From positions 496,460-560,459 of the forward strand of contig QDFQ01000002.1 in NCBI GenBank assembly GCA_003075315.1: DNA of 64,000 nt, written 5' to 3'. Every line of letters begins with the position of its first letter. The first letter of the stretch is position 1. Shown here piece by piece: positions 1 through 64,000 of this stretch. Below the pieces are notes generated by a model. It searched no databases. It saw nothing but the letters and a program-made list of their open reading frames with translations, and was not told the origin of the DNA. The DNA is from Arthrobacter sp. TPD3018 (GTDB lineage: Bacteria; Pseudomonadota; Alphaproteobacteria; Sphingomonadales; Sphingomonadaceae). The position numbers and the translations under genes are program-made.

Positions 1-303
1 GGATACCAGGCCCCAACTCACCATGATCCGCGCGATCCAGCGCCGTGCGCCGACGCGCTGGAGCATCAGGTTGCTCGGCACCTCCATCAGGAAATAGGCG
101 ACGAAGAACAGGCTGGCGCCAAAGCCGAAGACCGTGCTGCTCAACCCCAGATCGGCGTTCATCTGCAGCGATGCCATGCCGATGTTGGCGCGGTCGATGA
201 ACGCAAGCAGGTAACAGAGCATCAGGAACGGCAGCAGCCGCCACGTCACCTTACGCATGACCCGCGCTTCCAGGGCGTCGGGGGTCCCGTCTGGGCTCGT
301 CAT
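1..303 (-). CDS. MFS transporter, ACS-type anion symporter (N-terminal part, cut by window edge)
   Basis: Reading the minus strand from the ATG at 303 gives about 101 residues with no stop. A short charged N-terminus (EARVMRKVTWRLLPFLML) is followed by a first membrane helix and the loop AFIDRANIGMASLQMNADLGL. A second helix follows, with YFLMEVPSNLMLQRVGARRW. The D-R-x-N-(I/V)-G loop after helix 1 and the EVPSN-x-(M/L) segment in helix 2 are typical of the anion:cation symporter family of the major facilitator superfamily, which imports sugar acids, tartrate, phthalate and similar organic anions across the inner membrane. It lies 58 bp downstream of the hydroxyacid dehydrogenase on the same strand, so the two probably form an operon. 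The C-terminal part is outside the window. The substrate is not deducible; an organic acid is likely from context. Confidence 0.85.
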   Translation of the reverse strand, partial: MTSPDGTPDALEARVMRKVTWRLLPFLMLCYLLAFIDRANIGMASLQMNADLGLSSTVFGFGASLFFVAYFLMEVPSNLMLQRVGARRWIARIMVSWGLVS

Positions 304-361
304 CACCACTTCCTCTCGTTGATCCGCGCGCCCCCTCTTGCGGGTGGACGTCGCGGATCGG

Positions 362-1387
362 TCAGGCGGCCGTCGCGGCCAGCGTATTCACCAGGTTGCG
401 CGGCTCAATCGCACCCGTCGTCAGATAGGCGGCGATCTGGTCGACTACGCTGATGCCGACCCGAATACGCGCTTCGCGCGTGTTGGCGCCGACGTGCGGG
501 CTGACGACCAGATTGTCGAGCGCCCAGAACGGATGATCCGCCGCCGGCGGTTCGCTGGCGAACGTATCCAGCCCGGCGCCGGCGAGCGGTCCCGATTGCA
601 ACGCCTGGACCAGCGCGGTCTCGTCGATCAGCTCGCCGCGCGCCGTGTTGAGCAGGATGCTGCCGGGCCGCATCGCGGCCAGCGCGTCGGCATCGATGAA
701 GCCGCGATTGTCCGGCGTCAGCGGACAGTGCAGGCTGACGATGTCGCTCTGCTCCAGCAGCTCGCGCACCGTGGCGCAGCGGATCGTGCCGACTGGGAGC
801 TGCGCGTCGCCCAGATACGGATCGTAGATCCGCACCGTCCCGCCGAAGGGCGCAAGCAGGTGGAGGAAGGCGCGGCCGATCGCACCCAGCCCAACCAGGC
901 CTATGCTCTTGCCGGTGATCTCGGTGCCCGCATAGGTCGGCTTGTCCCAATGCCCGTCGCGCACGCGGCGATCGAGCCAGGCAGTCGATCGTGCGACACT
1001 CATCAGCAGCGCCAGCGCCTGTTCGGCGACCGACTGCGCGTTGGCACCGCCGGCTACCACGACGGGGATGCCCCGCGCCGATGCGGCGGCGCGATCGATG
1101 CCGTCGACGCCGACGCCATGTTTGGCGATGATCCGCAATGTCGGGATCCCCTCGATCACCGCGCGCGACACGACGCCCATCCGGACGACGATCGCCTGCG
1201 CGCCGATCGCATTGGCTGCGGCGATCATCTCGTCCGCGTCGGCATAGGGCTTGAGAGGAACCAGCTTCAGGCCGTGCTCCGCCGCCGTACGCATGGCCGC
1301 GTCGCTCAGCAGCGGCCCGGCGATCAGCGCCGTCATGTCGGTAGCCTGACTCGTCACGTCCCTCTCCCTGGCGGTTTCTCCGCTCAT
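362..1387 (-). CDS. D-isomer-specific 2-hydroxyacid dehydrogenase (NAD(P)-dependent)
   Basis: A 341-residue cytoplasmic oxidoreductase of the phosphoglycerate/formate dehydrogenase family, interconverting 2-keto acids and D-2-hydroxyacids. The Rossmann motif GLVGLGAIGR lies at about 163-172. The catalytic triad of the family is intact: Arg250 in LLNTARGELID, Glu279 in DTFASEPP and His298 in VVSPHVGANT. The length is normal for the family. The start at 1387 (MSGETARER) has AAGAGG just upstream; Met18 is an alternative. It is the first gene of a minus-strand unit with the MFS carrier and diverges from a TonB receptor/RraA/IclR operon across 128 bp. A role in catabolism of an imported acid is therefore more likely than serine biosynthesis, but this is inference. 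Confidence 0.9.
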   Translation of the reverse strand: MSGETARERDVTSQATDMTALIAGPLLSDAAMRTAAEHGLKLVPLKPYADADEMIAAANAIGAQAIVVRMGVVSRAVIEGIPTLRIIAKHGVGVDGIDRAAASARGIPVVVAGGANAQSVAEQALALLMSVARSTAWLDRRVRDGHWDKPTYAGTEITGKSIGLVGLGAIGRAFLHLLAPFGGTVRIYDPYLGDAQLPVGTIRCATVRELLEQSDIVSLHCPLTPDNRGFIDADALAAMRPGSILLNTARGELIDETALVQALQSGPLAGAGLDTFASEPPAADHPFWALDNLVVSPHVGANTREARIRVGISVVDQIAAYLTTGAIEPRNLVNTLAATAA

Positions 1388-1431
1388 CGCCTCTTCATAG
1401 CCACCAACGCCACAGCCGCAACATTATTCTG

Positions 1432-1464
1432 AAACGACGTTGCGTTTTATTTTATCTGCAGATA
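1432..1464. promoter_or_regulatory. Candidate operator region in the divergent promoter (two inverted repeats)
   Basis: The 128-bp gap between the divergent hydroxyacid dehydrogenase and TonB receptor holds an imperfect inverted repeat AAACG-N6-CGTTT (1432-1447, within TGAAACGACGTTGCGTTTTA). A perfect 12-bp palindrome TATCTGCAGATA (1453-1464) follows six bases later. IclR-family proteins bind short palindromes in such divergent regions, and the locus encodes one (5188-5958). Which repeat, if either, is bound cannot be decided from sequence alone. Confidence 0.4.
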
Positions 1465-1515
1465 CAAGCCGCTGGCGACGGGCGCAAAGCTCGCATCACA
1501 TTCCAGGAGAGGCAT

Positions 1516-4416
1516 ATGCTCATCGGCCGCATCGCCAATAATCGTCATCTACTACTCGCCGGCGTCAGCGCCGCCTGTCTGTGGATGTCGGCAGCCCATG
1601 CGCAGACCGCCCCGGCAGCGGACGCGAACCCGGCGACACAGACCACCGCCGTTCCCACGGCCCCCGAAGCGGTACAGACCCAGGAACCGCAGACCGCCGA
1701 ACCCACGCCCGCTGATACCGCCACGCCGCAGGAGGCGCCCGAACAAGGCGCCGACATCGTCGTGACGGGATCGCGCATCGGCCGCAGCGGCTTCACGACG
1801 CCGACGCCGGTCACCGTCATCAATTCCGATCAGCTGGTGAAGAGCGCGCCCTCCACCCTCGCCGAGTCGCTGCGCAACCTCCCGGCCCTCACGGCGACGT
1901 CGGGTCCGCAGCGCGCCAGCGGCACGCAGGGCGGCGGTCAGTCGTTCCTCAACCTGCGCAACCTCGGTGCGGTCCGCACGCTGACGCTGCTCGATGGCCG
2001 TCGCTTCGTCGCCGCGAGCCAGTTCGGCACCGTCGACGTCAACCTGCTGCCCGCCGGCCTGATCCAGCGCGTCGACATCGTTACCGGTGGCGCGTCCGCC
2101 GCCTACGGGTCGGACGCGGTCGCGGGCGTCGTCAATTTCGTGCTCGATACCAAATACGAAGGCCTGAAGGGTGAGGTGTCGTCGGGCATCTCCGGCGAAG
2201 GCGACAATGCCGAAAAGCGCGCGATCCTGACCGGCGGCGTCAGCACGGCGGGCGACCGCCTGCACCTGATCGCCAGCGCCGAATATTACCAGAACGACGG
2301 CATCCTCGAAGGCAAGCGCGACTGGGCGCGGCGCGGCACCAACCTGATCAACGGCCCAGCCGGCGGCCCGGTCCAGATCCTGGCGAACGACGTCCGCAAC
2401 CTCGGCACCTATGGTGGCATGCTGCTGACTGGCAACGGCGGCACCGCGGCGCAGAACGCCCTGTTCCGCGGGCTGCAATTCGGCCCCGGCGGCACGGTCC
2501 TGCCCTACAGCTTCGGCTCTTACTCCACCTCGACGCAGCAGATCGGCGGCGACGGCGTGAACACCGAACTGTTCCAGGAAATCAACCGCCCGCTGGAACG
2601 CTGGTCCACCTTCGGCCGCGCCGAATACGACCTGACCGACAATCTCTCGGTGTTCGGCGAGGCATCCTACGGCTGGACCGACACGCGTTATTCCACCTCG
2701 ACCAACCGCCATCAGGTCCAGAACCCGATCACGATCCGGCGCGACAATGCGTTTCTGCCGCAGCCGATCCGCAACCTCCTCGCCGCCAATCCCTCCGTCA
2801 CCAGCCTCACCATGCTGCGCTGGTCGGTCGAAGGCGGCCTGACCGATGTCGCCGTCACCACCGACACGCGCCGCTTCGTCGGTGGTTTCAACGCCAAGGT
2901 CGGCGGGCTGAAGATCAACGGCTATTACCAGCATGGCCGCACCAACCAGCGCACCGACGTGCTCAACAACGAGATCACGGCGAATTTCACCCGCGCCGCC
3001 GACGCGGTGGTCAATCCCGCCAACGGCCAGATCGTCTGCCGCTCGACGCTGACCAACCCCAATGACGGCTGCGCGCCGTTCAACGTCTTCGGCGAAGGCT
3101 CGCCGTCCGCGGCGGCGCTCGCCTACACCCGCGGCACCAGCCGCACCGACTCCGTCTTTACCGAGGACGTCGCCGCACTCAACGTGTCGGGCACGCTGTT
3201 CCAGGGCTGGGCCGGCCCGATCTCGTTCGCGACCGGCGCCGAATATCGGAAGGAAACGGCCGAGCTGTCGGTCGATGCCTTGTCGCGCGCGGGCGCCTTC
3301 CTGTTCGCCAATCCGCAGCCCTGGTCGGGCAAGTATGACGTCCGCGAAGGCTATGTCGAAACCGTCGTGCCGCTGCTGCGCGACCTGCCCTTCGCCAAGT
3401 CGGTCGAGTTCAACGGCGCGGTCCGCTACACCGATTATTCGACCAGCGGCGGCGTGACGACGTGGAAGGCAGGGCTCAGCTGGACGCCGTTCGACGCGCT
3501 GCGCCTGCGCGGCACGCGCTCGCGCGACATTCGCGCGCCCAACCTGTCCGAACTGTTCACCAGCGGCCGCACGCAGTCGGCGACGATCGTCGATCCGTTC
3601 AAGAACAACATCCGCCTGTCCGGCATCTTCGTCACCACCGGCGGCAATGCGCAGCTGCAACCCGAAAAGGCGGATACGCTGACGCTCGGCGCGGTGATTC
3701 AGCCGCCGATGATCCCCGGCTTCAACCTGTCGGTCGATTATTACGACATCAAGATCAAGGACGCGATCGGCACGCTGACCGCGCAACAAACGGTCGACCA
3801 GTGTTTCGCCGGCAACCAGCTTGCCTGCAGCCTCGTCCAGCGCGACGGCGGCGGCAACCTGACCGGCCTGGTCGCCTTCCCGATCAACCTGTCGGAACTG
3901 GAAACCAACGGCCTCGACGTCGAGGCGAGCTATCGCGTGCCGCTGTCCTCGATGATGGACACCGACGCGACGCTCAACCTGCGCACCGTCGTGTCCTATG
4001 TCGGCAAGCTGTCCTCGACCACGCCGGGGTCGGCGCCGATCGACCGCGCCGGCGAAGTGGGCATCAGCGCCAACCCGCATTGGCGCTTCAACGCCCAGGC
4101 CGATTTCTACAAGGGCAATTTCAACCTGTTCAACCAGGTCCGCTTTATCGGTGGTGGCCGCTATGACGTGACCCGCGGCCCGTCGCAGATCGACCTGCAG
4201 AATGTCAAGGCGCAGGCCTATTGGGACCTTCAGCTTGGCTACAAGCTCGAGAATGTCGGCCTCAAGGGCGCGGAATTCTATCTGAACATCCGCAACGTCC
4301 TCGACACCGATCCCCCCGCCGCGCCCGGCGACGGCACGATCGCGCTGGCGACCAATACCGGCCTGTACGACACCACCGGACGCCTGTTCCGCGTCGGTTT
4401 CCGCTTCAACTTCTGA
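1516..4416 (+). CDS. TonB-dependent outer-membrane receptor
   Basis: A 966-residue outer-membrane protein for energy-dependent uptake. A signal peptide of about 29 residues ends AAHA|Q and is followed by a Pro/Thr/Glu-rich linker (about 30-75). Next is the plug: a TonB-box-like start (GADIVVTGSRI), then NLPALTATSG, a LRNLGAVRTLTLLDGRR stretch and GASAAYGSDAVAGVVNFVL. The beta-barrel ends in RLFRVGFRFNF, with the terminal Phe required for barrel insertion. The length suits the large sphingomonad receptors of this group. GGAGAGG at 1505-1511 supports the start at 1516. It is the first gene of a unit with the RraA-like aldolase 49 bp downstream. The ligand is unknown; the neighbours suggest an oligomeric or complexed precursor of an organic acid. 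Confidence 0.95.
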   Translation: MLIGRIANNRHLLLAGVSAACLWMSAAHAQTAPAADANPATQTTAVPTAPEAVQTQEPQTAEPTPADTATPQEAPEQGADIVVTGSRIGRSGFTTPTPVTVINSDQLVKSAPSTLAESLRNLPALTATSGPQRASGTQGGGQSFLNLRNLGAVRTLTLLDGRRFVAASQFGTVDVNLLPAGLIQRVDIVTGGASAAYGSDAVAGVVNFVLDTKYEGLKGEVSSGISGEGDNAEKRAILTGGVSTAGDRLHLIASAEYYQNDGILEGKRDWARRGTNLINGPAGGPVQILANDVRNLGTYGGMLLTGNGGTAAQNALFRGLQFGPGGTVLPYSFGSYSTSTQQIGGDGVNTELFQEINRPLERWSTFGRAEYDLTDNLSVFGEASYGWTDTRYSTSTNRHQVQNPITIRRDNAFLPQPIRNLLAANPSVTSLTMLRWSVEGGLTDVAVTTDTRRFVGGFNAKVGGLKINGYYQHGRTNQRTDVLNNEITANFTRAADAVVNPANGQIVCRSTLTNPNDGCAPFNVFGEGSPSAAALAYTRGTSRTDSVFTEDVAALNVSGTLFQGWAGPISFATGAEYRKETAELSVDALSRAGAFLFANPQPWSGKYDVREGYVETVVPLLRDLPFAKSVEFNGAVRYTDYSTSGGVTTWKAGLSWTPFDALRLRGTRSRDIRAPNLSELFTSGRTQSATIVDPFKNNIRLSGIFVTTGGNAQLQPEKADTLTLGAVIQPPMIPGFNLSVDYYDIKIKDAIGTLTAQQTVDQCFAGNQLACSLVQRDGGGNLTGLVAFPINLSELETNGLDVEASYRVPLSSMMDTDATLNLRTVVSYVGKLSSTTPGSAPIDRAGEVGISANPHWRFNAQADFYKGNFNLFNQVRFIGGGRYDVTRGPSQIDLQNVKAQAYWDLQLGYKLENVGLKGAEFYLNIRNVLDTDPPAAPGDGTIALATNTGLYDTTGRLFRVGFRFNF

Positions 4417-4465
4417 TCCCCATTCCGGCCGCGCACATGCGCGCGGCCGGCAGGAGCCAATTCCC

Positions 4466-5140
4466 ATGTCGATCGGTTTTCGCGTCCTTCCCCTCACCCG
4501 TCGGATCGATGCCGACCTGGTCCGCCAGTTCGCCGACCTGCCCGTCGCCAACGTCAGCGACGCGATGAACCGCATGGTGGCCGGCGGCGCGGCGCTGCGG
4601 CCGATGCATGGCGGCGGCGTGCTGGCGGGGCCGGCGGTCACGGTGAAGGCGCGACCGGGCGACAATCTGATGCTGCACAAGGCGCTCGACATCGCCGCAC
4701 CCGGTGACGTCGTGGTGGTGGATGCGGGCGGCGATCTGACCAACGCCCTTATCGGCGAACTGATGGTGGCGCACGCGCAGAGCCGCGGCCTCGCCGGCAT
4801 CGTCATCTTCGGCGCGATCCGCGATGTCGCGGCGATCCGCGCGGGCAGCTTCCCGGTCTTCGCCGCCGGGGTGACGCATCGCGGCCCCTACAAGGATGGC
4901 CCGGGCGAAGTGAACGTGCCGATCGCGATCGACGGCATGGTGATCCATCCGGGCGACCTCATACTCGGCGACGACGATGGTCTCGTCACGGTCGCCATCG
5001 ACGATGCCGCGACGGTCCTCGCCGCCGCATCGGCCAAACACGCTGCGGAAACGGCGCAGATGGACAAGATCCGCCGCGGCGAAAACCCGCGGGCATGGGT
5101 CGATGAGACACTCAAGCGTTTGGGCTGCGAAGGCGTGTGA
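4466..5140 (+). CDS. RraA/HMG-aldolase family protein (putative class II pyruvate aldolase or decarboxylase)
   Basis: A 224-residue protein of the RraA-like fold. The features visible are VANVSDAMNRM near the N-terminus, the glycine-rich GGGVLAGPAVTVKARPGDN, DVVVVDAGGDLTNALIGELM, and GIVIFGAIRDVAAIRA with the Arg-Asp pair that binds substrate and, with a downstream acid, a divalent metal in 4-hydroxy-4-methyl-2-oxoglutarate and 4-carboxy-4-hydroxy-2-oxoadipate aldolases. The RNase E inhibitor RraA shares this fold but is usually about 160 residues. The longer C-terminus and the catabolic context favour an aldolase or oxaloacetate-decarboxylase-type enzyme making pyruvate. It lies 49 bp after the TonB receptor, and its stop overlaps the annotated upstream start region of the IclR gene. 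Confidence 0.8.
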   Translation: MSIGFRVLPLTRRIDADLVRQFADLPVANVSDAMNRMVAGGAALRPMHGGGVLAGPAVTVKARPGDNLMLHKALDIAAPGDVVVVDAGGDLTNALIGELMVAHAQSRGLAGIVIFGAIRDVAAIRAGSFPVFAAGVTHRGPYKDGPGEVNVPIAIDGMVIHPGDLILGDDDGLVTVAIDDAATVLAAASAKHAAETAQMDKIRRGENPRAWVDETLKRLGCEGV

Positions 5141-5154
5141 TGACAGACCCGGCT

Positions 5155-5174
5155 CCCTCCCGCTATCGGGAGGG
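5155..5174 (+). promoter_or_regulatory. Perfect hairpin overlapping the iclR-type gene's ribosome binding site
   Basis: CCCTCCCG (5155-5162), loop CTAT, then CGGGAGGG (5167-5174) form a perfect 8-bp GC-rich stem between the aldolase stop and the ATG at 5188. The right arm is part of the purine-rich GGGAGGGGGAAGG tract (5168-5180) that serves as ribosome binding site. The stem could mask the site or act as a weak terminator or attenuator; there is no T-run. It could equally be a dispersed intergenic hairpin. Confidence 0.45.
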
Positions 5175-5187
5175 GGAAGGGATCAGC

Positions 5188-5958
5188 ATGGCGACGATCA
5201 TCAAGGACCGGGGCATCAAGGACCGGGGGATCAAGGACAGACCGGCGCTGGAAGGCGTCGCCGCCGCCGAACGCGCGCTGGAACTGCTCACCTGCTTTCG
5301 TACCGGCGACAAGGCGCTGACACTGGTCGAGCTCGCCGACCGCACCGGGCTGGTCAAGAGCACGATCATGCGCCTCGCGATCAGCCTCGAACGGTACAAT
5401 CTGCTCGTCCGCCTGCACGACGGCCGGTATCAGCTCGGCAGCGGTGTCGTTCGCCTCGGGACGATCTATCAGGAAAGCACCGACCTCGAACAGCATGTCA
5501 TGCCGGTGCTCGCCAGGCTCGCCGCCGATACGCAGGAAACCGCGACCTTCTACGTCCGCCACGGCGAGGTGCGGCTGTGCCTGTTCCGCGTCAACTCGCC
5601 TAGCAGCCTGCGCCTCGACGTCGCACCGGGCACGCAGCGGCCGATGGATCTGGCCGGTTCGGCGCAATTGCTGCGGCTGTTCGCAGACTGGCCGGATACG
5701 AAGCCCGATCTTCCGACGCTGCCGATCTATACCGCCGGCGCCACCACGCCCCACGTCGCGTCCTGCTCCGTCCCGATCATCGGCCAGGGCAATCGACTGG
5801 TCGGCGCGCTCAGCCTCGCCGGGCCCGACGCGCGTTTGACCGAACAGCGCGGCGCCGAGGTCGCGCTCCAGCTGTTACGGTCCGGCCTTGAACTGTGTCG
5901 CGCGCTGGGCGGCGACGCGGAGGCGATCTACCGGGTTCCGATCGCACTCGCGACGTAG
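5188..5958 (+). CDS. IclR family transcriptional regulator
   Basis: About 256 residues. An N-terminal winged helix-turn-helix reads ALEGVAAAERALELLTCF then LTLVELADRTGLVKSTIMRL and SLERYNLLVRLHDGRYQLG. The larger IclR effector domain follows (VMPVLARLAADTQETATFYVRHG, then PHVASCSVPIIGQGNRLVGALSLAGP). The reading frame is open up to a GTG at 5137 that overlaps the aldolase stop. I prefer the ATG at 5188, which has a strong purine-rich site 8 bp upstream and begins just before the conserved region. The N-terminus contains a 15-base in-frame tandem repeat (5200-5240) encoding IKDRG. It likely controls the divergent locus; IclR proteins of catabolic loci respond to the pathway substrate or intermediate. 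Confidence 0.92.
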   Translation: MATIIKDRGIKDRGIKDRPALEGVAAAERALELLTCFRTGDKALTLVELADRTGLVKSTIMRLAISLERYNLLVRLHDGRYQLGSGVVRLGTIYQESTDLEQHVMPVLARLAADTQETATFYVRHGEVRLCLFRVNSPSSLRLDVAPGTQRPMDLAGSAQLLRLFADWPDTKPDLPTLPIYTAGATTPHVASCSVPIIGQGNRLVGALSLAGPDARLTEQRGAEVALQLLRSGLELCRALGGDAEAIYRVPIALAT

Positions 5959-6002
5959 CCTACGCGGGCTGCCTTGATGGCCACCCGCCCTCTATCGATG
6001 GA

Positions 6003-6665
6003 TTATTTCCTCATCAGTGGCGCTTCGCTGCCGATCGACGGCGATGCCCCCGGTAGCGGAGCGCTCACGTTCGATTGCGACCGTAGCATCTTCGCCGCCT
6101 CGGCGCGGATCGCGGCCTGTACCTGCGGACTGGTGAGATCGACGGGGCCGCTATACTGGTTACCGGGTATCGCACGGCTGTTCGCGACGAGCGCCGCGGG
6201 GCGCGCCGGCGAGCCGTCCGCGAGTTTGTAGCGCGTGGCCATCGCCCCGGGGCAGACCTCTCCGGTGGCGGCGAAAAAGGCATCGGCGCTTTTGATGTCC
6301 TGACACATGCGCGCCACCGCGACATTGTCGAAGCCCATGGCATGCCACGCGGCCGCATCGGACCGGCGCTGGCACCCCTCGTCGCTCTTGCCGACATTGA
6401 TGTTGAAGGCGATGGGACCGCCCGCGGCGCCGCCGCCACTGCCGATCAGGCACGGATTGGCACCGCCGAAATAGCTACCCTGGGCGCTCGGCGTCGTCCA
6501 CGTGTGCCCGCCGTAGACGACCTCCTGCCGCGCCGGAACGTCGGTCTGCGGCCCGGTGATGGCCATGACGTTGACCGTATTGCTCGATTGCGCCTCCATT
6601 TGCTGCGCCGTGGCGCTCAGTGGCAGGAGCGCGAGAACGGCGGCTGGACCCAGGACACGTTTCAT
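6003..6665 (-). CDS. Secreted protein of unknown function
   Basis: A 220-residue protein with a clear signal peptide (MKRVLGPAAVLALLPLSATA|QQ). It is not a family I can name. The mature part has a Gly-rich segment (GGANPCLIGSGGGAAGGP), then FNINVGKSDEGCQRRSDAAAWHAMGFDNVAVARMCQD with four or more cysteines that may pair in the periplasm, and a low-complexity Pro/Ser tail. I have the impression that similar Cys/Gly patterns occur in sphingomonad proteins encoded next to another small secreted protein, as here, where the upstream gene (6724-7299) is also exported. The two are 58 bp apart on the same strand and are probably co-transcribed. It is convergent with the IclR gene. Confidence 0.65.
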   Translation of the reverse strand: MKRVLGPAAVLALLPLSATAQQMEAQSSNTVNVMAITGPQTDVPARQEVVYGGHTWTTPSAQGSYFGGANPCLIGSGGGAAGGPIAFNINVGKSDEGCQRRSDAAAWHAMGFDNVAVARMCQDIKSADAFFAATGEVCPGAMATRYKLADGSPARPAALVANSRAIPGNQYSGPVDLTSPQVQAAIRAEAAKMLRSQSNVSAPLPGASPSIGSEAPLMRK

Positions 6666-6723
6666 CTTCCCTCTCCCTCTTCAAGAAATGGGGTGGCGGC
6701 CGCGCCACCCCGAGTTTGGTCGA

Positions 6724-7299
6724 TCAGTCGACGTCCCAGCCCAGCGAGCCGAAGCCGAAGGCGGTGGCACCTGCCGCCCCGGCCACCGTCCAGTCGGTCG
6801 AGGTGAGGTTGAACTGGTCGGAGTGGGTCGCATCGAACGAGCTGACCAGTTTGAAGTCGGCGGTGCTCTGTCCGAAGTTCATGACCTGCATGTTGAGCGC
6901 CGCCGAACCACCGGTCAGACCGCCGTACAGGCCCGCGTTGAAGCTAGTGGTGGTGATGGTGCCGTTGTTCGCCGCATCGATGTTCGCGGCGATCGACGAC
7001 CCGGACGTACCGACGCCACCGACGACGGCATAGCTCGATCCGGCCGGCACGCTGCTGATGTTCATCGTGCCGCCGAAGCCGCTGCCGGACGATGCCGAGA
7101 TGTTGCGGGTGACATCGACGCTGAGCGTCTGACTGTTCGTCCCGCTCACCGCCGAGGTATCGATGGCGCCGTTGGTGAAGCCGCCGGCACCGATGCCGAT
7201 GCCGGCGCCGCCGGTCACCGTGCCCGATGTCTGCGCTGCGGCGGGCACGGCAATCGCGAATGCAAGAACCGACAGCGAACTGTAGATAGCTTTCTTCAT
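6724..7299 (-). CDS. Secreted Gly/Ser/Thr-rich protein of unknown function
   Basis: A 191-residue protein starting MKKAIYSSLSVLAFAIAVPAAAQ, a typical signal peptide cleaved after residue 22. The mature part is rich in Gly, Ser, Thr, Ala and Asn with alternating polar/hydrophobic residues (for example TLSVDVTRNISASSGSG and GTMNISSVPAGSSYAVVGG), as in secreted beta-rich or surface-fibre proteins. There are no cysteines. The ATG at 7299 was chosen over the upstream in-frame start at 7374 because it begins the signal peptide and has AGGAG about 8 bp upstream. The function is unknown. It sits in one minus-strand unit with the Cys-containing secreted protein downstream, which suggests a joint cell-surface role. 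Confidence 0.65.
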   Translation of the reverse strand: MKKAIYSSLSVLAFAIAVPAAAQTSGTVTGGAGIGIGAGGFTNGAIDTSAVSGTNSQTLSVDVTRNISASSGSGFGGTMNISSVPAGSSYAVVGGVGTSGSSIAANIDAANNGTITTTSFNAGLYGGLTGGSAALNMQVMNFGQSTADFKLVSSFDATHSDQFNLTSTDWTVAGAAGATAFGFGSLGWDVD

Positions 7300-7536
7300 G
7301 GCAAGTGCTCCTGTTGACCAACTGTCGTTGGGTGAACGGCCGGCGAAGATTTCGCCGTCCGGCCTGGAACACACCGCGCGGATCGGCGGGCCGCACGATG
7401 ACGGACAGGCAGATCCCGCGGCAATGAACCGCGCGCGACGAACGCGTCCGTAACGACCGCCGCAGATCTGTGTGTTTCGTTTCGATCGGCAGTGCCGCTC
7501 GCACCTGGGGGAGGCGCGAGCGACGACCGCCGGGAT

Positions 7537-7764
7537 TCAGGACGGAAGTGGCTGTCGTCCTGATCGGCCAGCCATCGTGGCCACGCCGGGCACCACGCGG
7601 GGGGCTTTGGGGCAAGCCCGGCGATCCCGGAACCGATCCGGCAGGATGGAGCCCGGCCGCCCGCGACGGTCGGCACGGGCGTCCACCCTGAGGGCGGGCA
7701 TCAGCCGGCCGTGCCGATCGTCGGTTTTCCCTTTCACCGCCCGATGCAGAATTGTGTCCGGCAT
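7537..7764 (-). CDS. Possible small basic protein, 75 residues
   Basis: An open frame whose ATG at 7764 is preceded by a near-ideal ribosome site, AGGAGGTG with 4-6 bp spacing, in an otherwise gene-free stretch of about 650 bp. The product (MPDTILHRAVKGKTDDRHGR...) is rich in Arg, Gly and Pro, with no membrane segment or motif I recognise. The strong ribosome site is the main argument; the low-complexity Arg-rich C-terminus is an argument against. It would be transcribed divergently from the kinase gene at 7959. Confidence 0.3.
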   Translation of the reverse strand: MPDTILHRAVKGKTDDRHGRLMPALRVDARADRRGRPGSILPDRFRDRRACPKAPRVVPGVATMAGRSGRQPLPS

Positions 7765-7958
7765 GACGCACCTCCTGCCGCTATCGCTACGACCGCCAAG
7801 GCCTCCCGAACATTCGCGCGATTACGGATCACCCTGCGGCATGCGATCCGTATTGTTTCGGAATTGCTGGACATGCCGCTGTGGCAGCAGGGTGCGCTCC
7901 GGGGGCGGACGCTGGCTCGTCCCGCTCCATGAATTGCCTATGCGAGGAGCGTCGCATC

Positions 7959-8780
7959 ATGTCCGTCGAAGCATCGCCGGTCTCTCTGACGATCCAGTGG
8001 AAGGACCTGCCCGCGTCCATTCGGATCACGAATCACCCGGACGGCGCGATACGTACCGATCGGCTGCACGGTGGCGGCTTGGACGCGGCCTCGCGATTGC
8101 CTGTCACGATTCCCGCGACCACGGACGACGGCCGGATCGTCAGTCTCTACATCGCGTCCGACGAAGACCGATCGTTCGACATCGTTACCCAGACCGAAGC
8201 CGTGCACCGGTCGCGCAACCTCGTCTCGCTGGCCATCGCGCTTGCCCGCCTGTCATTGGCCCCTCTGGGCGCCAATGCCGTCGTGGCGGCCTTCATCGAT
8301 CGTCTGCGCAGCCTGGATGCCGTCGCGCGGATCGGATGCGAGGTTACGGGCGATTATTGCTCGATCCAGCAGGTTACGGCGCAAGTCACCGCCCGGTTCG
8401 ACGATCCGCAGCGCCCCCGCATCGCGCAATCCGGATCGTCCGTCGCGCTGGCTGCGCGCTGGGCGAACCTGATCGCGATCGTCCTCCACGAACTCTGCGC
8501 AAACGCCATTCGGCATGGCGCCCTGACCAGCCCGTTGGGGCGGGTCGATATCCGCTGGGCACTCGTGCGCAGCGAGGCGGAGGACGACACCCTGCATCTG
8601 ACGTGGCGGGAAATCGACGGTCCTCCCGTGTCCATGCCGGCGAAAACGGGGTTCGGCTCGCGCCTCCTGCGCGATCTCATCGCGTCCAACCGCCGGTGCG
8701 AGGCCATCATGCGCCTGCCGCCGAGCGGGCTAGTGTACAGCCTGAGCATCAAGCTGATGCGCGACGAGTGGCGCGAGTGA
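7959..8780 (+). CDS. Orphan HWE/HisKA_2-type histidine kinase-like protein without sensor domain
   Basis: A 273-residue soluble protein. The C-terminal half resembles the ATP-binding domain of HWE/HisKA_2 kinases: an N-box-like IAIVLHELCANAIRHGALTSPLG, the W-x-E segment LTWREIDGPPV that gives the HWE family its name, and KTGFGSRLLRDLI as the G-box. The phosphoacceptor region is degenerate: where LxHRxKN is expected I see EAVHRSRNLVSLAIALARL. Autophosphorylation may therefore be weak or use His in VHRSRN. No membrane segment or PAS domain is present; the first 90 residues are of unknown type. The start at 7959 follows GCGAGGAG. Its 3' end overlaps the convergent response-regulator gene by 51 bp. 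In Alphaproteobacteria such kinases feed the general stress response, but no PhyR/NepR/EcfG gene is visible here. Confidence 0.7.
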   Translation: MSVEASPVSLTIQWKDLPASIRITNHPDGAIRTDRLHGGGLDAASRLPVTIPATTDDGRIVSLYIASDEDRSFDIVTQTEAVHRSRNLVSLAIALARLSLAPLGANAVVAAFIDRLRSLDAVARIGCEVTGDYCSIQQVTAQVTARFDDPQRPRIAQSGSSVALAARWANLIAIVLHELCANAIRHGALTSPLGRVDIRWALVRSEAEDDTLHLTWREIDGPPVSMPAKTGFGSRLLRDLIASNRRCEAIMRLPPSGLVYSLSIKLMRDEWRE

Positions 8781-9377
8781 CCCCACGCCCAGCCGATCGA
8801 GTTCGATGCCGAGGCGGATGAGTTCGGCTGTGCTGCCCGCGCCCGTCTTTTCGAGCAGATGCACGCGGTAGGTTTCGACCGTCCGCGGACTGATGCCGAG
8901 GGCGCGCGCCGCCTCCTTGCTCGTCGCGCCCTGGCTGATCAGATGCAGCACCTGCCGTTCGCGCGGTGACAAGACGTCCAGCCGTTGTCGGGCGGCCATC
9001 CGGTCCTGCAGCAAGGATTTGGCGCCCACCACCGCCTGGCCGATGACCGACGCCTCGAACGGCTTTTCGATGAAATCGAACGCACCCGCCTTCAGCGCGT
9101 CGACGGCGAGCGGTATATCGGCATGGCCCGCGATGACGATGACGGGGTCCGGCCGATCGAGCGGCGGCAGCGCACGCACGAGCGCAAGGCCCGACGACCC
9201 GGGCATGATGACGTCGCAGATGATGACGCCGATCGGCAGAGACTCCAGCGTATCGAGGAACAGGTCGGCGCTTCCGAACGATCGTGCCGGCACACCGGAT
9301 GTCGCGAGCAGCAGCGATAACGAGCGGCACATCTCTGGCTCATCGTCGATGATATAGATCGGCAACTCGTGCTGCAT
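8730..9377 (-). CDS. FixJ-like response regulator (receiver + LuxR-type HTH)
   Basis: 215 residues. The receiver domain starts MQHELPIYIIDDEPEM with the acidic pair D11/D12, phosphoacceptor D55 (VIICDVIMPG) and the conserved Lys in FIEKPFE. A LuxR/GerE helix-turn-helix follows (LSPRERQVLHLISQGATSKE and GISPRTVETYRVHLLEKTG). The layout and spacing match FixJ/StyR/TodT-type regulators. The start at 9377 has AGGGGA upstream; an open frame extends further 5' into the kinase gene. It lies 10 bp downstream of the kinase stop, so the pair is co-translated. The last 17 codons overlap the 3' end of the convergent orphan kinase. The target promoters are unknown. Confidence 0.92.
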   Translation of the reverse strand: MQHELPIYIIDDEPEMCRSLSLLLATSGVPARSFGSADLFLDTLESLPIGVIICDVIMPGSSGLALVRALPPLDRPDPVIVIAGHADIPLAVDALKAGAFDFIEKPFEASVIGQAVVGAKSLLQDRMAARQRLDVLSPRERQVLHLISQGATSKEAARALGISPRTVETYRVHLLEKTGAGSTAELIRLGIELDRLGVGSLAPLVAHQLDAQAVH

Positions 9378-9387
9378 GATGGGTCCC

Positions 9388-10806
9388 CTATGCATCCCGT
9401 CGCGGTAGTGAGAGCAGGAATCGTGCGCCGCCCAACGTCGACTCGTTGTCGCACCATATGCGGCCCCCATGCGCCTCCACGATGCTGCGGCAGATGGTGA
9501 GGCCGATCCCTACCCCTTCGGCTTTCGTTGATTGGAATGGTGCGAACAGATCGCGATCCTCCTTGAGCGGCACGCCCGGGCCACTGTCTTCGACGGCAAT
9601 GGTCAGCGTGTCGGGATGCTCGCTCCAGCTGCGCAGTCCGATGGAGGGCGACGGGCGATTCTCGACAGCCTCTGCCGCGTTGACCAGAAGGTTCAACAGG
9701 ACCTGCTGAATCTGCACCGCATCGACCAGTATCTCCGCGGGTCCCCGGTCGATACAGGCTTCGAACTGCGCCCCGGATTCCTTCACGGCGAGGTGCGCCA
9801 GCCTGACGACGTCCTCCATCAATGCGTGAACGTCCAGCCATTGCAACGTCGGCGGCCGCCGGGCGACGAACTCGCGCAGCTTGCGCAGCACCGCTGCCGT
9901 GCGAAACACCTGCCGCAGCGCATCCCCGAGCGCCTCGTTCGCCGGCGCGACCTGTGGCGTCTGGCTGGCAAGCAGCGCCTGCGCGACGCCCAGATAATTG
10001 GCGATCGCGCCCAAGGGCTGGTTGAGCTCGTGCGCGATCGACGATCCCAACTGCCCCAGCGATGTGGCTCGCGCGATCCGGTAGAGCCCGCGCTGCGTTT
10101 CGGCCAGTTGCTCGGCGGCCTTGATCGCCTCGCTTTCGTCTCGGAGGTACAGCATGCTGTAGGCTCGTCCGGCGAGGGGGATGGGCTTCGACAGAACCCG
10201 GACGTGCAGCGTCCGTCCATCCGCGGTGATCGACCGATGCGGCGCTGCGGCGTTGCGCGACGACGGCGGCACGAACAGGTCGAGCGGCAGCCCGGCGAAC
10301 GCGCGGCGGTCTATGCCGAACAGTTCGGCCGTCGCGTCATTCACGGCGGCGATCCGATCGGCGGGATCGACCACCAGCATCGCCGCCGGCGAATCGTCGA
10401 ACATGATCTGCAACGTCTGTTCGCGTCGCCGCGCATGGGCCGCGGCCCGCTGTTCCCGGCGCCGTGCGCGCTGCATCAATTCGCCGGTTATCGACAGGGC
10501 CGCCCCAAACGCGGTCACGATGACGAGGTTGCGACCGGTGACCAGCGGGCTTGACGGACTGGCGAACAGCGTCGTCCCGGTGAGCGTCACGCCCGTCGCG
10601 ACGAGGCCCGACACGAAGCCTTCGTTCAGCGACGCATACAGGATGGCCCCCAGGCAGAACAGGAAGGGCAGCTCCACGCCCGCAAACACCCGCGCGGCCC
10701 AGGTCACCAGGATTGCGGCAGCGGCGACCGTGATGGAGGACGCGGACAGCCGGGCCGCGGGCGGGGGGCGACGATCCTCATCGATCATGGCCCAGAATCG
10801 TTGCAT
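9388..10806 (-). CDS. Membrane PAS histidine kinase, FixL-like
   Basis: About 472 residues from Met at 10806. Residues 20-110 form about four hydrophobic segments resembling the DUF4118/KdpD-type membrane module, followed by a short Arg-rich coiled linker. A PAS domain follows (FDDSPAAMLVVDPADRIAAVNDATAELFG). The H-box is SSIAHELNQPLGAIANYL with His259; the N-box is LLNLLVNAAEAVENRP; then EDSGPGVPLKEDRDLFAPF and the G-box GVGIGLTICRSIVEAHGG. All kinase boxes are intact. The PAS is shorter than that of oxygen-sensing FixL and I do not see the heme-ligating His region, so an oxygen sensor is not supported. It pairs with the FixJ-like regulator 10 bp downstream. An in-frame start at 10905 exists but lacks a better ribosome site. 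Confidence 0.9.
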   Translation of the reverse strand: MQRFWAMIDEDRRPPPAARLSASSITVAAAAILVTWAARVFAGVELPFLFCLGAILYASLNEGFVSGLVATGVTLTGTTLFASPSSPLVTGRNLVIVTAFGAALSITGELMQRARRREQRAAAHARRREQTLQIMFDDSPAAMLVVDPADRIAAVNDATAELFGIDRRAFAGLPLDLFVPPSSRNAAAPHRSITADGRTLHVRVLSKPIPLAGRAYSMLYLRDESEAIKAAEQLAETQRGLYRIARATSLGQLGSSIAHELNQPLGAIANYLGVAQALLASQTPQVAPANEALGDALRQVFRTAAVLRKLREFVARRPPTLQWLDVHALMEDVVRLAHLAVKESGAQFEACIDRGPAEILVDAVQIQQVLLNLLVNAAEAVENRPSPSIGLRSWSEHPDTLTIAVEDSGPGVPLKEDRDLFAPFQSTKAEGVGIGLTICRSIVEAHGGRIWCDNESTLGGARFLLSLPRRDA

Positions 10807-11200
10807 TCGTTTGCCCCAGGTCCGATCCGGCACTAACCCATTGCGAAACGGAGAACAATGTCTGGCGCTAATCCGGCGCCCGCCTGCCATCCCAAAATGG
10901 GGCAAGACGCCAAACGACCCGGCAGCGACAGTCTGATGCGACGATCACCGCCGACGCGGTGCAGCCGAACGGACGGCACAGCAAAGCATACGCCTTGCCC
11001 AAATGCCACGGCGGCCTCCGGTCCGGCCGACGCCCGCGCGCAATCATTGGAATCAGCGCAGTGGATGGTACGGCGCTCCCGTGAAGCGCCGCCAAATTCT
11101 CGTCCGGCAGCAACCGGAAACCGACCGCTGGCGTCGCCCATCACGGCAAAAACGTCATGCCCCGGCCGACTCGACCGCCCTTCCCTTTCGGGACGGCTGG
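10807..11200. other. Gap of about 390 bp without a supported gene
   Basis: The stretch lies between the start of the FixL-like kinase gene and the stop of the aminotransferase gene, both on the minus strand, so it should contain the kinase promoter. Short open frames on both strands are high-GC shadows with no ribosome site or recognisable product. Confidence 0.5.
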
Positions 11201-12406
11201 CTAACGGCGGGTTAGCCCACCGACGATGTCGAGAAGCCGATCGATCTCCTCGACCGTATTGTAATAATGAGGCGAAACGCGGACCAGCGATGGCAAGCCG
11301 CGCTTGATGCTGTCCATCAGCGTGCTCGACGGCACCGACACGGACACGTTGATCCCCTGCGACGCCAATAGCGCAGCGACGCCATTCGCTTCGCGACCAT
11401 CGATCGCGAACGTCACGATCGAGGCCAGCTCCCGTCCAAGATCGAATGTCTTCACGTCATCAATGTCCGCCAACCCCGCCCGCAGACGCGAGGACAGGTA
11501 TCGATTGCGCGTCGCGATCCGGCCTAACCCAAGTTCCAGCGCATAGTCGATCGCAACGCCCAGACCCGCCCGTGCCGCATAATCGGACTCCCAGCTCTCG
11601 AAGCGGCGTGCGTCCGGTCTGAGGATGTAGCGATCCGGACCGCTCCACTCCGCGCCGAACAGATCGATCATCGCGGGCTCGGTCCGCTGCACCAGTTCGC
11701 GTCGCATGTAGAGGAAGCCGGTTCCCCGCGGTGCGCGCAGGAACTTACGCCCCGTCGCCGTCAGCATGTCGCAACCGATGGCCTGCACGTCGATCGGCAT
11801 CTGTCCGACCGCCTGACACGCGTCCAGCAGATAGGGAATGCCATGTCGCCGGGCGATCGCCCCGACCGCCTGTGCGGGATTGATCAGGCCGCCATTGGTC
11901 GGAACCCATGTGATCGCGATAAGCCGCACGCGTTCGTCGATCATCCATTCCAATGCGGCAGGATCGAGCACACCCGCTTCGTCGTCCGGAATCGTGTCGA
12001 TAACGGCGCCCGTCCGCTTCGCCACCTGAAGATAGGCGAGATAGTTCGCCGCATATTCCGCCGTCGTCGTAAGAATGCGATCACCGGGGCGAAAGGTTTG
12101 CGCATAGAAGGCCCATTGCCAGGCCACCGTCGCGTTTTCGGCCAGCGCTATCTCGTCGCTGCCAGCGCCGATCAACCGGGCGACGCTGTCATAGACGCCT
12201 TCGATGTGTCCGGCGCGCTCGGCTTTGGTTTCGTAGCCGCCGATGTCGCCTTCGCGGCGCAGATAGTCGATCACCGCGTCGATCACGGGGCGCGGCATCA
12301 GAGCAGCGCCCGCGTTGTTGAAATGAATACGGTTTTGCGTGCCGGGCGTGTCGGCCCGCAGCCGCTCGATATCCTGTTCGCTGAAGTCGGCGCTCGGAGT
12401 GATCAT
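11201..12406 (-). CDS. Class V aminotransferase (PLP-dependent; cysteine desulfurase/epimerase-like)
   Basis: About 401 residues of the fold-type I PLP family. The start of the conserved region is GTQNRIHFNNAGAALMPRPV. The cofactor site shows AENATVAWQWAFYAQTFRPGD, ITWVPTNGGLINPAQAVG, YLLDACQAVGQMPIDVQAIG and the PLP-binding Lys in TATGRKFLRAPRGTGFLYMR. The C-terminal small domain ends VRVSPHYYNTVEEIDRLLDIV. This combination is seen in proteins related to selenocysteine lyase, isopenicillin-N epimerase and ergothioneine-type C-S lyases rather than the iron-sulfur IscS; no mobile-loop cysteine is evident. The exact reaction is unresolved. An upstream in-frame ATG at 12451 is possible. A palindrome at 12421-12435 lies just 5' of the chosen start. 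Confidence 0.85.
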   Translation of the reverse strand: MITPSADFSEQDIERLRADTPGTQNRIHFNNAGAALMPRPVIDAVIDYLRREGDIGGYETKAERAGHIEGVYDSVARLIGAGSDEIALAENATVAWQWAFYAQTFRPGDRILTTTAEYAANYLAYLQVAKRTGAVIDTIPDDEAGVLDPAALEWMIDERVRLIAITWVPTNGGLINPAQAVGAIARRHGIPYLLDACQAVGQMPIDVQAIGCDMLTATGRKFLRAPRGTGFLYMRRELVQRTEPAMIDLFGAEWSGPDRYILRPDARRFESWESDYAARAGLGVAIDYALELGLGRIATRNRYLSSRLRAGLADIDDVKTFDLGRELASIVTFAIDGREANGVAALLASQGINVSVSVPSSTLMDSIKRGLPSLVRVSPHYYNTVEEIDRLLDIVGGLTRR

Positions 12407-12420
12407 AAAGCCATTATTGC

Positions 12421-12435
12421 GTGCCCGACGGGCAC
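12421..12435. promoter_or_regulatory. Palindrome GTGCCCG-A-CGGGCAC before the aminotransferase gene
   Basis: Two perfect 7-base arms around a single central base lie 15-30 bp upstream of the ATG at 12406. The position suits an operator or 5'-UTR hairpin. If translation begins at the alternative ATG (12451) the palindrome would be coding, which weakens the case. Confidence 0.35.
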
Positions 12436-12501
12436 CGCAATCCCTTCTCATTTTCTACCCAGACGGAGCCCCGAAACAGACGGTTGTGGTGCGGACGTCG
12501 C

Positions 12502-12930
12502 CTATCGCCGTGCGCCGATCCAGCGCGACAGCGCGAGCCCTCCGCCCATCGCGACAAGCAACAGCACGACCGGCTGCGGCGCGGCGACGAGATTGACGAA
12601 GGCGGGCCCCGGACAGATTCCGGTAAGTCCCCAGCCGATGCCGAAGACCGTCGCCCCGATCACCAGCTGCGCGTCGATCCGACGCACATCCTGCCCCCCG
12701 CCCCCGTCACCACCCCCGTCACCTTCGCGTCGGCGCGCATAGGCGAAGAAGGGTGCCGCGGTCGCGATCGCCCCGATCATGACGAGGGCGAGCCTGGGGT
12801 TCCAGTCTCCCGTCACGTCCAGAAACGCACGGATGCGCGCGGGGTCGGTCATGCCCGATATCACCAGGCCGGTGCCGAAGAGCAGGCCGCAGGCAAAGGC
12901 GGTGAGGACAATTGGATGACGCTGCGTCAT
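12502..12930 (-). CDS. YeeE/YedE (DUF6691) half-transporter, second subunit
   Basis: About 142 residues and very hydrophobic: four likely membrane helices starting VLTAFACGLLFGTGLVISGM, with DWNPRLALVMIGAIATAAPFFAY and then FGIGWGLTGICPGPAFVNL. The Cys in GLTGICPGPA corresponds to the conserved cysteine through which YeeE/TsuA-type transporters pass thiosulfate by transient S-S interactions. In many bacteria the transporter is split into two about 140-residue halves, as here. The ATG at 12930 overlaps the TGA of the preceding half (ATGA), so the two are translationally coupled and presumably form one channel. The Gly/Asp-rich loop in the middle (GDGGGDGGGGQD) is unusual. The long upstream open frame is a shadow. 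Confidence 0.85.
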   Translation of the reverse strand: MTQRHPIVLTAFACGLLFGTGLVISGMTDPARIRAFLDVTGDWNPRLALVMIGAIATAAPFFAYARRREGDGGGDGGGGQDVRRIDAQLVIGATVFGIGWGLTGICPGPAFVNLVAAPQPVVLLLVAMGGGLALSRWIGARR

Positions 12931-13334
12931 TTCGTCACCAATACGGTCAGGATCGCGCTGAGCATGAACACCGGCACCGCCACCAGCGACCGTGGCGACA
13001 GGCGGGCGATCCCGCAAACGCCATGCCCGCTCGTGCAGCCACCGCCGAACCCCGCCCCGAACCCGACGAGCAGGCCGCCGCCGATCAGCAGCGGCAGGCC
13101 CATCGCATCGATAGCCGCTGCCCCACGCATCGCACCCAGCGCTGTCGCGCCCACCCCTGCCATGACGAGCCCGGCCAGAAAGGCGAGCCGCCACCACCGA
13201 TCGGGGCCGGTGATGGCCTGTCGATAGATGCCGCTGATGCCCGTGATCCGCCCGGTCATGATCCGGAACCCGCCGGCCGCCGCCCCTATGACCACACCGC
13301 CCGCCAACGGCATCAGCGTGTCAGCCAGGATCAT
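12927..13334 (-). CDS. YeeE/YedE family half-transporter, first subunit
   Basis: 135 residues with about four membrane helices (LMPLAGGVVIGAAAGGFRIM, WWRLAFLAGLVMAGVGATAL, LPLLIGGGLLVGFGAGFGGG, SLVAVPVFMLSAILTVLV). The hallmark GGGCTSGHGVCGIARLSPRS contains the conserved Cys and the G-C-T-S-G-H-G motif of the YeeE/YedE thiosulfate/sulfur-compound permeases. It partners with the downstream half through a 4-bp overlap and starts 10 bp after the FadL-like porin gene, so all three are one minus-strand operon. Outer- and inner-membrane import of a sulfur compound, or of a hydrophobic sulfur-containing molecule, is the simplest reading. No rhodanese or ArsR regulator is adjacent. Confidence 0.88.
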   Translation of the reverse strand: MILADTLMPLAGGVVIGAAAGGFRIMTGRITGISGIYRQAITGPDRWWRLAFLAGLVMAGVGATALGAMRGAAAIDAMGLPLLIGGGLLVGFGAGFGGGCTSGHGVCGIARLSPRSLVAVPVFMLSAILTVLVTK

Positions 13335-13344
13335 GCCACCTCCT

Positions 13345-14616
13345 TCAGAAGCGCTTGCCGAACGACAGTCCGACCGACGTCTCGCCTAGATGGATATCGG
13401 CCTCGCCGCCACCGAAAGACGCGGGGATCGAACCGCGACCCTCGACCCGCCGTTTCGGGGCGTGCATCGCGAAACCGGTGATCTCGACGCCCGAGCGCGT
13501 CGTATAGGTCGCTCCGAGCGTGAAGTGGTCCTGCACGACGCCGGGCGCGAGGATGTTGAGGAACGTCTGTGATGGCGGCACGGGATTGTCCGAATGGCCA
13601 TAGCCCGCGCGCAGCTGCCAGCGCGGGCCGGCGGTGACGCTGGCGCCGACCTTGATGACGTTGACGTCGCGCCAGCCGAAGCCGGGGCCGCCCGCCGCTC
13701 CGAACGGCACGCTGCGGAACAGGGGGGCCAGCGGATTGCCCACCGCGCCCACCCCGGCATAGTCGATCCGCTTGTAATCCGCGCCGATCGTCAGTGCGGG
13801 AACCGGCTTTACCGCTAGTCCCGCGCCATAGGAAGCGGGGATGTCGAACCCGCCACGATCCGCGAACAGCCCGGCATAACGACCGAACCGTCCGGTCGCG
13901 ATCTTCGACTGGTAGAAGGCGCCGACGCTCAACCAGTCGGTAAGCTGCCCCAGATAGCCGACGCGCACGCCGACGCCTGCGGACCAGCTGGTGCCACGGT
14001 CGGTGAAATGCTGCGGATCGGCGGAGGCGGCGGCGAAGGGCTGTAGGCCGTTCGCGCGAAAGCTCTGCACCGCGATCACAGGCGCGATACCGATGCCGTG
14101 GCCGGGCGCGATCCGCGCCGAAAGGGTCGGCGAGACGAACAGCTGCTGCAGATTGACTCCGGCCGGGCCGGTCGCGCCGAAGCGGGCGAAGGGGTTGTCC
14201 TTGTAGTTCGTGTTCATCCCGCCATTGCCGCTGATCGCGATGCCGACCGCCACCCTGTCCGATAGCGGCCGGACATAGCCGATTTCGGGCAGCACGAACG
14301 GATTGCTGCCATTGCCGCCGAACCGCGCGTCGGGCCCGGCCGCATTGCCCCTGATGCCTGCGCCGCGATCGGGAACGAAGATCTCCACGCCGCCATCCAG
14401 GCGATGCCCGATGAATGTCCCCGCCGCCGGGTTGGACACGATCGAAAGCGCGTCCTGCGGTAAGGCGATGGCGACGCCGCCCATGCCCTTGGCCTTGGCG
14501 CCGACGCCGTTTAGGAAATAGCCATCGGTCGCAAAGGCCGGCGTCGCCGCCCCCAGCACAAGGCCAACCCCTGCCGATCCGACCCTCACGAATTTGCGTC
14601 TCCACATCCGCGCCAC
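13345..14616 (-). CDS. OmpP1/FadL/TodX family outer-membrane channel
   Basis: 423 residues with a signal peptide ending ATPAFA|T. The mature N-terminus TDGYFLNGVGAKAKGMGGVAIAL, followed by DALSIVSNPAAGTFIG, is the hatch-region signature of FadL-type channels, which move hydrophobic compounds across the outer membrane by lateral diffusion. Typical later signatures are SVGAFYQSKI, GADYKRIDYAG and WQLRAGYGHSDNPV, and a C-terminal strand ending in Phe (VGLSFGKRF). The length is normal. It is the first gene of an operon with the two YeeE/YedE halves. A second ATG four codons in is an equally possible start. The substrate is unknown. Confidence 0.92.
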   Translation of the reverse strand: MARMWRRKFVRVGSAGVGLVLGAATPAFATDGYFLNGVGAKAKGMGGVAIALPQDALSIVSNPAAGTFIGHRLDGGVEIFVPDRGAGIRGNAAGPDARFGGNGSNPFVLPEIGYVRPLSDRVAVGIAISGNGGMNTNYKDNPFARFGATGPAGVNLQQLFVSPTLSARIAPGHGIGIAPVIAVQSFRANGLQPFAAASADPQHFTDRGTSWSAGVGVRVGYLGQLTDWLSVGAFYQSKIATGRFGRYAGLFADRGGFDIPASYGAGLAVKPVPALTIGADYKRIDYAGVGAVGNPLAPLFRSVPFGAAGGPGFGWRDVNVIKVGASVTAGPRWQLRAGYGHSDNPVPPSQTFLNILAPGVVQDHFTLGATYTTRSGVEITGFAMHAPKRRVEGRGSIPASFGGGEADIHLGETSVGLSFGKRF

Positions 14617-14665
14617 TCCCTATTCCTACTGTATTGATAGGCTATTATGGGAGCGCGCAGGGCAG

Positions 14666-14677
14666 CAAGATATCTTG
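14666..14677. promoter_or_regulatory. Perfect 12-bp palindrome CAAGATATCTTG upstream of the porin/YeeE operon
   Basis: It is located about 50 bp upstream of the ATG at 14616, close to an AT-rich stretch (CCATAATAG on the minus strand) that could serve as a -10 element. The position suits an operator for a small dimeric repressor; no adjacent regulator gene is present, so the binder is unknown. Confidence 0.35.
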
Positions 14678-15034
14678 GCTTTACCGCCAAAAATGCATCG
14701 TATCCGACGTATTCGCGATCACTGAATAAGAATATCACCTCGGACAGAGGTCAGACAGCGACTGGATCTGCAATTGCCGTCAAGGCACCAGAATTACAAA
14801 TTCTTAGCGATATGTGTATGTTACATGCACCGTCAGTACGAAAACTAGACTGAAACGACCGTGAGAATGACGACATCGGAACGGCCCCGCGCACGTCACA
14901 GAAGCGCCCCCGCCCAATTAGCGGCTTCACCAGAACAACGACCCAACCATGCCAGTCGAGAGGAAGCACGCGACACGCCCTCGATCCGGACGCGACGCGA
15001 AGAATGCCGCCCGCGTGGGCCCGGCCGTCATGCC

Positions 15035-15120
15035 GGGCCTCACCGCAGCGTGCTCACCCCATGCTGCGCGCGGCCTTCCGGTCCGCAACCCTCAGCGACA
15101 GCCGACCTTCCAAATAGGCC
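15035..15120 (-). pseudogene. Fossil fragment of a DUF6538-type phage integrase N-terminus
   Basis: Read on the minus strand, this piece encodes RLSLRVADRKAARSMG and then runs into a stop after a frame change. The nucleotide sequence closely matches the integrase stump at 39593-40075 (RLSLRTTDRKAARNMG): the stretch GCGCGCGGCCTTCCGGTC and the following AGCGACAGCCGA are essentially shared, and the match continues weakly on the 5' side (GGCxTCACCGC). Nothing else of the gene remains. It marks an old insertion site of an integrating element. Confidence 0.6.
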
Positions 15121-15138
15121 CCAAACGCCCCCCAACAA

Positions 15139-15155
15139 CGATACCGACAGTATCG
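15139..15155 (-). terminator. Weak hairpin after the aldehyde dehydrogenase gene
   Basis: CGATAC-N5-GTATCG, a perfect 6-bp stem 9 bp beyond the stop of the aldehyde dehydrogenase gene on its strand. There is no real T-run (TTGTTGGG follows), so any termination function is uncertain. Confidence 0.35.
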
Positions 15156-15163
15156 ACCGGTCA

Positions 15164-16579
15164 TCACCGCCGCCGCGTAATCGTCTGCGTGTTGGTATAT
15201 TCCGCCAGGCCTTCCAGCCCGCCTTCCACGCCCAGGCCGGACTGCTTCATGCCGCCGAACGCGGCGAACGGCGTCAGATGCTGCGCCTCGTTGACCCAGA
15301 CGGTGCCGCTCGCGATCCGTTCGGCGACGGCATAAGCGGCGTCCTCGTCCGCACCCCAGACCGATGCGCCCAGACCATATTCGCTGGCATTGGCGCGGGC
15401 GATCACCTCCTCGACATCGTCGAAGCGGATCAGCGGCAGCACCGGGCCGAACTGCTCTTCCTGCACGATGCGGCTGTCTTCGGGCGGATTGTCGATGATC
15501 GTCACTGGGATGAAATAGCCCGGCGCGTCGGATGCCTCACCGCCGACGAGGAACGTGTAGCCCTTGTCCTTCGCGTCCGCGATCAGGCTCAGCACGCGCT
15601 CATATTGCAGTCGGTTGTTGATCGGGCCGATCTGCGTGCCCTGTTCCGAACCGTCGCCCACCTTCACTGTCTTGGCATAGGCGACCAGCGCCGCCTTCAG
15701 CGGTTCGTATACAGCCTCGTGCACGTACATCCGCTTCGTTGCGATGCATATCTGGCCGTTGTTGGTGAAGGCCGCCCAGAACAGCTTTTCCGCGATCGCC
15801 GCGACGTCGGCGTCGGGCATCACGATCGCCGGATCGTTGCCGCCCAGTTCCAGCGTCACGCGCTTCAGCGTCGCCGAGGCGCTCTGCATGACCCGGCGCC
15901 CGGTCGCGGTCGATCCCGTGAAGCTCACCTTGTCGATACCGGGATGCTCGGTCAGCCACGGTCCCAGCCGATCGCCGCCGGTCACCACGTTGAGCACGCC
16001 AGCGGGCAGGATCGTCGCCGCCAGCTCGCCGAACTTCAGCGTGGTCAGCGGCGTGAACGGCGAGGGCTTCAGCACCATCGTGTTGCCCGCGAGCAGCGCC
16101 GGCCCGACCTTGAACATCGCGAGGATCATCGGGAAATTCCACGGAGCGATGGCGCCCACCACGCCGATCGGTACATGCCGCGTCTCGCTGTAGCGTTCGG
16201 CCGTATCCTCGTTGACCGTTACCGGCAGGTCGAGCGTCGCTGCACCCTTCAGCCACATGCCCGCGCCGCCGACTTCGCCCTGGGCATCGGCGTAAGGCTT
16301 ACCCTGCTCGCGCGTCAGCAGGCGCTTGAACGCGTCGAGATTGGCGAGGATCGCATCGCCCAGCGCGTCGATCATCCGGCGGCGTTCCGCGATCGGCGTC
16401 GCCGCCCAGCCGGGGAAGGCATCGCGCGCCGCCTGCACCGCCGCATCCAAATCTTCGCGCGACGCCTCCGGGGCCTGTGCGATTACCGCTTCGGTGGCGG
16501 GATTGACGACGTCGAATGTGGCCGAGCCGGGCACCGACCGGCCGCCGATGGTCATGGTGTAGGAACCGTCGAAATCCAT
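15164..16579 (-). CDS. NAD(P)-dependent aldehyde dehydrogenase
   Basis: A 471-residue soluble aldehyde dehydrogenase. Catalytic residues are in place: Asn148 (APWNFPMI), Glu245 (TLELGGNDP) and nucleophile Cys278 (NNGQICIATKRM). Cofactor and substrate signatures are VLKPSPFTPLTT, SFTGSTATGRRV and EEQFGPVLPLIRF. The length is standard. The start at 16579 (MDFDGSYTM) has AGGAGAG 5 bp upstream; the open frame extends upstream without conservation. It diverges from the TonB receptor/P450 operon and shares its promoter region, where a motif repeated at the other divergent promoter of the cluster is found. The likely role is oxidation of the aldehyde made by the zinc alcohol dehydrogenase (21190-22296) to the acid that the acyl-CoA ligase activates. 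Confidence 0.93.
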   Translation of the reverse strand: MDFDGSYTMTIGGRSVPGSATFDVVNPATEAVIAQAPEASREDLDAAVQAARDAFPGWAATPIAERRRMIDALGDAILANLDAFKRLLTREQGKPYADAQGEVGGAGMWLKGAATLDLPVTVNEDTAERYSETRHVPIGVVGAIAPWNFPMILAMFKVGPALLAGNTMVLKPSPFTPLTTLKFGELAATILPAGVLNVVTGGDRLGPWLTEHPGIDKVSFTGSTATGRRVMQSASATLKRVTLELGGNDPAIVMPDADVAAIAEKLFWAAFTNNGQICIATKRMYVHEAVYEPLKAALVAYAKTVKVGDGSEQGTQIGPINNRLQYERVLSLIADAKDKGYTFLVGGEASDAPGYFIPVTIIDNPPEDSRIVQEEQFGPVLPLIRFDDVEEVIARANASEYGLGASVWGADEDAAYAVAERIASGTVWVNEAQHLTPFAAFGGMKQSGLGVEGGLEGLAEYTNTQTITRRR

Positions 16580-16666
16580 CTCGCTCTCCTGTGCGGCGGC
16601 TCCGCGGCAAGCGGGCAGCACCGTGTGCAACGGACGTAGCAGATCGCCGCAGCCGTGCAGCGGTGC

Positions 16667-16688
16667 GCGCAAGAAATGTGAAAAAGCG
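16667..16688. promoter_or_regulatory. Shared motif (copy 1), probable AraC-type regulator site
   Basis: GCGCAAGAAATGTGAAAA followed by AGCG lies in the 203-bp divergent region between the aldehyde dehydrogenase and TonB receptor/P450 operons. An almost identical copy occurs at 24056-24076 in the other divergent region of the cluster. In both copies a GCAAAGC element follows about 12 bases later. The AraC-family gene at 20312 is the obvious candidate binder. Confidence 0.6.
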
Positions 16689-16782
16689 AAACAAGGCCAT
16701 GCAAAGCACCGGACGAAGGGCTGCGCTACACAACAGCATGGAAGAGGCCACCCGAGAGCCTCTCCATCACAAGGAGAGGACC

Positions 16783-19083
16783 ATGATGTCCAGGTTCGCC
16801 ACGGCCCTGCTTGCCGGCGCCGCACTGACATGTCCTGCGATGGCGCAGGCCCAGATGCAGCCTCAGTCTACGAACAGCACTGATCCGCTCGCGACCCCGC
16901 CGGCCGCCCCCGTTGTGGATGACCAGCAGCAGCCCGCCGCCACCCCGGATCAGGGCGGCGACATCGTCGTCACCGCGCAGCGCCGCGAACAATCCGTCCT
17001 CGCCGTGCCGATCGCGATCTCGGCGATCGGCGGCAACACGCTGACGACGAAGGGCATCACCAATTCGGCGAACCTCGCCGCCGCGGTGCCCAACCTGCAG
17101 GTCAGCAGCCCCTATGGCTCGACCCAGCCCAATTTCTCGCTGCGCGGAATCAGCGTCGCCAACGAATATAATTCGAACCAGGCCTCGCCGATCGGCGTCT
17201 ATGTCGATGACGTGTACCTCGCCAGCCGCACCGCGCACGGCATGGGCCTGTTCGATCTCGAACGCGTCGAGGTGCTGCGCGGTCCGCAAGGCACGCTGTT
17301 CGGTCGCAACACCACCGGCGGCGCAATCAACTTCATCACCAAGGGGCCGACGCTCAGCGGCAACGAAGGCTATGTCGAAGGCGGCTACGGCAACTTCAAC
17401 ACCTACACCGCGCAGGCGGCGATCGAGACGACCATGGTCGAAGACCAGCTCGGCCTGCGCATCGCCGGCAATTATGCCAAGGGCGATGGCCAGATCGAGA
17501 ACGTCTTTCCGGGCGGACGCGACGGCAATTCGCAGGACACGCTGCAGGGTCGCGCGACCCTGCGTATCCGGCCTGGCGCCGGCCCGCTCGATATCAAGCT
17601 GAAGGTCTATGGCGGACGCGACCGCGGCGCGCAGGCGGCGATCCACGGGCTGCTGCCCTATCGCACGGGCCTCGGCTTCTTCCAGACGAATGAAAACCGC
17701 ATGGGGCTGAACCGCACCGAAGCCTATGGCGCATCGGCGACGATCGCCTACGAATTCTCGCCGAAGCTGACCTTCACCTCGATCACCTCGCGCGACGGCG
17801 GCAAGCAGAACCTGCAACAGGCTGCGGACGGATCGCCGCTCGACGTGCTCGACATCAACTGGCGCTCGTCCTTCCAGCAGTTCAGCGAGGAAGCGCGCTT
17901 CAACTACAGCGCCGACAGGCTGAAGCTGGTCGGCGGCGGATTCTACGGCTGGGATCAGGTCACCACCGACAATACGTTCAATATCGGCCAGGCGCTCGGG
18001 CCGAACGTCAACGGCGGCTTCTTCCAGCATTACCGCCAAGTGCGGCGCAGCTACGCCGTGTTCGCGCAGGGCGATTACGACCTCACCAGCCGCCTCGTGC
18101 TGACGCTGGGCGCGCGCTACACCTGGGATCGCAGCCAGTATCGCGACGGCTATGCCTATCTGTTCGCCGGCAATGTCGGCGGCGCCCAGACGCCGTTGGC
18201 GACGACGGTGCCCTGCCCTGGCGTGCCCGGTACCTGCGCCTACAATCCGGCGGCGCGTTTCGCACTCGACGGCCGGAACAACGCGCTCACCGGCCGCGTC
18301 TCCCTCAGCTACACGCTCGACGGCGGCACCTTGGTCTACGCCAGCTACAACCGTGGCTATCGCTCGGGTGCGTTCAACGGGGGCGGCTACACCTCATCGG
18401 CGGGCATCAACTATATCGCGCCCGAACGGGTCAACGCGTATGAGGTCGGGCTGAAGGGCCGCTATTTCGACAATGCGCTGACGCTGACCGCCGCGGCCTT
18501 CTATTACGATTATGCCAACCAGCAGGTGCAGGACACGCGGCCCGGCCCGGTGTCGTTCCTGGTCAATGCGCCCAAGGCGGAAGTCTATGGCGCGGAGGGC
18601 GAGGCGCGGCTGCGCGTGTCGCCGGCGATCGTGCTGACCGCTGCGGCGGGTTACCTCCATTCGACGTACAAGCAACTGACGCTTCAGAACACCGTGCTCA
18701 ACGGCAACGACCTGCCGTTCGCGCCGCGCTTCACCGCACAGGGCGGCGTCGATGTGACGCTGTTCAAGAACGGCACCAACGGCCTCACCGTGTCGCCCAG
18801 CGTCGCCTATTTCTCACGCCAGTATTTCTCGCCGTTCAACGCGCTCAATGCGGCGGGCACCGGGCAGCGGAACAGCGAGCTACAACAAGGCGGCTATGCC
18901 AAGGTCAATCTGACTGCCGCGCTGACCATGGGTCGCTTCACGATCAAGGCGTTCGCCAACAACCTCTTCAACGCGCGCGTCTATGCCTATGGCCTCGATC
19001 TGCGCGGGGCGGGCTTCCCCTACAACTTCCTCGTTCCTGCGACGCCGCGCACCTACGGCGGCTCGATCCGGGTGGCGTTCTGA
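16783..19083 (+). CDS. TonB-dependent outer-membrane receptor of the P450 cluster
   Basis: About 766 residues. The signal peptide ends AMAQA|Q; a short Pro/Gln/Asp linker precedes GGDIVVTAQRREQSVLAVPI, the TonB box and plug start. Plug hallmarks are NLQVSSPYGSTQPNFSLRGI, PIGVYVDDVYLASR, LFDLERVEVLRGPQGTLFGR and NTTGGAINFITKGP. The barrel ends TYGGSIRVAF with terminal Phe. AAGGAGAGGA at 16771-16780 fixes the start at 16783; the upstream open frame is not conserved. Its TGA overlaps the P450 start (TGATG). It belongs to the large receptor group that sphingomonads use for hydrophobic or aromatic/terpenoid substrates rather than siderophores, as its operon partners indicate. Confidence 0.95.
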   Translation: MMSRFATALLAGAALTCPAMAQAQMQPQSTNSTDPLATPPAAPVVDDQQQPAATPDQGGDIVVTAQRREQSVLAVPIAISAIGGNTLTTKGITNSANLAAAVPNLQVSSPYGSTQPNFSLRGISVANEYNSNQASPIGVYVDDVYLASRTAHGMGLFDLERVEVLRGPQGTLFGRNTTGGAINFITKGPTLSGNEGYVEGGYGNFNTYTAQAAIETTMVEDQLGLRIAGNYAKGDGQIENVFPGGRDGNSQDTLQGRATLRIRPGAGPLDIKLKVYGGRDRGAQAAIHGLLPYRTGLGFFQTNENRMGLNRTEAYGASATIAYEFSPKLTFTSITSRDGGKQNLQQAADGSPLDVLDINWRSSFQQFSEEARFNYSADRLKLVGGGFYGWDQVTTDNTFNIGQALGPNVNGGFFQHYRQVRRSYAVFAQGDYDLTSRLVLTLGARYTWDRSQYRDGYAYLFAGNVGGAQTPLATTVPCPGVPGTCAYNPAARFALDGRNNALTGRVSLSYTLDGGTLVYASYNRGYRSGAFNGGGYTSSAGINYIAPERVNAYEVGLKGRYFDNALTLTAAAFYYDYANQQVQDTRPGPVSFLVNAPKAEVYGAEGEARLRVSPAIVLTAAAGYLHSTYKQLTLQNTVLNGNDLPFAPRFTAQGGVDVTLFKNGTNGLTVSPSVAYFSRQYFSPFNALNAAGTGQRNSELQQGGYAKVNLTAALTMGRFTIKAFANNLFNARVYAYGLDLRGAGFPYNFLVPATPRTYGGSIRVAF

Positions 19084-20312
19084 TGGCGACGCTCCTCGCC
19101 ACCGATCTGAAGGATCCCGCCCTGTACGAAGCCGGGGTGCCATGGGATCTGTTCGCGCAACTGCGGCGCGAAGACCCGGTGCATTGGACCCCCGAAAGCG
19201 ACGGCGCCGGCTTCTGGTCGGTCATGCGCCACGCCGATATCGTGGACGTGTCACGCCAGCCGCAGCTGTTCTCGTCGGCATATGAGAATGGCGGCCACCG
19301 CATCTTCAACGAAAACGAGGTCGGGCTGACTGGTGCCGGTGAGTCGGCGATCGGCATCCCCTTCATCTCGCGCGATCCGCCGATCCACACCCGCTATCGC
19401 AAGTTCATCATGCCGGCGCTGTCTCCCGCGCGGCTTGGCGATATCGAGGCGCGCATCCGGACGCGGGTCGCAAAGCTGGTGGCGGACATCCCGCTCGGCG
19501 AGACGATCAATCTGGTCCCGGCACTCGCCGCACCGCTGCCGCTGATGACGCTGGCCGAGCTGCTCGGCGTGTCGATCGACCTATGGCCCAAGCTGTACGA
19601 CTGGACCAATGCCTTCGTCGGCGAAGACGATCCGGAGTTCCGCCAGAGCCCCGAAGCGATGGGCGCGACGCTGGGCGAATTCTTCGCCTTCGGCCAGGAG
19701 CTGTTCGAGGCGCGCCGCGCCGAACCGACCGGCGACATCGCGTCGCTGCTCGCCAATGCCGAGATCGACGGCGCACCGGTGCCGTTCCGCGATTTCATCG
19801 GCAATCTGATCCTGGTGCTGGTCGGCGGCAACGAAACGACGCGCAACTCGCTCAGCCACAGCGTCGCCGCCTTTTCGGCCAACCCGGACCAGTGGGACGC
19901 GATCCGCGCCGACCGCGACGTGCTGAAGACCGCCGCGCCGGAGATGGTCCGCTATGCCAGCCCCGTCATGCACATGCGCCGTACCGCGATGGAGGACACG
20001 ATCGTCGGCGGTCAGGCCATCGCGAAGGGCGACAAGGTCGTGCTATGGTACATCTCCGCCAACCGCGACGAAAGCGCCTTCCCCGACGCGGACCGCTTCG
20101 ACGTCCGCCGCAAGGGCGCGCAGCATGTCGGTTTCGGCGCCGGCCAGCACGTCTGCGTCGGGTCGCGCCTCGCCGAATTGCAGCTGCGCATCGCGTTCGA
20201 CACGCTCGCCGATCGTGTTACATCGTTCGACGTGCAAGCGCCGCCGCGACGGTTCCGGTCGAACTTCATCAACGGCCTGAAGAACCTCGACGTCATCCTG
20301 CGGGCTGCGTGA
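19083..20312 (+). CDS. Cytochrome P450 (class I bacterial, soluble)
   Basis: A 409-residue heme monooxygenase. The oxygen-binding I-helix motif is VGGNETTRN (about 248-254), the ExxR motif is E287-MVR, and the heme-ligating Cys358 is in FGAGQHVCVGSRLA. There is no membrane anchor. The overall pattern (early FISRDPPIHTRYRKFIMPALSPARL, then GLKNLDVIL at the end) resembles soluble CYPs that hydroxylate terpenoids and steroids (CYP108, CYP111, CYP125/142 relatives); the subfamily cannot be fixed by eye. Electrons would come from the [2Fe-2S] ferredoxin at 31431-31745; no ferredoxin reductase is in the window. It starts within the TonB receptor stop codon and overlaps the AraC gene start, so it is translationally coupled on both sides. 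Confidence 0.95.
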   Translation: MATLLATDLKDPALYEAGVPWDLFAQLRREDPVHWTPESDGAGFWSVMRHADIVDVSRQPQLFSSAYENGGHRIFNENEVGLTGAGESAIGIPFISRDPPIHTRYRKFIMPALSPARLGDIEARIRTRVAKLVADIPLGETINLVPALAAPLPLMTLAELLGVSIDLWPKLYDWTNAFVGEDDPEFRQSPEAMGATLGEFFAFGQELFEARRAEPTGDIASLLANAEIDGAPVPFRDFIGNLILVLVGGNETTRNSLSHSVAAFSANPDQWDAIRADRDVLKTAAPEMVRYASPVMHMRRTAMEDTIVGGQAIAKGDKVVLWYISANRDESAFPDADRFDVRRKGAQHVGFGAGQHVCVGSRLAELQLRIAFDTLADRVTSFDVQAPPRRFRSNFINGLKNLDVILRAA

Positions 20313-21181
20313 TGGAGAGGGACGCGACGGGCATGCCCAGCAACGAAACGATCATCGCCAAGACACTGGGCCGCGCGCCCGATCGCAGCGTCAACATCGG
20401 TGCGTGGCAATTCGCCCGCTGGCGGCAGTTCATCGGCAGCTACGAACTGCCTGCGCTGGTCGATCCCGTCTTCGTCGTCCATGTCGGCGGCAAACCCGAC
20501 ACCCGCCTGTGGGAAGCGGATCAGTGGAGCAAGTCGCGCTCGATCCCCGGCTGCGCGACAATCGTGCCCGCAGGGGTCAGCACGGGCTGGCGGATCGACG
20601 GCGAACTCGACGTCGTCACCGTCTCGGTGCCGATCGACGAGTTGCAACGGCAGAGCGCGGTCGAACAATTTCGCGCGATGCGCTTCGCCTTCGCCGACCC
20701 GCTCGGCATCGCGCTGACGCGGCAGATCCTCGGTGAATTATACGCCGCGCAGACCGACGAACGCGCGAACTACATCGATACGCTGCTCGGCGCGTTGCGT
20801 GCACACACGCTGCGGGGCACCACGCCGGTCGCCGACGCCGCCTTCCCCAGCACCGATTTCTCCGCCTATCGCATCCATCAGATCATGAACGACATTCTCG
20901 CCCATCCCGAAGGCGACCATACGCTGGAGGCGCTGGCGCAGCGAGCGGGCCTGACACCATCGCATTTCTGCCGCGTGTTCAAGAAATCGACCGGCACGAC
21001 GCCGCACCAATATGTGATGAAGGCGCGTCTCGATCGCGCGCAGGAGCTGCTCGGCGCATCCGACATGTCGATCGCCGCCATCGCCGACCGGCTGGGCTTT
21101 ACCAGCCAGAGCCATTTCACCCGAGCCTTCCGCCAATATGCCGGCCAGACGCCCAGCGGCTGGCGCCATACGATCCAATAG
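20312..21181 (+). CDS. AraC family transcriptional regulator
   Basis: 289 residues from the ATG overlapping the P450 stop (TGATG); an internal ATG at 20333 is an alternative. The C-terminal about 100 residues carry two helix-turn-helix motifs: HTLEALAQRAGLTPSHFCRV followed by KSTGTTPHQYVMKARLDRA, then MSIAAIADRLGFTSQSHFTR followed by AFRQYAGQTPSGWR. The N-terminal about 170 residues form a cupin-like effector/dimerisation region typical of regulators of aromatic and terpenoid pathways. Being inside the operon it probably autoregulates. The repeated motif at 16667 and 24056 is its likely binding site. Confidence 0.93.
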   Translation: MERDATGMPSNETIIAKTLGRAPDRSVNIGAWQFARWRQFIGSYELPALVDPVFVVHVGGKPDTRLWEADQWSKSRSIPGCATIVPAGVSTGWRIDGELDVVTVSVPIDELQRQSAVEQFRAMRFAFADPLGIALTRQILGELYAAQTDERANYIDTLLGALRAHTLRGTTPVADAAFPSTDFSAYRIHQIMNDILAHPEGDHTLEALAQRAGLTPSHFCRVFKKSTGTTPHQYVMKARLDRAQELLGASDMSIAAIADRLGFTSQSHFTRAFRQYAGQTPSGWRHTIQ

Positions 21182-21189
21182 GGACAGTC

Positions 21190-22296
21190 ATGCAGACCAT
21201 CGCCGCGGTTGCCCGCATCCCCAAGGGCGCATTCTCGATCGAAGAGGTCACGGTCGAAGCACCGCGAGCCGGCGAGGTCCGCGTCAAGATCGCCGGGGTC
21301 GGCCTATGCCACACCGATCTCGTCTTTCGCGACCAGTTCGCCCCCTACCCGCTGCCCGCCGTGCTTGGCCACGAAGGCGCCGGGGTGATCGAAGAAGTCG
21401 GCGATGGTGTCGAGGGGCTGGCGGTCGGCGACCGTGTCGTCCTCGGCTTTTCCAGCTGCGGTCATTGTGCACGCTGCCAGGACCATCTGCCCAGCTATTG
21501 CCGCGATTTTCCGCCGCTGAACTATGCCGGCATGCGACTGGAGGACGGGTCGACGGCCTATTCCGCCGCTGGCGAGGCGATCGCCTCGCACTTCTTCGGC
21601 CAGTCGAGCTTCGCTGCCCAGGCGATCGTCCGCGCGGGCAATGTCGTGAAGGTCGAGGATGCGGACGCACCGCTCGAAATCCTCGGCCCGCTCGGCTGCG
21701 GATTCCAGACCGGCGCCGGCGGGGTGATGCGCTCGATGGCCTGCCCTGCGGGCAGCTCGATCGCGATCATCGGCGGCGGGCCAGTTGGTCTCGCCGCGGT
21801 GATGGGCGCGAAAATCCAGGGCTGCACGACGATCGCACTGGTCGAACCTGTCGCGGCACGCCGCCAGATCGCGCTGGACCTCGGCGCCACCCACGTCATC
21901 GACCCCAAATCCGGCTCCGTCACCGAGGCGTTGCGCGCCATCATCGCCGATGGCTTCGACTTCGCCTTTGACACCAGCGGCCGGGTCGAGGCGATCGAGG
22001 CGGCGCTCGGCGCGCTCGCCTCCCGCGGCATGATCGGGCTCGTCGGCGTTCCCCCGAAGGCGGAGGATGCCGTCTCGATCAACATCGCCGCGATGATCAC
22101 CTTCGGGCAGCGCGTCGTCGGGATCATGGAAGGCGACAGCGATCCGCAGACCTTCATCCCGCAACTGATCGCGGCGCATCGCGACGGTCGCTTCCCGTTC
22201 GACCGGCTGGTCCAGACCTTCCCGCTCGCCGAAATCAACGAAGCCATCGCGGCCCAGGCGCGTGGCGAGTGCATCAAGGTCGTCCTCATCCCCTGA
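21190..22296 (+). CDS. Zinc-dependent alcohol dehydrogenase (aryl/allylic alcohol type)
   Basis: A 368-residue medium-chain dehydrogenase. Catalytic zinc ligands are Cys40 (GLCHTD), His61-Glu62 (GHEGAG) and Cys170 (GPLGCGFQTGAG). Structural zinc cysteines are 90, 93, 96 and 104. The nucleotide fold reads SIAIIGGGPVGLAAVMGAK. The GFQTGAG motif after Cys170 is typical of the benzyl/geraniol alcohol dehydrogenase branch (XylB-like, GeoA-like), which oxidise aromatic or allylic primary alcohols to aldehydes. It is the last gene of the TonB receptor/P450/AraC operon, 8 bp after the AraC stop. The expected substrate is the alcohol generated by the P450. Confidence 0.92.
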   Translation: MQTIAAVARIPKGAFSIEEVTVEAPRAGEVRVKIAGVGLCHTDLVFRDQFAPYPLPAVLGHEGAGVIEEVGDGVEGLAVGDRVVLGFSSCGHCARCQDHLPSYCRDFPPLNYAGMRLEDGSTAYSAAGEAIASHFFGQSSFAAQAIVRAGNVVKVEDADAPLEILGPLGCGFQTGAGGVMRSMACPAGSSIAIIGGGPVGLAAVMGAKIQGCTTIALVEPVAARRQIALDLGATHVIDPKSGSVTEALRAIIADGFDFAFDTSGRVEAIEAALGALASRGMIGLVGVPPKAEDAVSINIAAMITFGQRVVGIMEGDSDPQTFIPQLIAAHRDGRFPFDRLVQTFPLAEINEAIAAQARGECIKVVLIP

Positions 22297-22474
22297 CCCG
22301 GCCCATCGACGTTGAGATCATCGGCGGCGGCCATGCCGTCGATGTCGAAGGCCTGACCGCGCAGACCGTCAACGGCGCTGTGATCGGTATGCAGGCCGCA
22401 GGCGACGATTCGCAACGCGCTCGCCGATGTTACGACAGCGCTGAAAACGCTGACGATCGCCTGACGTCGCGCGA

Positions 22475-23992
22475 TCAGCGGCAGTATTGATCGCGCAGCA
22501 TGCGCTTCAGCAACTTGCCCGTGGGTTCGCGTGGCAATTCGACCTGGAACACCACGCGCTTTGGCGTCTTCACCCCGCCCAGTTCGCGCCGGGCAAAGCT
22601 GCGCAGCTCCTCCGCCAGCGCATCGTCCGCTTGCACGTTTGCGGCCGGCTGCACGATCGCGAGTACGCTCTCCCCCATTTCGTCGCACGGCACGCCGATC
22701 ACCGCGACATCGGCGACCGCGGGATGCGTCACCAGCAGATTCTCGATTTCCTGCGGATAGACGTTCACCCCGCCGGAAATGATCATGAAGCTCTTGCGGT
22801 CGGACAGAAACAGATAGCCGTCCGCATCGACATGCCCGATGTCGCCCAGCGTCGCCCAGCCTGCATCATTATGGGCCTCCGCCGTCTTCACCGGATCGTT
22901 GAGATATTCGAACCGCGGCCCGTCGCCGAAGAAGACGTTGCCCGTGTCGCCGGGCGGCAGCTCGACGCCCGCATCGTCGACGATGTGGATATTGCCCAGC
23001 ACCGCGCGCCCGACCGACCCCGGCTTGCGCAGCCATTCCTCGCTCGACAATGCGGTGATCCCGCAGCTTTCGGTGCCCGAATAATATTCGTGGACGATCG
23101 GTCCCAGCCATTCGATCATCGCGCGCTTGACCGGCACGGGGCACGGCGCCGCCGCATGCACCACTGCGCGCAACGACGATACGTCATAGCGGCGGCGCAC
23201 CGCATCGGGCAGCTTTAGCATGCGCACGAAATGCGTCGGCACGAACGTCGCCTGCGTCACCCGATGCTGCTCGATCAGGCGCAGCGCGTCCTCCGCGTCG
23301 AACCGCTCCAGGACGATCACGGTCCCGCCCAGCTGCTGCACCGCCATTGCCCAGCGCAGCGGCGCGGCGTGATAGAGCGGTGAGGTCGACAGATAGATGC
23401 TGTCCGAACCCATGCCGTACAGGCCACTGCCCATCCGCGTCAGTGGCGTGTCCGCGCCGATCGGCCCGGTCGGCAGCGCCGCCTTCACCCCCTTCGGCCG
23501 TCCGGTGGTCCCGGAGGAATAGAGCAGATCGGTCCCCGCGCTTTCATCCGGGATCGGGGTGGTCGGCCGCGCCGCCAAGGCCGCGGACCAGTCCGCCAGC
23601 CCGTCGCACGCGCCTGTCCAGCAATAGGCCGGCACATCCGGTGCCTCTGCCAAAGCCGCCCGCGCCAGTTCGGCATAGGCTGGCGAGACGACCAGCAGCT
23701 TCGCCCCGCAATCGCGCAGGATATAGGCGATGTCGCGCGCGCTCAGCTTGTTCGAGATCGCGGTTTGGTACAGCCCGGACCGCTGCGCTGCCCAGCCGAA
23801 CACGAACACCTCGGGCGCGTTGGCGAACACGGTTGCGACGACATCGCCACGGGTCAGGCCCAAAGCCCGCAACTGCCACGCGCTGGCATTGGACTGCGCA
23901 TCCAGCGCGGCGAAGCTGATTCGCTCGCCCGACGTCGCCAGCACGATCGCGGCCTTTTGCGGATGATGGACGGCATGGTCTGCCGGATGCAT
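22475..23992 (-). CDS. Acyl-CoA synthetase (AMP-dependent ligase)
   Basis: A 505-residue ANL-superfamily enzyme activating a carboxylic acid to its CoA thioester. The phosphate-binding loop is LLYSSGTTGRPKGVK, the A5 motif VHEYYSGTESCG, the A7/A8 region LGDIGHVDADGYLFLSDRKSFM, and the catalytic Lys is in PTGKLLKRM near the C-terminus. The length is at the short end of the fatty-acid/medium-chain family. The start at 23992 follows AAGGGAGAGG. It is convergent with the alcohol dehydrogenase and divergent from the acyl-CoA dehydrogenase operon. The latter promoter region holds the second copy of the shared regulatory motif. Confidence 0.93.
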   Translation of the reverse strand: MHPADHAVHHPQKAAIVLATSGERISFAALDAQSNASAWQLRALGLTRGDVVATVFANAPEVFVFGWAAQRSGLYQTAISNKLSARDIAYILRDCGAKLLVVSPAYAELARAALAEAPDVPAYCWTGACDGLADWSAALAARPTTPIPDESAGTDLLYSSGTTGRPKGVKAALPTGPIGADTPLTRMGSGLYGMGSDSIYLSTSPLYHAAPLRWAMAVQQLGGTVIVLERFDAEDALRLIEQHRVTQATFVPTHFVRMLKLPDAVRRRYDVSSLRAVVHAAAPCPVPVKRAMIEWLGPIVHEYYSGTESCGITALSSEEWLRKPGSVGRAVLGNIHIVDDAGVELPPGDTGNVFFGDGPRFEYLNDPVKTAEAHNDAGWATLGDIGHVDADGYLFLSDRKSFMIISGGVNVYPQEIENLLVTHPAVADVAVIGVPCDEMGESVLAIVQPAANVQADDALAEELRSFARRELGGVKTPKRVVFQVELPREPTGKLLKRMLRDQYCR

Positions 23993-24055
23993 CGCACCTC
24001 TCCCTTATCGTTATATCCGGGTCGAACCACAGCGCAGCATCGCCCCGCAATCGCA

Positions 24056-24076
24056 GCGCAAGAAATGTGAAAAGCG
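24056..24076. promoter_or_regulatory. Shared motif (copy 2), probable AraC-type regulator site
   Basis: GCGCAAGAAATGTGAAAA then GCG lies midway in the 175-bp divergent region between the acyl-CoA ligase and the acyl-CoA dehydrogenase operon. It matches copy 1 at 16667 over its whole length except for one A fewer in the A-run. A GCAAAGC element follows in both. Confidence 0.6.
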
Positions 24077-24167
24077 GCGCGAGTGCCGGGCAAAGCCCAA
24101 ACGCCTCCCGTCCGCTATCCCGGCAGGTACGGCAACCCGACAACCGGGCGCTATTGGAGAGGCAGAC

Positions 24168-25295
24168 GTGATCCTGACCGAAGACCAGATCGCCATCCGC
24201 GACATGGTACGTACCTTCGCGCAAGATCGTCTTCGCCCGGCAAGCGCCGGTTTCGAAGCTGCGGGCGGTTACCCGCCGGATCTGTTCCGGCAGCTTGGCG
24301 AGCTGGGCCTGATGGGCATGACCGCGCCCGCCGCCGTCGGCGGGGCCGGCACCGATTACGTCTCTTACGCCCTTGCCCTGATCGAGCTCGCCGCGGCCGA
24401 CGGCGCGCTGTCGACGATCGTGTCGATCCAGAATTCGATCATGGTTTCGGGCGTGATCAAGGACGGCAGCCAGGCACAACAGGCACGCTGGCTGCCGCGA
24501 CTGGTATCCGGCGACGCGATCGGCGCCTTCGCGTTGACCGAGAGCGATGCGGGATCGGATGCCGCGGCGATCCGTACCAGCGCAACGCGCATCGATGGCG
24601 GATGGCGGCTGAACGGCGCCAAGCAATTCATCACGTCGGGCAGGATCGCCGGGGTCGCGATGGTGATCGCCGTCACCGATCCTGCTGCGGGCCGAAAGGG
24701 GATGTCCGCCTTCCTCGTCCCCACCGACACGCCCGGCTATATCGTCGACAAGGTCGAACATAAGCTCGGCCAGTCCGCCTCCGACACCTGCGCACTGCGG
24801 TTCGTCGACTGCCACGTCCCGGCCGATGCGCTGCTGGGCGAAGAGGGCCGCGGCTATGCCATCGCCCTTGCCAATCTGGAGGCGGGGCGCATCGGCATCG
24901 CCGCCCAGTCGGTCGGCATGGCGCAGGCCGCGCTCGACATCGCCGTCGCCTATGCCCGTGATCGCCGCAGCTTCGGCAAGCCGATCATCGACCATCAGGC
25001 GGTCGGCTTCCGCCTCGCCGACCTCGCGACGCAATTGGAAGCGGCGCGACAACTCGTGCTGCACGCCGCAGCGCTGAAGGACGCGGGCGAGCCTGCACTA
25101 ACCGCCGCATCGATGGCGAAGCTGTTCGCGTCGGAGGCAGCGGAAAGGATCGTGTCCGGCGCGATCCAGACGCTTGGCGGCTACGGCTATCTCGAGGAAT
25201 TCGGCCTCGCCCGCATCTATCGCGACGTCCGCGTCTGCCAGATCTACGAAGGCACGTCGGACATTCAGCGTATGGTGATCGCCCGCGCGCTGTGA
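24168..25295 (+). CDS. Acyl-CoA dehydrogenase (short/branched-chain type)
   Basis: 375 residues, GTG start at 24168 with GGAGAGG 6 bp upstream. The fold signatures are FALTESDAGSDAAAIRTSA (FAD and substrate loop), GAKQFITSG, GYAIALANLEAGRIGIAAQS, DRRSFGKPIIDHQAVGF and QTLGGYGYLEEFGLARIYRD. The catalytic base Glu is in QIYEGTSDIQRMVI. This C-terminal position of the Glu matches the SCAD/MCAD/branched-chain subfamilies. It forms the trans-2,3-double bond in the CoA ester. It is the first gene of the long beta-oxidation operon that ends with the racemase at 32827. Confidence 0.95.
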   Translation: MILTEDQIAIRDMVRTFAQDRLRPASAGFEAAGGYPPDLFRQLGELGLMGMTAPAAVGGAGTDYVSYALALIELAAADGALSTIVSIQNSIMVSGVIKDGSQAQQARWLPRLVSGDAIGAFALTESDAGSDAAAIRTSATRIDGGWRLNGAKQFITSGRIAGVAMVIAVTDPAAGRKGMSAFLVPTDTPGYIVDKVEHKLGQSASDTCALRFVDCHVPADALLGEEGRGYAIALANLEAGRIGIAAQSVGMAQAALDIAVAYARDRRSFGKPIIDHQAVGFRLADLATQLEAARQLVLHAAALKDAGEPALTAASMAKLFASEAAERIVSGAIQTLGGYGYLEEFGLARIYRDVRVCQIYEGTSDIQRMVIARAL

Positions 25296-25335
25296 CGGCG
25301 CCCTCCCAAACCCACCACCCCGGAGAGACGACAGG

Positions 25336-26097
25336 ATGAACATCGACGGCATTGCGGCGATCGTGACGGGCGGGGCCTCCGGCCTCGGCGGCGGCACCGC
25401 CAGACGGCTTGCGGCACAGGGCGCCAAGGTCACGATCTTCGATCTCAACGCCGATCTCGGCACGGCGCTGGCGCAGGAGATCGGCGGGCATTTCGTTCGC
25501 GTCGACGTGACCGACGAACAGGCGGTCGCCGATGCCATCGGGCAAGCGGAGGGCATCAACGGCAAGGCACGCATCTTGGTGAACTGCGCCGGCATCGGCC
25601 CGCCCGCGAAGGTAATCGACCGCGACGGCAACGCGCTGCCGCTCGCGTCCTTCTCCAAAATCGTGACGATCAATTTGATCGGCACGTTCAACGTCCTGTC
25701 AAAATTTGCGGCAGCGCTCCACACCGCGGCGCCGATCGGCGAGGAACGCGGCGTCGTCATCAACACCGCCTCCGTTGCCGCCTATGACGGTCAGATCGGG
25801 CAGGCCGCCTATGCCGCATCCAAGGGCGGCGTGGTCGGCATGACGCTGCCGATCGCGCGGGAACTGGCCCGCTACGGCATCCGGGTGATGACGATCGCGC
25901 CCGGCATCTTCTGGACGCCGCTGCTCGCGACGCTGCCGCAGGAGGCGCAGGACAGCCTGGGCGCGCAGGTGCCCTTCCCCAGCCGCCTCGGCCAGCCGGA
26001 CGAATATGCGCAACTGGTCGAATCGATCGTGACCAACCCGATGCTTAACGGCGAGACGATCCGCCTCGACGGCGCGATCCGGATGGCGCCGCGATGA
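25336..26097 (+). CDS. SDR family dehydrogenase (3-hydroxyacyl-CoA dehydrogenase type II-like)
   Basis: A 253-residue short-chain dehydrogenase. The cofactor motif is VTGGASGLGGGTAR, with Asp in FDLNADLG favouring NAD. NCAGIGPP and the catalytic Ser (NTASVAAYDG), Tyr-x3-Lys (YAASKGG) and the PG motif (APGIFWTPLL) are all present. The insert RDGNALPLASFSKIVTINLIG and the end FPSRLGQPDEYAQLVESIV are typical of HSD10-like 3-hydroxyacyl-CoA dehydrogenases, which perform the third step of beta-oxidation. It lies 40 bp after the first acyl-CoA dehydrogenase and overlaps the next gene by 4 bp (ATGA). Confidence 0.92.
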   Translation: MNIDGIAAIVTGGASGLGGGTARRLAAQGAKVTIFDLNADLGTALAQEIGGHFVRVDVTDEQAVADAIGQAEGINGKARILVNCAGIGPPAKVIDRDGNALPLASFSKIVTINLIGTFNVLSKFAAALHTAAPIGEERGVVINTASVAAYDGQIGQAAYAASKGGVVGMTLPIARELARYGIRVMTIAPGIFWTPLLATLPQEAQDSLGAQVPFPSRLGQPDEYAQLVESIVTNPMLNGETIRLDGAIRMAPR

Positions 26098-27278
26098 CCG
26101 CGCCCACCGAACGGGCGCGTACGATCGGAGCGGCGGTCGAGGCCTTCGTCCGCGATATCGTCGCACCCTACGAAAGCGACCCGCGCCGCGACGCACACGG
26201 GCCAAGCGACGCACTGGTCGGCGAATTGCGCGACAAGGCGCGCGCGGCGGGCGTGCTCACCCCCCACATCCTGCCCGATGGCACGCATCTGACCCAGCGC
26301 GAGACCGCCTATGTCCTGCGCCGGTCCGGCCTGTCCCCGCTCGGCCCGATCGCGGTCAACACCGCCGCGCCGGACGAGGGTAACATGTACCTCCTCGGCA
26401 AGGTCGGCAGCGACGATCAGAAGCGCCGCTTCCTCGATCCGCTGGTGCGCGGCGACGCGCGCTCGGCGTTCTTCATGACCGAACCGGCGGCAGACGGCGG
26501 CGCCGGTTCGGATCCGTCGATGATGCAGACCACCGCGACGCTCGACGGCAATCACTGGGTCGTCAACGGTCGCAAGGCGTTCATCACCGGCGCCGAGGGC
26601 GCGAAGGTCGGCATCGTCATGGCGAAGTCGGATGCCACCGACGGCACCGGGGGCGCCTGCATGTTCCTGGTCGATCTGCCCGACCCGGCGATCACCATCG
26701 AACGCGTGCTCGACACGATCGACAGTTCGATGCCCGGTGGCCATGCCGTGGTGCGGATCGACAATCTGCGCATCCCCGCCGACCAGATGCTGGGGCACAG
26801 CGGCGAAGGGTTCAAATATGCCCAGATCCGCCTCGCCCCTGCCCGGCTGTCGCACTGCATGCGCTGGCTCGGCGCGTGCGTCCGCGCGCATGAGATCGCG
26901 ACCGATTACGCCAATCGCCGGCACGCCTTCGGCAAGGTGCTGATCGATCACGAAGGCGTCGGCTTCATGCTCGCCGAAAACCTCATCGACCTGAAACAGG
27001 CCGAATTGATGATCGACTGGTGCGCCGATGCGCTGGACGGTGGTGCCAACGGCGGTCCGGAAAGCTCGATGACCAAGGTCGCCGTGTCCGAAGCGCTGAT
27101 GCGCATCGCCGACCGCTGCGTGCAGGTAATGGGCGGCACCGGCGTCACCGGCGATACGATCGTCGAGCAGGTGTTTCGCGAAATCCGTGCCTTCCGCATC
27201 TATGACGGCCCGACCGAAGTCCACAAATGGAGCCTCGCCAAAAAGATCAAGCGCGACTGGAAGGCGGCGCAGGCATGA
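26094..27278 (+). CDS. Acyl-CoA dehydrogenase (second paralogue)
   Basis: 394 residues: FFMTEPAADGGAGSDPSMMQTTA and WVVNGRKAFITGAEGAKVG for the FAD/substrate pocket, KYAQIRLAPARLSHCMRWLG, RRHAFGKVLIDHEGVGFML, QVMGGTGVTGDTIVEQVFRE and a terminal IYDGPTEVHKWSLAKKIK. The position normally holding the catalytic Glu reads IYDGPTEV, with Asp in place of Glu; several ACAD10/11-like enzymes show this divergence. These enzymes are often encoded beside an aminoglycoside-phosphotransferase-like partner, exactly as here (27424-28494). Together they may handle 4-hydroxyacyl-CoA or branched substrates. It is coupled to its neighbours by ATGA overlaps at both ends. Confidence 0.92.
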   Translation: MTAPTERARTIGAAVEAFVRDIVAPYESDPRRDAHGPSDALVGELRDKARAAGVLTPHILPDGTHLTQRETAYVLRRSGLSPLGPIAVNTAAPDEGNMYLLGKVGSDDQKRRFLDPLVRGDARSAFFMTEPAADGGAGSDPSMMQTTATLDGNHWVVNGRKAFITGAEGAKVGIVMAKSDATDGTGGACMFLVDLPDPAITIERVLDTIDSSMPGGHAVVRIDNLRIPADQMLGHSGEGFKYAQIRLAPARLSHCMRWLGACVRAHEIATDYANRRHAFGKVLIDHEGVGFMLAENLIDLKQAELMIDWCADALDGGANGGPESSMTKVAVSEALMRIADRCVQVMGGTGVTGDTIVEQVFREIRAFRIYDGPTEVHKWSLAKKIKRDWKAAQA

Positions 27279-27427
27279 GGCACCGCGACATCCAGATCGC
27301 GCGCGAGGCACGGTTGACGCTCCCCCGGCTCGAAGCGAACACTGCGCTAAACGCCGAAGCTTGTGACGCACTGGCCGCGTTCGACGCCCTCGCCGCGAGA
27401 CGCGCGCCCGTCTGGACCGGGCGATGA
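27275..27427 (+). pseudogene. 50-residue remnant of an enoyl-CoA hydratase N-terminus, still in the operon
   Basis: The peptide contains ARLTLPRLEANTALNAEACD followed by ALAAFDALAARRAPVWTGR. It aligns by eye to the crotonase N-terminus (typical form xARLTLNRPEAxNALNxxxxDALxxAFDxLxxDxxVRxxVLTG) and then stops where the catalytic core should begin. The reading frame is intact, with ATGA overlaps to both the acyl-CoA dehydrogenase upstream and the phosphotransferase downstream. It may persist as a coupling device for ribosomes even though no enzyme can be made. An alternative is a genuine small protein of unknown function. Confidence 0.55.
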
Positions 27428-28490
27428 CCGAAGCGCTCAGCCAGACCGCCAACGCAGGCACCACCGCGGTCCGTGACGCCCACCGTTTCGACGAGGCCGC
27501 GCTCGCCCGCTGGATGACCGAACACGTCGATGGCTTCGCCGGGCCGCTGACCGTCGATCAGTTCAAGGGCGGCCAGTCCAACCCGACCTATCGCCTGACC
27601 ACGCCCGGCGCCGCTTATGTCCTGCGCCGCAAACCGCCGGGGCCGCTGTTGAAGGGCGCACACGATGTGTTGCGCGAGGCGCGCGTGCTCACCGCGCTGG
27701 CGAACACCGACGTGCCCGTCGCGCCGGTCCGCGGCATCTGCGCCGACGAGGGCGTCATCGGCACGCCGTTCTTCGTGATGGGGCTGATCGAGGGGCGGAT
27801 CGTCTGGGATGCGACCTTCCCCGATGTGCCGCGCGAAGACCGCGCCGCCTATTTCGACGCGATGAACGCGACGCTCGCGGCCCTGCACAGTGTCGACTAT
27901 GCCGCCGTCGGCCTCGGCGATTACGGGCGGCCCGGCAATTACTTCGCTCGGCAGATCGCCCGCTGGTCGAAACAATATCAGGAAGATGCCGACGCCGGCC
28001 GCGATGCGGACATGGACGCCCTGGTCGCATGGCTGCCCGCCAACATCCCCGCGGATGACGAGACGCGAATCGTCCACGGCGATTTCCGCTGCGACAACAT
28101 GATCTTCCACCCCACCGAACCGCGCATCCTAGCGGTACTCGACTGGGAGCTCTCCACGCTCGGCCATCCGCTCGCTGATTTCGCCTATCATGCGATGATG
28201 TACCGAATGCCGCCCGACATCGTCGCCGGGCTGGCCGGCGCGGACATCGCCGCGCTCGGTATCCCCAGCGAGCGGGATTACATCGCCGCCTATTGCGCAC
28301 GCACGGGCCGCGCCGCCATTCCCGATTACGATTTTTACGTCGCCTTCAACATCTTCCGCCTCGCTGCGATCTTCCACGGCATCAAGGGCCGCGTGATCCG
28401 CGGCACCGCCGCCTCCGCCCACGCCCGCGAGCGCGCCGCGGCCTTCCCCCGCCTCGCCCGTCTGGCTCGCGAGGCCATGGAGAGTTGCCG

Positions 28491-28494
<4 letters not shown>
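27424..28494 (+). CDS. Phosphotransferase family protein (APH/ACAD10-11 N-domain-like)
   Basis: A 356-residue kinase-like enzyme. The N-lobe reads FKGGQSNPTYRLTT and AAYVLRRKPPG with the ATP-contacting Lys; the catalytic loop is IVHGDFRCDNMIFHP (Asp220) and the metal site is AVLDWELSTLGHPLADFAY (Asp240). This is the aminoglycoside/choline kinase fold. In animals ACAD10/11 fuse such a domain to an acyl-CoA dehydrogenase, where the kinase phosphorylates 4-hydroxyacyl-CoA before elimination and beta-oxidation. The gene pair 26094/27424 is the bacterial split version of that arrangement, separated only by the crotonase remnant. Antibiotic resistance is not implied. Confidence 0.9.
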
Positions 28495-31745
<3,251 letters not shown>

Positions 31746-31747
31746 CC

Positions 31748-32827
31748 ATGGCCGAAGCATCCGGGCCACTCGTCGGCCTTCGCGTGGTGGAGTTCGTCAG
31801 CATCGGTCCCGGCCCGCATTGCGCGATGCTGCTTTCCGATCAGGGCGCGGACGTCGTGCGGATCGATCGCCCCGGCGGCAACGGCTGGCCGAACCCGATC
31901 ATGGATCGCGGCCGTACGGTCATGACGCTCGACATCCGCAGCGACGAAGGGCGCGAGCAGGCGCTCGCCCTCTGCGACAAGGCCGATGTGCTGATCGAAG
32001 GCTTCCGCCCCGGCGTCATGGAGCGCCTCGGCCTCGGGCCCGACGTCCTGTGCGCACGCAACGACCGGCTCGTCTACGGCCGGATGACGGGGTGGGGGCA
32101 GGATGGCCCGCTCGCCCAAACGGCCGGCCACGACATCACCTATATCGCCATGACAGGCGCGCTCGCCGCGATGGGCCATGCCGGCGAACGGTCGCCCCCG
32201 CCGCTCAACCTGGTCGGTGACTTCGGCGGCGGCTCCATCTTCCTCGCCTTCGGGATCATGGCCGCCTTGTGGGAGCGCGAACGCTCCGGCCGTGGGCAGG
32301 TCATCGACGCCGCGATCGTCGACGGCGTCAGCAACCTCATGACCATGTTCACCGGCCTGACGCCCTCGGGACGCATCTCGCTGCATCGAGACCGAAACCC
32401 CCTCGCCGGCGCCGCCCCCTATTACCGCACCTACATCTGCGCCGATGGCCGTCAGATCGCCGTCGGTGCGATCGAGCCGCAATTCTGGGCCCAGCTGCTC
32501 GCGACGCTGGGCATCGCCTGCGAACGCCCATCGGACCTGCAACGCGAGGCGGCATGGCCCGAAACCACACGGCTGCTCGAAGACGCATTCGCCAGTCAGC
32601 CCCGCGCCTACTGGACAGCCCTGTTCCGCGGAACCGACGCCTGCGTCTATCCCGTCCTCACCACGCAAGAGGCGGTCCACGACCCCCATCTCCAGGCGCG
32701 CGGCACGTTCGTCGATCAGCACGGCATAACACACACCGCGCCGGCGCCACGCTTCTCCCGAACACCAGGCGCGATACAGGACGCGCGAAACGCCGATCCC
32801 GTGGAAATGCCGTGGGGCGCCGCCTGA
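31748..32827 (+). CDS. CaiB/BaiF family CoA enzyme, alpha-methylacyl-CoA racemase-like
   Basis: 359 residues. VGLRVVEFVSIGPGPHCAMLLSDQGADVVRIDRPG and PGVMERLGLGPDVL are family III CoA-transferase signatures. The motifs TGWGQDGPLAQTAGHDITYIA and LNLVGDFGGGSIFLAFGI carry the His and Asp used as the racemase acid/base pair in alpha-methylacyl-CoA racemase, so racemisation of a 2-methylacyl-CoA is more likely than CoA transfer. The same motif set is found in human AMACR and mycobacterial MCR. A racemase in the operon implies a methyl-branched (isoprenoid or sterol side-chain-like) substrate. It is the last gene of the operon, 2 bp after the ferredoxin stop. Confidence 0.9.
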   Translation: MAEASGPLVGLRVVEFVSIGPGPHCAMLLSDQGADVVRIDRPGGNGWPNPIMDRGRTVMTLDIRSDEGREQALALCDKADVLIEGFRPGVMERLGLGPDVLCARNDRLVYGRMTGWGQDGPLAQTAGHDITYIAMTGALAAMGHAGERSPPPLNLVGDFGGGSIFLAFGIMAALWERERSGRGQVIDAAIVDGVSNLMTMFTGLTPSGRISLHRDRNPLAGAAPYYRTYICADGRQIAVGAIEPQFWAQLLATLGIACERPSDLQREAAWPETTRLLEDAFASQPRAYWTALFRGTDACVYPVLTTQEAVHDPHLQARGTFVDQHGITHTAPAPRFSRTPGAIQDARNADPVEMPWGAA

Positions 32828-33222
32828 TGCGGGCGTGAGGAGACGTCTCGCCCACTCGCAGTCGCCCGAGGCTGAGCGCTCGGCCGCATGACCGAGCGTT
32901 GGCCTACCGCGCGTGCTGACGGGAAGCGGAGAGGTTGAACTCTAGCTTGAACCACCCAAGCACAACGACAAAGGTCAGCCCTTGTCCCAGGGCAGCTCGA
33001 ACCGTTTCGCCACAGAACAGTATGCCGCATGGGCCAGTCTTCAGGCAAGCGTCCCATCGCATAAACGGCTGAACCCTGACGCCAACACACACCATGTTTT
33101 TGCATGTAATTTCACGTCGGATCATCCGAAGCGCATTAATTAGGAGGGCCACGCACCCGTCGCGTCAGAAGGCACCGCGCGGACCTACACGTGGCCGCTG
33201 GCGGCGGCCACGCGTCGACCGG
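32828..33222. other. 395-bp gap between catabolic operon and AAA+ gene
   Basis: It contains the hairpin at 32875-32900. A minus-strand open frame (32904-33152) encodes a cysteine-rich N-terminus and GLTFVVVLGWFKLEFNL; it could be the tail of a decayed mobile-element gene, but I cannot identify the family. The remainder shows nothing. Confidence 0.4.
32875..32900 (+). terminator. Hairpin after the racemase gene, probable operon terminator
   Basis: AGCGCTCGG - CCGCATGA loop - CCGAGCGTT makes a 9-bp stem with one G-T pair, 47 bp beyond the stop of the operon's last gene. There is no T-run, as is common for high-GC Alphaproteobacteria, so efficiency is uncertain. Confidence 0.5.
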
Positions 33223-35181
33223 TCAAAAGCCCAGCCGGACAGACCTGCCGGGCCGCGCTGCCACCTCGGCCCTCAATCGCGCCACGAGGTCCGCCGCGTC
33301 GGCGGCGGGCCAGTACCGCAACTGCCGCGCCACCACGGCGAAGTCGCCGGGTGTCAGTCCTTCCACGGCGCGCAGACAGGCCGGGGCGGACTCTCCGAAA
33401 AAGCGCTGGAAGGCCGCGGCGGCGCGCTCTGCCCCGAGCGGTTTCAGCCGCAGCTTGAAGACGAACCGCCGCAATGTCGCCGGGTCCAGCCCCGCCTCAT
33501 GGTTCGTCGCCGCGACGACCGGCAATGGATGCAGGTCGAGCCACGTCAGCAGTTCGTTGACCTGTCCCACTTCCCAACTGGTTCGCGCCGTACTGCGGTC
33601 GAACAGCAGCGAGTCCGCCTCGTCGAACAACAGCACGGCCTCCCGCCGCCGCGCCTCGGCAAAAGCGTCGGCGATCTGCGCCTCGGTCTCGCCGACCCAT
33701 TTGGACAGCAGGTCGGATGCACGCTTGACCAGCAGCGGCCGATCGAGCGCCCGTGCCAGATGATGCGCGAAGGCGGTCTTGCCGGTGCCCGGCGGGCCCG
33801 TCAGTAGCAGCGACACGTCGCTTGCCCCGCCATCTGCCATAGCGGCGAACAGGCGATCAACCGGCCGATCGGTTTCAAACAGGTCGAGGTCGAACGCCGC
33901 CGGGCCGGGCGGCGGCAGCGTGCCACCCCGCAGTGCCCGGACCAGCGCTTCGGCCGCGACGATGCCGCCATCTTCTTCACCGGCCAGTTTACCCGCACGC
34001 GCCGCCATCCGCAGAACCGTCGCTGCCTCTGGTGCGGCGTCGAGCAACGTGGCGAAGGCAGGGCCGGGCGTCACCCGCTCCTCCCGCGCCACCCGGTCGA
34101 GCATCGCCGCTGCCGCCGCACGCGACGGCAGGTCGAGCCGCAGCACGAAGCTCATCCGCCGTAGGATCGCCGCATCGACATTGCCGATCGCGTTGGTCGT
34201 CCAGATCACCGGCACCGGGTTGGCCTCCAGCAGCCGGTTGACGAAGACCTTGCTGCCCTCGCGCCGACTGAACCAGTCGCCGCCCGCGGACGGGCTGGCA
34301 TCGCCGATCAGGTCCTCCATCTCGTCGAACAGCAGCACTGCCTGCCCGCGCCCGCCAAGCAGACGTTGCGCTAGCGCCAGTGCTGCGACGCGGTCCCACC
34401 GACCGGGTTCCTCGCCGTCCTCGTCCGCCTCGCCGACGCCGTGCAGCACCGCGCCTGCCGCCGCCGCCAGCGTATGCGCAAGTTCGGTCTTGCCGGTGCC
34501 GGGCGGTCCGTAGATCAGGATGTTGACCCCCGCCGCCGCCTCGCCCAGCGCACCGCGCAGCAGGCGGACGAGAAAGTCGATCGGCTCGACATGCGCAAAG
34601 GCGTCGAGCCCCAGCATGGCCGCCTGCCGCCGACCGACCAGCGTATCGAGCATCGCCTCTTCGCTCGCCGGAGCCCGGTCGAGCAGACGTTGCAAGGTCC
34701 AGCGGATCTCGACATCCGCCTCACCCTCGCGGGTTGCCGTGAAGCAGGCCAGGCCCAGCCGCGTGACCGCACCCCGCCGCGCCGCGCGGTCCGCGTCCTC
34801 CGCACCCGCCCCGGCCATCTCGCCGAGGAGTTGCGGCAGGTCATGCCCGTGACGGCTGAGCAATCGCGCCAAGGCACCGACGCGCGGCAGTCGGTCGCAC
34901 GCGACCATCAGGCGCAGCAGCGCCGCATCGATCGGCGACAATCCCAGCAACCGCGCCAGCGTACCCGCGAGTTCGAGCGCCTCCGCCCGCACCGGTCCCC
35001 CGCGCGGAGCAGCCAGACCGGCGAGTAAGCCTTCCCAGTTCCATTCGCCTTCTATGTCGGGCAGCAACCAGGGCCGATGCGGCTCCGCCCATTCCAGCAC
35101 CGCCTTGGCGAGCGGTGCCGTGGCGGGCAACGCGCCCGCCGTCCGGAGCATCAGGCCCCGGACGATATCCAGTTCGTCCAT
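33223..35181 (-). CDS. Two-domain AAA+ ATPase next to the rtc genes
   Basis: 652 residues with two AAA modules. Domain 1 (about 190-410) has Walker A ILIYGPPGTGKTELAHTL, Walker B VLLFDEMEDLIGDA and IWTTNAIGNVDAAILRRMSF. Domain 2 (about 430-600) has LLLTGPPGTGKTAFAHHL, AVLLFDEADSLLFDRS and VVAATNHEAGLDPATLRRFVF. Both Walker motifs and the sensor Asn/Arg residues look intact. The first about 180 residues are helical with no recognised fold. The overall pattern resembles bacterial CbbQ/spastin-like remodelling ATPases with an N-terminal winged-helix-like region. It lies 253 bp downstream of rtcA on the same strand and might belong to the RNA-repair regulon. Its substrate is unknown. Confidence 0.85.
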   Translation of the reverse strand: MDELDIVRGLMLRTAGALPATAPLAKAVLEWAEPHRPWLLPDIEGEWNWEGLLAGLAAPRGGPVRAEALELAGTLARLLGLSPIDAALLRLMVACDRLPRVGALARLLSRHGHDLPQLLGEMAGAGAEDADRAARRGAVTRLGLACFTATREGEADVEIRWTLQRLLDRAPASEEAMLDTLVGRRQAAMLGLDAFAHVEPIDFLVRLLRGALGEAAAGVNILIYGPPGTGKTELAHTLAAAAGAVLHGVGEADEDGEEPGRWDRVAALALAQRLLGGRGQAVLLFDEMEDLIGDASPSAGGDWFSRREGSKVFVNRLLEANPVPVIWTTNAIGNVDAAILRRMSFVLRLDLPSRAAAAAMLDRVAREERVTPGPAFATLLDAAPEAATVLRMAARAGKLAGEEDGGIVAAEALVRALRGGTLPPPGPAAFDLDLFETDRPVDRLFAAMADGGASDVSLLLTGPPGTGKTAFAHHLARALDRPLLVKRASDLLSKWVGETEAQIADAFAEARRREAVLLFDEADSLLFDRSTARTSWEVGQVNELLTWLDLHPLPVVAATNHEAGLDPATLRRFVFKLRLKPLGAERAAAAFQRFFGESAPACLRAVEGLTPGDFAVVARQLRYWPAADAADLVARLRAEVAARPGRSVRLGF

Positions 35182-35434
35182 GTCGTATCCACGCGTCTCT
35201 CAGGCCGACGGCGCAAGCGCGCGTCGACATCATTCCTGTCGAAAGGGTGAGGTGCGGCGGGGGCGGATGCCGGCCCGCCGCCAACGTCGTGGGACGTTTA
35301 CGCGAAAGGCCGGAGACCGCCGACCCGTGCACCGCAATAGGCGGCAAGGTCGAACACAGCATGTCTCCGTACGGCCCGCCAGTTGGTGCGGGCTGACAGA
35401 GTTGATAGCAGAAAGTCGTTACGCTCGCAATCCG

Positions 35435-36448
35435 TCAGCCGATCGTCACGGCATGCGCCCCTTCCGCCTGCTGCTCGAACTGGGTACGCCGCCCTGTGAA
35501 GCGCTCGATTACCGTCGCTGCGGTGCGGGCATGCTCGCTCGGCTTGACGGTGGTGAACACGCCGCCGCCCGCCAGCGCCATCGGTAACAGCAACTGGTCG
35601 GCGAGATACGGTCCGGCAAAGGCCTCGCACGCCAGATAGCCGCGCATCCGCCCCACCGCCGTCTTCGCGACGCGTTCCGCCGTGACGCCCAGTTGCGCGA
35701 AGCCGCTGACGATCTCGGTGACATGCTCGAACTGTGCTTCCAGCAACAGGATGTTGCCCGGGCCCTGATCAGCCGGCAATTCCCGCATGAAGCATTCGCG
35801 CTCCGACCAGTCGAAGGCCTTGCGGGCCACGGCGATCTCGCGCTCGGCGATCGACATAGGCAATCCGGCGAACAAGGCGCAAGCCGAGACGCCGACCGCC
35901 TCGCCGCGCGTCAGGCATTCGATCGGCTGGAGCGGACCGGGGGTGATATCCACCTCGATCCGCCCGCCGCCACGCGGGTAGAAGCCATGCCGGACCAGCC
36001 GCGCCTCGACCTGCCCGCCCATCCGCCGCACGATCGGTAGGAAGCAGCGCTGGATGAACTCGAACGGCGGGGCCAGCATGTTGTGGGTCCCGCCCTCCAG
36101 CATCAGCCGCGACGGACCGTCGGCGAGCAGCAGCGGCATCAGCACCGTCTGCAACACCAACCCCGTCGATCCCGCCGTTCCGACCGAAAAGCGATAGTCG
36201 CCAGCTATTACCCGGCCGGGACGGAAGGTCAGTTCGGACGCCCCGACGACCAGCCCCTCGCACGTCGCGCTGCCAATCGCACATGCCGCCTCGATCGCGG
36301 TGACATGCTGACGCATCAGTCCCGGCTTCGATCGCTTGGCGCGGACGTTGGTGATACGGACCGGCTCCCCGGTAACAAGCGACAGCGCGCACGCATTGCG
36401 TACGACCTGTCCGCCGCCTTCGCCCTCGCTGCCATCAATCTCGATCAT
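35435..36448 (-). CDS. rtcA: RNA 3'-terminal phosphate cyclase
   Basis: 337 residues. MIEIDGSEGEGGGQVVRNAC is the canonical N-terminus; the glycine-rich SVGTAGSTGLVLQTVLMPLL, GGTHNMLAPPFEFI and GFYPRGGGRIEVDITP follow, and the nucleotidyl-accepting His is in the C-terminal PSEHARTAATVIERF. RtcA converts a 3'-phosphate RNA end to a 2',3'-cyclic phosphate using ATP, producing the substrate for RtcB. An in-frame start six codons earlier (36466) is possible, but the ATG at 36448 begins the conserved sequence. It lies 27 bp after rtcB on the same strand, the usual rtcBA order. Confidence 0.96.
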   Translation of the reverse strand: MIEIDGSEGEGGGQVVRNACALSLVTGEPVRITNVRAKRSKPGLMRQHVTAIEAACAIGSATCEGLVVGASELTFRPGRVIAGDYRFSVGTAGSTGLVLQTVLMPLLLADGPSRLMLEGGTHNMLAPPFEFIQRCFLPIVRRMGGQVEARLVRHGFYPRGGGRIEVDITPGPLQPIECLTRGEAVGVSACALFAGLPMSIAEREIAVARKAFDWSERECFMRELPADQGPGNILLLEAQFEHVTEIVSGFAQLGVTAERVAKTAVGRMRGYLACEAFAGPYLADQLLLPMALAGGGVFTTVKPSEHARTAATVIERFTGRRTQFEQQAEGAHAVTIG

Positions 36449-36475
36449 GATATTCACTCTGACCAATGGTGTGCG

Positions 36476-37702
36476 TCACCCTTTGACGCACACCACCTGT
36501 TTCAACGTGTGGACGATCTCAACCAGATCGGCCTGGGCGGCCATTACAGCTTCGATCGGCTTATAGGCCTTGGGCGTCTCGTCGATCACGCCCTCGTCCT
36601 TGCGGCATTCGACGCCGGCGGTGTCGGCGATATGTTCGTCGAGCGTCACCAGCTTCTTGGCCGCCGTCCGGCTCATCACCCGACCCGCGCCGTGGCTGCA
36701 GCTATCGAACGAGTCCGGGTTGCCGAGCCCACGGACGATGAACGACTTGGCGCCCATCGATCCGGGGATGATCCCCATCACGCCCTTCGCCGCCCGCACC
36801 GCGCCTTTGCGGGTCACCAGCACGTTCTCGCCGAAGTGGTTTTCGCGCGTGACGTAATTGTGGTGGCAATTGACCGCCTCCAACTCCGCCTCGAACGGCT
36901 TGGCGATGACCTTGCGCATCGCGGCGATAACGTTGGTCATCATCATCCGCCGGTTGAGCGCCGCATAATCCTGCGCCCAGCCGACCGCCTCGACATAATC
37001 GTCGAAATGGTCGGTCCCTTCCGGGAAGTACGCCAGATCCTCATCGGGCAGGTTCAGATGCCATTTGCGCATGTCCTGCTTGGCCAGCTCGATGAAGAAG
37101 GTGCCGATCGCGTTGCCGACGCCGCGCGAGCCGGAGTGCAGCATCACCCACACCCGCGCTTCTTCATCGAGGCACAGCTCGATAAAGTGGTTGCCGGTGC
37201 CCAGCGTCCCCAGATGCACGAGGTTGTTCGTGTTCTTGAGCCGCGGGTGCTTCTCGCAGATCCGGTCGAAGCGCTGGACCAGCGTCGCCCACGCCGAGAC
37301 GATCGCGGGCGGCGGGCTGCCCCAGCTGCCATTGTCGCGCTTGCCACGCCCGACGCTGCGGCCGTGCGGCACCGCCTGCTCGATCGCCGAGCGCACATCC
37401 TCCAGATGGTCGGGCAGATCGCTCGCCATCAGTGAGGTGCGCGCCGCCATCATGCCGCAGCCGATATCGACGCCGACCGCCGCCGGAATGACCGCACCCT
37501 TGGTCGGGATCACCGAACCCACCGTCGCGCCGATACCGATATGAACGTCGGGCATGGCGGCGACATGCTTGAAGATGAACGGCATCTGCGCCGCCCGCGC
37601 CAATTGTGCTCGCGCGCCGTCCTCGACGGGAACGCCCCGCGTCCAGGCCTTGATCGGCACGCCGCCGGGGACGTCGGTGTATTCGTAAGCGGTGGCGGTC
37701 AT
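36476..37702 (-). CDS. rtcB: RNA-splicing ligase RtcB (3'-phosphate/5'-OH RNA ligase)
   Basis: 408 residues, the length of the E. coli-type enzyme. Metal and GMP ligands are in AAVGVDIGCGMMAARTS (Asp79, Cys82), LGTGNHFIEL, VMLHSGSRGVGN and VNCHHNYVTREN; the guanylated His is in CSHGAGRVMSR. RtcB joins 2',3'-cyclic-phosphate or 3'-phosphate ends to 5'-OH ends in tRNA and rRNA repair, using GTP and Mn2+. It is the first gene of rtcBA. Expression is predicted to need sigma-54 and the divergently encoded RtcR: a sigma-54 promoter lies at 37805-37822 and a strong hairpin lies in the leader. Confidence 0.97.
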   Translation of the reverse strand: MTATAYEYTDVPGGVPIKAWTRGVPVEDGARAQLARAAQMPFIFKHVAAMPDVHIGIGATVGSVIPTKGAVIPAAVGVDIGCGMMAARTSLMASDLPDHLEDVRSAIEQAVPHGRSVGRGKRDNGSWGSPPPAIVSAWATLVQRFDRICEKHPRLKNTNNLVHLGTLGTGNHFIELCLDEEARVWVMLHSGSRGVGNAIGTFFIELAKQDMRKWHLNLPDEDLAYFPEGTDHFDDYVEAVGWAQDYAALNRRMMMTNVIAAMRKVIAKPFEAELEAVNCHHNYVTRENHFGENVLVTRKGAVRAAKGVMGIIPGSMGAKSFIVRGLGNPDSFDSCSHGAGRVMSRTAAKKLVTLDEHIADTAGVECRKDEGVIDETPKAYKPIEAVMAAQADLVEIVHTLKQVVCVKG

Positions 37703-37727
37703 TATCTAACTCCTCGGACTTACCTGT

Positions 37728-37755
37728 GAGGCGGCCGGCCTATTCCGGCCGCCTC
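37728..37755 (-). promoter_or_regulatory. Perfect 11-bp hairpin in the rtcB leader
   Basis: GAGGCGGCCGG - CCTATT loop - CCGGCCGCCTC is a perfect stem lying between the predicted transcription start (about 37794) and the rtcB ATG (37702), ending about 25 bp before the start codon. It could stabilise the leader, attenuate transcription, or serve as an RNA element sensed or processed by the repair system. Confidence 0.5.
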
Positions 37756-37804
37756 TGCCGCGTGTCGGACCGTTCGATACCATGCGATCCGACGAACATG
37801 GCTT

Positions 37805-37822
37805 TGCGAGGAGCGTGCCAAA
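37805..37822 (-). promoter_or_regulatory. Sigma-54 promoter of rtcBA
   Basis: On the minus strand the sequence is TTTGGCACGCTCCTCGCA. The -24 GG (37819-37818) and -12 GC (37807-37806) are separated by exactly 10 bases, as sigma-54 requires. The match to TGGCACG-N4-TTGCA differs at one base (TCGC for TTGC). Transcription would start near 37794, giving a leader of about 90 bases for rtcB. Confidence 0.8.
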
Positions 37823-37884
37823 TGCCGCACGATAGTCGAAAATCTTGCCTATCCACTTCGTAATTGGTGATTTTCCTGGCACTT

Positions 37885-37940
37885 CGATCATGAGCGGGTT
37901 GATCGACTCCTCAAGTGGTTACGATCGACATGGATCGTAA
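37885..37940. promoter_or_regulatory. Inverted repeats at enhancer distance: probable RtcR binding sites
   Basis: Two GATC-centred inverted repeats: CGATCA-N9-TGATCG (37885-37905) and a perfect TTACGATC-N6-GATCGTAA (37919-37940). They lie about 65-120 bp upstream of the -24 element of rtcBA, the usual enhancer range for sigma-54 activators. The second repeat also sits 20 bp before the rtcR start, so autoregulation is possible. Confidence 0.6.
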
Positions 37941-37959
37941 TTTATCCTATCGTATCGTC

Positions 37960-39552
<1,593 letters not shown>

Positions 39553-39562
39553 CCCTGTAGGA

Positions 39563-39588
39563 TACGGGGCGGCCGATGCCGCCCCGTA
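39563..39588. terminator. Perfect 11-bp hairpin after rtcR
   Basis: TACGGGGCGGC - CGAT - GCCGCCCCGTA starts 10 bp beyond the rtcR stop and lies just before the convergent integrase stump. It is a very stable stem without T-run, probably a bidirectional terminator. Confidence 0.6.
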
Positions 39589-39592
39589 CCGC

Positions 39593-40075
39593 TCAGGCCG
39601 CCGCCGTGATCCTGCTCCAACCCGTGCGGAAGGCGCTGATCTCGTTTGCCCAGAGTCGATGGGCCGTGTCGACAAGATCGGGATGCTCACCGGCCCATCC
39701 GCTCGGCAGGTGCTGCCGCGCCAATACGCAGAGGTGAACATGCTGCCGAGCAGTGCTGAGTCCATCACCGGGCACTTGCAGCACTGCCATCATCGACAGG
39801 CGACGACCGCCCGCCAGACGCTCCTCGTACACCGCCTTGGCGATCGCCTGGAGCTCCTGCTCGGTGATATCGGTCTTCTGCTTGACCCGCCTGTCGAGCA
39901 TCTCCAGCACCCTCGGCGTCACCGCCGTGAGCGCCGCCCCCATGTTACGCGCGGCCTTCCGGTCGGTGGTCCGCAGCGACAGCCGAACATCTAGGGTGTC
40001 ATTATCCAATAAACGGTGAATTCGGCGCCACCAGAAAACGTGTCCGCGCCGATATACATGTTGAAGACAATCCAA
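39593..40075 (-). pseudogene. Truncated phage-type integrase (DUF6538 N-terminal domain only)
   Basis: 160 residues. The start MDCLQHVYRRGHVFWWRRIH and then TLDVRLSLRTTDRKAARNMG is the DUF6538/SAM-like N-terminal arm found in large alphaproteobacterial tyrosine recombinases. The helical segment ITEQELQAIAKAVYEERLAGG follows. The catalytic domain with R-H-R-Y is missing; the frame turns to non-conserved sequence and stops. It is therefore a stump, not a functional recombinase. A smaller fossil of a related gene is at 15035-15120. It marks the left side of the accessory region that runs to the IS21 element at the right window edge. Confidence 0.65.
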
Positions 40076-40659
40076 AACCGCGGCCTTCCCGGCCAGCGCA
40101 TTGGCACAATCCGATGCACAATTGTGCCGGTGCCAACGGCCGACCCTGATAGTCCGCCAGCGTCTTCAAACACTTAGCAGCCAATTGGCTGGGATTTCAG
40201 GCAGATGGCTGGGGCGGCAGGAGCCTCATCCCAGTTTCTGATCCCCAGCGAAACTGCCGTTTTCACCTTTGCGATTGGTGCCGATCGACGCCGCCTCTGT
40301 AGCAGAAGGCTGTAGGGGCGGGTCAAGGCCGACGGGCGGCGCGTCGCTTGGACGGCTGGATCGACGCAGGAATGGGGGGTCGCTTAACAGAACACCCAGT
40401 TGCGTCCGAGCAGACCCAAAAACGGACGTTCAGCCGCACTGAGACTGAACTCCAAACCGGCCGCTCGTTCATGCGGGCAGGCTGACCCCGCGGCCAGCCT
40501 GAGCAGGCACATGGAACGGGTTGGGGTTGGGACAAACCCGCCATCTGCAGCGGCTTCATGGAACAGCGGGTTTAGCCAAGAGCCGCCATTCGTGGTTCTC
40601 TGGAGCGAGTGGTATCGAGGACGAAGTTGCGCCCCAAAATCCTCATCACATGCAAAAAA
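40076..40659. other. 584-bp gap with a dispersed repeat copy
   Basis: No gene with a plausible ribosome site or recognisable product is present. The stretch 40410-40473 is a degenerate repeat related to 44129-44192. The rest may be debris of the truncated element whose integrase stump adjoins it. Confidence 0.5.
40410..40473. repeat. Dispersed intergenic repeat, copy A1
   Basis: This 64-base stretch begins GCAGACCCAA, contains GGACGTTC and ends CGGCCGCTCGTTCATG. It aligns end to end with 44129-44192, which has the same length, identical ends and a diverged centre. The function is unknown. Confidence 0.55.
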
Positions 40660-41031
40660 TCAGGAACTAAGCCGATCGATCTCTGCCAGCACGTATCGAG
40701 GGTCAAAAGGTTTGGCGACGAAGAAGGAGCGTTCCGGCAGGTCAGCTTGTGAAGGCCGGACGTTACCGGAAACAACCGCGATCAGCACTGGTGGGTACCT
40801 ATCACGAACGTAGCGTGCGAGTCGCAGACCGTCCATCGATCCCTTCATCTGGATGTCTGTCAGGACAATTCCAATCTCGGGATGATCGGCGAGGATCTTG
40901 ATCGCTTCGTCACCGTCCTCAGCTTCAAACGCGATAAAACCACGGTCGCTGAAAAAATCCATCAGATCGTGACGTATAAACACCTCATCTTCAACGATGA
41001 GGATCGCCCGTGGCGGAATTGCCTGACCCAT
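40660..41031 (-). CDS. Single-domain response regulator
   Basis: A 123-residue receiver protein without output domain. Acidic pair Glu14/Asp15 (ILIVEDEVFIR), phosphoacceptor Asp59 (IVLTDIQMKGSMDG), the conserved Ser/Thr position (VVSGN) and Lys (FFVAKPFDPRY) are present. The ATG overlaps the stop of the upstream kinase (TAATG), so the two are translated together and are cognate partners. Receivers of this kind pass phosphate on to other proteins or act as phosphate sinks for HWE kinases. Confidence 0.92.
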   Translation of the reverse strand: MGQAIPPRAILIVEDEVFIRHDLMDFFSDRGFIAFEAEDGDEAIKILADHPEIGIVLTDIQMKGSMDGLRLARYVRDRYPPVLIAVVSGNVRPSQADLPERSFFVAKPFDPRYVLAEIDRLSS

Positions 41032-43790
41032 TACGTGGTTACCAATTCGCCTGCACCGGCTAGCGGCGCTTTGATCCGAAACTCGACACCTTCAGGCGGG
41101 TAGCTCAACACCGTCTCGCCCCTGAAGTACGATCGCAGCGAACGTTCGATTAGCCGTGTTCCAAAGCCCCTGCGTGCGGGGGGCGAAACGATCGGACCGT
41201 CGCGCTCCTGCCACAGCAGGGTGAACTCTGGGTTCGCGTCAGATCCACTCACCTCCCACGTCAACGTCACAGTGCCGGTATGGTTGCTCAGGGCACCGTA
41301 TTTCAGCGCGTTGGTGACCAGCTCGTGGATTGCGAGCGTGAGGGCGAGTGCCGACTGCGGATTGAGATGCACCGCGGGGCCATTGATCGCGATCCGGTCC
41401 CGCTTATCGGCAACGGCCGCCAAGCCGGCTTCCAGGACCGTATCCAGGTCCGACGCTTCCCACGATGTCGCGGTCAGCACATCCGTCGCCCGGCCCAGGG
41501 ATGCCAGACGTGATGAGAAGGCAGCAGAGGCATCCTCCAGTGTCACCGCATCACGCAGCGTCTGGTTGGCGATCGACTGGACAATGGCCAAGACGTTTTT
41601 CAATCGATGGCTCAATTCGCCATTGAGCAGGAGCTGCTGCTCACGCGCCTCCTGCAAAGTCGTGTGGTCACGCGATACGGACAGGATGCGCACCACCTCG
41701 CCGTTCTCGCCGAAGATGGGCGAAACCGACACCGACCAGAATTTCGGGGTACCCAGGAATGTGTCGGCTGCGATCTCGAAATGGGCCGATCGACCGGCTC
41801 TCGCCGCTGCAAGCGCCTCTTTGCCCAGACCAACGCCGTCATTCTTCAGGAAACTCGGCCAGAAGCAGCCTTTGACCGCATTGAAGTCGCTAATCTCCAT
41901 CACCTTCATGCCGCCATCGCTCATGAAGGTGAGATCGCCGTTGAGGTTGAGCACCTTGATACAATCGGTCGAGGCAGCAAGAACGCTGCGCATAAAGCTT
42001 TCGCTCTCGCGCAGGTCCTGTTCTGCGCGGCGACGTTCGATCGCAACCCGGATGCGACTGGCCGCTTCTGCGACGAATGCCACCTGCTGCGTCGTCCATT
42101 GGCGCGGAACGTTATCGTTTACGAAGAAAATCGCGACCGTTCGACCATTCTCCACCACCGGAAGATTGATCATCGTTCGAACGGCGAGGCTTTCGAAAAT
42201 GTCCGCTCGAGGCGATGTTCGTGGATCATGCCGCACATCGGGAATGACGACGGGGCGACCAGCCCGGAGGTCGATAGCGTAGTCGCCATAATCGTCGACG
42301 CGGTACTGCCCAACTAGCCGGGGACAGCCATCCGCTGTCCAGTGCTCCGGCACGGTAATCATTTCCCCGTCAGCATCGAGCGTACCGTACCCAGCCCGAA
42401 CCACGCCGAGCGTCTTGGCCACAATCTCCGTCGCCTGATCGATCGCATGGTCCATATCGGATGCCTCCGACAGAACGTGCCCAATGTCGGTAAGCGCCTC
42501 ACGCTTTCTTTCGGCGCGGATGCGATCCGTTACTTCAAGGAAAATGACGGTGAACCGATCCTCCCCGACGGGTTGGCAGACCCCGTCATACCAACGATCC
42601 AGCCCTCCGACCTGACGGGTAAAGCGCTTGGCCTCGCCGGTACCGACAACTTCGGCGAACTCGTTGACCCATACGTCCTCAATTCCCGGGAAGAGGTCGC
42701 GTATCGTCTTTCCGATCGCCGTGCCCCGCTCGATACCGACCAGGTCATACCAGGCGTCGTTTACTTCCTCGTACCGCCAGTCGAAGATCCTGCCGTCTGC
42801 ATCGCGCACGACTTTGGCGAGGATGAAACCCTCTTCGAGCGTCTTGAACAGAGTGCGCCATTTCTCCTCATTGGCCTGCAACCTGTCGGTGGCGCAGGCT
42901 TCCACCTCCCGCAGCGCTTCATCCGCGGCATGTGCTTCAGTGCGATCACGCAGCACCTTCACATAGCCGACATGTTGGCCGTGCTGATCCATCAATGGGG
43001 ACGTCACATCGACGGCCAATATGGGTCGCCCGTCTTTGCGAACCATCCAATGCTCAACAGACGCTCGGCCTTCTTCGTGAGCTTGAGCCAGATCCAATGC
43101 GAGCCTGCCGGCGTTGATATCTACGTCGGTGAACAGGATCGAAGCGCTCTTTCCAATCACTTCGTCCCTTGACCAGCCAAGCACGTTCATCGCGCCGGAA
43201 GTCCATTCAACGATATGGCCATCGAGATCGGTCGTGACGATCGCGAAATCCTGAGCGCTGTCCATGATGGCGCGCTGCCGCGCCTCGGATGCGGCTACCT
43301 GCCGTGCCGCAAGACGTTGTTCGAGTTGCGCCATAACCTGTCGAGCCAGGACGCGGATCGAGCGTATCTGTACGTCCGACAATTGCCTCGGCTGATAGTC
43401 GAGCACGCACAGCGTCCCGATTGGAAGTCCGTCGTCCGCCTTTAGCAGTGCACCGGCATAGAAGCGGATATGAGGCTCACCGGTGACCAGGGGGTTGCAC
43501 GCAAACCGCGGATCGGCCGTCGCGTCGGGGACAAGGAGGAAATCCTGTTCCAGAAGCGCGTGCGCGCAGAACGACGTATCTAGCGGCGTTTCGCGAACAC
43601 CCAGACCTACCTCTGCCTTAAAGAACTGGCGGCACTCCCCGATCAGATTCACGACCCCGATCGGCGCCTCGCAAATCGCAGCGACCAGCTCGGCCAGCTC
43701 GTCGAAAGCCGACTCTCGCGGGGTGTCCATTACCTCGAATTTTGCGAGCGCTGCCAAACGCCGCTGCTCACGCGCTGCAAGATCAGTCAT
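41031..43790 (-). CDS. Multi-sensor HWE histidine kinase (GAF-PAS-PAS-GAF-PAS-HWE)
   Basis: 919 residues, soluble. Domains in order by eye: GAF (about 1-155; FDELAELVAAICEAPIGVVN, DTSFCAHALL); PAS (about 165-290; ILFTDVDINAGRLALDLAQA and the PAC piece VGYVKVLRDRTEAHAA); PAS (about 310-430; FDWRYEEVNDAWYDLVGIER); GAF (about 440-600; VVRAGYGTLDADGEMITVPE); PAS (about 605-725; AASTDCIKVLNLNGDLTFMS). The HWE kinase core follows: H-box LNGELSHRLKNVLAIVQSIA, N-box LAIHELVTNALKYGALSNHTG, W-x-E in LLWQERDGPIV and RRGFGTRLIERSLRSYFRGE. Related sensors respond to light or redox, but no cofactor-binding Cys or His is evident. It is coupled to the downstream receiver protein. Confidence 0.92.
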   Translation of the reverse strand: MTDLAAREQRRLAALAKFEVMDTPRESAFDELAELVAAICEAPIGVVNLIGECRQFFKAEVGLGVRETPLDTSFCAHALLEQDFLLVPDATADPRFACNPLVTGEPHIRFYAGALLKADDGLPIGTLCVLDYQPRQLSDVQIRSIRVLARQVMAQLEQRLAARQVAASEARQRAIMDSAQDFAIVTTDLDGHIVEWTSGAMNVLGWSRDEVIGKSASILFTDVDINAGRLALDLAQAHEEGRASVEHWMVRKDGRPILAVDVTSPLMDQHGQHVGYVKVLRDRTEAHAADEALREVEACATDRLQANEEKWRTLFKTLEEGFILAKVVRDADGRIFDWRYEEVNDAWYDLVGIERGTAIGKTIRDLFPGIEDVWVNEFAEVVGTGEAKRFTRQVGGLDRWYDGVCQPVGEDRFTVIFLEVTDRIRAERKREALTDIGHVLSEASDMDHAIDQATEIVAKTLGVVRAGYGTLDADGEMITVPEHWTADGCPRLVGQYRVDDYGDYAIDLRAGRPVVIPDVRHDPRTSPRADIFESLAVRTMINLPVVENGRTVAIFFVNDNVPRQWTTQQVAFVAEAASRIRVAIERRRAEQDLRESESFMRSVLAASTDCIKVLNLNGDLTFMSDGGMKVMEISDFNAVKGCFWPSFLKNDGVGLGKEALAAARAGRSAHFEIAADTFLGTPKFWSVSVSPIFGENGEVVRILSVSRDHTTLQEAREQQLLLNGELSHRLKNVLAIVQSIANQTLRDAVTLEDASAAFSSRLASLGRATDVLTATSWEASDLDTVLEAGLAAVADKRDRIAINGPAVHLNPQSALALTLAIHELVTNALKYGALSNHTGTVTLTWEVSGSDANPEFTLLWQERDGPIVSPPARRGFGTRLIERSLRSYFRGETVLSYPPEGVEFRIKAPLAGAGELVTT

Positions 43791-44435
43791 TGTTTACCAC
43801 GATTTGCCCTTCAGCGGCACGCTAGCATCCAGATCGCCGCCTCGCCACTATCGAGAACATCATAGAAACATCCTCCAGTTCTGCAGATTGAAATGCTGGC
43901 GCGAGGAGCCAGCGGCAGAAACGGCACCGTCTCGTTTGGGAACCATAGCGGGAAAGTGGCCCTGCTAATCGCGCTGAGAGGCGACCGAAGCATTGGCTTT
44001 CCCAAAATCGGCCTTCGAGGATGGGGAAAAAGGGAATGGTCGGGCTAAACGAATGGCCGCGTTCGGGAAGAGCGATGACTCGCCTCAGCGTCCGAGTCTG
44101 GGCGGAAGCAGTCGCCCCCTGTCGCCACGCAGACCCAATAATCGACACTCACAGGCCCATTCCGCCTTCCCAACTTCGGCCGCTCGTTCATGTCGACAAA
44201 CGCGGATCGGACTAGCTTGGTTTGGGACAATCCTGCCGTTCACCGGCGACGCGGCGAACGGCGGGTCTTATCAAATGCCGACGTTGAGCGATCGCACCCC
44301 TGATCGCATGTGCCGACTGAGATTGGACCGCAAGCCAACTGACGGCTTCTGATCGACAAAGTAAAGAATAAAGACTTCAGCGCGACGGCAACGCGAGGCA
44401 CGGCGATGTCATTTCCCGGCAATCTCAAATGAAGT
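43791..44435. other. Gap with promoter of the sensor kinase and a dispersed repeat copy
   Basis: The left part should hold the kinase promoter. The stretch 44129-44192 is repeat copy A2. Short open frames here lack support. Confidence 0.45.
44129..44192. repeat. Dispersed intergenic repeat, copy A2
   Basis: Same length and orientation as copy A1 (40410-40473). Both start GCAGACCCAA and end CGGCCGCTCGTTCATG, with a diverged centre. The copies flank the two-component pair at 40660-43790. Confidence 0.55.
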
Positions 44436-44840
44436 CTACTCAAATTTTTTCTGACCGTTACCGCCGATGCCGAGCTTTTTATCAGTGCCTGTCGTTTTGA
44501 AGACTTCCCAGTCGCGCTCGTCTAGCCGCAGCCGATAATCCGCGGCGCCCAATCTTCGGACTCTGGCATGTCTGCCTCCGCGACATCTTTCTCGACGGCA
44601 TGGCTTAAGGCCCAGCCGCGATCGAGCCAAACCAAGGCAACCTGCGCGCGCAGCAGTACAATGTAGTGCGGCGGATCGGCCGCCAGCCACGCCTTATAGT
44701 CGGCCTGAAATGAGGTCACCGGTATCGAGCCGGATCGCCCAGTGTGCCGCGCCGTTGAAGATGCGCACGCCGCCTTTTTCGCAGCGCCTAAGCCGTTCAA
44801 TTTGATCCCAAATGATCGACGCGGCCAGAATCAGCCTCGC
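44436..44840 (-). pseudogene. Decayed gene with two apparent frameshifts, unknown family
   Basis: On the minus strand, protein-like sequence runs through three frames in order. The first is LILAASIIWDQIERLRRC continuing to GGVRIFNGAAHWAIRLDTGD (stop at 44694). The second is DYKAWLAADPPHYIVLLRAQ continuing to LVWLDRGWALSHAVEKDVAE (stop at 44522). The third is DYRLRLDERDWEVFKTTGTD (stop at 44436). Each piece has ordinary protein composition, and the junctions fall where one frame ends and the next begins. A frameshifted single gene is the simplest explanation. I do not recognise the family. It diverges from the DUF4238 pair. Confidence 0.4.
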
Positions 44841-44872
44841 AGCGCGCCGATGTTTTGGCTATGTTCTTCTCG

Positions 44873-45898
44873 ATGCCGAAACGTCACCATTATGTGCCGG
44901 TCACTTATCTGAAGAATTTTTGCGATGGCTCGGGGCAGCTGCAGGTTTTCCGCAAGGACGATCCTGCCCGGCCCTTCCGGCAGCGCCCGGAGTCGACCGG
45001 GTTCGAGCGCTATTATTATTCGCAGTTCGACGATGAGGGTACGCGCGACGACGATCGGCTCGAGGCGATCTTCAGCGAGATCGAGACGAAGTGGCCGACA
45101 ATCGTCACAGCCCTCGCCAACCGCGAGGCGATGTTTGAAGCCGCGCCGCATATCATCACCTTCCTCGGCCTCATGCGCGTGCGGGTGCCGGCGTTCCGCG
45201 ATCCCGCCGAACTGCACCTCGGCCACTCGGTGCACACACAGGCGCTGCTCATGCATGCCGCCGGGAAGTTGCCGCCGCTCCCCGAGGGCTTCCCGGACCT
45301 GATGGAGAAGATCCAGGTCACCATCGACCCGCAAAAATCGCTCGAGATGATGGCGCACGCGCTCAACGACATGGGCAAGCTGTTCGCCACGCTCAGCTTC
45401 GACGTGCTGCACAACGCGTCCGATCACGCGTTCCTCACCAGCGACAATCCGGTGATCTATTATGACCCGCGCGTCCCGACGCCGGCGATGCGACCCTATA
45501 ATATTGCGCCGGACGCCGGCCGGATCGAGCTGCTGTTTCCAGTGACGACCCGGATGGTCCTGCGCGGTCGCAGCCGTCCGCGCCGGCCCGACATCGGCCA
45601 CCGCACGATCACCGACCGCAAGGCGATCGCCAGGATCAATCGGCTGATCTGCCGCTTTGGATACCACACGATCTTCGCGTCCGATACGCGCGAAGCGTCG
45701 CTGATCGCGGGCACCGCTGCGCTGTCGCCGGTGGCACAGCTCGACCGCGTGCCGGCGCCCGAAGGCGGCTATTATGCGTTCGGTCAGTTCATTTTCGGGC
45801 CGCGTCCCGACAAGCCGAAGTGGAACGGACCACGTGAGCGCGACCAGAAGTCGGCGTCGCCGGAAGCTCCTGCTGATGAACCGGAGGCGATGCCATGA
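44873..45898 (+). CDS. DUF4238 protein, first of a tandem pair
   Basis: About 341 residues. MPKRHHYVPVTYLKNFCDGSG is the signature start of DUF4238; FERYYYSQFD, HIITFLGLMRVRVPAF, FLTSDNPVIYYDP and IELLFPVTTRMVL are the later conserved segments. In-frame starts upstream (TTG 44855, ATG 44861) are possible, but family members begin near MPKRHHY. The function of DUF4238 is not established; the paired HH and DNP motifs look like a catalytic or metal site (my inference). The C-terminal tail is Pro/Glu/Lys-rich. It is translationally coupled to a second, shorter DUF4238 gene (ATGA overlap). Context is an accessory region with several defence-like genes. Confidence 0.85.
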   Translation: MPKRHHYVPVTYLKNFCDGSGQLQVFRKDDPARPFRQRPESTGFERYYYSQFDDEGTRDDDRLEAIFSEIETKWPTIVTALANREAMFEAAPHIITFLGLMRVRVPAFRDPAELHLGHSVHTQALLMHAAGKLPPLPEGFPDLMEKIQVTIDPQKSLEMMAHALNDMGKLFATLSFDVLHNASDHAFLTSDNPVIYYDPRVPTPAMRPYNIAPDAGRIELLFPVTTRMVLRGRSRPRRPDIGHRTITDRKAIARINRLICRFGYHTIFASDTREASLIAGTAALSPVAQLDRVPAPEGGYYAFGQFIFGPRPDKPKWNGPRERDQKSASPEAPADEPEAMP

Positions 45899-46599
45899 CG
45901 GTCTCGAAGCGGCACCATTATACGCCGCGCTATTATCTCAAGCGGTTCGAGACCGAGGCCGGCGCGCTGTGGCGGCTCGACAGCGAGACGGGGAAGATCA
46001 CCAAGGGCAATAATGAGCGCTTCGGGTTCAAGAAGCGCTGGAATAGCTTGCGCAATTCACCGCCCGGTTATGCGCCGGACTGGGCGGAGAAGCAGATCGC
46101 GGTGATCGATGGTATGGCGTCGAAGGTCATCACGGAGATTCTCGAGGGTCAGTTCCCGGCCGATATCCGCAAGCTCGCCATGGCGATTTCGTTCATGCAC
46201 CATAATCAGCCGCGATTGCGGCGCGAACTGGAGACGGTCCATCCCGACAAGGTCGGCCACTGGAGCGAGGATTATTGGCTTGTGGTCCGGCTGAAGACCG
46301 CACTCGACAATTGGGAGAGCTATGTTCCGCTCTATTATGCGCTCAACGTGATCCCGCCGGGCAGCGACCGACGATTCCTGACCTCCAGCAATCCGTTGAT
46401 CGACTTCGCCAACAAGCCGACGATGCTGCTGCCGCTGTCGAGCCGCCATTGCCTGTTTCTGTCGAACGACCCCGCGCACCGGAATTTCGGACCGGTGACT
46501 CGCACGCCGGACGCGGACGAGATCGCCGGCATCAATCGCATGACGATCAAGAACGCCTGGCAGTATCTCTATTCATCCACTGAAAGCTTCGCCGAATAG
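45895..46599 (+). CDS. DUF4238 protein, second of a tandem pair
   Basis: A 234-residue paralogue of the preceding protein. SKRHHYTPRYYLKRFETEAG aligns with its N-terminus, and FLTSSNPLIDFANKPTMLLP with FLTSDNPVIYYDP, so the HHY and SxNP motifs are kept in both. LAMAISFMHHNQPRLRREL in the middle corresponds to the helical region of the first copy. The start overlaps the upstream stop by 4 bp, implying equimolar production and perhaps a heterodimer. It is convergent with the nuclease-STAND gene, 36 bp between the stops. Confidence 0.85.
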   Translation: MTVSKRHHYTPRYYLKRFETEAGALWRLDSETGKITKGNNERFGFKKRWNSLRNSPPGYAPDWAEKQIAVIDGMASKVITEILEGQFPADIRKLAMAISFMHHNQPRLRRELETVHPDKVGHWSEDYWLVVRLKTALDNWESYVPLYYALNVIPPGSDRRFLTSSNPLIDFANKPTMLLPLSSRHCLFLSNDPAHRNFGPVTRTPDADEIAGINRMTIKNAWQYLYSSTESFAE

Positions 46600-46635
46600 C
46601 GACGCCCAGCTCCGACCATTTCGCAGCACCGCACA

Positions 46636-49600
46636 TCATTCCTCGCTCAGATCGAAGCCGTCGGGCGCGGGTTCGAGATAGACATCGCGTGGCTGGTCCT
46701 GGCCGAACAATTTGCCGTCGCGCTTTTTCTTCCACGCCTCGATGCGGCGTTCGATCGGCCGGTTGAGCGAATAGCCGAACCGGTCGAGCAGCGGGCCTTC
46801 CACATAGTCTCCGGTCCACAACACCATGCGGGCATCGGCGATCTTGGCGAGCAAGGTGCCATAGCGCCAGAAGTCGACGCGGTCGCCGGTTTCGGCGAGG
46901 TGCTGATACCAGATGCGTGACCAGCGGTTGCGATCATAGGCGAACCGCGCTGCCTTGGCGGCCCGCCCGACCATTCCGCCATGATTGTCGAACCGCGCGA
47001 TCGTCGCGCCGGCGGTCTCGCTCTCATCGGCGAAGCCAAGGATCGTCAGCGCCCGAGCGATGGCGACGGGATGGCCGGTCGCGATCTCGCGCGTCGCATA
47101 ATCTTCCAGCCAGGATTGCCGTCCGGCATGGCAGGCGGCGAGCACTTCACTTGCCAGCGCGTGGTCATTCGAACAGCGCGCGAGCCGGTCGCGACGCAAC
47201 GCCTCCATCGCGCCGGAATCCTCGCTGTGCCAGATATCCCAGGTCATCAGCGGGATCGAACCCGCCGAACGCGTGATGCGGACAAAGGCCTCGTGGCCAG
47301 CGCAACGGCGGAACAGCGCGACGGCGAGATCCGGGTCTGCGGTGGACAGCGCCCGCGCGATGCGAGAGGCGAGATTAGCGATGCGCGGCAACCGGCTGGT
47401 CGGGACATCGAGCAATTGCCTGGCAATGGCCTGAAGCGCGGCGAGGTCGGTTTCGGCGATCGCGCGCATCGCATTCGAGCCGATATCGCGCAGGATCAGC
47501 TCGGCACCGCTTTTGGTGAGCGTAGCCTCGAACGCCTGGAATCGATCCCACCCGGCCTTCTGGCGCGCGGCGAACGCCTCGTCGCTTTCGTTGATCCGGG
47601 CGAAGCGCTGGTCATCCGGCAAATCGGCGTCGTCATCCTCGAGCGAGAAGCGGGGGACGGCGTCAGCATCGGCAGTGTCACTCAACGAAACGCGCGGTGG
47701 CCGGAACGGCATCACCGCTTCGAGCACGCGCGCGGTGGCCTGACCGATCAGGCTGGCGAGCGGCGTACCGACTGCGGCCGCACCAAGCTTTTCCGCTGCC
47801 GCGCCATAGCGATCGGGGCTGATACGCGCGACGGCTTCGGCTCCGCTCAACAGGCCCCGCTTCGCCGCGGCGATCATCATCGACGAGCCATGCCAGCGTT
47901 CGTAAAAATGCTCGCGCGGGTGATAGGTCGCGGCACTCCAGCCGCTCGCCACGAAGGCGGTGAGCTGTGCGTCGTCGGGATGCTCCGCCGATATCTGGAG
48001 CGCGAGACCGCGCACTGACGCTTTGGGATGATCGGTCAACAACCGGATTTTCGCGAGTGTCTCCGGGCTGATCGGTGAGTCCGACCCGCCCACGAACGCC
48101 AGCGCCATCAGCAGCCGATGCTCCTCGCTCGAGGCAGTCCCGTGGTCGACCAGCCGATCGACCATGTCGGCGCTCGCCGGATGAAACACGCTGTCGAGCT
48201 GGACCAGCGGCGGTCCGTGTTCGGGCAGATCGATGAGCACCTGAACCTGAGCGTCGCCGTCGAGATGGGCGAAGGCGGTGACCAAAAGATATTGCGAAAC
48301 GACCCAGTCCTTGGTGTCGGCGTCCCCGACCGGCTCCTTGGGATGGGACAGCGCGGCGGCACGCGCGGCCATTGCCTCGACTGTATCCGGCTCGATCAGC
48401 ACGGTGGCACTGCCGAGCAACGGAATGCCGAGCGTCGCGATACTGCTCGGGCGCTCGAGCATGTCGCTGATCACGGCCCGGTTGATCGCGACGACGTTAT
48501 CGGGTGCGAAGCGTGCGAGACCCGGTGCGGCGTCGCCTAGGAAGTGCTCATGCTCGCCGGTCCAGCGGCTCCTGACCAGGGCCTTGGGATCGAGCGCCCC
48601 CATGCGCTCGGCGGTGTCATCGATCGTGTCGGGTCGTTCCGAGGCTGGATCGCACGGATCGGTCGCACAATAGCGCTCGACTAGCCGCCAGCTCTGAAAA
48701 TGCTCCCATTCGGGCATCAGCGCATTGGCGATGATCTCCGCACGGCTGCCATCGTCGGCATCGCCGGTGGCGCGCAGGATCGAAACCAGCGCCCATTGGC
48801 CAGTGCGCGAGGCATCGGCGGCGGTGAAGCAGGCGGCGGCCGCAAGCAGCGCCTCGCGCGTTTCGAACCAGTCGATCCGATTATGCTGGACGACGAAGGC
48901 GAAGTCCTTCCACGGCACATGATAGCCGCCGTTGATCGAGCGGGCGAACGCCCAGCACATCAGCCCGTCGGCAAAATCGAGCAGCGGCATGCCGGCCAGG
49001 ATCGCGAAGATATCCTCGCTGAGCACGGTGCCATCGACGCTGTCGTCGCGGGTCATCCGCGCAAGGATCGCGCGCTCGCACGGCATCAGGTCGGCAAGCC
49101 GGGTCGCAATCTTGGTTTCGGTCTCCGCCTTTGCGTCTGCGCGCTTCGTGGCATCGCGTTCGCCCGGCATGAGGCCATGCACAGGATTGAGCGAGTAAAT
49201 GCGCAGCCATGCATCGAGCTGCGGCGCGATGATCTCCCAAGCTGCCCTGTCGGCGCGCGCACGGCGCAGCGCATCGAGCAGCCATTCCTTGTGCTGGACA
49301 TGGGGCTCGCCGATGGCCAGCGCGAACAGCGCATCGAGCGCCGCCGCCGGAATGTTGCGGACAATGCCACAATAAGCGGGATAGCTGTCCTCATCGGCAT
49401 TTTGTTGCATCGCGTGACGCGCCAGCAAGGCGGCACCGATTGCCGAACTGACCTCGGCATCGACGCTGGCGATGAGCGCTGCGGCGAACAGGACATGGGT
49501 CACGAGGTCGAGCGCGGCAACCGGCTCGATGATTTCGGCGAGGCGCTCGGTGACTGACCGGGCGTTGCGCTCAGCCTTCTGAAGCTCGCGGATCGTCGCG

Positions 49601-51270
49601 ATGGCGAGCGCATAGACGAGGCCGTCATCGGTCAGCTGGTAGAGAGCGGTATCGCCCTCGACTCCGACAAAGAAACGCTCCTCGACCACTGGCAAGAGGT
49701 CGCGCGGCAGATCGAAGCGCGGCGCGTCTGCGAAGTCATAATGGGCGAAGATCAGCCGGTCGTCGGTGACCTGACCCTCAATCCTTTCGCGGATCAGCCG
49801 GGCGTGCTCGGCGAGCAGGGTCTTGAACTGCCAGGGTGTCTCGCCGTCGGCGGGGTCGCTGGCGTGGGTCCGGACATGTTCGAACAGCAACCGCTCGATG
49901 CTCAGCTCCTCGGCGGCGCCGATCTGCGCGGTGCCGAGAAGCTCGAGCGCTATACCGAGGATACGCGGGTTCCGCAGTGATGACCGGACCCGCTTGGCGA
50001 TTTGTGTGGGCGCGACCCCATGTGCGGCGAGCGCAGCATTGAGTTCGGCATCGGTAAATTCACCAAGCGTGACCGTACGCCGCGGTACGGTGAAACGGTC
50101 GTCGATGCGCTTGAAATAACGCGCCCGGCTTGTGACGATCACGCATCCGCCGATCGTCGCAAGATAGCCGGTCAGGCGCGACAACCATGGAGCCCAGTCG
50201 GTCCGCGCACGCTCGTTGAGCCCGTCAACCACCAGGAGCAAGCGCGGCGCGGTCGCGGGCCGCGCGCGCCATCGTGCAAGGCGCTGCGTCCAGCGATCGA
50301 GGCTCGCGATGGTCTGCACACCGCCCGATTGTTCGATCAGCTGGCGTGCGATAAGCTCCTGAGGCGCGCAGGACATTGCGGCGACCGCTTCGGCTGCCGT
50401 CAGAAAGATCAGGAACGGGGCATCCGGCAGAGCGAGCCAGGCTTGCGCGACGAGCCAGGATTTGCCGCACCCCTGGTCGCCGGTCACCGCGATGATTCCC
50501 GGGACCGGCGGCGCTGTCAGAACTGTATCGAGCTCGACACGTCGCGCTCGATCGATCGGCGCAAGAGCGTGGCTAGCCGCAGGCGCCAGCGGTTGTCCGA
50601 AACGATGTCGGGCCTCGTCTGTCCTCGCGAAGAGCCGCCCATAGTTAGCATGATTGGCGGCGCGGGCCGTTGCGAGACCGAGTAACGGATCGGCCAGCGC
50701 GTTGCTGAGGTCTGTGGCGCGCGCAGCGAAACCCGGCGCGACTGCCAGCGCCGTGAGCGCAGCCAGCAATGCGGCCCTGTCGACGCCAGCCTGACTGTGG
50801 CAGGCGATGAAATCGGCGCAGGTGTCTGGTACCATGGCGCACAGCAAGGCCAGCGGCGGCAGCGATGTGTTGGCCGGCCAGTCGAGCACCAGCAGGCTCG
50901 TCTCGACCTTGGCGAAGGCGGCGCGCAGGGTCGTGACAATCTGAGAGGACGCGCCGACGGTCGCGCCGAGGATCCAGAGATCGGGCGGATCGGCGCTGGC
51001 CAGCACCTCAGTGGCTTTGTTGTTGACCACTGATTTGGTGAGCTTCGACGTGTAGAGTTTGGCCTCGAACGCAATCGACTCCTCAGCCCCGTCACCGCGA
51101 CCATCCTGGCCATCCTGGCTTCCCGAAACGGCCAGCCGGAACGGCAAGTGCGTCACCGCGCCGAGCAGCGCCGCCATCAGGCCTTCGAAGCCATCGTCGC
51201 CGCTGTCCTTGAGCGTAAGGATCGCTGCCTTGATCTGCCCCGCAGGCGTCAGAACCTTTGATACCGCCAT
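46636..51270 (-). CDS. Nuclease-STAND NTPase with long helical C-terminus (Avs-like architecture)
   Basis: 1544 residues. Residues about 25-130 look like a PD-(D/E)xK nuclease: DGFEGLMAALLGA, Asp60 in GRGDG, Glu69-x-Lys71 in IAFEAKLYT, then DLWILGATV. A STAND/NACHT-type NTPase follows: Walker A VTGDQGCGKSWLV (264-271), Walker B LLLVVDGLNERA (344-353) and sensor VIVTSRARYF. From about 500 to the end the protein is helical, with repeat-like degenerate segments and no transmembrane helix. The order effector nuclease, STAND, repeat sensor is that of antiviral Avs proteins, which recognise a phage protein through the C-terminus and then activate the nuclease. I cannot assign it to a known Avs subtype. 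It may be independent of, or functionally linked to, the convergent DUF4238 pair. Confidence 0.75.
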   Translation of the reverse strand: MAVSKVLTPAGQIKAAILTLKDSGDDGFEGLMAALLGAVTHLPFRLAVSGSQDGQDGRGDGAEESIAFEAKLYTSKLTKSVVNNKATEVLASADPPDLWILGATVGASSQIVTTLRAAFAKVETSLLVLDWPANTSLPPLALLCAMVPDTCADFIACHSQAGVDRAALLAALTALAVAPGFAARATDLSNALADPLLGLATARAANHANYGRLFARTDEARHRFGQPLAPAASHALAPIDRARRVELDTVLTAPPVPGIIAVTGDQGCGKSWLVAQAWLALPDAPFLIFLTAAEAVAAMSCAPQELIARQLIEQSGGVQTIASLDRWTQRLARWRARPATAPRLLLVVDGLNERARTDWAPWLSRLTGYLATIGGCVIVTSRARYFKRIDDRFTVPRRTVTLGEFTDAELNAALAAHGVAPTQIAKRVRSSLRNPRILGIALELLGTAQIGAAEELSIERLLFEHVRTHASDPADGETPWQFKTLLAEHARLIRERIEGQVTDDRLIFAHYDFADAPRFDLPRDLLPVVEERFFVGVEGDTALYQLTDDGLVYALAIATIRELQKAERNARSVTERLAEIIEPVAALDLVTHVLFAAALIASVDAEVSSAIGAALLARHAMQQNADEDSYPAYCGIVRNIPAAALDALFALAIGEPHVQHKEWLLDALRRARADRAAWEIIAPQLDAWLRIYSLNPVHGLMPGERDATKRADAKAETETKIATRLADLMPCERAILARMTRDDSVDGTVLSEDIFAILAGMPLLDFADGLMCWAFARSINGGYHVPWKDFAFVVQHNRIDWFETREALLAAAACFTAADASRTGQWALVSILRATGDADDGSRAEIIANALMPEWEHFQSWRLVERYCATDPCDPASERPDTIDDTAERMGALDPKALVRSRWTGEHEHFLGDAAPGLARFAPDNVVAINRAVISDMLERPSSIATLGIPLLGSATVLIEPDTVEAMAARAAALSHPKEPVGDADTKDWVVSQYLLVTAFAHLDGDAQVQVLIDLPEHGPPLVQLDSVFHPASADMVDRLVDHGTASSEEHRLLMALAFVGGSDSPISPETLAKIRLLTDHPKASVRGLALQISAEHPDDAQLTAFVASGWSAATYHPREHFYERWHGSSMMIAAAKRGLLSGAEAVARISPDRYGAAAEKLGAAAVGTPLASLIGQATARVLEAVMPFRPPRVSLSDTADADAVPRFSLEDDDADLPDDQRFARINESDEAFAARQKAGWDRFQAFEATLTKSGAELILRDIGSNAMRAIAETDLAALQAIARQLLDVPTSRLPRIANLASRIARALSTADPDLAVALFRRCAGHEAFVRITRSAGSIPLMTWDIWHSEDSGAMEALRRDRLARCSNDHALASEVLAACHAGRQSWLEDYATREIATGHPVAIARALTILGFADESETAGATIARFDNHGGMVGRAAKAARFAYDRNRWSRIWYQHLAETGDRVDFWRYGTLLAKIADARMVLWTGDYVEGPLLDRFGYSLNRPIERRIEAWKKKRDGKLFGQDQPRDVYLEPAPDGFDLSEE

Positions 51271-51680
51271 GATGATCAGGCCTTGGTCGCAGCTCTGGGA
51301 CGACGGCGCAGGACCTTGGGAGACGTCGGTGCCGCCGGGCCAATTATGATTGCGTATATCAGACGGTCCATGGTCAGCTTGGGCATGTTCATTCCAGACG
51401 TTTGCGAGCGATATGTCGTACGGCAGCGTTTGTCAGAAGCGGAAGTTTAATGTTGACCGCCGCTGGCGGTTCATAAGGACCGATCCTGGTCCAATAACAG
51501 TCGTGCACGCCAATCCTGCGCCTACCCAACCCCGGACATGTGTTCAGGAGCCCGCCTGCTCATCACCGACCGCGTTCCCCAACTTATTTGATCGCCGTGC
51601 TACCCGGCCTCTAGCGATGGTCAGAAGCAAGCCCGATATCGACATGCCATACATCAAAGTTGGATTGAACGGACCGCAAT
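51271..51680. other. 410-bp divergent gap between the STAND gene and the PIN-like operon
   Basis: It must contain promoters in both directions. I see an ACCGCC-GCT-GGCGGT hairpin near 51460 but no clear -35/-10 pair or gene. Confidence 0.4.
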
Positions 51681-52703
51681 ATGTCATCGGGCGACGACGA
51701 CCAGACAATCTCGCGTCAACCGGAATTCACCTTCAGGGCGGAGCTGACGCCGGAGCAGATCGCGTTCTTCCGCGAGTGGGACGCGGCGGTGCCCACCCTC
51801 TATTTCATGGATATCTGCGTAGCGAACATCGCTAAGGTGGCTGGTCCGACGCCCCCCACGGATCCCCGGAAGGCAGCGTGGCTCGACGAGCTGCGGCGCC
51901 TCGATCGGCCTCAGCATGCCTTCTCGTACTTGCTCGCGCTCATGGAGAAGGGGAGTGACCCGCGCGCGCACCTGCCGGACGAGGCTCTCGCCGACCAAAT
52001 CAGCCAAGACCTCGCATCACTAAGGACCTTCTTCAGCCAGGCGCGAGTCTATGAGAGCAACGCGATGGTCGCCCTGTACCTACGCGAACTACGCGGGAAT
52101 CCCGTCGAGCTCGCCCGCCCTCGTTACCTGGCCTTTCTGAGAGCCGCCAACGAAGAGTTCGAGCTGCACCGTCCATTGGCGCGCCGGCTGCGGCTCGCCC
52201 AGGCGACGAAGATACTCGAGCGGGCGGATGCGCTCGGCGTTTCCAGACAACATCTGACCGTCGCCGTGGTGTTGGCCTGCCTCTACGGCAATCCGCACGC
52301 CATCAACGTCATGAAATTCAAGCCAGATCCGCAGCGTTTCGCGGCAGAGAACGCGCTGGCCGACGTGATGATGATCCGACGTTTCATGGAGCAGAAGCTC
52401 GAGCTTGAGAAGATGGCAGCCGAGGGGCGTTGCCCTTATCTACGAGTCAAGCTCCTCACCGACGACGAGGGGGTGCGGCAGCTGGCGCGATACTTCGAGC
52501 CCTCCTCCCTGCGTTCGCGTTCGGATGGCGGCGGGCGCGAGACGCGCCTCGTCACAAACGTGCAGTTCTTGAAATTGCTCACCGACCTAGCCGTCGATCG
52601 TCAGAAGCGATCAGCTATGTCCCAACACACGGATGATCACGAGCGCGACGAGTTCGACGCGCTGTGCACCATGATCCTCGGTGGCACGGAGAGCGGCGCA
52701 TAG
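51681..52703 (+). CDS. PIN-like protein of unknown function, first gene of a three-gene operon
   Basis: 340 residues. The segment VPTLYFMDICVANIAKVAG (about 37-55) has the form of the first beta-strand of PIN-like nucleases, hydrophobic strand then Asp44. Further acids occur in ALADVMMIRRFMEQKLELEK and near VTNVQFLKLLTDLAVDRQ, where PIN domains place the second half of the active site. The identification is tentative; no standard PIN family is obvious. The remainder is helical and charged. No signal peptide or membrane segment. The next gene starts 43 bp downstream and the third overlaps the second, so the three form an operon, divergent from the STAND gene. Confidence 0.6.
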   Translation: MSSGDDDQTISRQPEFTFRAELTPEQIAFFREWDAAVPTLYFMDICVANIAKVAGPTPPTDPRKAAWLDELRRLDRPQHAFSYLLALMEKGSDPRAHLPDEALADQISQDLASLRTFFSQARVYESNAMVALYLRELRGNPVELARPRYLAFLRAANEEFELHRPLARRLRLAQATKILERADALGVSRQHLTVAVVLACLYGNPHAINVMKFKPDPQRFAAENALADVMMIRRFMEQKLELEKMAAEGRCPYLRVKLLTDDEGVRQLARYFEPSSLRSRSDGGGRETRLVTNVQFLKLLTDLAVDRQKRSAMSQHTDDHERDEFDALCTMILGGTESGA

Positions 52704-52746
52704 CGTCGCTGGCGCATGGCTACCCCTCATTGGTATGAGGTCCGTC

Positions 52747-53514
52747 ATGCCTGACCTCCGATCACCAAGAATTCTCACCTACCTTGCCTATCTCGAGGAG
52801 ATGGCGACGATGTACCCGGACACCGCGGTCGAGGCGCCGGGGCTGGGCGTGCTGCGACCGCGTCCGCCTCTTCTCGCAGGCAAGTTCGTGCGGGCCCGCT
52901 TCAGCGGCATCCGCGCGTCCTTGTTCGACGAGATGAAGGAAATCGTTGGCCTCTCGCCTGACGGTATCCGCTCGGCCGACCAGCGCAGGCAGCGCCGTGC
53001 CGCACTCCGGGACGCCTTCAAGCGCTTCCCCGTGCCGGTCATTGACCTGTTCTGGTCGGGTGACGATCCCGCGGCGCGAAGCCGGCGCGAACGGACCATG
53101 CGCCTCCATCACTGGTTCCAGCTCGACCTTTCAGCCGGCGACGTCCTCGATGCCCGGGAACCGGTGTTTATCGGAGAGCCCGAAGTCGGGCGTCCGCCGG
53201 AGCCCGAGTTCGAATCTGGTCGACTCCTTGGCCTCAGAGCCTTGTCACAGCACGAGGAAGAACCGCTGCGCGACATCTTCTCGCTGGCGCACGTTCCGGA
53301 CGCTAATCTCGACGAAGGGCCTGAGGGCCCCACGGGCGCGCCGCCTCCGGACGACGACGATGACGGTCCCGATTCGACCGGCGTCGCGACCGTCACGTCC
53401 GAGGAGCAGGAAGAGCAGCTTGCCCAGTCGGAGCTTGAACGAGTCCGGGCGACCTATTCCGTTCGCCCCGCCACGCAGCGCCGCGAGCAGCAACATGTGA
53501 CAATAAGCCGGTGA
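52747..53514 (+). CDS. Unknown protein with acidic C-terminal tail, second gene of the operon
   Basis: 255 residues from the ATG at 52747, which has GAGG about 7 bp upstream; a longer GTG frame from 52681 overlaps the upstream gene. The N-terminal about 170 residues are ordered-looking (ILTYLAYLEEMATMYPDTAV, FKRFPVPVIDLFWSGDDP, MRLHHWFQLDLSAGDVLDAR). They are followed by a low-complexity acidic linker GAPPPDDDDDGPD and a Glu/Gln-rich helix EEQEEQLAQSELERVRATY. I do not recognise a family. The tail could bind a basic partner or nucleic-acid-binding protein. It overlaps the metallo-beta-lactamase gene by 4 bp (GTGA). Confidence 0.6.
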   Translation: MPDLRSPRILTYLAYLEEMATMYPDTAVEAPGLGVLRPRPPLLAGKFVRARFSGIRASLFDEMKEIVGLSPDGIRSADQRRQRRAALRDAFKRFPVPVIDLFWSGDDPAARSRRERTMRLHHWFQLDLSAGDVLDAREPVFIGEPEVGRPPEPEFESGRLLGLRALSQHEEEPLRDIFSLAHVPDANLDEGPEGPTGAPPPDDDDDGPDSTGVATVTSEEQEEQLAQSELERVRATYSVRPATQRREQQHVTISR

Positions 53515-54401
53515 GCGGGAAGCTCGAGCGCGCGCGCATCGGCGGCGCCGATGTCGCCCACATCAAGGCACCGATGGCCGTTGCTAGGGCGCGGGCGATC
53601 AGCGGCGCCCGAATCTACGATGTTGGCCAGGGTGACGCGATAGCGATCCTTAACGAGGCCGGCGGGACCATCCTGCAACTCGACTATGGCGGCAGGCAGG
53701 ACAACCCCTTCGAGGGCAAAAGCCGAGTGGAAGTAGATCGGATGTTACCCGTGTCTACCGACGCGCTCGTCATGGTGACCCACTGGGACGAGGACCATTG
53801 GTCGACCGGCCCGAAAGGCGAGGCCGCAAAAGCCGTGGACTGGCTGGTGCCCCGGCAGGTGACGTCTCCACGCGCGGTGCGGTTCGCGGCCGACCTCGCG
53901 AATGTGCGGTGCATCCCCGAGCCGCTGGTTGGGAAGGTCTTCGAATACCGCGCGCAGAACGGTGACGCCATTCTCTGGCAGAAGATCGCAAAGTCCTCGC
54001 CATCACCGTCCGTCCACGAGAACTGCAACCGGACAGGCGTGGCGGTCGCACTCCTACGTCGGTCGGAAGGGGCTGGTCAGGTCATTCTTCTCCCCGGCGA
54101 TGCGCCGTTCGACGAGGTCCCGCTCTTCGACGCCCTTCGCACCTCCGGAGCAACGCTCACCGGGCTTGTCGCCTACCATCACGGTTCGAAATACCCTCTG
54201 AGGAACGGCACACGATCCCTGTTGCGGGACTGGCCAGTGACGCCCGGCGGACCTTGCGACGTCGTCTTCTCCTACGGCGCGGGGAACAGCTACGGCCATC
54301 CGCACCTGGACCGATACGACACGCTTAAAACACGGCGGGAGGTTACCACGCCAGCATTGCGGACTGCTAAGGCTGCATACCACGATATCCTCTTCCGTTG
54401 A
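53511..54401 (+). CDS. ComEC/Rec2-like metallo-beta-lactamase-fold hydrolase
   Basis: 296 residues, GTG start overlapping the upstream stop. IYDVGQGDAIAIL is the ComEC-type opening (DVGQGDA). The metal motif is VTHWDEDHWSTG (His91, Asp93, Asp95, His96). ILLPGDAPFDEVP, VAYHHGSKY and YGAGNSYGHPH supply the remaining ligand candidates. No membrane helices, so only the soluble hydrolase part of ComEC is represented. Free-standing proteins of this type occur in bacterial conflict operons, where they may cleave nucleic acid or nucleotides. Together with the PIN-like protein and the acidic-tailed protein it makes a compact, tightly coupled operon. Confidence 0.8.
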   Translation: MSGKLERARIGGADVAHIKAPMAVARARAISGARIYDVGQGDAIAILNEAGGTILQLDYGGRQDNPFEGKSRVEVDRMLPVSTDALVMVTHWDEDHWSTGPKGEAAKAVDWLVPRQVTSPRAVRFAADLANVRCIPEPLVGKVFEYRAQNGDAILWQKIAKSSPSPSVHENCNRTGVAVALLRRSEGAGQVILLPGDAPFDEVPLFDALRTSGATLTGLVAYHHGSKYPLRNGTRSLLRDWPVTPGGPCDVVFSYGAGNSYGHPHLDRYDTLKTRREVTTPALRTAKAAYHDILFR

Positions 54402-55045
54402 GCCGTGTCGCGAGCGGCGACCGTCTCGAGCCTAGAAGCCGTCCATCGGGCGCGTTGGCCGCGCAGCGTGCTCATCAACGCTCGATCGGCGAGGAGGTTT
54501 GTAGAAAGCGCAGGTGTGATCAGTGGCAAACCCAGGATCGTCTTCGGGGAGCTTGAAGCACTGGGGCGATTTGCCCCGCAGGATCAGCTTCACCAAAGTG
54601 GATATCGAGCCTCTCAGTTACGACGCGCTGGGTACCGTGCGGCTGAACGAAGGACAGCTTTTGGGATCGCCCCAGGCGGGCCTGAACGACGGCTGTTAGG
54701 GCGCAAAGCCGACCGGCTGGTTTGCGAGACACGAATGGCGAGCTTCGGCAAGAGCCGCCGCTCGCATCAACGACACCGAATTTTGCAGTCTGGTCGGTCG
54801 CCGACAACTCAGAATTCGACTGTCCTTGGGACGAAGCCGTCATTCCCGACGCACGACCTGAACGACGGCTATCGGCAAGAGGCGACGCTCGAGCCTTGCC
54901 CGGATGTCATTATCGACTGGCCGAGGTTGGGCCCAAAGACGACCGTCAGCTCAAGGGGACCAGAACGCGAATAGCTAACACGAAGACGTCTCTACCAAAG
55001 ACGGGCCGGTCGCGCTTTGCTACAGGCGCGCTCGGGGGGATTGCC
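54402..55045. other. 644-bp gap with degenerate repeats
   Basis: It contains repeat copy B1 (54645-54764) and a further related fragment (about 54860-54895, with CCTGAACGACGGCTATCGG). Open frames across it (for example the 189-residue frame from 54405) have no ribosome site and unnatural composition. The promoter of the SIR2-like gene should be in the right half. Confidence 0.5.
54645..54764. repeat. Dispersed intergenic repeat, copy B1
   Basis: About 120 bases aligning with 57555-57670. Shared blocks in the same order are GCTTTTGGGATCG, GAACG, a short AGGGCG/AAGGCG block, GAATGGCGAG(C/T)T and CGGCA(A/G)GAGC(C/G)GCCG(C/T)TCG. Both copies precede SIR2-type genes. Confidence 0.6.
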
Positions 55046-55972
55046 ATGCCGGATAGACGCAGTTTCAGGACTTTGCTCAACCAGGAGCGAGACGACCTCG
55101 CCCTGGTGATCGGCAACGGCATCAACATCCACGGCGCAGGCAATCGAAACTCCTGGGAACGATTGCTCGTCCAGATTGCGCACCACTGCGCCGTCGACGT
55201 GCCCAGCGTCCCCAAGGGCACCGCGCTGACCGAGTTCTACGATGTACTTGAAATGAAACGTAGTAACCCGACCGCCGCCGACGACGACCAGGCCGCAACC
55301 CTAAACCTCCAGGCCGAATTTTGCCGTTTGATGGAACGCTGGGAGCCGCTCCGGCACCATCATACCATCATGAATTGGGCGGTGCGCCATGACGTGCCGG
55401 TCCTGACCACCAATTTTGAAGAGGTGCTAAGCGACGCCGCCGGGTGCGACTTCATCAAGCCTCCCGAGCTGCCCTTCACCGATTTCTATCCGTGGAGCTG
55501 TCGCTTCGCCAACCGGCTGTTCGATGATCCCTGCAATGGCTTCGGCATCTGGCACATCAACGGCATGCGCCGCTACCGGCGTAGCATCCGCCTCGGCCTC
55601 AGCCACTATATGGGCTCGGTCCAGCGCGCCCGGACCTGGCTCCACCGCGGCGAGGCCAATCTTTTCAACGCCAAGAACAGGCCCGACTGGGACGGGGCCC
55701 GCACCTGGGTCCATATCATGTTCAACAAGCCGCTGCTGATTTTTGGCCTTGGCCTCACCTAAACCGAAGTTTTCCTCCGCTGGCTGCTAATCGAGCGCGC
55801 CCGCTATTTTCGCAAGTTCCCCGAGCGCGCCCATCCCGCCTGGTATGTCTATACCCACAAGGTCGACGACACGTCCGAGGCCGGCAAGCTTTTTTTCCTT
55901 GAAGGGGTCGGTATCAACTGCGTGAAAGCCGACTATGCCGAAATCTATGAAAGCCCTTCTTGGGAGGCCTGA
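55046..55972 (+). pseudogene. SIR2-like gene interrupted by one in-frame TAA
   Basis: ATG at 55046. Residues 1-238 contain the SIR2-type NAD-site opening LALVIGNGINIHGAG (about 18-32), LTTNFEEVLSDAAG (about 120-133) and FGIWHINGMRRY (His170). The frame hits TAA at 55760-55762, directly after LLIFGLGLT. It then continues in the same frame for 69 codons of well-formed sequence (TEVFLRWLLIERARYFRK ... GKLFFLEGVG) to TGA at 55970-55972. The first and second parts fit together as the C-terminal Rossmann half of a SIR2-like protein, so a single C-to-T change (CAA to TAA) is the simplest cause. As it stands the gene should give a truncated protein or be dead, unless the stop is read through. Confidence 0.75.
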
Positions 55973-56110
55973 TCTCTTACGCAGGTTTCGCGTCAGAGCC
56001 GGCAAGACAGGGGAAAGCTTTCCCTTGAGGGCAAGCTCCTGGTCTCGCCCTACCCATTCCGCGGGGGATGCGCCCCCACAGCGCTCCGCGTGGGCTGAAC
56101 CATCCACGAC

Positions 56111-57388
56111 CTACAGCGGCTCGAACACCTCGCCGCCTGTCTCGCGGATCTGTAGGCAATCGTCGCAGAGCCGTAGCGTGTCTACGCCGGCCGGCGGCCG
56201 CTGATCCACAGGAAGGCGATAGTCGTCGGCCGGGTCATCGCCGCAAATTGAGCATACTTCCAGGCTTCCCGCGGATTCTACGACGTGGCGCGTTATCCCT
56301 GCCTGCGTTGGCGACCAGTGCGCCAAGGCAGAAAACCATTCTGGTGTATGTGGCACCAGGGGGTCGGGCTCGAACGCTGGCAGGTCACCCGCCGCCTCGA
56401 GCCACCGCTGCGCAACATCGACACGCGTGGCATGCAACGTCGCCAAATGCTGGTGCAGGTCGGCCATGATCCGAAAATACCGGCGCGGAAACTGCCGCGC
56501 ACAGCTATCATAGATGCCGCGGTTGCGGATGTAGCGGTTGGGTTCCTGCGTCTCGTTCCGTAGAACATCCCAGCAATAATCGGCAATGCCGCCTTGCGGT
56601 TCGCCATTCATCAGGCGGAGGTCATATTGCCAGGGATTCTTCTCCTGCTCGATCCGCCAAACCTTGAGATAGCCAGACCGTTCGATTGCGGCGCAGATCG
56701 CTGCGTCATGCTCGGGGTGGCGCGCCGCCAGATCGGCAACGTCTTGGATATCCTCTACCTCGGGTGCGATCGCACGGACACCGGCCAGAAAGGCATTGGT
56801 CGTGTTGCGCATGATCTCCGGAAGGTCAGGGATCGTCTCGAAGAAATCCATCTCCTCTTCCGATACCGATACGGTCGCGTTCGGGACGGGTTCAAGCAGC
56901 GCACTACGCTTCAGCCTGCCGGGCGTGCAGGAGTCGGGTTTTGCCACGAGCTTGATGCCGGCGGAGGCGAAAGCCTGCGCGACCAAGCGTGAACAGAACT
57001 GTCTGCGGCCTGCGCTGATCTCGGCCGGCACCAGTATCGCCAGCACCTGCGGCACCGAATATCGGGTGCCGATCTTGGCGCGCAGGTCGAGGATGATCGC
57101 CTGCAGCTGGTCGGCCGTCGGCGACCTCTTCAATCGCAGGACATGGACCGGTCGGCCGGCCTCGAACCAAACGCGCTGGGCGTTGCTCGCCTGCACGCCG
57201 GCAAAGGTCGCGTCGATCACCGATCGATCTTCGACATAGACCATCGCGTGGGAAATATCGCTCCAGGTCATTAGCCGGATCGAGGCGCTGATGGTCGACG
57301 ATTGGGTCACCAGGATGATGTCGCCTGGGCGAAGCGCTTCTTCGTTGAGCCGGACGTAGTCCGTGTTGGGTTTCGGGCTACTCTGCAT
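56111..57388 (-). CDS. Permuted papain-like (NlpC/P60 superfamily, YiiX type) peptidase/amidase with C-terminal zinc ribbon
   Basis: 425 residues from the ATG at 57388 (AAGAGAA upstream); the upstream frame extension is not conserved. LRPGDIILVTQSSTISASIR then ISHAMVYVEDRSVIDATFAG supplies catalytic His47; GTRYSVPQVLAI and RRQFCSRLVAQAFASAGI supply Cys132. The His-before-Cys order is that of the circularly permuted NlpC/P60 enzymes, which hydrolyse amide or acyl bonds. A helical middle region of unknown type follows, and a C-terminal CxxC...CxxC zinc ribbon (VCSICGDDPADDY, LRLCDDCLQI). There is no signal peptide, so it acts in the cytoplasm. It lies between the broken and the intact SIR2 gene and could be an effector of a conflict system. 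Confidence 0.75.
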   Translation of the reverse strand: MQSSPKPNTDYVRLNEEALRPGDIILVTQSSTISASIRLMTWSDISHAMVYVEDRSVIDATFAGVQASNAQRVWFEAGRPVHVLRLKRSPTADQLQAIILDLRAKIGTRYSVPQVLAILVPAEISAGRRQFCSRLVAQAFASAGIKLVAKPDSCTPGRLKRSALLEPVPNATVSVSEEEMDFFETIPDLPEIMRNTTNAFLAGVRAIAPEVEDIQDVADLAARHPEHDAAICAAIERSGYLKVWRIEQEKNPWQYDLRLMNGEPQGGIADYCWDVLRNETQEPNRYIRNRGIYDSCARQFPRRYFRIMADLHQHLATLHATRVDVAQRWLEAAGDLPAFEPDPLVPHTPEWFSALAHWSPTQAGITRHVVESAGSLEVCSICGDDPADDYRLPVDQRPPAGVDTLRLCDDCLQIRETGGEVFEPL

Positions 57389-58005
57389 GTTTCTCTTATT
57401 CTGTTTGGGCAGCACGGTGCCGCTCAGATTCCCTTCTACAGCACACCTAACCCACGGCGCATTATTGGCGAGCACGCCGAGTCACTTTTCTTGCGGCATC
57501 GCATTCGATTGCCCGCAGGAATGACTATGGCCGATCTTCGCGAACAGACGAGGGGAACGGCTGCTTTTGGGATCGACACGGCAAGCATCGAACGTCCGCC
57601 ATTAAGGCGCACTGCTGTCGGACCGTTCATTCGAATGGGAATGGCGAGTTCCGGCAGGAGCGGCCGTTCGTTCGTAGGTTAGGCAACATCGTAGTTTAGG
57701 TCGCCTCCGGCTGGAAGGTCGTGGGACTTTGCTGCCGTCCCTTGGCTGGCCGCCTAACGGCAGATTTCGTTGAGAGCCGACATGGTCTTCCTTCAGCGCA
57801 GGCTGCGGTCCGCAGAGGTTGATCGACTGCCTGAGATAAGCCCCGTTACTACAAAGAAGCGGCAACGACGGATCCGGCAGAGCGTCACAACCGCTCGGTT
57901 TTGACACCAAGATGGTCGGCAGCTTTGGGTCTATCTCGCTCCAATCCGGTCGGAAATGACACCCTTCTCTGACAATCACGATAGACGTGCGACATCAAGC
58001 GTGGG
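57389..58005. other. 617-bp gap with repeat copy B2 and SIR2-HerA promoter region
   Basis: Apart from the repeat at 57555-57670 no gene is supported. The stretch is divergent between the peptidase and SIR2-HerA-KTSC operon, so both promoters lie here; I could not recognise their elements. Confidence 0.45.
57555..57670. repeat. Dispersed intergenic repeat, copy B2
   Basis: It shares ordered blocks with copy B1 (54645-54764), including GCTTTTGGGATCG near the left end and GAATGGCGAG with GGAGCGGCCGTTCG at the right. The right end also resembles the CGGCCGCTCGTTC end of copies A1 and A2, so A and B may be parts of one family. Confidence 0.55.
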
Positions 58006-59271
58006 ATGTTGCGCTGGCAGCTCGAAGCAAGGATGCGGGAGCTAACGTCGGGGGAGCGTAAGTTGACCGTCAGTGTTCACAATCCTGATCAATATATGGC
58101 GGCTTTACGGACGATCATCGCGCAGGGCCGTAAGCGGATCGGACTGTTGGTTGGCGCGGGAGCTTCTGCCGGCATGGCCAAGTCTGACGGTACTTATCCG
58201 CTTATCCCGGCGGTTGCAGGCCTCACTGATCAGGTCCTCACAACGCTTGCACCGACCTATCAGCAACAGATCGACGGCCTGAAAACCGAACTCGCGCAGC
58301 ACGACATCGAGACGATCCTTTCTAGGATTCGCTCGCTGAGCAAAGTCATCGGATCGGCGAAAGTCCATGGCCTCGATGGCCCCGGCTTTGCTACTTTCGG
58401 CGAAGCAATCTGCTCCGAGATCGGTAAGATCGTGGACGTCCGATTGCCGGATACCGGATCAGCATATGCCAATCTCGTGAACTGGATCACGGGCACAATG
58501 CGTGACTATCCAGTCGAGATTTTCACCACGAACTACGACCTTCTGTTCGAAGAAGCGTTTGAGTCCGTGCGAGCGCCGTATTTCGATGGCTTCACCGGCG
58601 GTCGCGAACCGTTCTTCGACCCCGTGTCAGTCTCACGCAGCGACCTTCCCTCGCGATGGACGCGGCTTTGGAAGCTCCATGGCTCGCTCGGCTGGCGTGC
58701 CAGCTCGAAGGGGGAAGTGATTCGAACGGGCCAAAGCTCGGCAAGTCACCTCGTCTTCCCTGAACATCTGAAATACGATCAGACGCAGAAGGCCCCCTAC
58801 GCCGCGTTGCTTGATCGTCTTCGTGCGTTCTTGCTGACCCCCGACACGCTGTTGGTCTCTATCGGCTTCTCCTTTGCCGACGCACATATTGCGGCTCGGC
58901 TGGATGAAGCGCTCGCAGCGAATCCATCCTCCAGCGTCTTCGCGTTTCAATACAAGGTCCTCGAGGAAGAGGGGCCAGCGTGCGATCTTGCGCGCCGCCT
59001 GCCAAACTTCAGCGTGTATGCGCGTGACCAAGCCAAAGTGAACGGCATTCGCGGCGCATGGAAGGCACCGGCCGGACTTCCGAACAGGGATTGGGGTCCG
59101 ATAAGATCGACCTATCTCGACAAGGACGGAAACTTCACCCTCGGAGCGATCGAACCCTTTGCCCGATTCTTCGCGGCGTCGCGCTCGGTTCAAGCATTTC
59201 CCACTCCACCGGCGCTGGCAACAACAGCGGTAACGCCACCGCTAGTTGCTGCCACCGCGTCGGTGGTCTGA
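58006..59271 (+). CDS. SIR2-like NAD-binding effector of a SIR2-HerA defence pair
   Basis: 421 residues. SIR2 signatures: IGLLVGAGASAGMAKSDG (about 45-62), EIFTTNYDLLFEEAFE (171-186; the TTNYD motif binds NAD ribose), His225 in LWKLHGSLGW and LVSIGFSFADAHIAARLDEA. An NADase rather than deacetylase role is usual for this class. Its stop overlaps the start of the HerA-type ATPase (TGATG). SIR2-HerA is an established anti-phage arrangement in which the HerA hexamer and SIR2 form a large complex that is activated on infection and depletes NAD or cuts DNA. Start codon choice (58006 or Met10 at 58033) is uncertain as neither has a good ribosome site. The tail after about 390 is Ala/Thr/Pro-rich. 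Confidence 0.9.
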   Translation: MLRWQLEARMRELTSGERKLTVSVHNPDQYMAALRTIIAQGRKRIGLLVGAGASAGMAKSDGTYPLIPAVAGLTDQVLTTLAPTYQQQIDGLKTELAQHDIETILSRIRSLSKVIGSAKVHGLDGPGFATFGEAICSEIGKIVDVRLPDTGSAYANLVNWITGTMRDYPVEIFTTNYDLLFEEAFESVRAPYFDGFTGGREPFFDPVSVSRSDLPSRWTRLWKLHGSLGWRASSKGEVIRTGQSSASHLVFPEHLKYDQTQKAPYAALLDRLRAFLLTPDTLLVSIGFSFADAHIAARLDEALAANPSSSVFAFQYKVLEEEGPACDLARRLPNFSVYARDQAKVNGIRGAWKAPAGLPNRDWGPIRSTYLDKDGNFTLGAIEPFARFFAASRSVQAFPTPPALATTAVTPPLVAATASVV

Positions 59272-61076
59272 TGAACGCTCCGACCCTTCTCGGCCACGTC
59301 GGCTCAGTCGCGGGTGCGACCATAAGCGTGCGTCAATTCGAGGGCGTGGCCTCAGGGATCGCGATCATCGGAGGACGTAGCTACCGGGTCGGCCAGGTCG
59401 GTAGCTTCGTGCGGATACCTCAAGGCTATCATGATCTTTACGCGATCATATCGGAGGTCGGGGCAAGTGCGACACCAGCAACGTTCACTGATGCGCTTGA
59501 CCGCGGCGAACGATGGCTGACCGTTCAACTCGTCGGGGAGATTGTCGAGGCGTCGTTCGAGCGGGGCATCAGCCAATATCCAAACGTGAACGATGAGGTC
59601 CATCTTGTCACTGAGGAGGATCTGGCCAAGATCTACGGCTCCGAGTTTGCCGGACAGGTGGTGGTAGGGCGACTTGCCAACGCCGAGAGCATTCCAGTCC
59701 GACTGGACCTCGACAAGCTGGTCACGCGTCACAGCGCAGTGCTTGGCTCGACCGGGTCGGGCAAATCAACGACCGTCGCCAGCTTGTTGCGATCGATCTC
59801 GGCGCCAGGTGGAGCGGGCTTTCCGAGCGCGCGCATCCTCCTGCTTGATATACACGGTGAATATGCCCGCGCGCTTGGCGACAACGCTGAAATTTTTCGG
59901 ATCACGCCTGGAGACGATGAAAAGCAACTGGTCATTCCGTATTGGGCACTGCGGCCCACCGAAATCCTTAACTTTCTGTGCGGGAAGATGGATGATCGTG
60001 CAACGACCGCTATCCTCGACAAGATATTTGCGGCCAAGAGCGCTATGGCGCAGGCAGACAACATGCCAGGCGTCGACCTGAATTCAATGACTGTTGATAG
60101 CCCGATCCCGTACAGCTTACGAAACTTGTGGCTCGAGCTGATCGATCCAGAGGTCAAAACTTGGCTCGATCAGGCAAAGACGCAGCCGGCGATCGTGCTT
60201 CCCGGTGACGCGGCTACGCTTCGCCTGCCGACCTACCAGCCGCACACAACAACGAATACGGCACCCTATCAGAATAACATCGGTGTGCTCGGCATTCGCA
60301 AGCAACTCGATCGCATGCGGTCACGTATGCTCGATCGTCAGTTCGAGTTCTTACTGAAACCCGGCGACTGGGAGCCTGACCTGACCGGCCATGTGGCGAA
60401 TGACCTTCCGGCCCTTCTCGAAAGCTGGATCGGCCACGAGAAGGCGATAACAGTGCTCGATCTGTCGGGCATCCCCAGTTCCGTTCTCTTGGATTTAATC
60501 AGCGCGATTCTGTCAATTATTTATGAGGCACTCTTCTGGGGTCGTGAACGCGACGAGGGCGGCCGAAGGCGGCCACAACTAGTGGTAATGGAAGAAGCGC
60601 ACCGGTATCTTGGTCGGGAAGCCGACAATCCTGCGCGCGAGATGGTTCAGCGAATCGCAAAAGAGGGGCGCAAGTTCGGAATCGGTGCAATGATCGTCAG
60701 CCAGCGCCCTTCAGAAATAGACGACACCATTCTCTCCCAATGTGGGACCTTCATCGCGTTGCGCCTCACGAACTCGACTGACCGCAGCAAGGTACAAGCC
60801 GCTTTGCCCGATAACCTGAGCGGTATAGCCGACAGCCTCTCGGTTTTAAGGACCGGAGAAGCCATCATAACTGGCGAGGCTGCGCGGCTCCCAGTGCGTT
60901 GCCGCGTTACCCTGCCACCGAAAGACCGCCGCCCAGACAGCGAGGATCCACTCGTCGCAAACAGCTGGAAGCGTGCTCGCGGCCCTGAAGATTACGATCG
61001 GCTTGTTGCAGCATGGCGTGCACAGGATCCGAAGTGGAAGCCGCCAGAGGCGGGCGAGAATGAGGGAGGGAAATGA
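59271..61076 (+). CDS. herA: HerA/FtsK-type hexameric ATPase of the SIR2-HerA pair
   Basis: 601 residues. The N-terminal HAS-barrel (about 1-150; LGHVGSVAGATISVRQF, VGQVGSFVRIPQG) is typical of HerA. Walker A is SAVLGSTGSGKSTTVASLL (about 159-167) and RILLLDIHGEYARAL follows. Walker B is QLVVMEEAHRYLGREADN, and the sensor and arginine-finger region is GIGAMIVSQRPSEIDDTILSQ. All motifs needed for ATP hydrolysis are intact. The ATG lies in the SIR2 stop and its own TGA overlaps the KTSC gene start (ATGA). The three genes are therefore one translational unit. The product should be a DNA-associated or complex-forming hexamer acting with SIR2. Confidence 0.93.
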   Translation: MNAPTLLGHVGSVAGATISVRQFEGVASGIAIIGGRSYRVGQVGSFVRIPQGYHDLYAIISEVGASATPATFTDALDRGERWLTVQLVGEIVEASFERGISQYPNVNDEVHLVTEEDLAKIYGSEFAGQVVVGRLANAESIPVRLDLDKLVTRHSAVLGSTGSGKSTTVASLLRSISAPGGAGFPSARILLLDIHGEYARALGDNAEIFRITPGDDEKQLVIPYWALRPTEILNFLCGKMDDRATTAILDKIFAAKSAMAQADNMPGVDLNSMTVDSPIPYSLRNLWLELIDPEVKTWLDQAKTQPAIVLPGDAATLRLPTYQPHTTTNTAPYQNNIGVLGIRKQLDRMRSRMLDRQFEFLLKPGDWEPDLTGHVANDLPALLESWIGHEKAITVLDLSGIPSSVLLDLISAILSIIYEALFWGRERDEGGRRRPQLVVMEEAHRYLGREADNPAREMVQRIAKEGRKFGIGAMIVSQRPSEIDDTILSQCGTFIALRLTNSTDRSKVQAALPDNLSGIADSLSVLRTGEAIITGEAARLPVRCRVTLPPKDRRPDSEDPLVANSWKRARGPEDYDRLVAAWRAQDPKWKPPEAGENEGGK

Positions 61077-61285
61077 GGGAACGACAGCCTGTAACGTCTG
61101 GCAACTTGGCCGAAGTCGGATATGATCCCGAGCTGGAGACGCTCGAGGTGCAATTCAGGCACGGCGGCGTTTATCAATATTTCAACGTGCCTGCGTTCAT
61201 GAGCGAGCGTCTCATGACCGCAGACTCACTGGGGCGCTTCTTCAACGCGGAAATCAAAGGTCATTATCCTGAGGCAAAGCTCTAG
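61073..61285 (+). CDS. KTSC-domain small protein, third gene of the SIR2-HerA operon
   Basis: 70 residues covering one KTSC domain: SGNLAEVGYDPELETLEVQF, then GGVYQYFNVPAFMSERLM and ADSLGRFFNAEIKGHYPEAK. The family signature (Y-D, F/V-x-x-G-x-V-Y-x-Y-x-x-V-P, S-x-G-x-F-F-N, I-K-x-x-Y) is complete. KTSC domains are found alone or fused to lysyl-tRNA synthetase; their function is unclear, with RNA or ssDNA binding suggested. The overlap with herA (ATGA) implies co-translation, so it may be a genuine accessory part of the defence system rather than a bystander. Confidence 0.88.
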   Translation: MRERQPVTSGNLAEVGYDPELETLEVQFRHGGVYQYFNVPAFMSERLMTADSLGRFFNAEIKGHYPEAKL

Positions 61286-61682
61286 AGCGATGCATAAATG
61301 GCCAAAAGTCTTACGCGGTGTCGAGTTTTGCTGAGATGCATCTCAAAAGCGCCAAGTCGGCAGTTGGCCCATTTCACAACATAAAAATATAGGTGTCAAA
61401 ACCGGACGGTTCTGACATTGTGCACCGACGCATGGTTTTCCGCGGCCTTAGCAGTGTCAGAATGGTCGGTTACGGGATGGGCGATCCGATCCGGAGACCG
61501 AAATAGGTAGGTGTTGCCCAGAGCGTGCTTCCATCCTGCTTTCGTCAGGGTCGGACGTTCAATGGAGCGGAGCTGAACGGCCAATTCTGGTCGTGGAGAG
61601 ACCAACGAAGTTCTCTGGTTTTAAATGCCATAACACCATGGTCTATCTGTCATCACCGCAGCAGCACGCTCACTCGAATCCG
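61286..61682. other. 397-bp AT-richer gap with inverted repeats
   Basis: This convergent gap is visibly poorer in GC than the flanks. It holds a perfect 14-bp palindrome at 61332-61345 and an 8-bp inverted repeat TTCTGACA (61410-61417) / TGTCAGAA (61455-61462). No gene is supported. Confidence 0.45.
61332..61345. repeat. Perfect palindrome TGAGATGCATCTCA
   Basis: A 14-base perfect palindrome 47 bp after the KTSC gene stop. It has no loop, so it is more likely a protein-binding or recombination site than an RNA terminator. Confidence 0.45.
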
Positions 61683-62606
61683 TCAGCGCGGGTCTGATGT
61701 GACGAAGATCGCTCGCTTTCTTGGCAGATCAGGCATCCTGCCACCATCTCGGACCGCAGCCATCGCGGCGAGTGTTGTGGGCGGGATGGATTGCGAGGCC
61801 CGAATGGGTATCCGATCACAGACGCCTTCGTCGGGATCGCGCAGTCCATTGAGCATATCTTCTAGCTCGCCAGGGGTAGGGTTCACCGCGCCATCTGGAA
61901 TTAAGAAGGCGGAGAACTCAGCGCTTGGTCCCGTCACGGTTATGGGTCCGAAGGCATGACCGAAACACAGTAGCCGATGCAGCGGTTGGAAGTGCGACCG
62001 CCAATTTTCGAGCTTCTTGTGATCAATAGGCCATGCTTTTGTCGATACGTTAACCGGCACGAGGTCGGCGAACATCCAGTTCACCCCTTCAACTGCCGGT
62101 AGCGATCCGCAGGCTGGGACGAGCGCTGACGCTGGATGGTAGAAGATGTAAAGCGGCACGCAACTGCCGAGCCTCGCAGCCTCATCTAGGAGCGTCTTAT
62201 GCTGGTTGCCGTACTGCGGCGGCGGCTTGGGCGTTCCCTTCGGTGGCTTCGGAGTTCCCTTGGGAGGCGGCGGATTTACCGCGTGGTCCAACGATCGATA
62301 CAACCAATAGGGATTTCTCTTCGTGCCTGAATGGTGTGCACGCTTCGCCTGGATGTGCAGTCTAAGATACTTACGCCCGTCTAGCGCATGCTCGTTCACG
62401 AACTCCCAGTCCATGTCCTCTCCCGTCGCAGATTCATTCACGGGAAAGTCGGTCATAATCTGAAACGGCTCGAAAGGGACCAGTCCCGCCATCAGGAGGT
62501 CGGTGATCGTTTCCTCACGGAAGTTCCGGGTTTTGCCACTCTCTCGCTCAAGGATCTTCGCAGCAAGCTGCGGGAAACGATGACCAAAACGGCAAAGAAG
62601 ATTCAT
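61683..62606 (-). CDS. DUF6615-like protein, putative PD-(D/E)xK nuclease
   Basis: 307 residues. FREETITDLLMAGLVPFEPF, then ATGEDMDWEFVNEHAL and YLRLHIQAKRAHHSG, resemble the conserved core of DUF6615; the Asp/Glu in DMDWEF and the Q-x-K in HIQAKRA fit a PD-(D/E)xK nuclease site (strand, acid, strand, QxK). A proline-rich insert holding a tandem PKGTPKP repeat (about 115-133) separates this from a C-terminal half with VPLYIFYHPASAL. No signal or membrane segment. The family assignment is by eye. It is convergent with the KTSC gene and lies in the accessory region, so a role against foreign DNA is plausible but unproven. Confidence 0.6.
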   Translation of the reverse strand: MNLLCRFGHRFPQLAAKILERESGKTRNFREETITDLLMAGLVPFEPFQIMTDFPVNESATGEDMDWEFVNEHALDGRKYLRLHIQAKRAHHSGTKRNPYWLYRSLDHAVNPPPPKGTPKPPKGTPKPPPQYGNQHKTLLDEAARLGSCVPLYIFYHPASALVPACGSLPAVEGVNWMFADLVPVNVSTKAWPIDHKKLENWRSHFQPLHRLLCFGHAFGPITVTGPSAEFSAFLIPDGAVNPTPGELEDMLNGLRDPDEGVCDRIPIRASQSIPPTTLAAMAAVRDGGRMPDLPRKRAIFVTSDPR

Positions 62607-63027
62607 TACATTTCGCGTCCGAGCCTAGGCGCCGCTCAACCTTTAGGTCGAACCGGGGCCGCGTTTGCCGCAAGCTAAAGCGGCATATCGAAGTGCGAGC
62701 AACCCCGTATCGGCTTGCCAATGTTCCGTTACGGTCAATCCGTGCGGCAGACTCCGCTGAGACCCGACATTCTTGGCCGCCATCTGAACGGCGTAAGCTG
62801 GTCGATACGTGCCGCTACAGTTACTACGCAATCTCGGCCGGTCAGAGCCCTTCCGACCGCTCGGGGAAGCGGCCGCTTATTCGTATGCGTGGACTTACCG
62901 AAAGCGATATGCGCCTACACCAGGATGCGAACGGAACTGGCCGCATGGGTCACGTGCGCCGCGGAGCTTCCGCCAGCAGCACAGGCTTCGCTAGTTCATG
63001 GCTCAACTGGAGCTAGCGTGTTGAAAC
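62607..63027. other. 421-bp gap without supported features
   Basis: It lies between two minus-strand genes. Plus-strand open frames (for example 62715-63077) have Arg/Ser-rich unnatural composition and no ribosome site. I see no repeat match or hairpin of note. Confidence 0.4.
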
Positions 63028-63609
63028 TCACACCTGCGCCTGTGGAGAGGCTGCTCGTACCAGAAGCGAAGGCTTGACGATCCCGGCCCCTGAACGAATC
63101 TGACAATAGCGCTTACCGTTGTCGAGACTGGCGTGCTGAAGCGCGTCCTTCATGTCTGGCTGCTCCTGTCCGTCATTCCATTCGTCCAACCGCCAGTTGG
63201 CCGACGCAGAACGCAGCATCATATCGGCAGCCTCACTGCATCGGCCTGCCGGTTCGCGCTGCCAACGCGCTTGTGCTAGATGATCGCGAAGAAGCCATGC
63301 GATCTCCACGAGGCGCGCGCCGTAGGCGGCCGTCCGTCGTCCCCACAAGGCAAACGCGAGGTCAAAGGATCTCGCGCGGCCACCTTCGTTCTCGTCGCAG
63401 TAGATCGCGGATAGATCGGTCGCCGACAGGGAGAAGTAAATGTGCGCTCCCCGCTGCTTTAGGTTGGCGCCGTCCAGCTCGTTACAGGAGTGGCAGATTA
63501 ACGTCGGCGGAAATCCGCGGACGGTGGTTATGAACTCCGACAGAAGATTGAAGTCATGGACGGGCTTCAGCTCGATCACAGGCCCTGGAAGTCGGGAGGT
63601 ATCAGCCAT
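63028..63609 (-). CDS. Hypothetical protein, about 193 residues
   Basis: It starts at the ATG at 63609 (MADTSRLPGPVIELKPVHDF); a GTG four codons earlier is possible. The N-terminal half has a strand-like VIELKPVHDFNLLSEFITTV followed by PPTLICHSCNELDGANLK, with a Cys pair, and AHIYFSLSATDLSAIYCDEN. The C-terminal half is helical with many Trp, Arg and Ala residues. I recognise no family. The composition is less GC-biased than the core genes, in line with an acquired gene. The IS21-type element begins 45 bp upstream of its start, so its promoter may have been disrupted. Confidence 0.5.
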   Translation of the reverse strand: MADTSRLPGPVIELKPVHDFNLLSEFITTVRGFPPTLICHSCNELDGANLKQRGAHIYFSLSATDLSAIYCDENEGGRARSFDLAFALWGRRTAAYGARLVEIAWLLRDHLAQARWQREPAGRCSEAADMMLRSASANWRLDEWNDGQEQPDMKDALQHASLDNGKRYCQIRSGAGIVKPSLLVRAASPQAQV

Positions 63610-63654
63610 GAGCCACGACACGTAGCATTCGATGTGATCATGGTGGAGGACTAC

Positions 63655-63725
63655 TGTGGATCGGCGTGGAAAAGGGACCCCGGTAGCGGGGTGATCGGCG
63701 TCGAAAAAGGACCCCTCATCCCGGT
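63655..63725 (+). mobile_element. Left terminus of an IS21-family element with internal repeats
   Basis: It starts TGTGGATCGGCGTGGAAAAG and contains two directly repeated units: GATCGGCGTGGAAAAGGGAC at 63659 and GATCGGCGTCGAAAAAGGAC at about 63693. IS21-type ends begin with TG and carry such multiple terminal repeats. The transposase gene begins about 45 bp further in. The right end is outside the window. Confidence 0.65.
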
Positions 63726-63770
63726 GGTCTAGGCTGTTCGCTTGGCGGTGTGTCAGGCGGCGAGATCGGG

Positions 63771-64000
63771 ATGCTGGTATTGGAGACGGTGTTGAGGATC
63801 CGGCGCGAGCACGCGTCGGGGAAGGCCATCAAGGCGATAGCGCGAGACCTGCACCTGTCGCGCAAGGTGGTGCGCAAGGCGATCCGGGCGCCCGAGGCGG
63901 ACATGGGCTACCGGCGGGAGGTGCAGCCGCTGCCCAAGCTGGGGCCGTTTCAGGCGCGACTGGATGCGTTGCTGGAGGAAGATGAGGCACGGCCGCGGCG
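63771..64000 (+). CDS. istA: IS21 family transposase IstA (N-terminal part, cut by window edge)
   Basis: The first 76 residues from the ATG at 63771 read MLVLETVLRIRREHASGKAI and KAIARDLHLSRKVVRKAIRA, the helix-turn-helix of IS21-type IstA proteins. YRREVQPLPKLGPFQARLDA and then LLEEDEARPRR follow, the conserved linker before the DDE catalytic domain (outside the window). No frameshift in the visible part, so the element could be intact. It marks the right side of the accessory region. Confidence 0.9.
   Translation, partial: MLVLETVLRIRREHASGKAIKAIARDLHLSRKVVRKAIRAPEADMGYRREVQPLPKLGPFQARLDALLEEDEARPR

Follow-up and report, generated by a model that had tools for sequence, protein, structure and literature searches.

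A PIN-like protein and a candidate split NTD-MBL pair adjoin in a defence-rich region of an alphaproteobacterial genome

Results

Gene structure and surroundings of the locus

The window analysed here is a stretch of 64,000 nucleotides from Arthrobacter sp. TPD3018 (contig QDFQ01000002.1, positions 496,460 to 560,459), and the coordinates of its genes are positions within this stretch. The following features are considered.

51681-52703, plus strand: P0001, 340 aa; PIN-like protein, probably an independent single-gene module
52747-53514, plus strand: P0002, 255 aa, ATG start; candidate stand-alone N-terminal domain (NTD) of NTD-MBL fusions
53511-54401, plus strand: P0003, 296 aa, GTG start; ComEC-type metallo-beta-lactamase (MBL) domain
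46636-51270, divergent from these three: STAND/NACHT gene
56111-57475, minus strand: gene for a permuted papain-like hydrolase (YaeF/YiiX type), located after the MBL unit and before SIR2-HerA
58006-61076: SIR2-HerA, 3.6 kb after P0003

A preliminary description of this DNA had placed three tightly packed genes here, and their presence and coordinates, the 43-bp gap behind P0001 and the 4-bp GTGA overlap between the P0002 stop and the P0003 start all proved exact. The short gap and the common strand would allow co-transcription of the three. Codon statistics, with seven other genes of the window as training set, were positive for the stated frame of each gene and negative for both remaining forward frames; for P0001 and for P0002 an antisense frame scored positive as well, at slightly lower values (0.20 vs 0.28 and 0.19 vs 0.23, respectively). 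The same statistics favoured ATG 52747 as the start of P0002, and the negative score of the stretch upstream of it makes the alternative start, GTG 52681, unlikely. We read the GAGG located six bases upstream of this ATG as a putative ribosome-binding site.

The divergent STAND gene and the defence-rich character of the region had also been reported before, and both were found again, with STAND, SIR2 and HerA genes present. An open frame downstream of P0003 (54722-55762) has a weak ThsA-type match in PADLOC (E 0.067) and contains what we read as a SIR2-like glycine motif, IGNGINIHG. The papain-like hydrolase ends, in our reading, in a cysteine-rich C-terminal tail. No member of a trypsin or caspase family was detected among the nine window proteins scanned.

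Neither P0001 nor P0002 had a significant family match in Pfam, PADLOC or NCBIfam. The best matches of P0003 in these libraries were HEM4 (E 0.1) and 6A-MBL (E 0.15), and the latter, at 11.1 bits, missed the NF058524 cut-off of 220 that stands for the 6A-MBL system.

P0001 and its relatives

A PIN domain has four conserved acidic residues in order, with TxD before the last. P0001 contains such a series, D44 (at the position given in the preliminary description), E89, D228 and T260-x-D262. Residues D44, E89, D93, D228 and D262, and likewise the T260-x-D262 motif, are invariant in all nine aligned members of the family. In order and context (TLYFMDIC, KLLTDD) the acidic residues resemble a PIN domain that carries a long insertion, the matching of single residues to PIN positions being our reading. 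On that reading, proteins of the PIN_8/PIN_12 kind share with P0001 the four acidic positions and the long insertion that separates the second from the third, but P0001 gave no significant match to a PIN profile. Comparison of the P0001 profile with 20 VapC-type and three PIN_12-type sequences gave E values of 0.08 or weaker, with motifs out of register; in one of four comparisons the reversed P0001 scored higher. The earlier label of a PIN-like protein agrees with four fitting positions, invariant in 9/9 members, and finds no backing in profile comparison.

Relatives of P0001 are few. Of five plasmid records found by tblastn, one had 24% identity and the other four had 43-44%; two peptide patterns derived from the profile, searched in 84,980 genomes, added four further loci, the ninth (L020) being a contig of 3.8 kb. 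Genome contigs gave no relative when P0001 was the single query, scans of viral contigs and of phage records gave no match, and a search of the class (289 genomes) yielded no copy but that of the window. The company of these genes differs from place to place. SIR2 genes stand beside the relatives on Methylorubrum and Acinetobacter plasmids, a transposase and a recombinase beside that on a Serratia plasmid, and genes which we read as type I restriction genes beside that of Pseudomonas juntendi; the loci of Sulfurospirillum and Pseudoalteromonas have no evident partner gene, and two Rhizobium plasmids have a caspase-hypothetical-MBL block in common. Since the neighbours vary between loci, the Rhizobium pair excepted, P0001 seems to be a solitary mobile gene.

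The Rhizobium block (L013:6391-9873, and L014) consists of a caspase-family gene, a gene for an unknown protein of 423 aa and an MBL gene whose catalytic motifs span 288 aa; it lies directly upstream of the P0001 relative and resembles a caspase-nuclease (canu) locus. The relative on the second of these plasmids (L014:10001-11019) is annotated as two overlapping genes and for this reason is probably a broken copy; the related copy of L013 is intact.

P0003 and proteins with an N-terminal domain fused to the MBL

The ComEC-type MBL domain is marked by DVGQGD, HxDxDH, GD, HHG and HP in compact spacing. P0003 carries the whole set intact (DVGQGD, HWDEDH, PGD, HHG, HP) and is compact: from motif I to HP it measures 226 aa, against 184-210 aa in 11 of 13 ComEC rows (two not measurable, two identical) and 288 aa in the canu-like MBL of L013. 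Its assignment as a ComEC-type MBL, with H91 and D93 where they had been placed, is therefore sound, and so is the statement that it has no membrane part, its 296 aa leaving 36 residues before motif I.

A first search of 398 genomes with P0003 gave 11 weak matches besides its own, namely eight long frames read as ComEC and three other loci (L004, L005 and L008). These three and the plasmid matches are proteins of about 400-500 aa, in which an NTD of about 140-250 aa precedes the MBL. One of them (L004:1273-2697, minus strand) has an in-frame stop between NTD and MBL, which may be a natural split or the mark of a broken gene; a SIR2-like gene follows it. Profile A2, built from five fused proteins (L005, L008 and three plasmid proteins) with P0003 left out, matched P0003 at E 4.2e-25; among the long frames read as ComEC the best value was 2.2e-14. 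It also matched the genomes of L005 and L008, both of which are in the profile, and of L004; in all, 22 of the 398 genomes matched at E 1e-8. An eight-member profile, run against 274 genomes at E 1e-15, gave four matches: that of L008, a new member (L057) and two frames read as ComEC.

With further fused members obtained from plasmids and viral contigs, 12 distinct NTD-MBL proteins were collected, with a span from motif I to HP of 192-223 aa.

Plasmids (five): L018, L024, L025, L026, L055
IMG/VR contigs (four): L054, L061 (near-twin L062), L063, L064
Genomes (three): L005, L008, L057

Genes read as phage structural genes surround L061/L062 and L063; the contig of L064 bears an integrase-like gene, and the neighbours of L054 look chromosomal. 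On the Paraburkholderia plasmid (L055:1564-6050), a SIR2 gene and an ATP-binding gene, HerA-like in our reading, lie 288 bp upstream of the fused gene. For L018 (5419-6711, Methylorubrum DM4) the MBL is annotated from 5827; an open frame with the NTD begins upstream of this point, so that the gene probably starts earlier than annotated, and later work used the frame 5419/5431-6711.

A close relative of P0003 is P0004, encoded on the viral contig L065, which is 46% identical to it and also lacks a fused NTD; the contig breaks off where the MBL gene begins. A NACHT/STAND gene follows P0004 (L065:1537-4869) and is not similar to the window's STAND gene by BLASTP. A scan of viral contigs for the P0003/P0004 subfamily gave this contig alone, P0003 matched nothing among phage records but three short entries from Listeria phages, at 27% identity, and a nucleotide search of plasmids with the P0002-P0003 pair found no match.

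In a maximum-likelihood tree P0003 and P0004 form a clade (support 100/99), and a branch with support of 100/99 has the 12 ComEC rows (two identical) on one side and P0003 with the fused family on the other. L064 joins the ComEC side weakly (77/95), L064, L061 and L055 are long branches, and the tree gives no resolution to the placement of P0003 within the fused group. Judged by sequence, the MBL of P0003 is nearer to the fused family than to ComEC, and P0003 groups with the former. It resembles the MBL domain of ComEC/Rec2 in catalytic motifs, in domain span and in its best match among solved structures, the ComEC MBL domain 9ic4, which MBL profile A4 matches at E 1.5e-6 (A4, like A3, contains the L018 row in a wrong frame). 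It differs in being a separate protein without a fused membrane channel domain, in the branch that sets the ComEC rows apart and in having relatives with an extra NTD.

Existing libraries describe the fused proteins sparsely. Pfam gave Lactamase_B alone, below the cut-off, in two of five members; among eight members, ComEC_Rec2 matched three (best E 5.6e-6), Avs1a one (E 0.035) and the PADLOC model LmuA one (E 9e-5), and PHROGs gave nothing under E 0.05. In view of the LmuA match, some of the NTD-MBL proteins may already be assigned to a known system.

P0002 as a candidate for the missing N-terminal domain

The gene for P0002 lies immediately before that for P0003, in the position that the NTD occupies in the fused proteins, and P0002 aligns colinearly with the fused NTD. 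The joint alignment puts its segments FSGIRASLFDEM, FKRFPVPVIDL, HHWFQLDL and LRDIFSLAHVPDANLDE on conserved stretches of the fused NTDs; this alignment includes P0002 and is therefore no test of its homology. Its acidic low-complexity tail (residues 186-240, with 15 D+E and 3 K+R among 55 residues) aligns with the linker, which is also acidic or glycine-rich in L005, L018 and L063.

Direct searches with P0002 found nothing in plasmids at E 1, in viral contigs or in the L065 record. Among 296 genomes of the order it matched itself and two further loci (L029 and L030, E 0.0023 and 0.007), which on reading we judged to be chance matches. No second P0002 was found.

Profile comparisons were ranked against null open reading frames, many of which are not real genes; family members had been dropped from these sets, 13 named frames for the set of 281, P0002's own frame among them, and five for the set of 166. 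With a profile of 13 NTD sequences, local hhalign placed P0002 second of 282 (one of 281 nulls and none of 300 shuffled sequences scoring as high) and global hhalign first of 282, over 173 columns (no null and one of 300 shuffles as high). The hhalign probabilities were 2.4% and 2.1%, with E values of 0.019 and 0.0085 that apply to a single comparison. HMMER gave P0002 2.4 bits against the same profile and the third or fourth rank of 282 (2-3 of 281 nulls, 2 of 400 shuffles as high), and when single members were left out the rank ranged from 1st to 74th, with 0 to 73 of the 281 nulls as high. As a positive control, 12 of the 13 true NTD members beat every null in HMMER, the exception being L064. 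An earlier nine-sequence profile gave no significance, as 12 of 166 nulls and 23 of 300 shuffles scored as high as P0002, in a null set from which neither P0003, the highest scorer in it, nor, probably, the longer frame of P0002 had been removed.

The preliminary description knew of no family that the middle protein matches. This stands as far as curated libraries are concerned; P0002 may well correspond, however, to the NTD that is fused to MBLs elsewhere. We regard its homology to that domain as slightly more probable than not, mainly from gene position, and the results are suggestive of P0002 and P0003 being a split version of a fused NTD-MBL protein.

Discussion

The preliminary description had suggested that the three genes could form one system, an idea to be given up if other genomes showed no conserved neighbourhood. 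The neighbourhoods of the P0001 and MBL-family loci lead us to reject this: no P0002 or P0003 match accompanies P0001 at any of its nine other loci, and no P0001 match occurs at any of 15 MBL-family loci, the flanks being short for several of these loci. A true three-gene abortive-infection system, in which a PIN RNase, a linker protein (P0002) and an MBL DNase would be active jointly, could draw on the single strand, the tight packing and the position amid STAND, SIR2 and HerA genes. These 0/9 and 0/15 counts, and the confinement of P0001 to the window's own genome among the 289 of the class, make such a system quite unlikely.

The explanation that we prefer, with a probability of roughly 0.55, is that two unrelated mobile units adjoin in a defence island. 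P0001 would be the first, a single-gene PIN-like protein acting alone, probably as an effector of the RNase type. The second would be P0002 with P0003, an NTD-MBL protein, elsewhere fused, that is divided in two here. The MBL of P0003 would depend on metal for its nuclease action, most likely against DNA, and its active site would be compact, with no long loops over it; the NTD, or P0002 as its separate equivalent, would keep this nuclease inactive or direct it, the acidic tail of P0002 possibly mimicking DNA. An infection cue might release the nuclease, so that DNA of the phage, or of both phage and host, would be cut. To our knowledge, no activity has been reported for any member of the family; it is location that points to a defence role for the NTD-MBL proteins and for P0001.

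How such a nuclease might be held in check can be compared with known systems. HamM, Avs1a and CanC, as described in PMC12799240, are MBL pro-nucleases blocked by two insertions, which a trypsin-like or caspase partner cuts. They are soluble ComEC-like MBLs in defence loci, as P0003 is, and the presence of the papain-like hydrolase gene on the other strand and the single Avs1a and LmuA matches among eight fused relatives would agree with P0003 being a gated pro-nuclease of this kind, activated by proteolysis. P0003, however, has no extra length between its catalytic motifs for the two insertions that form the gate in PMC12799240 (226 vs 288 aa, a judgement by length), and its scanned neighbours include neither trypsin nor caspase. 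Without the extra length of the caspase-linked MBL, protease loop gating is unlikely for P0003, and the gated reading as a whole we hold to be very improbable. By length there is no room for this type of gate, so that a regulator, if there is any, should lie elsewhere, the NTD being the obvious candidate.

Two further readings concern the partner and the family. P0002 might be an acidic antitoxin without homology to the fused NTD, and P0003 its toxin; this overlaps partly with the preferred explanation and fits the small size of P0002, its acidic tail and the place of its gene just before P0003 with 4 bp shared, as well as the weak statistics for P0002 homology. The colinearity of P0002 with the fused NTD, in the expected position, speaks against it, and we consider such a toxin-antitoxin-like pair doubtful. 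The anti-Pycsar enzyme of phages has an MBL fold. A still smaller chance is given to the NTD-MBL family being an anti-defence or housekeeping phosphodiesterase of phages and plasmids, as would suit the members on IMG/VR contigs L061-L064 and the existence of phage anti-CBASS and anti-Pycsar nucleases, the subject of PMC9117128; the motifs and profile point instead to ComEC, and the window copy lies in a host region with defence genes.

The kind of enzyme that P0003 represents is already known. What makes it a variant is the NTD, whether fused or split off, along with the short motif spacing and the occurrence of members on plasmids and prophage-like contigs; neither the libraries nor the open-access literature searched gave a name or a description for the NTD-MBL family. 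Tentatively, and with less confidence than in the two-unit explanation, we suggest that these might be mobile soluble ComEC-like nucleases with their own NTD as sensor and lock, split into two proteins in this lineage, and that they might form a minimal, protease-free anti-phage unit of plasmids and prophages. Recent work (PMC12799240) established MBL nucleases as effectors of defence that loops lock and proteases free. A compact MBL whose N-terminal partner is a protein of its own would add a second means of restraining this enzyme, and with the two divided, each can be studied without the other. P0001, for its part, stands for a mobile family that is small and uncharacterised and for which mutation offers a clear test.
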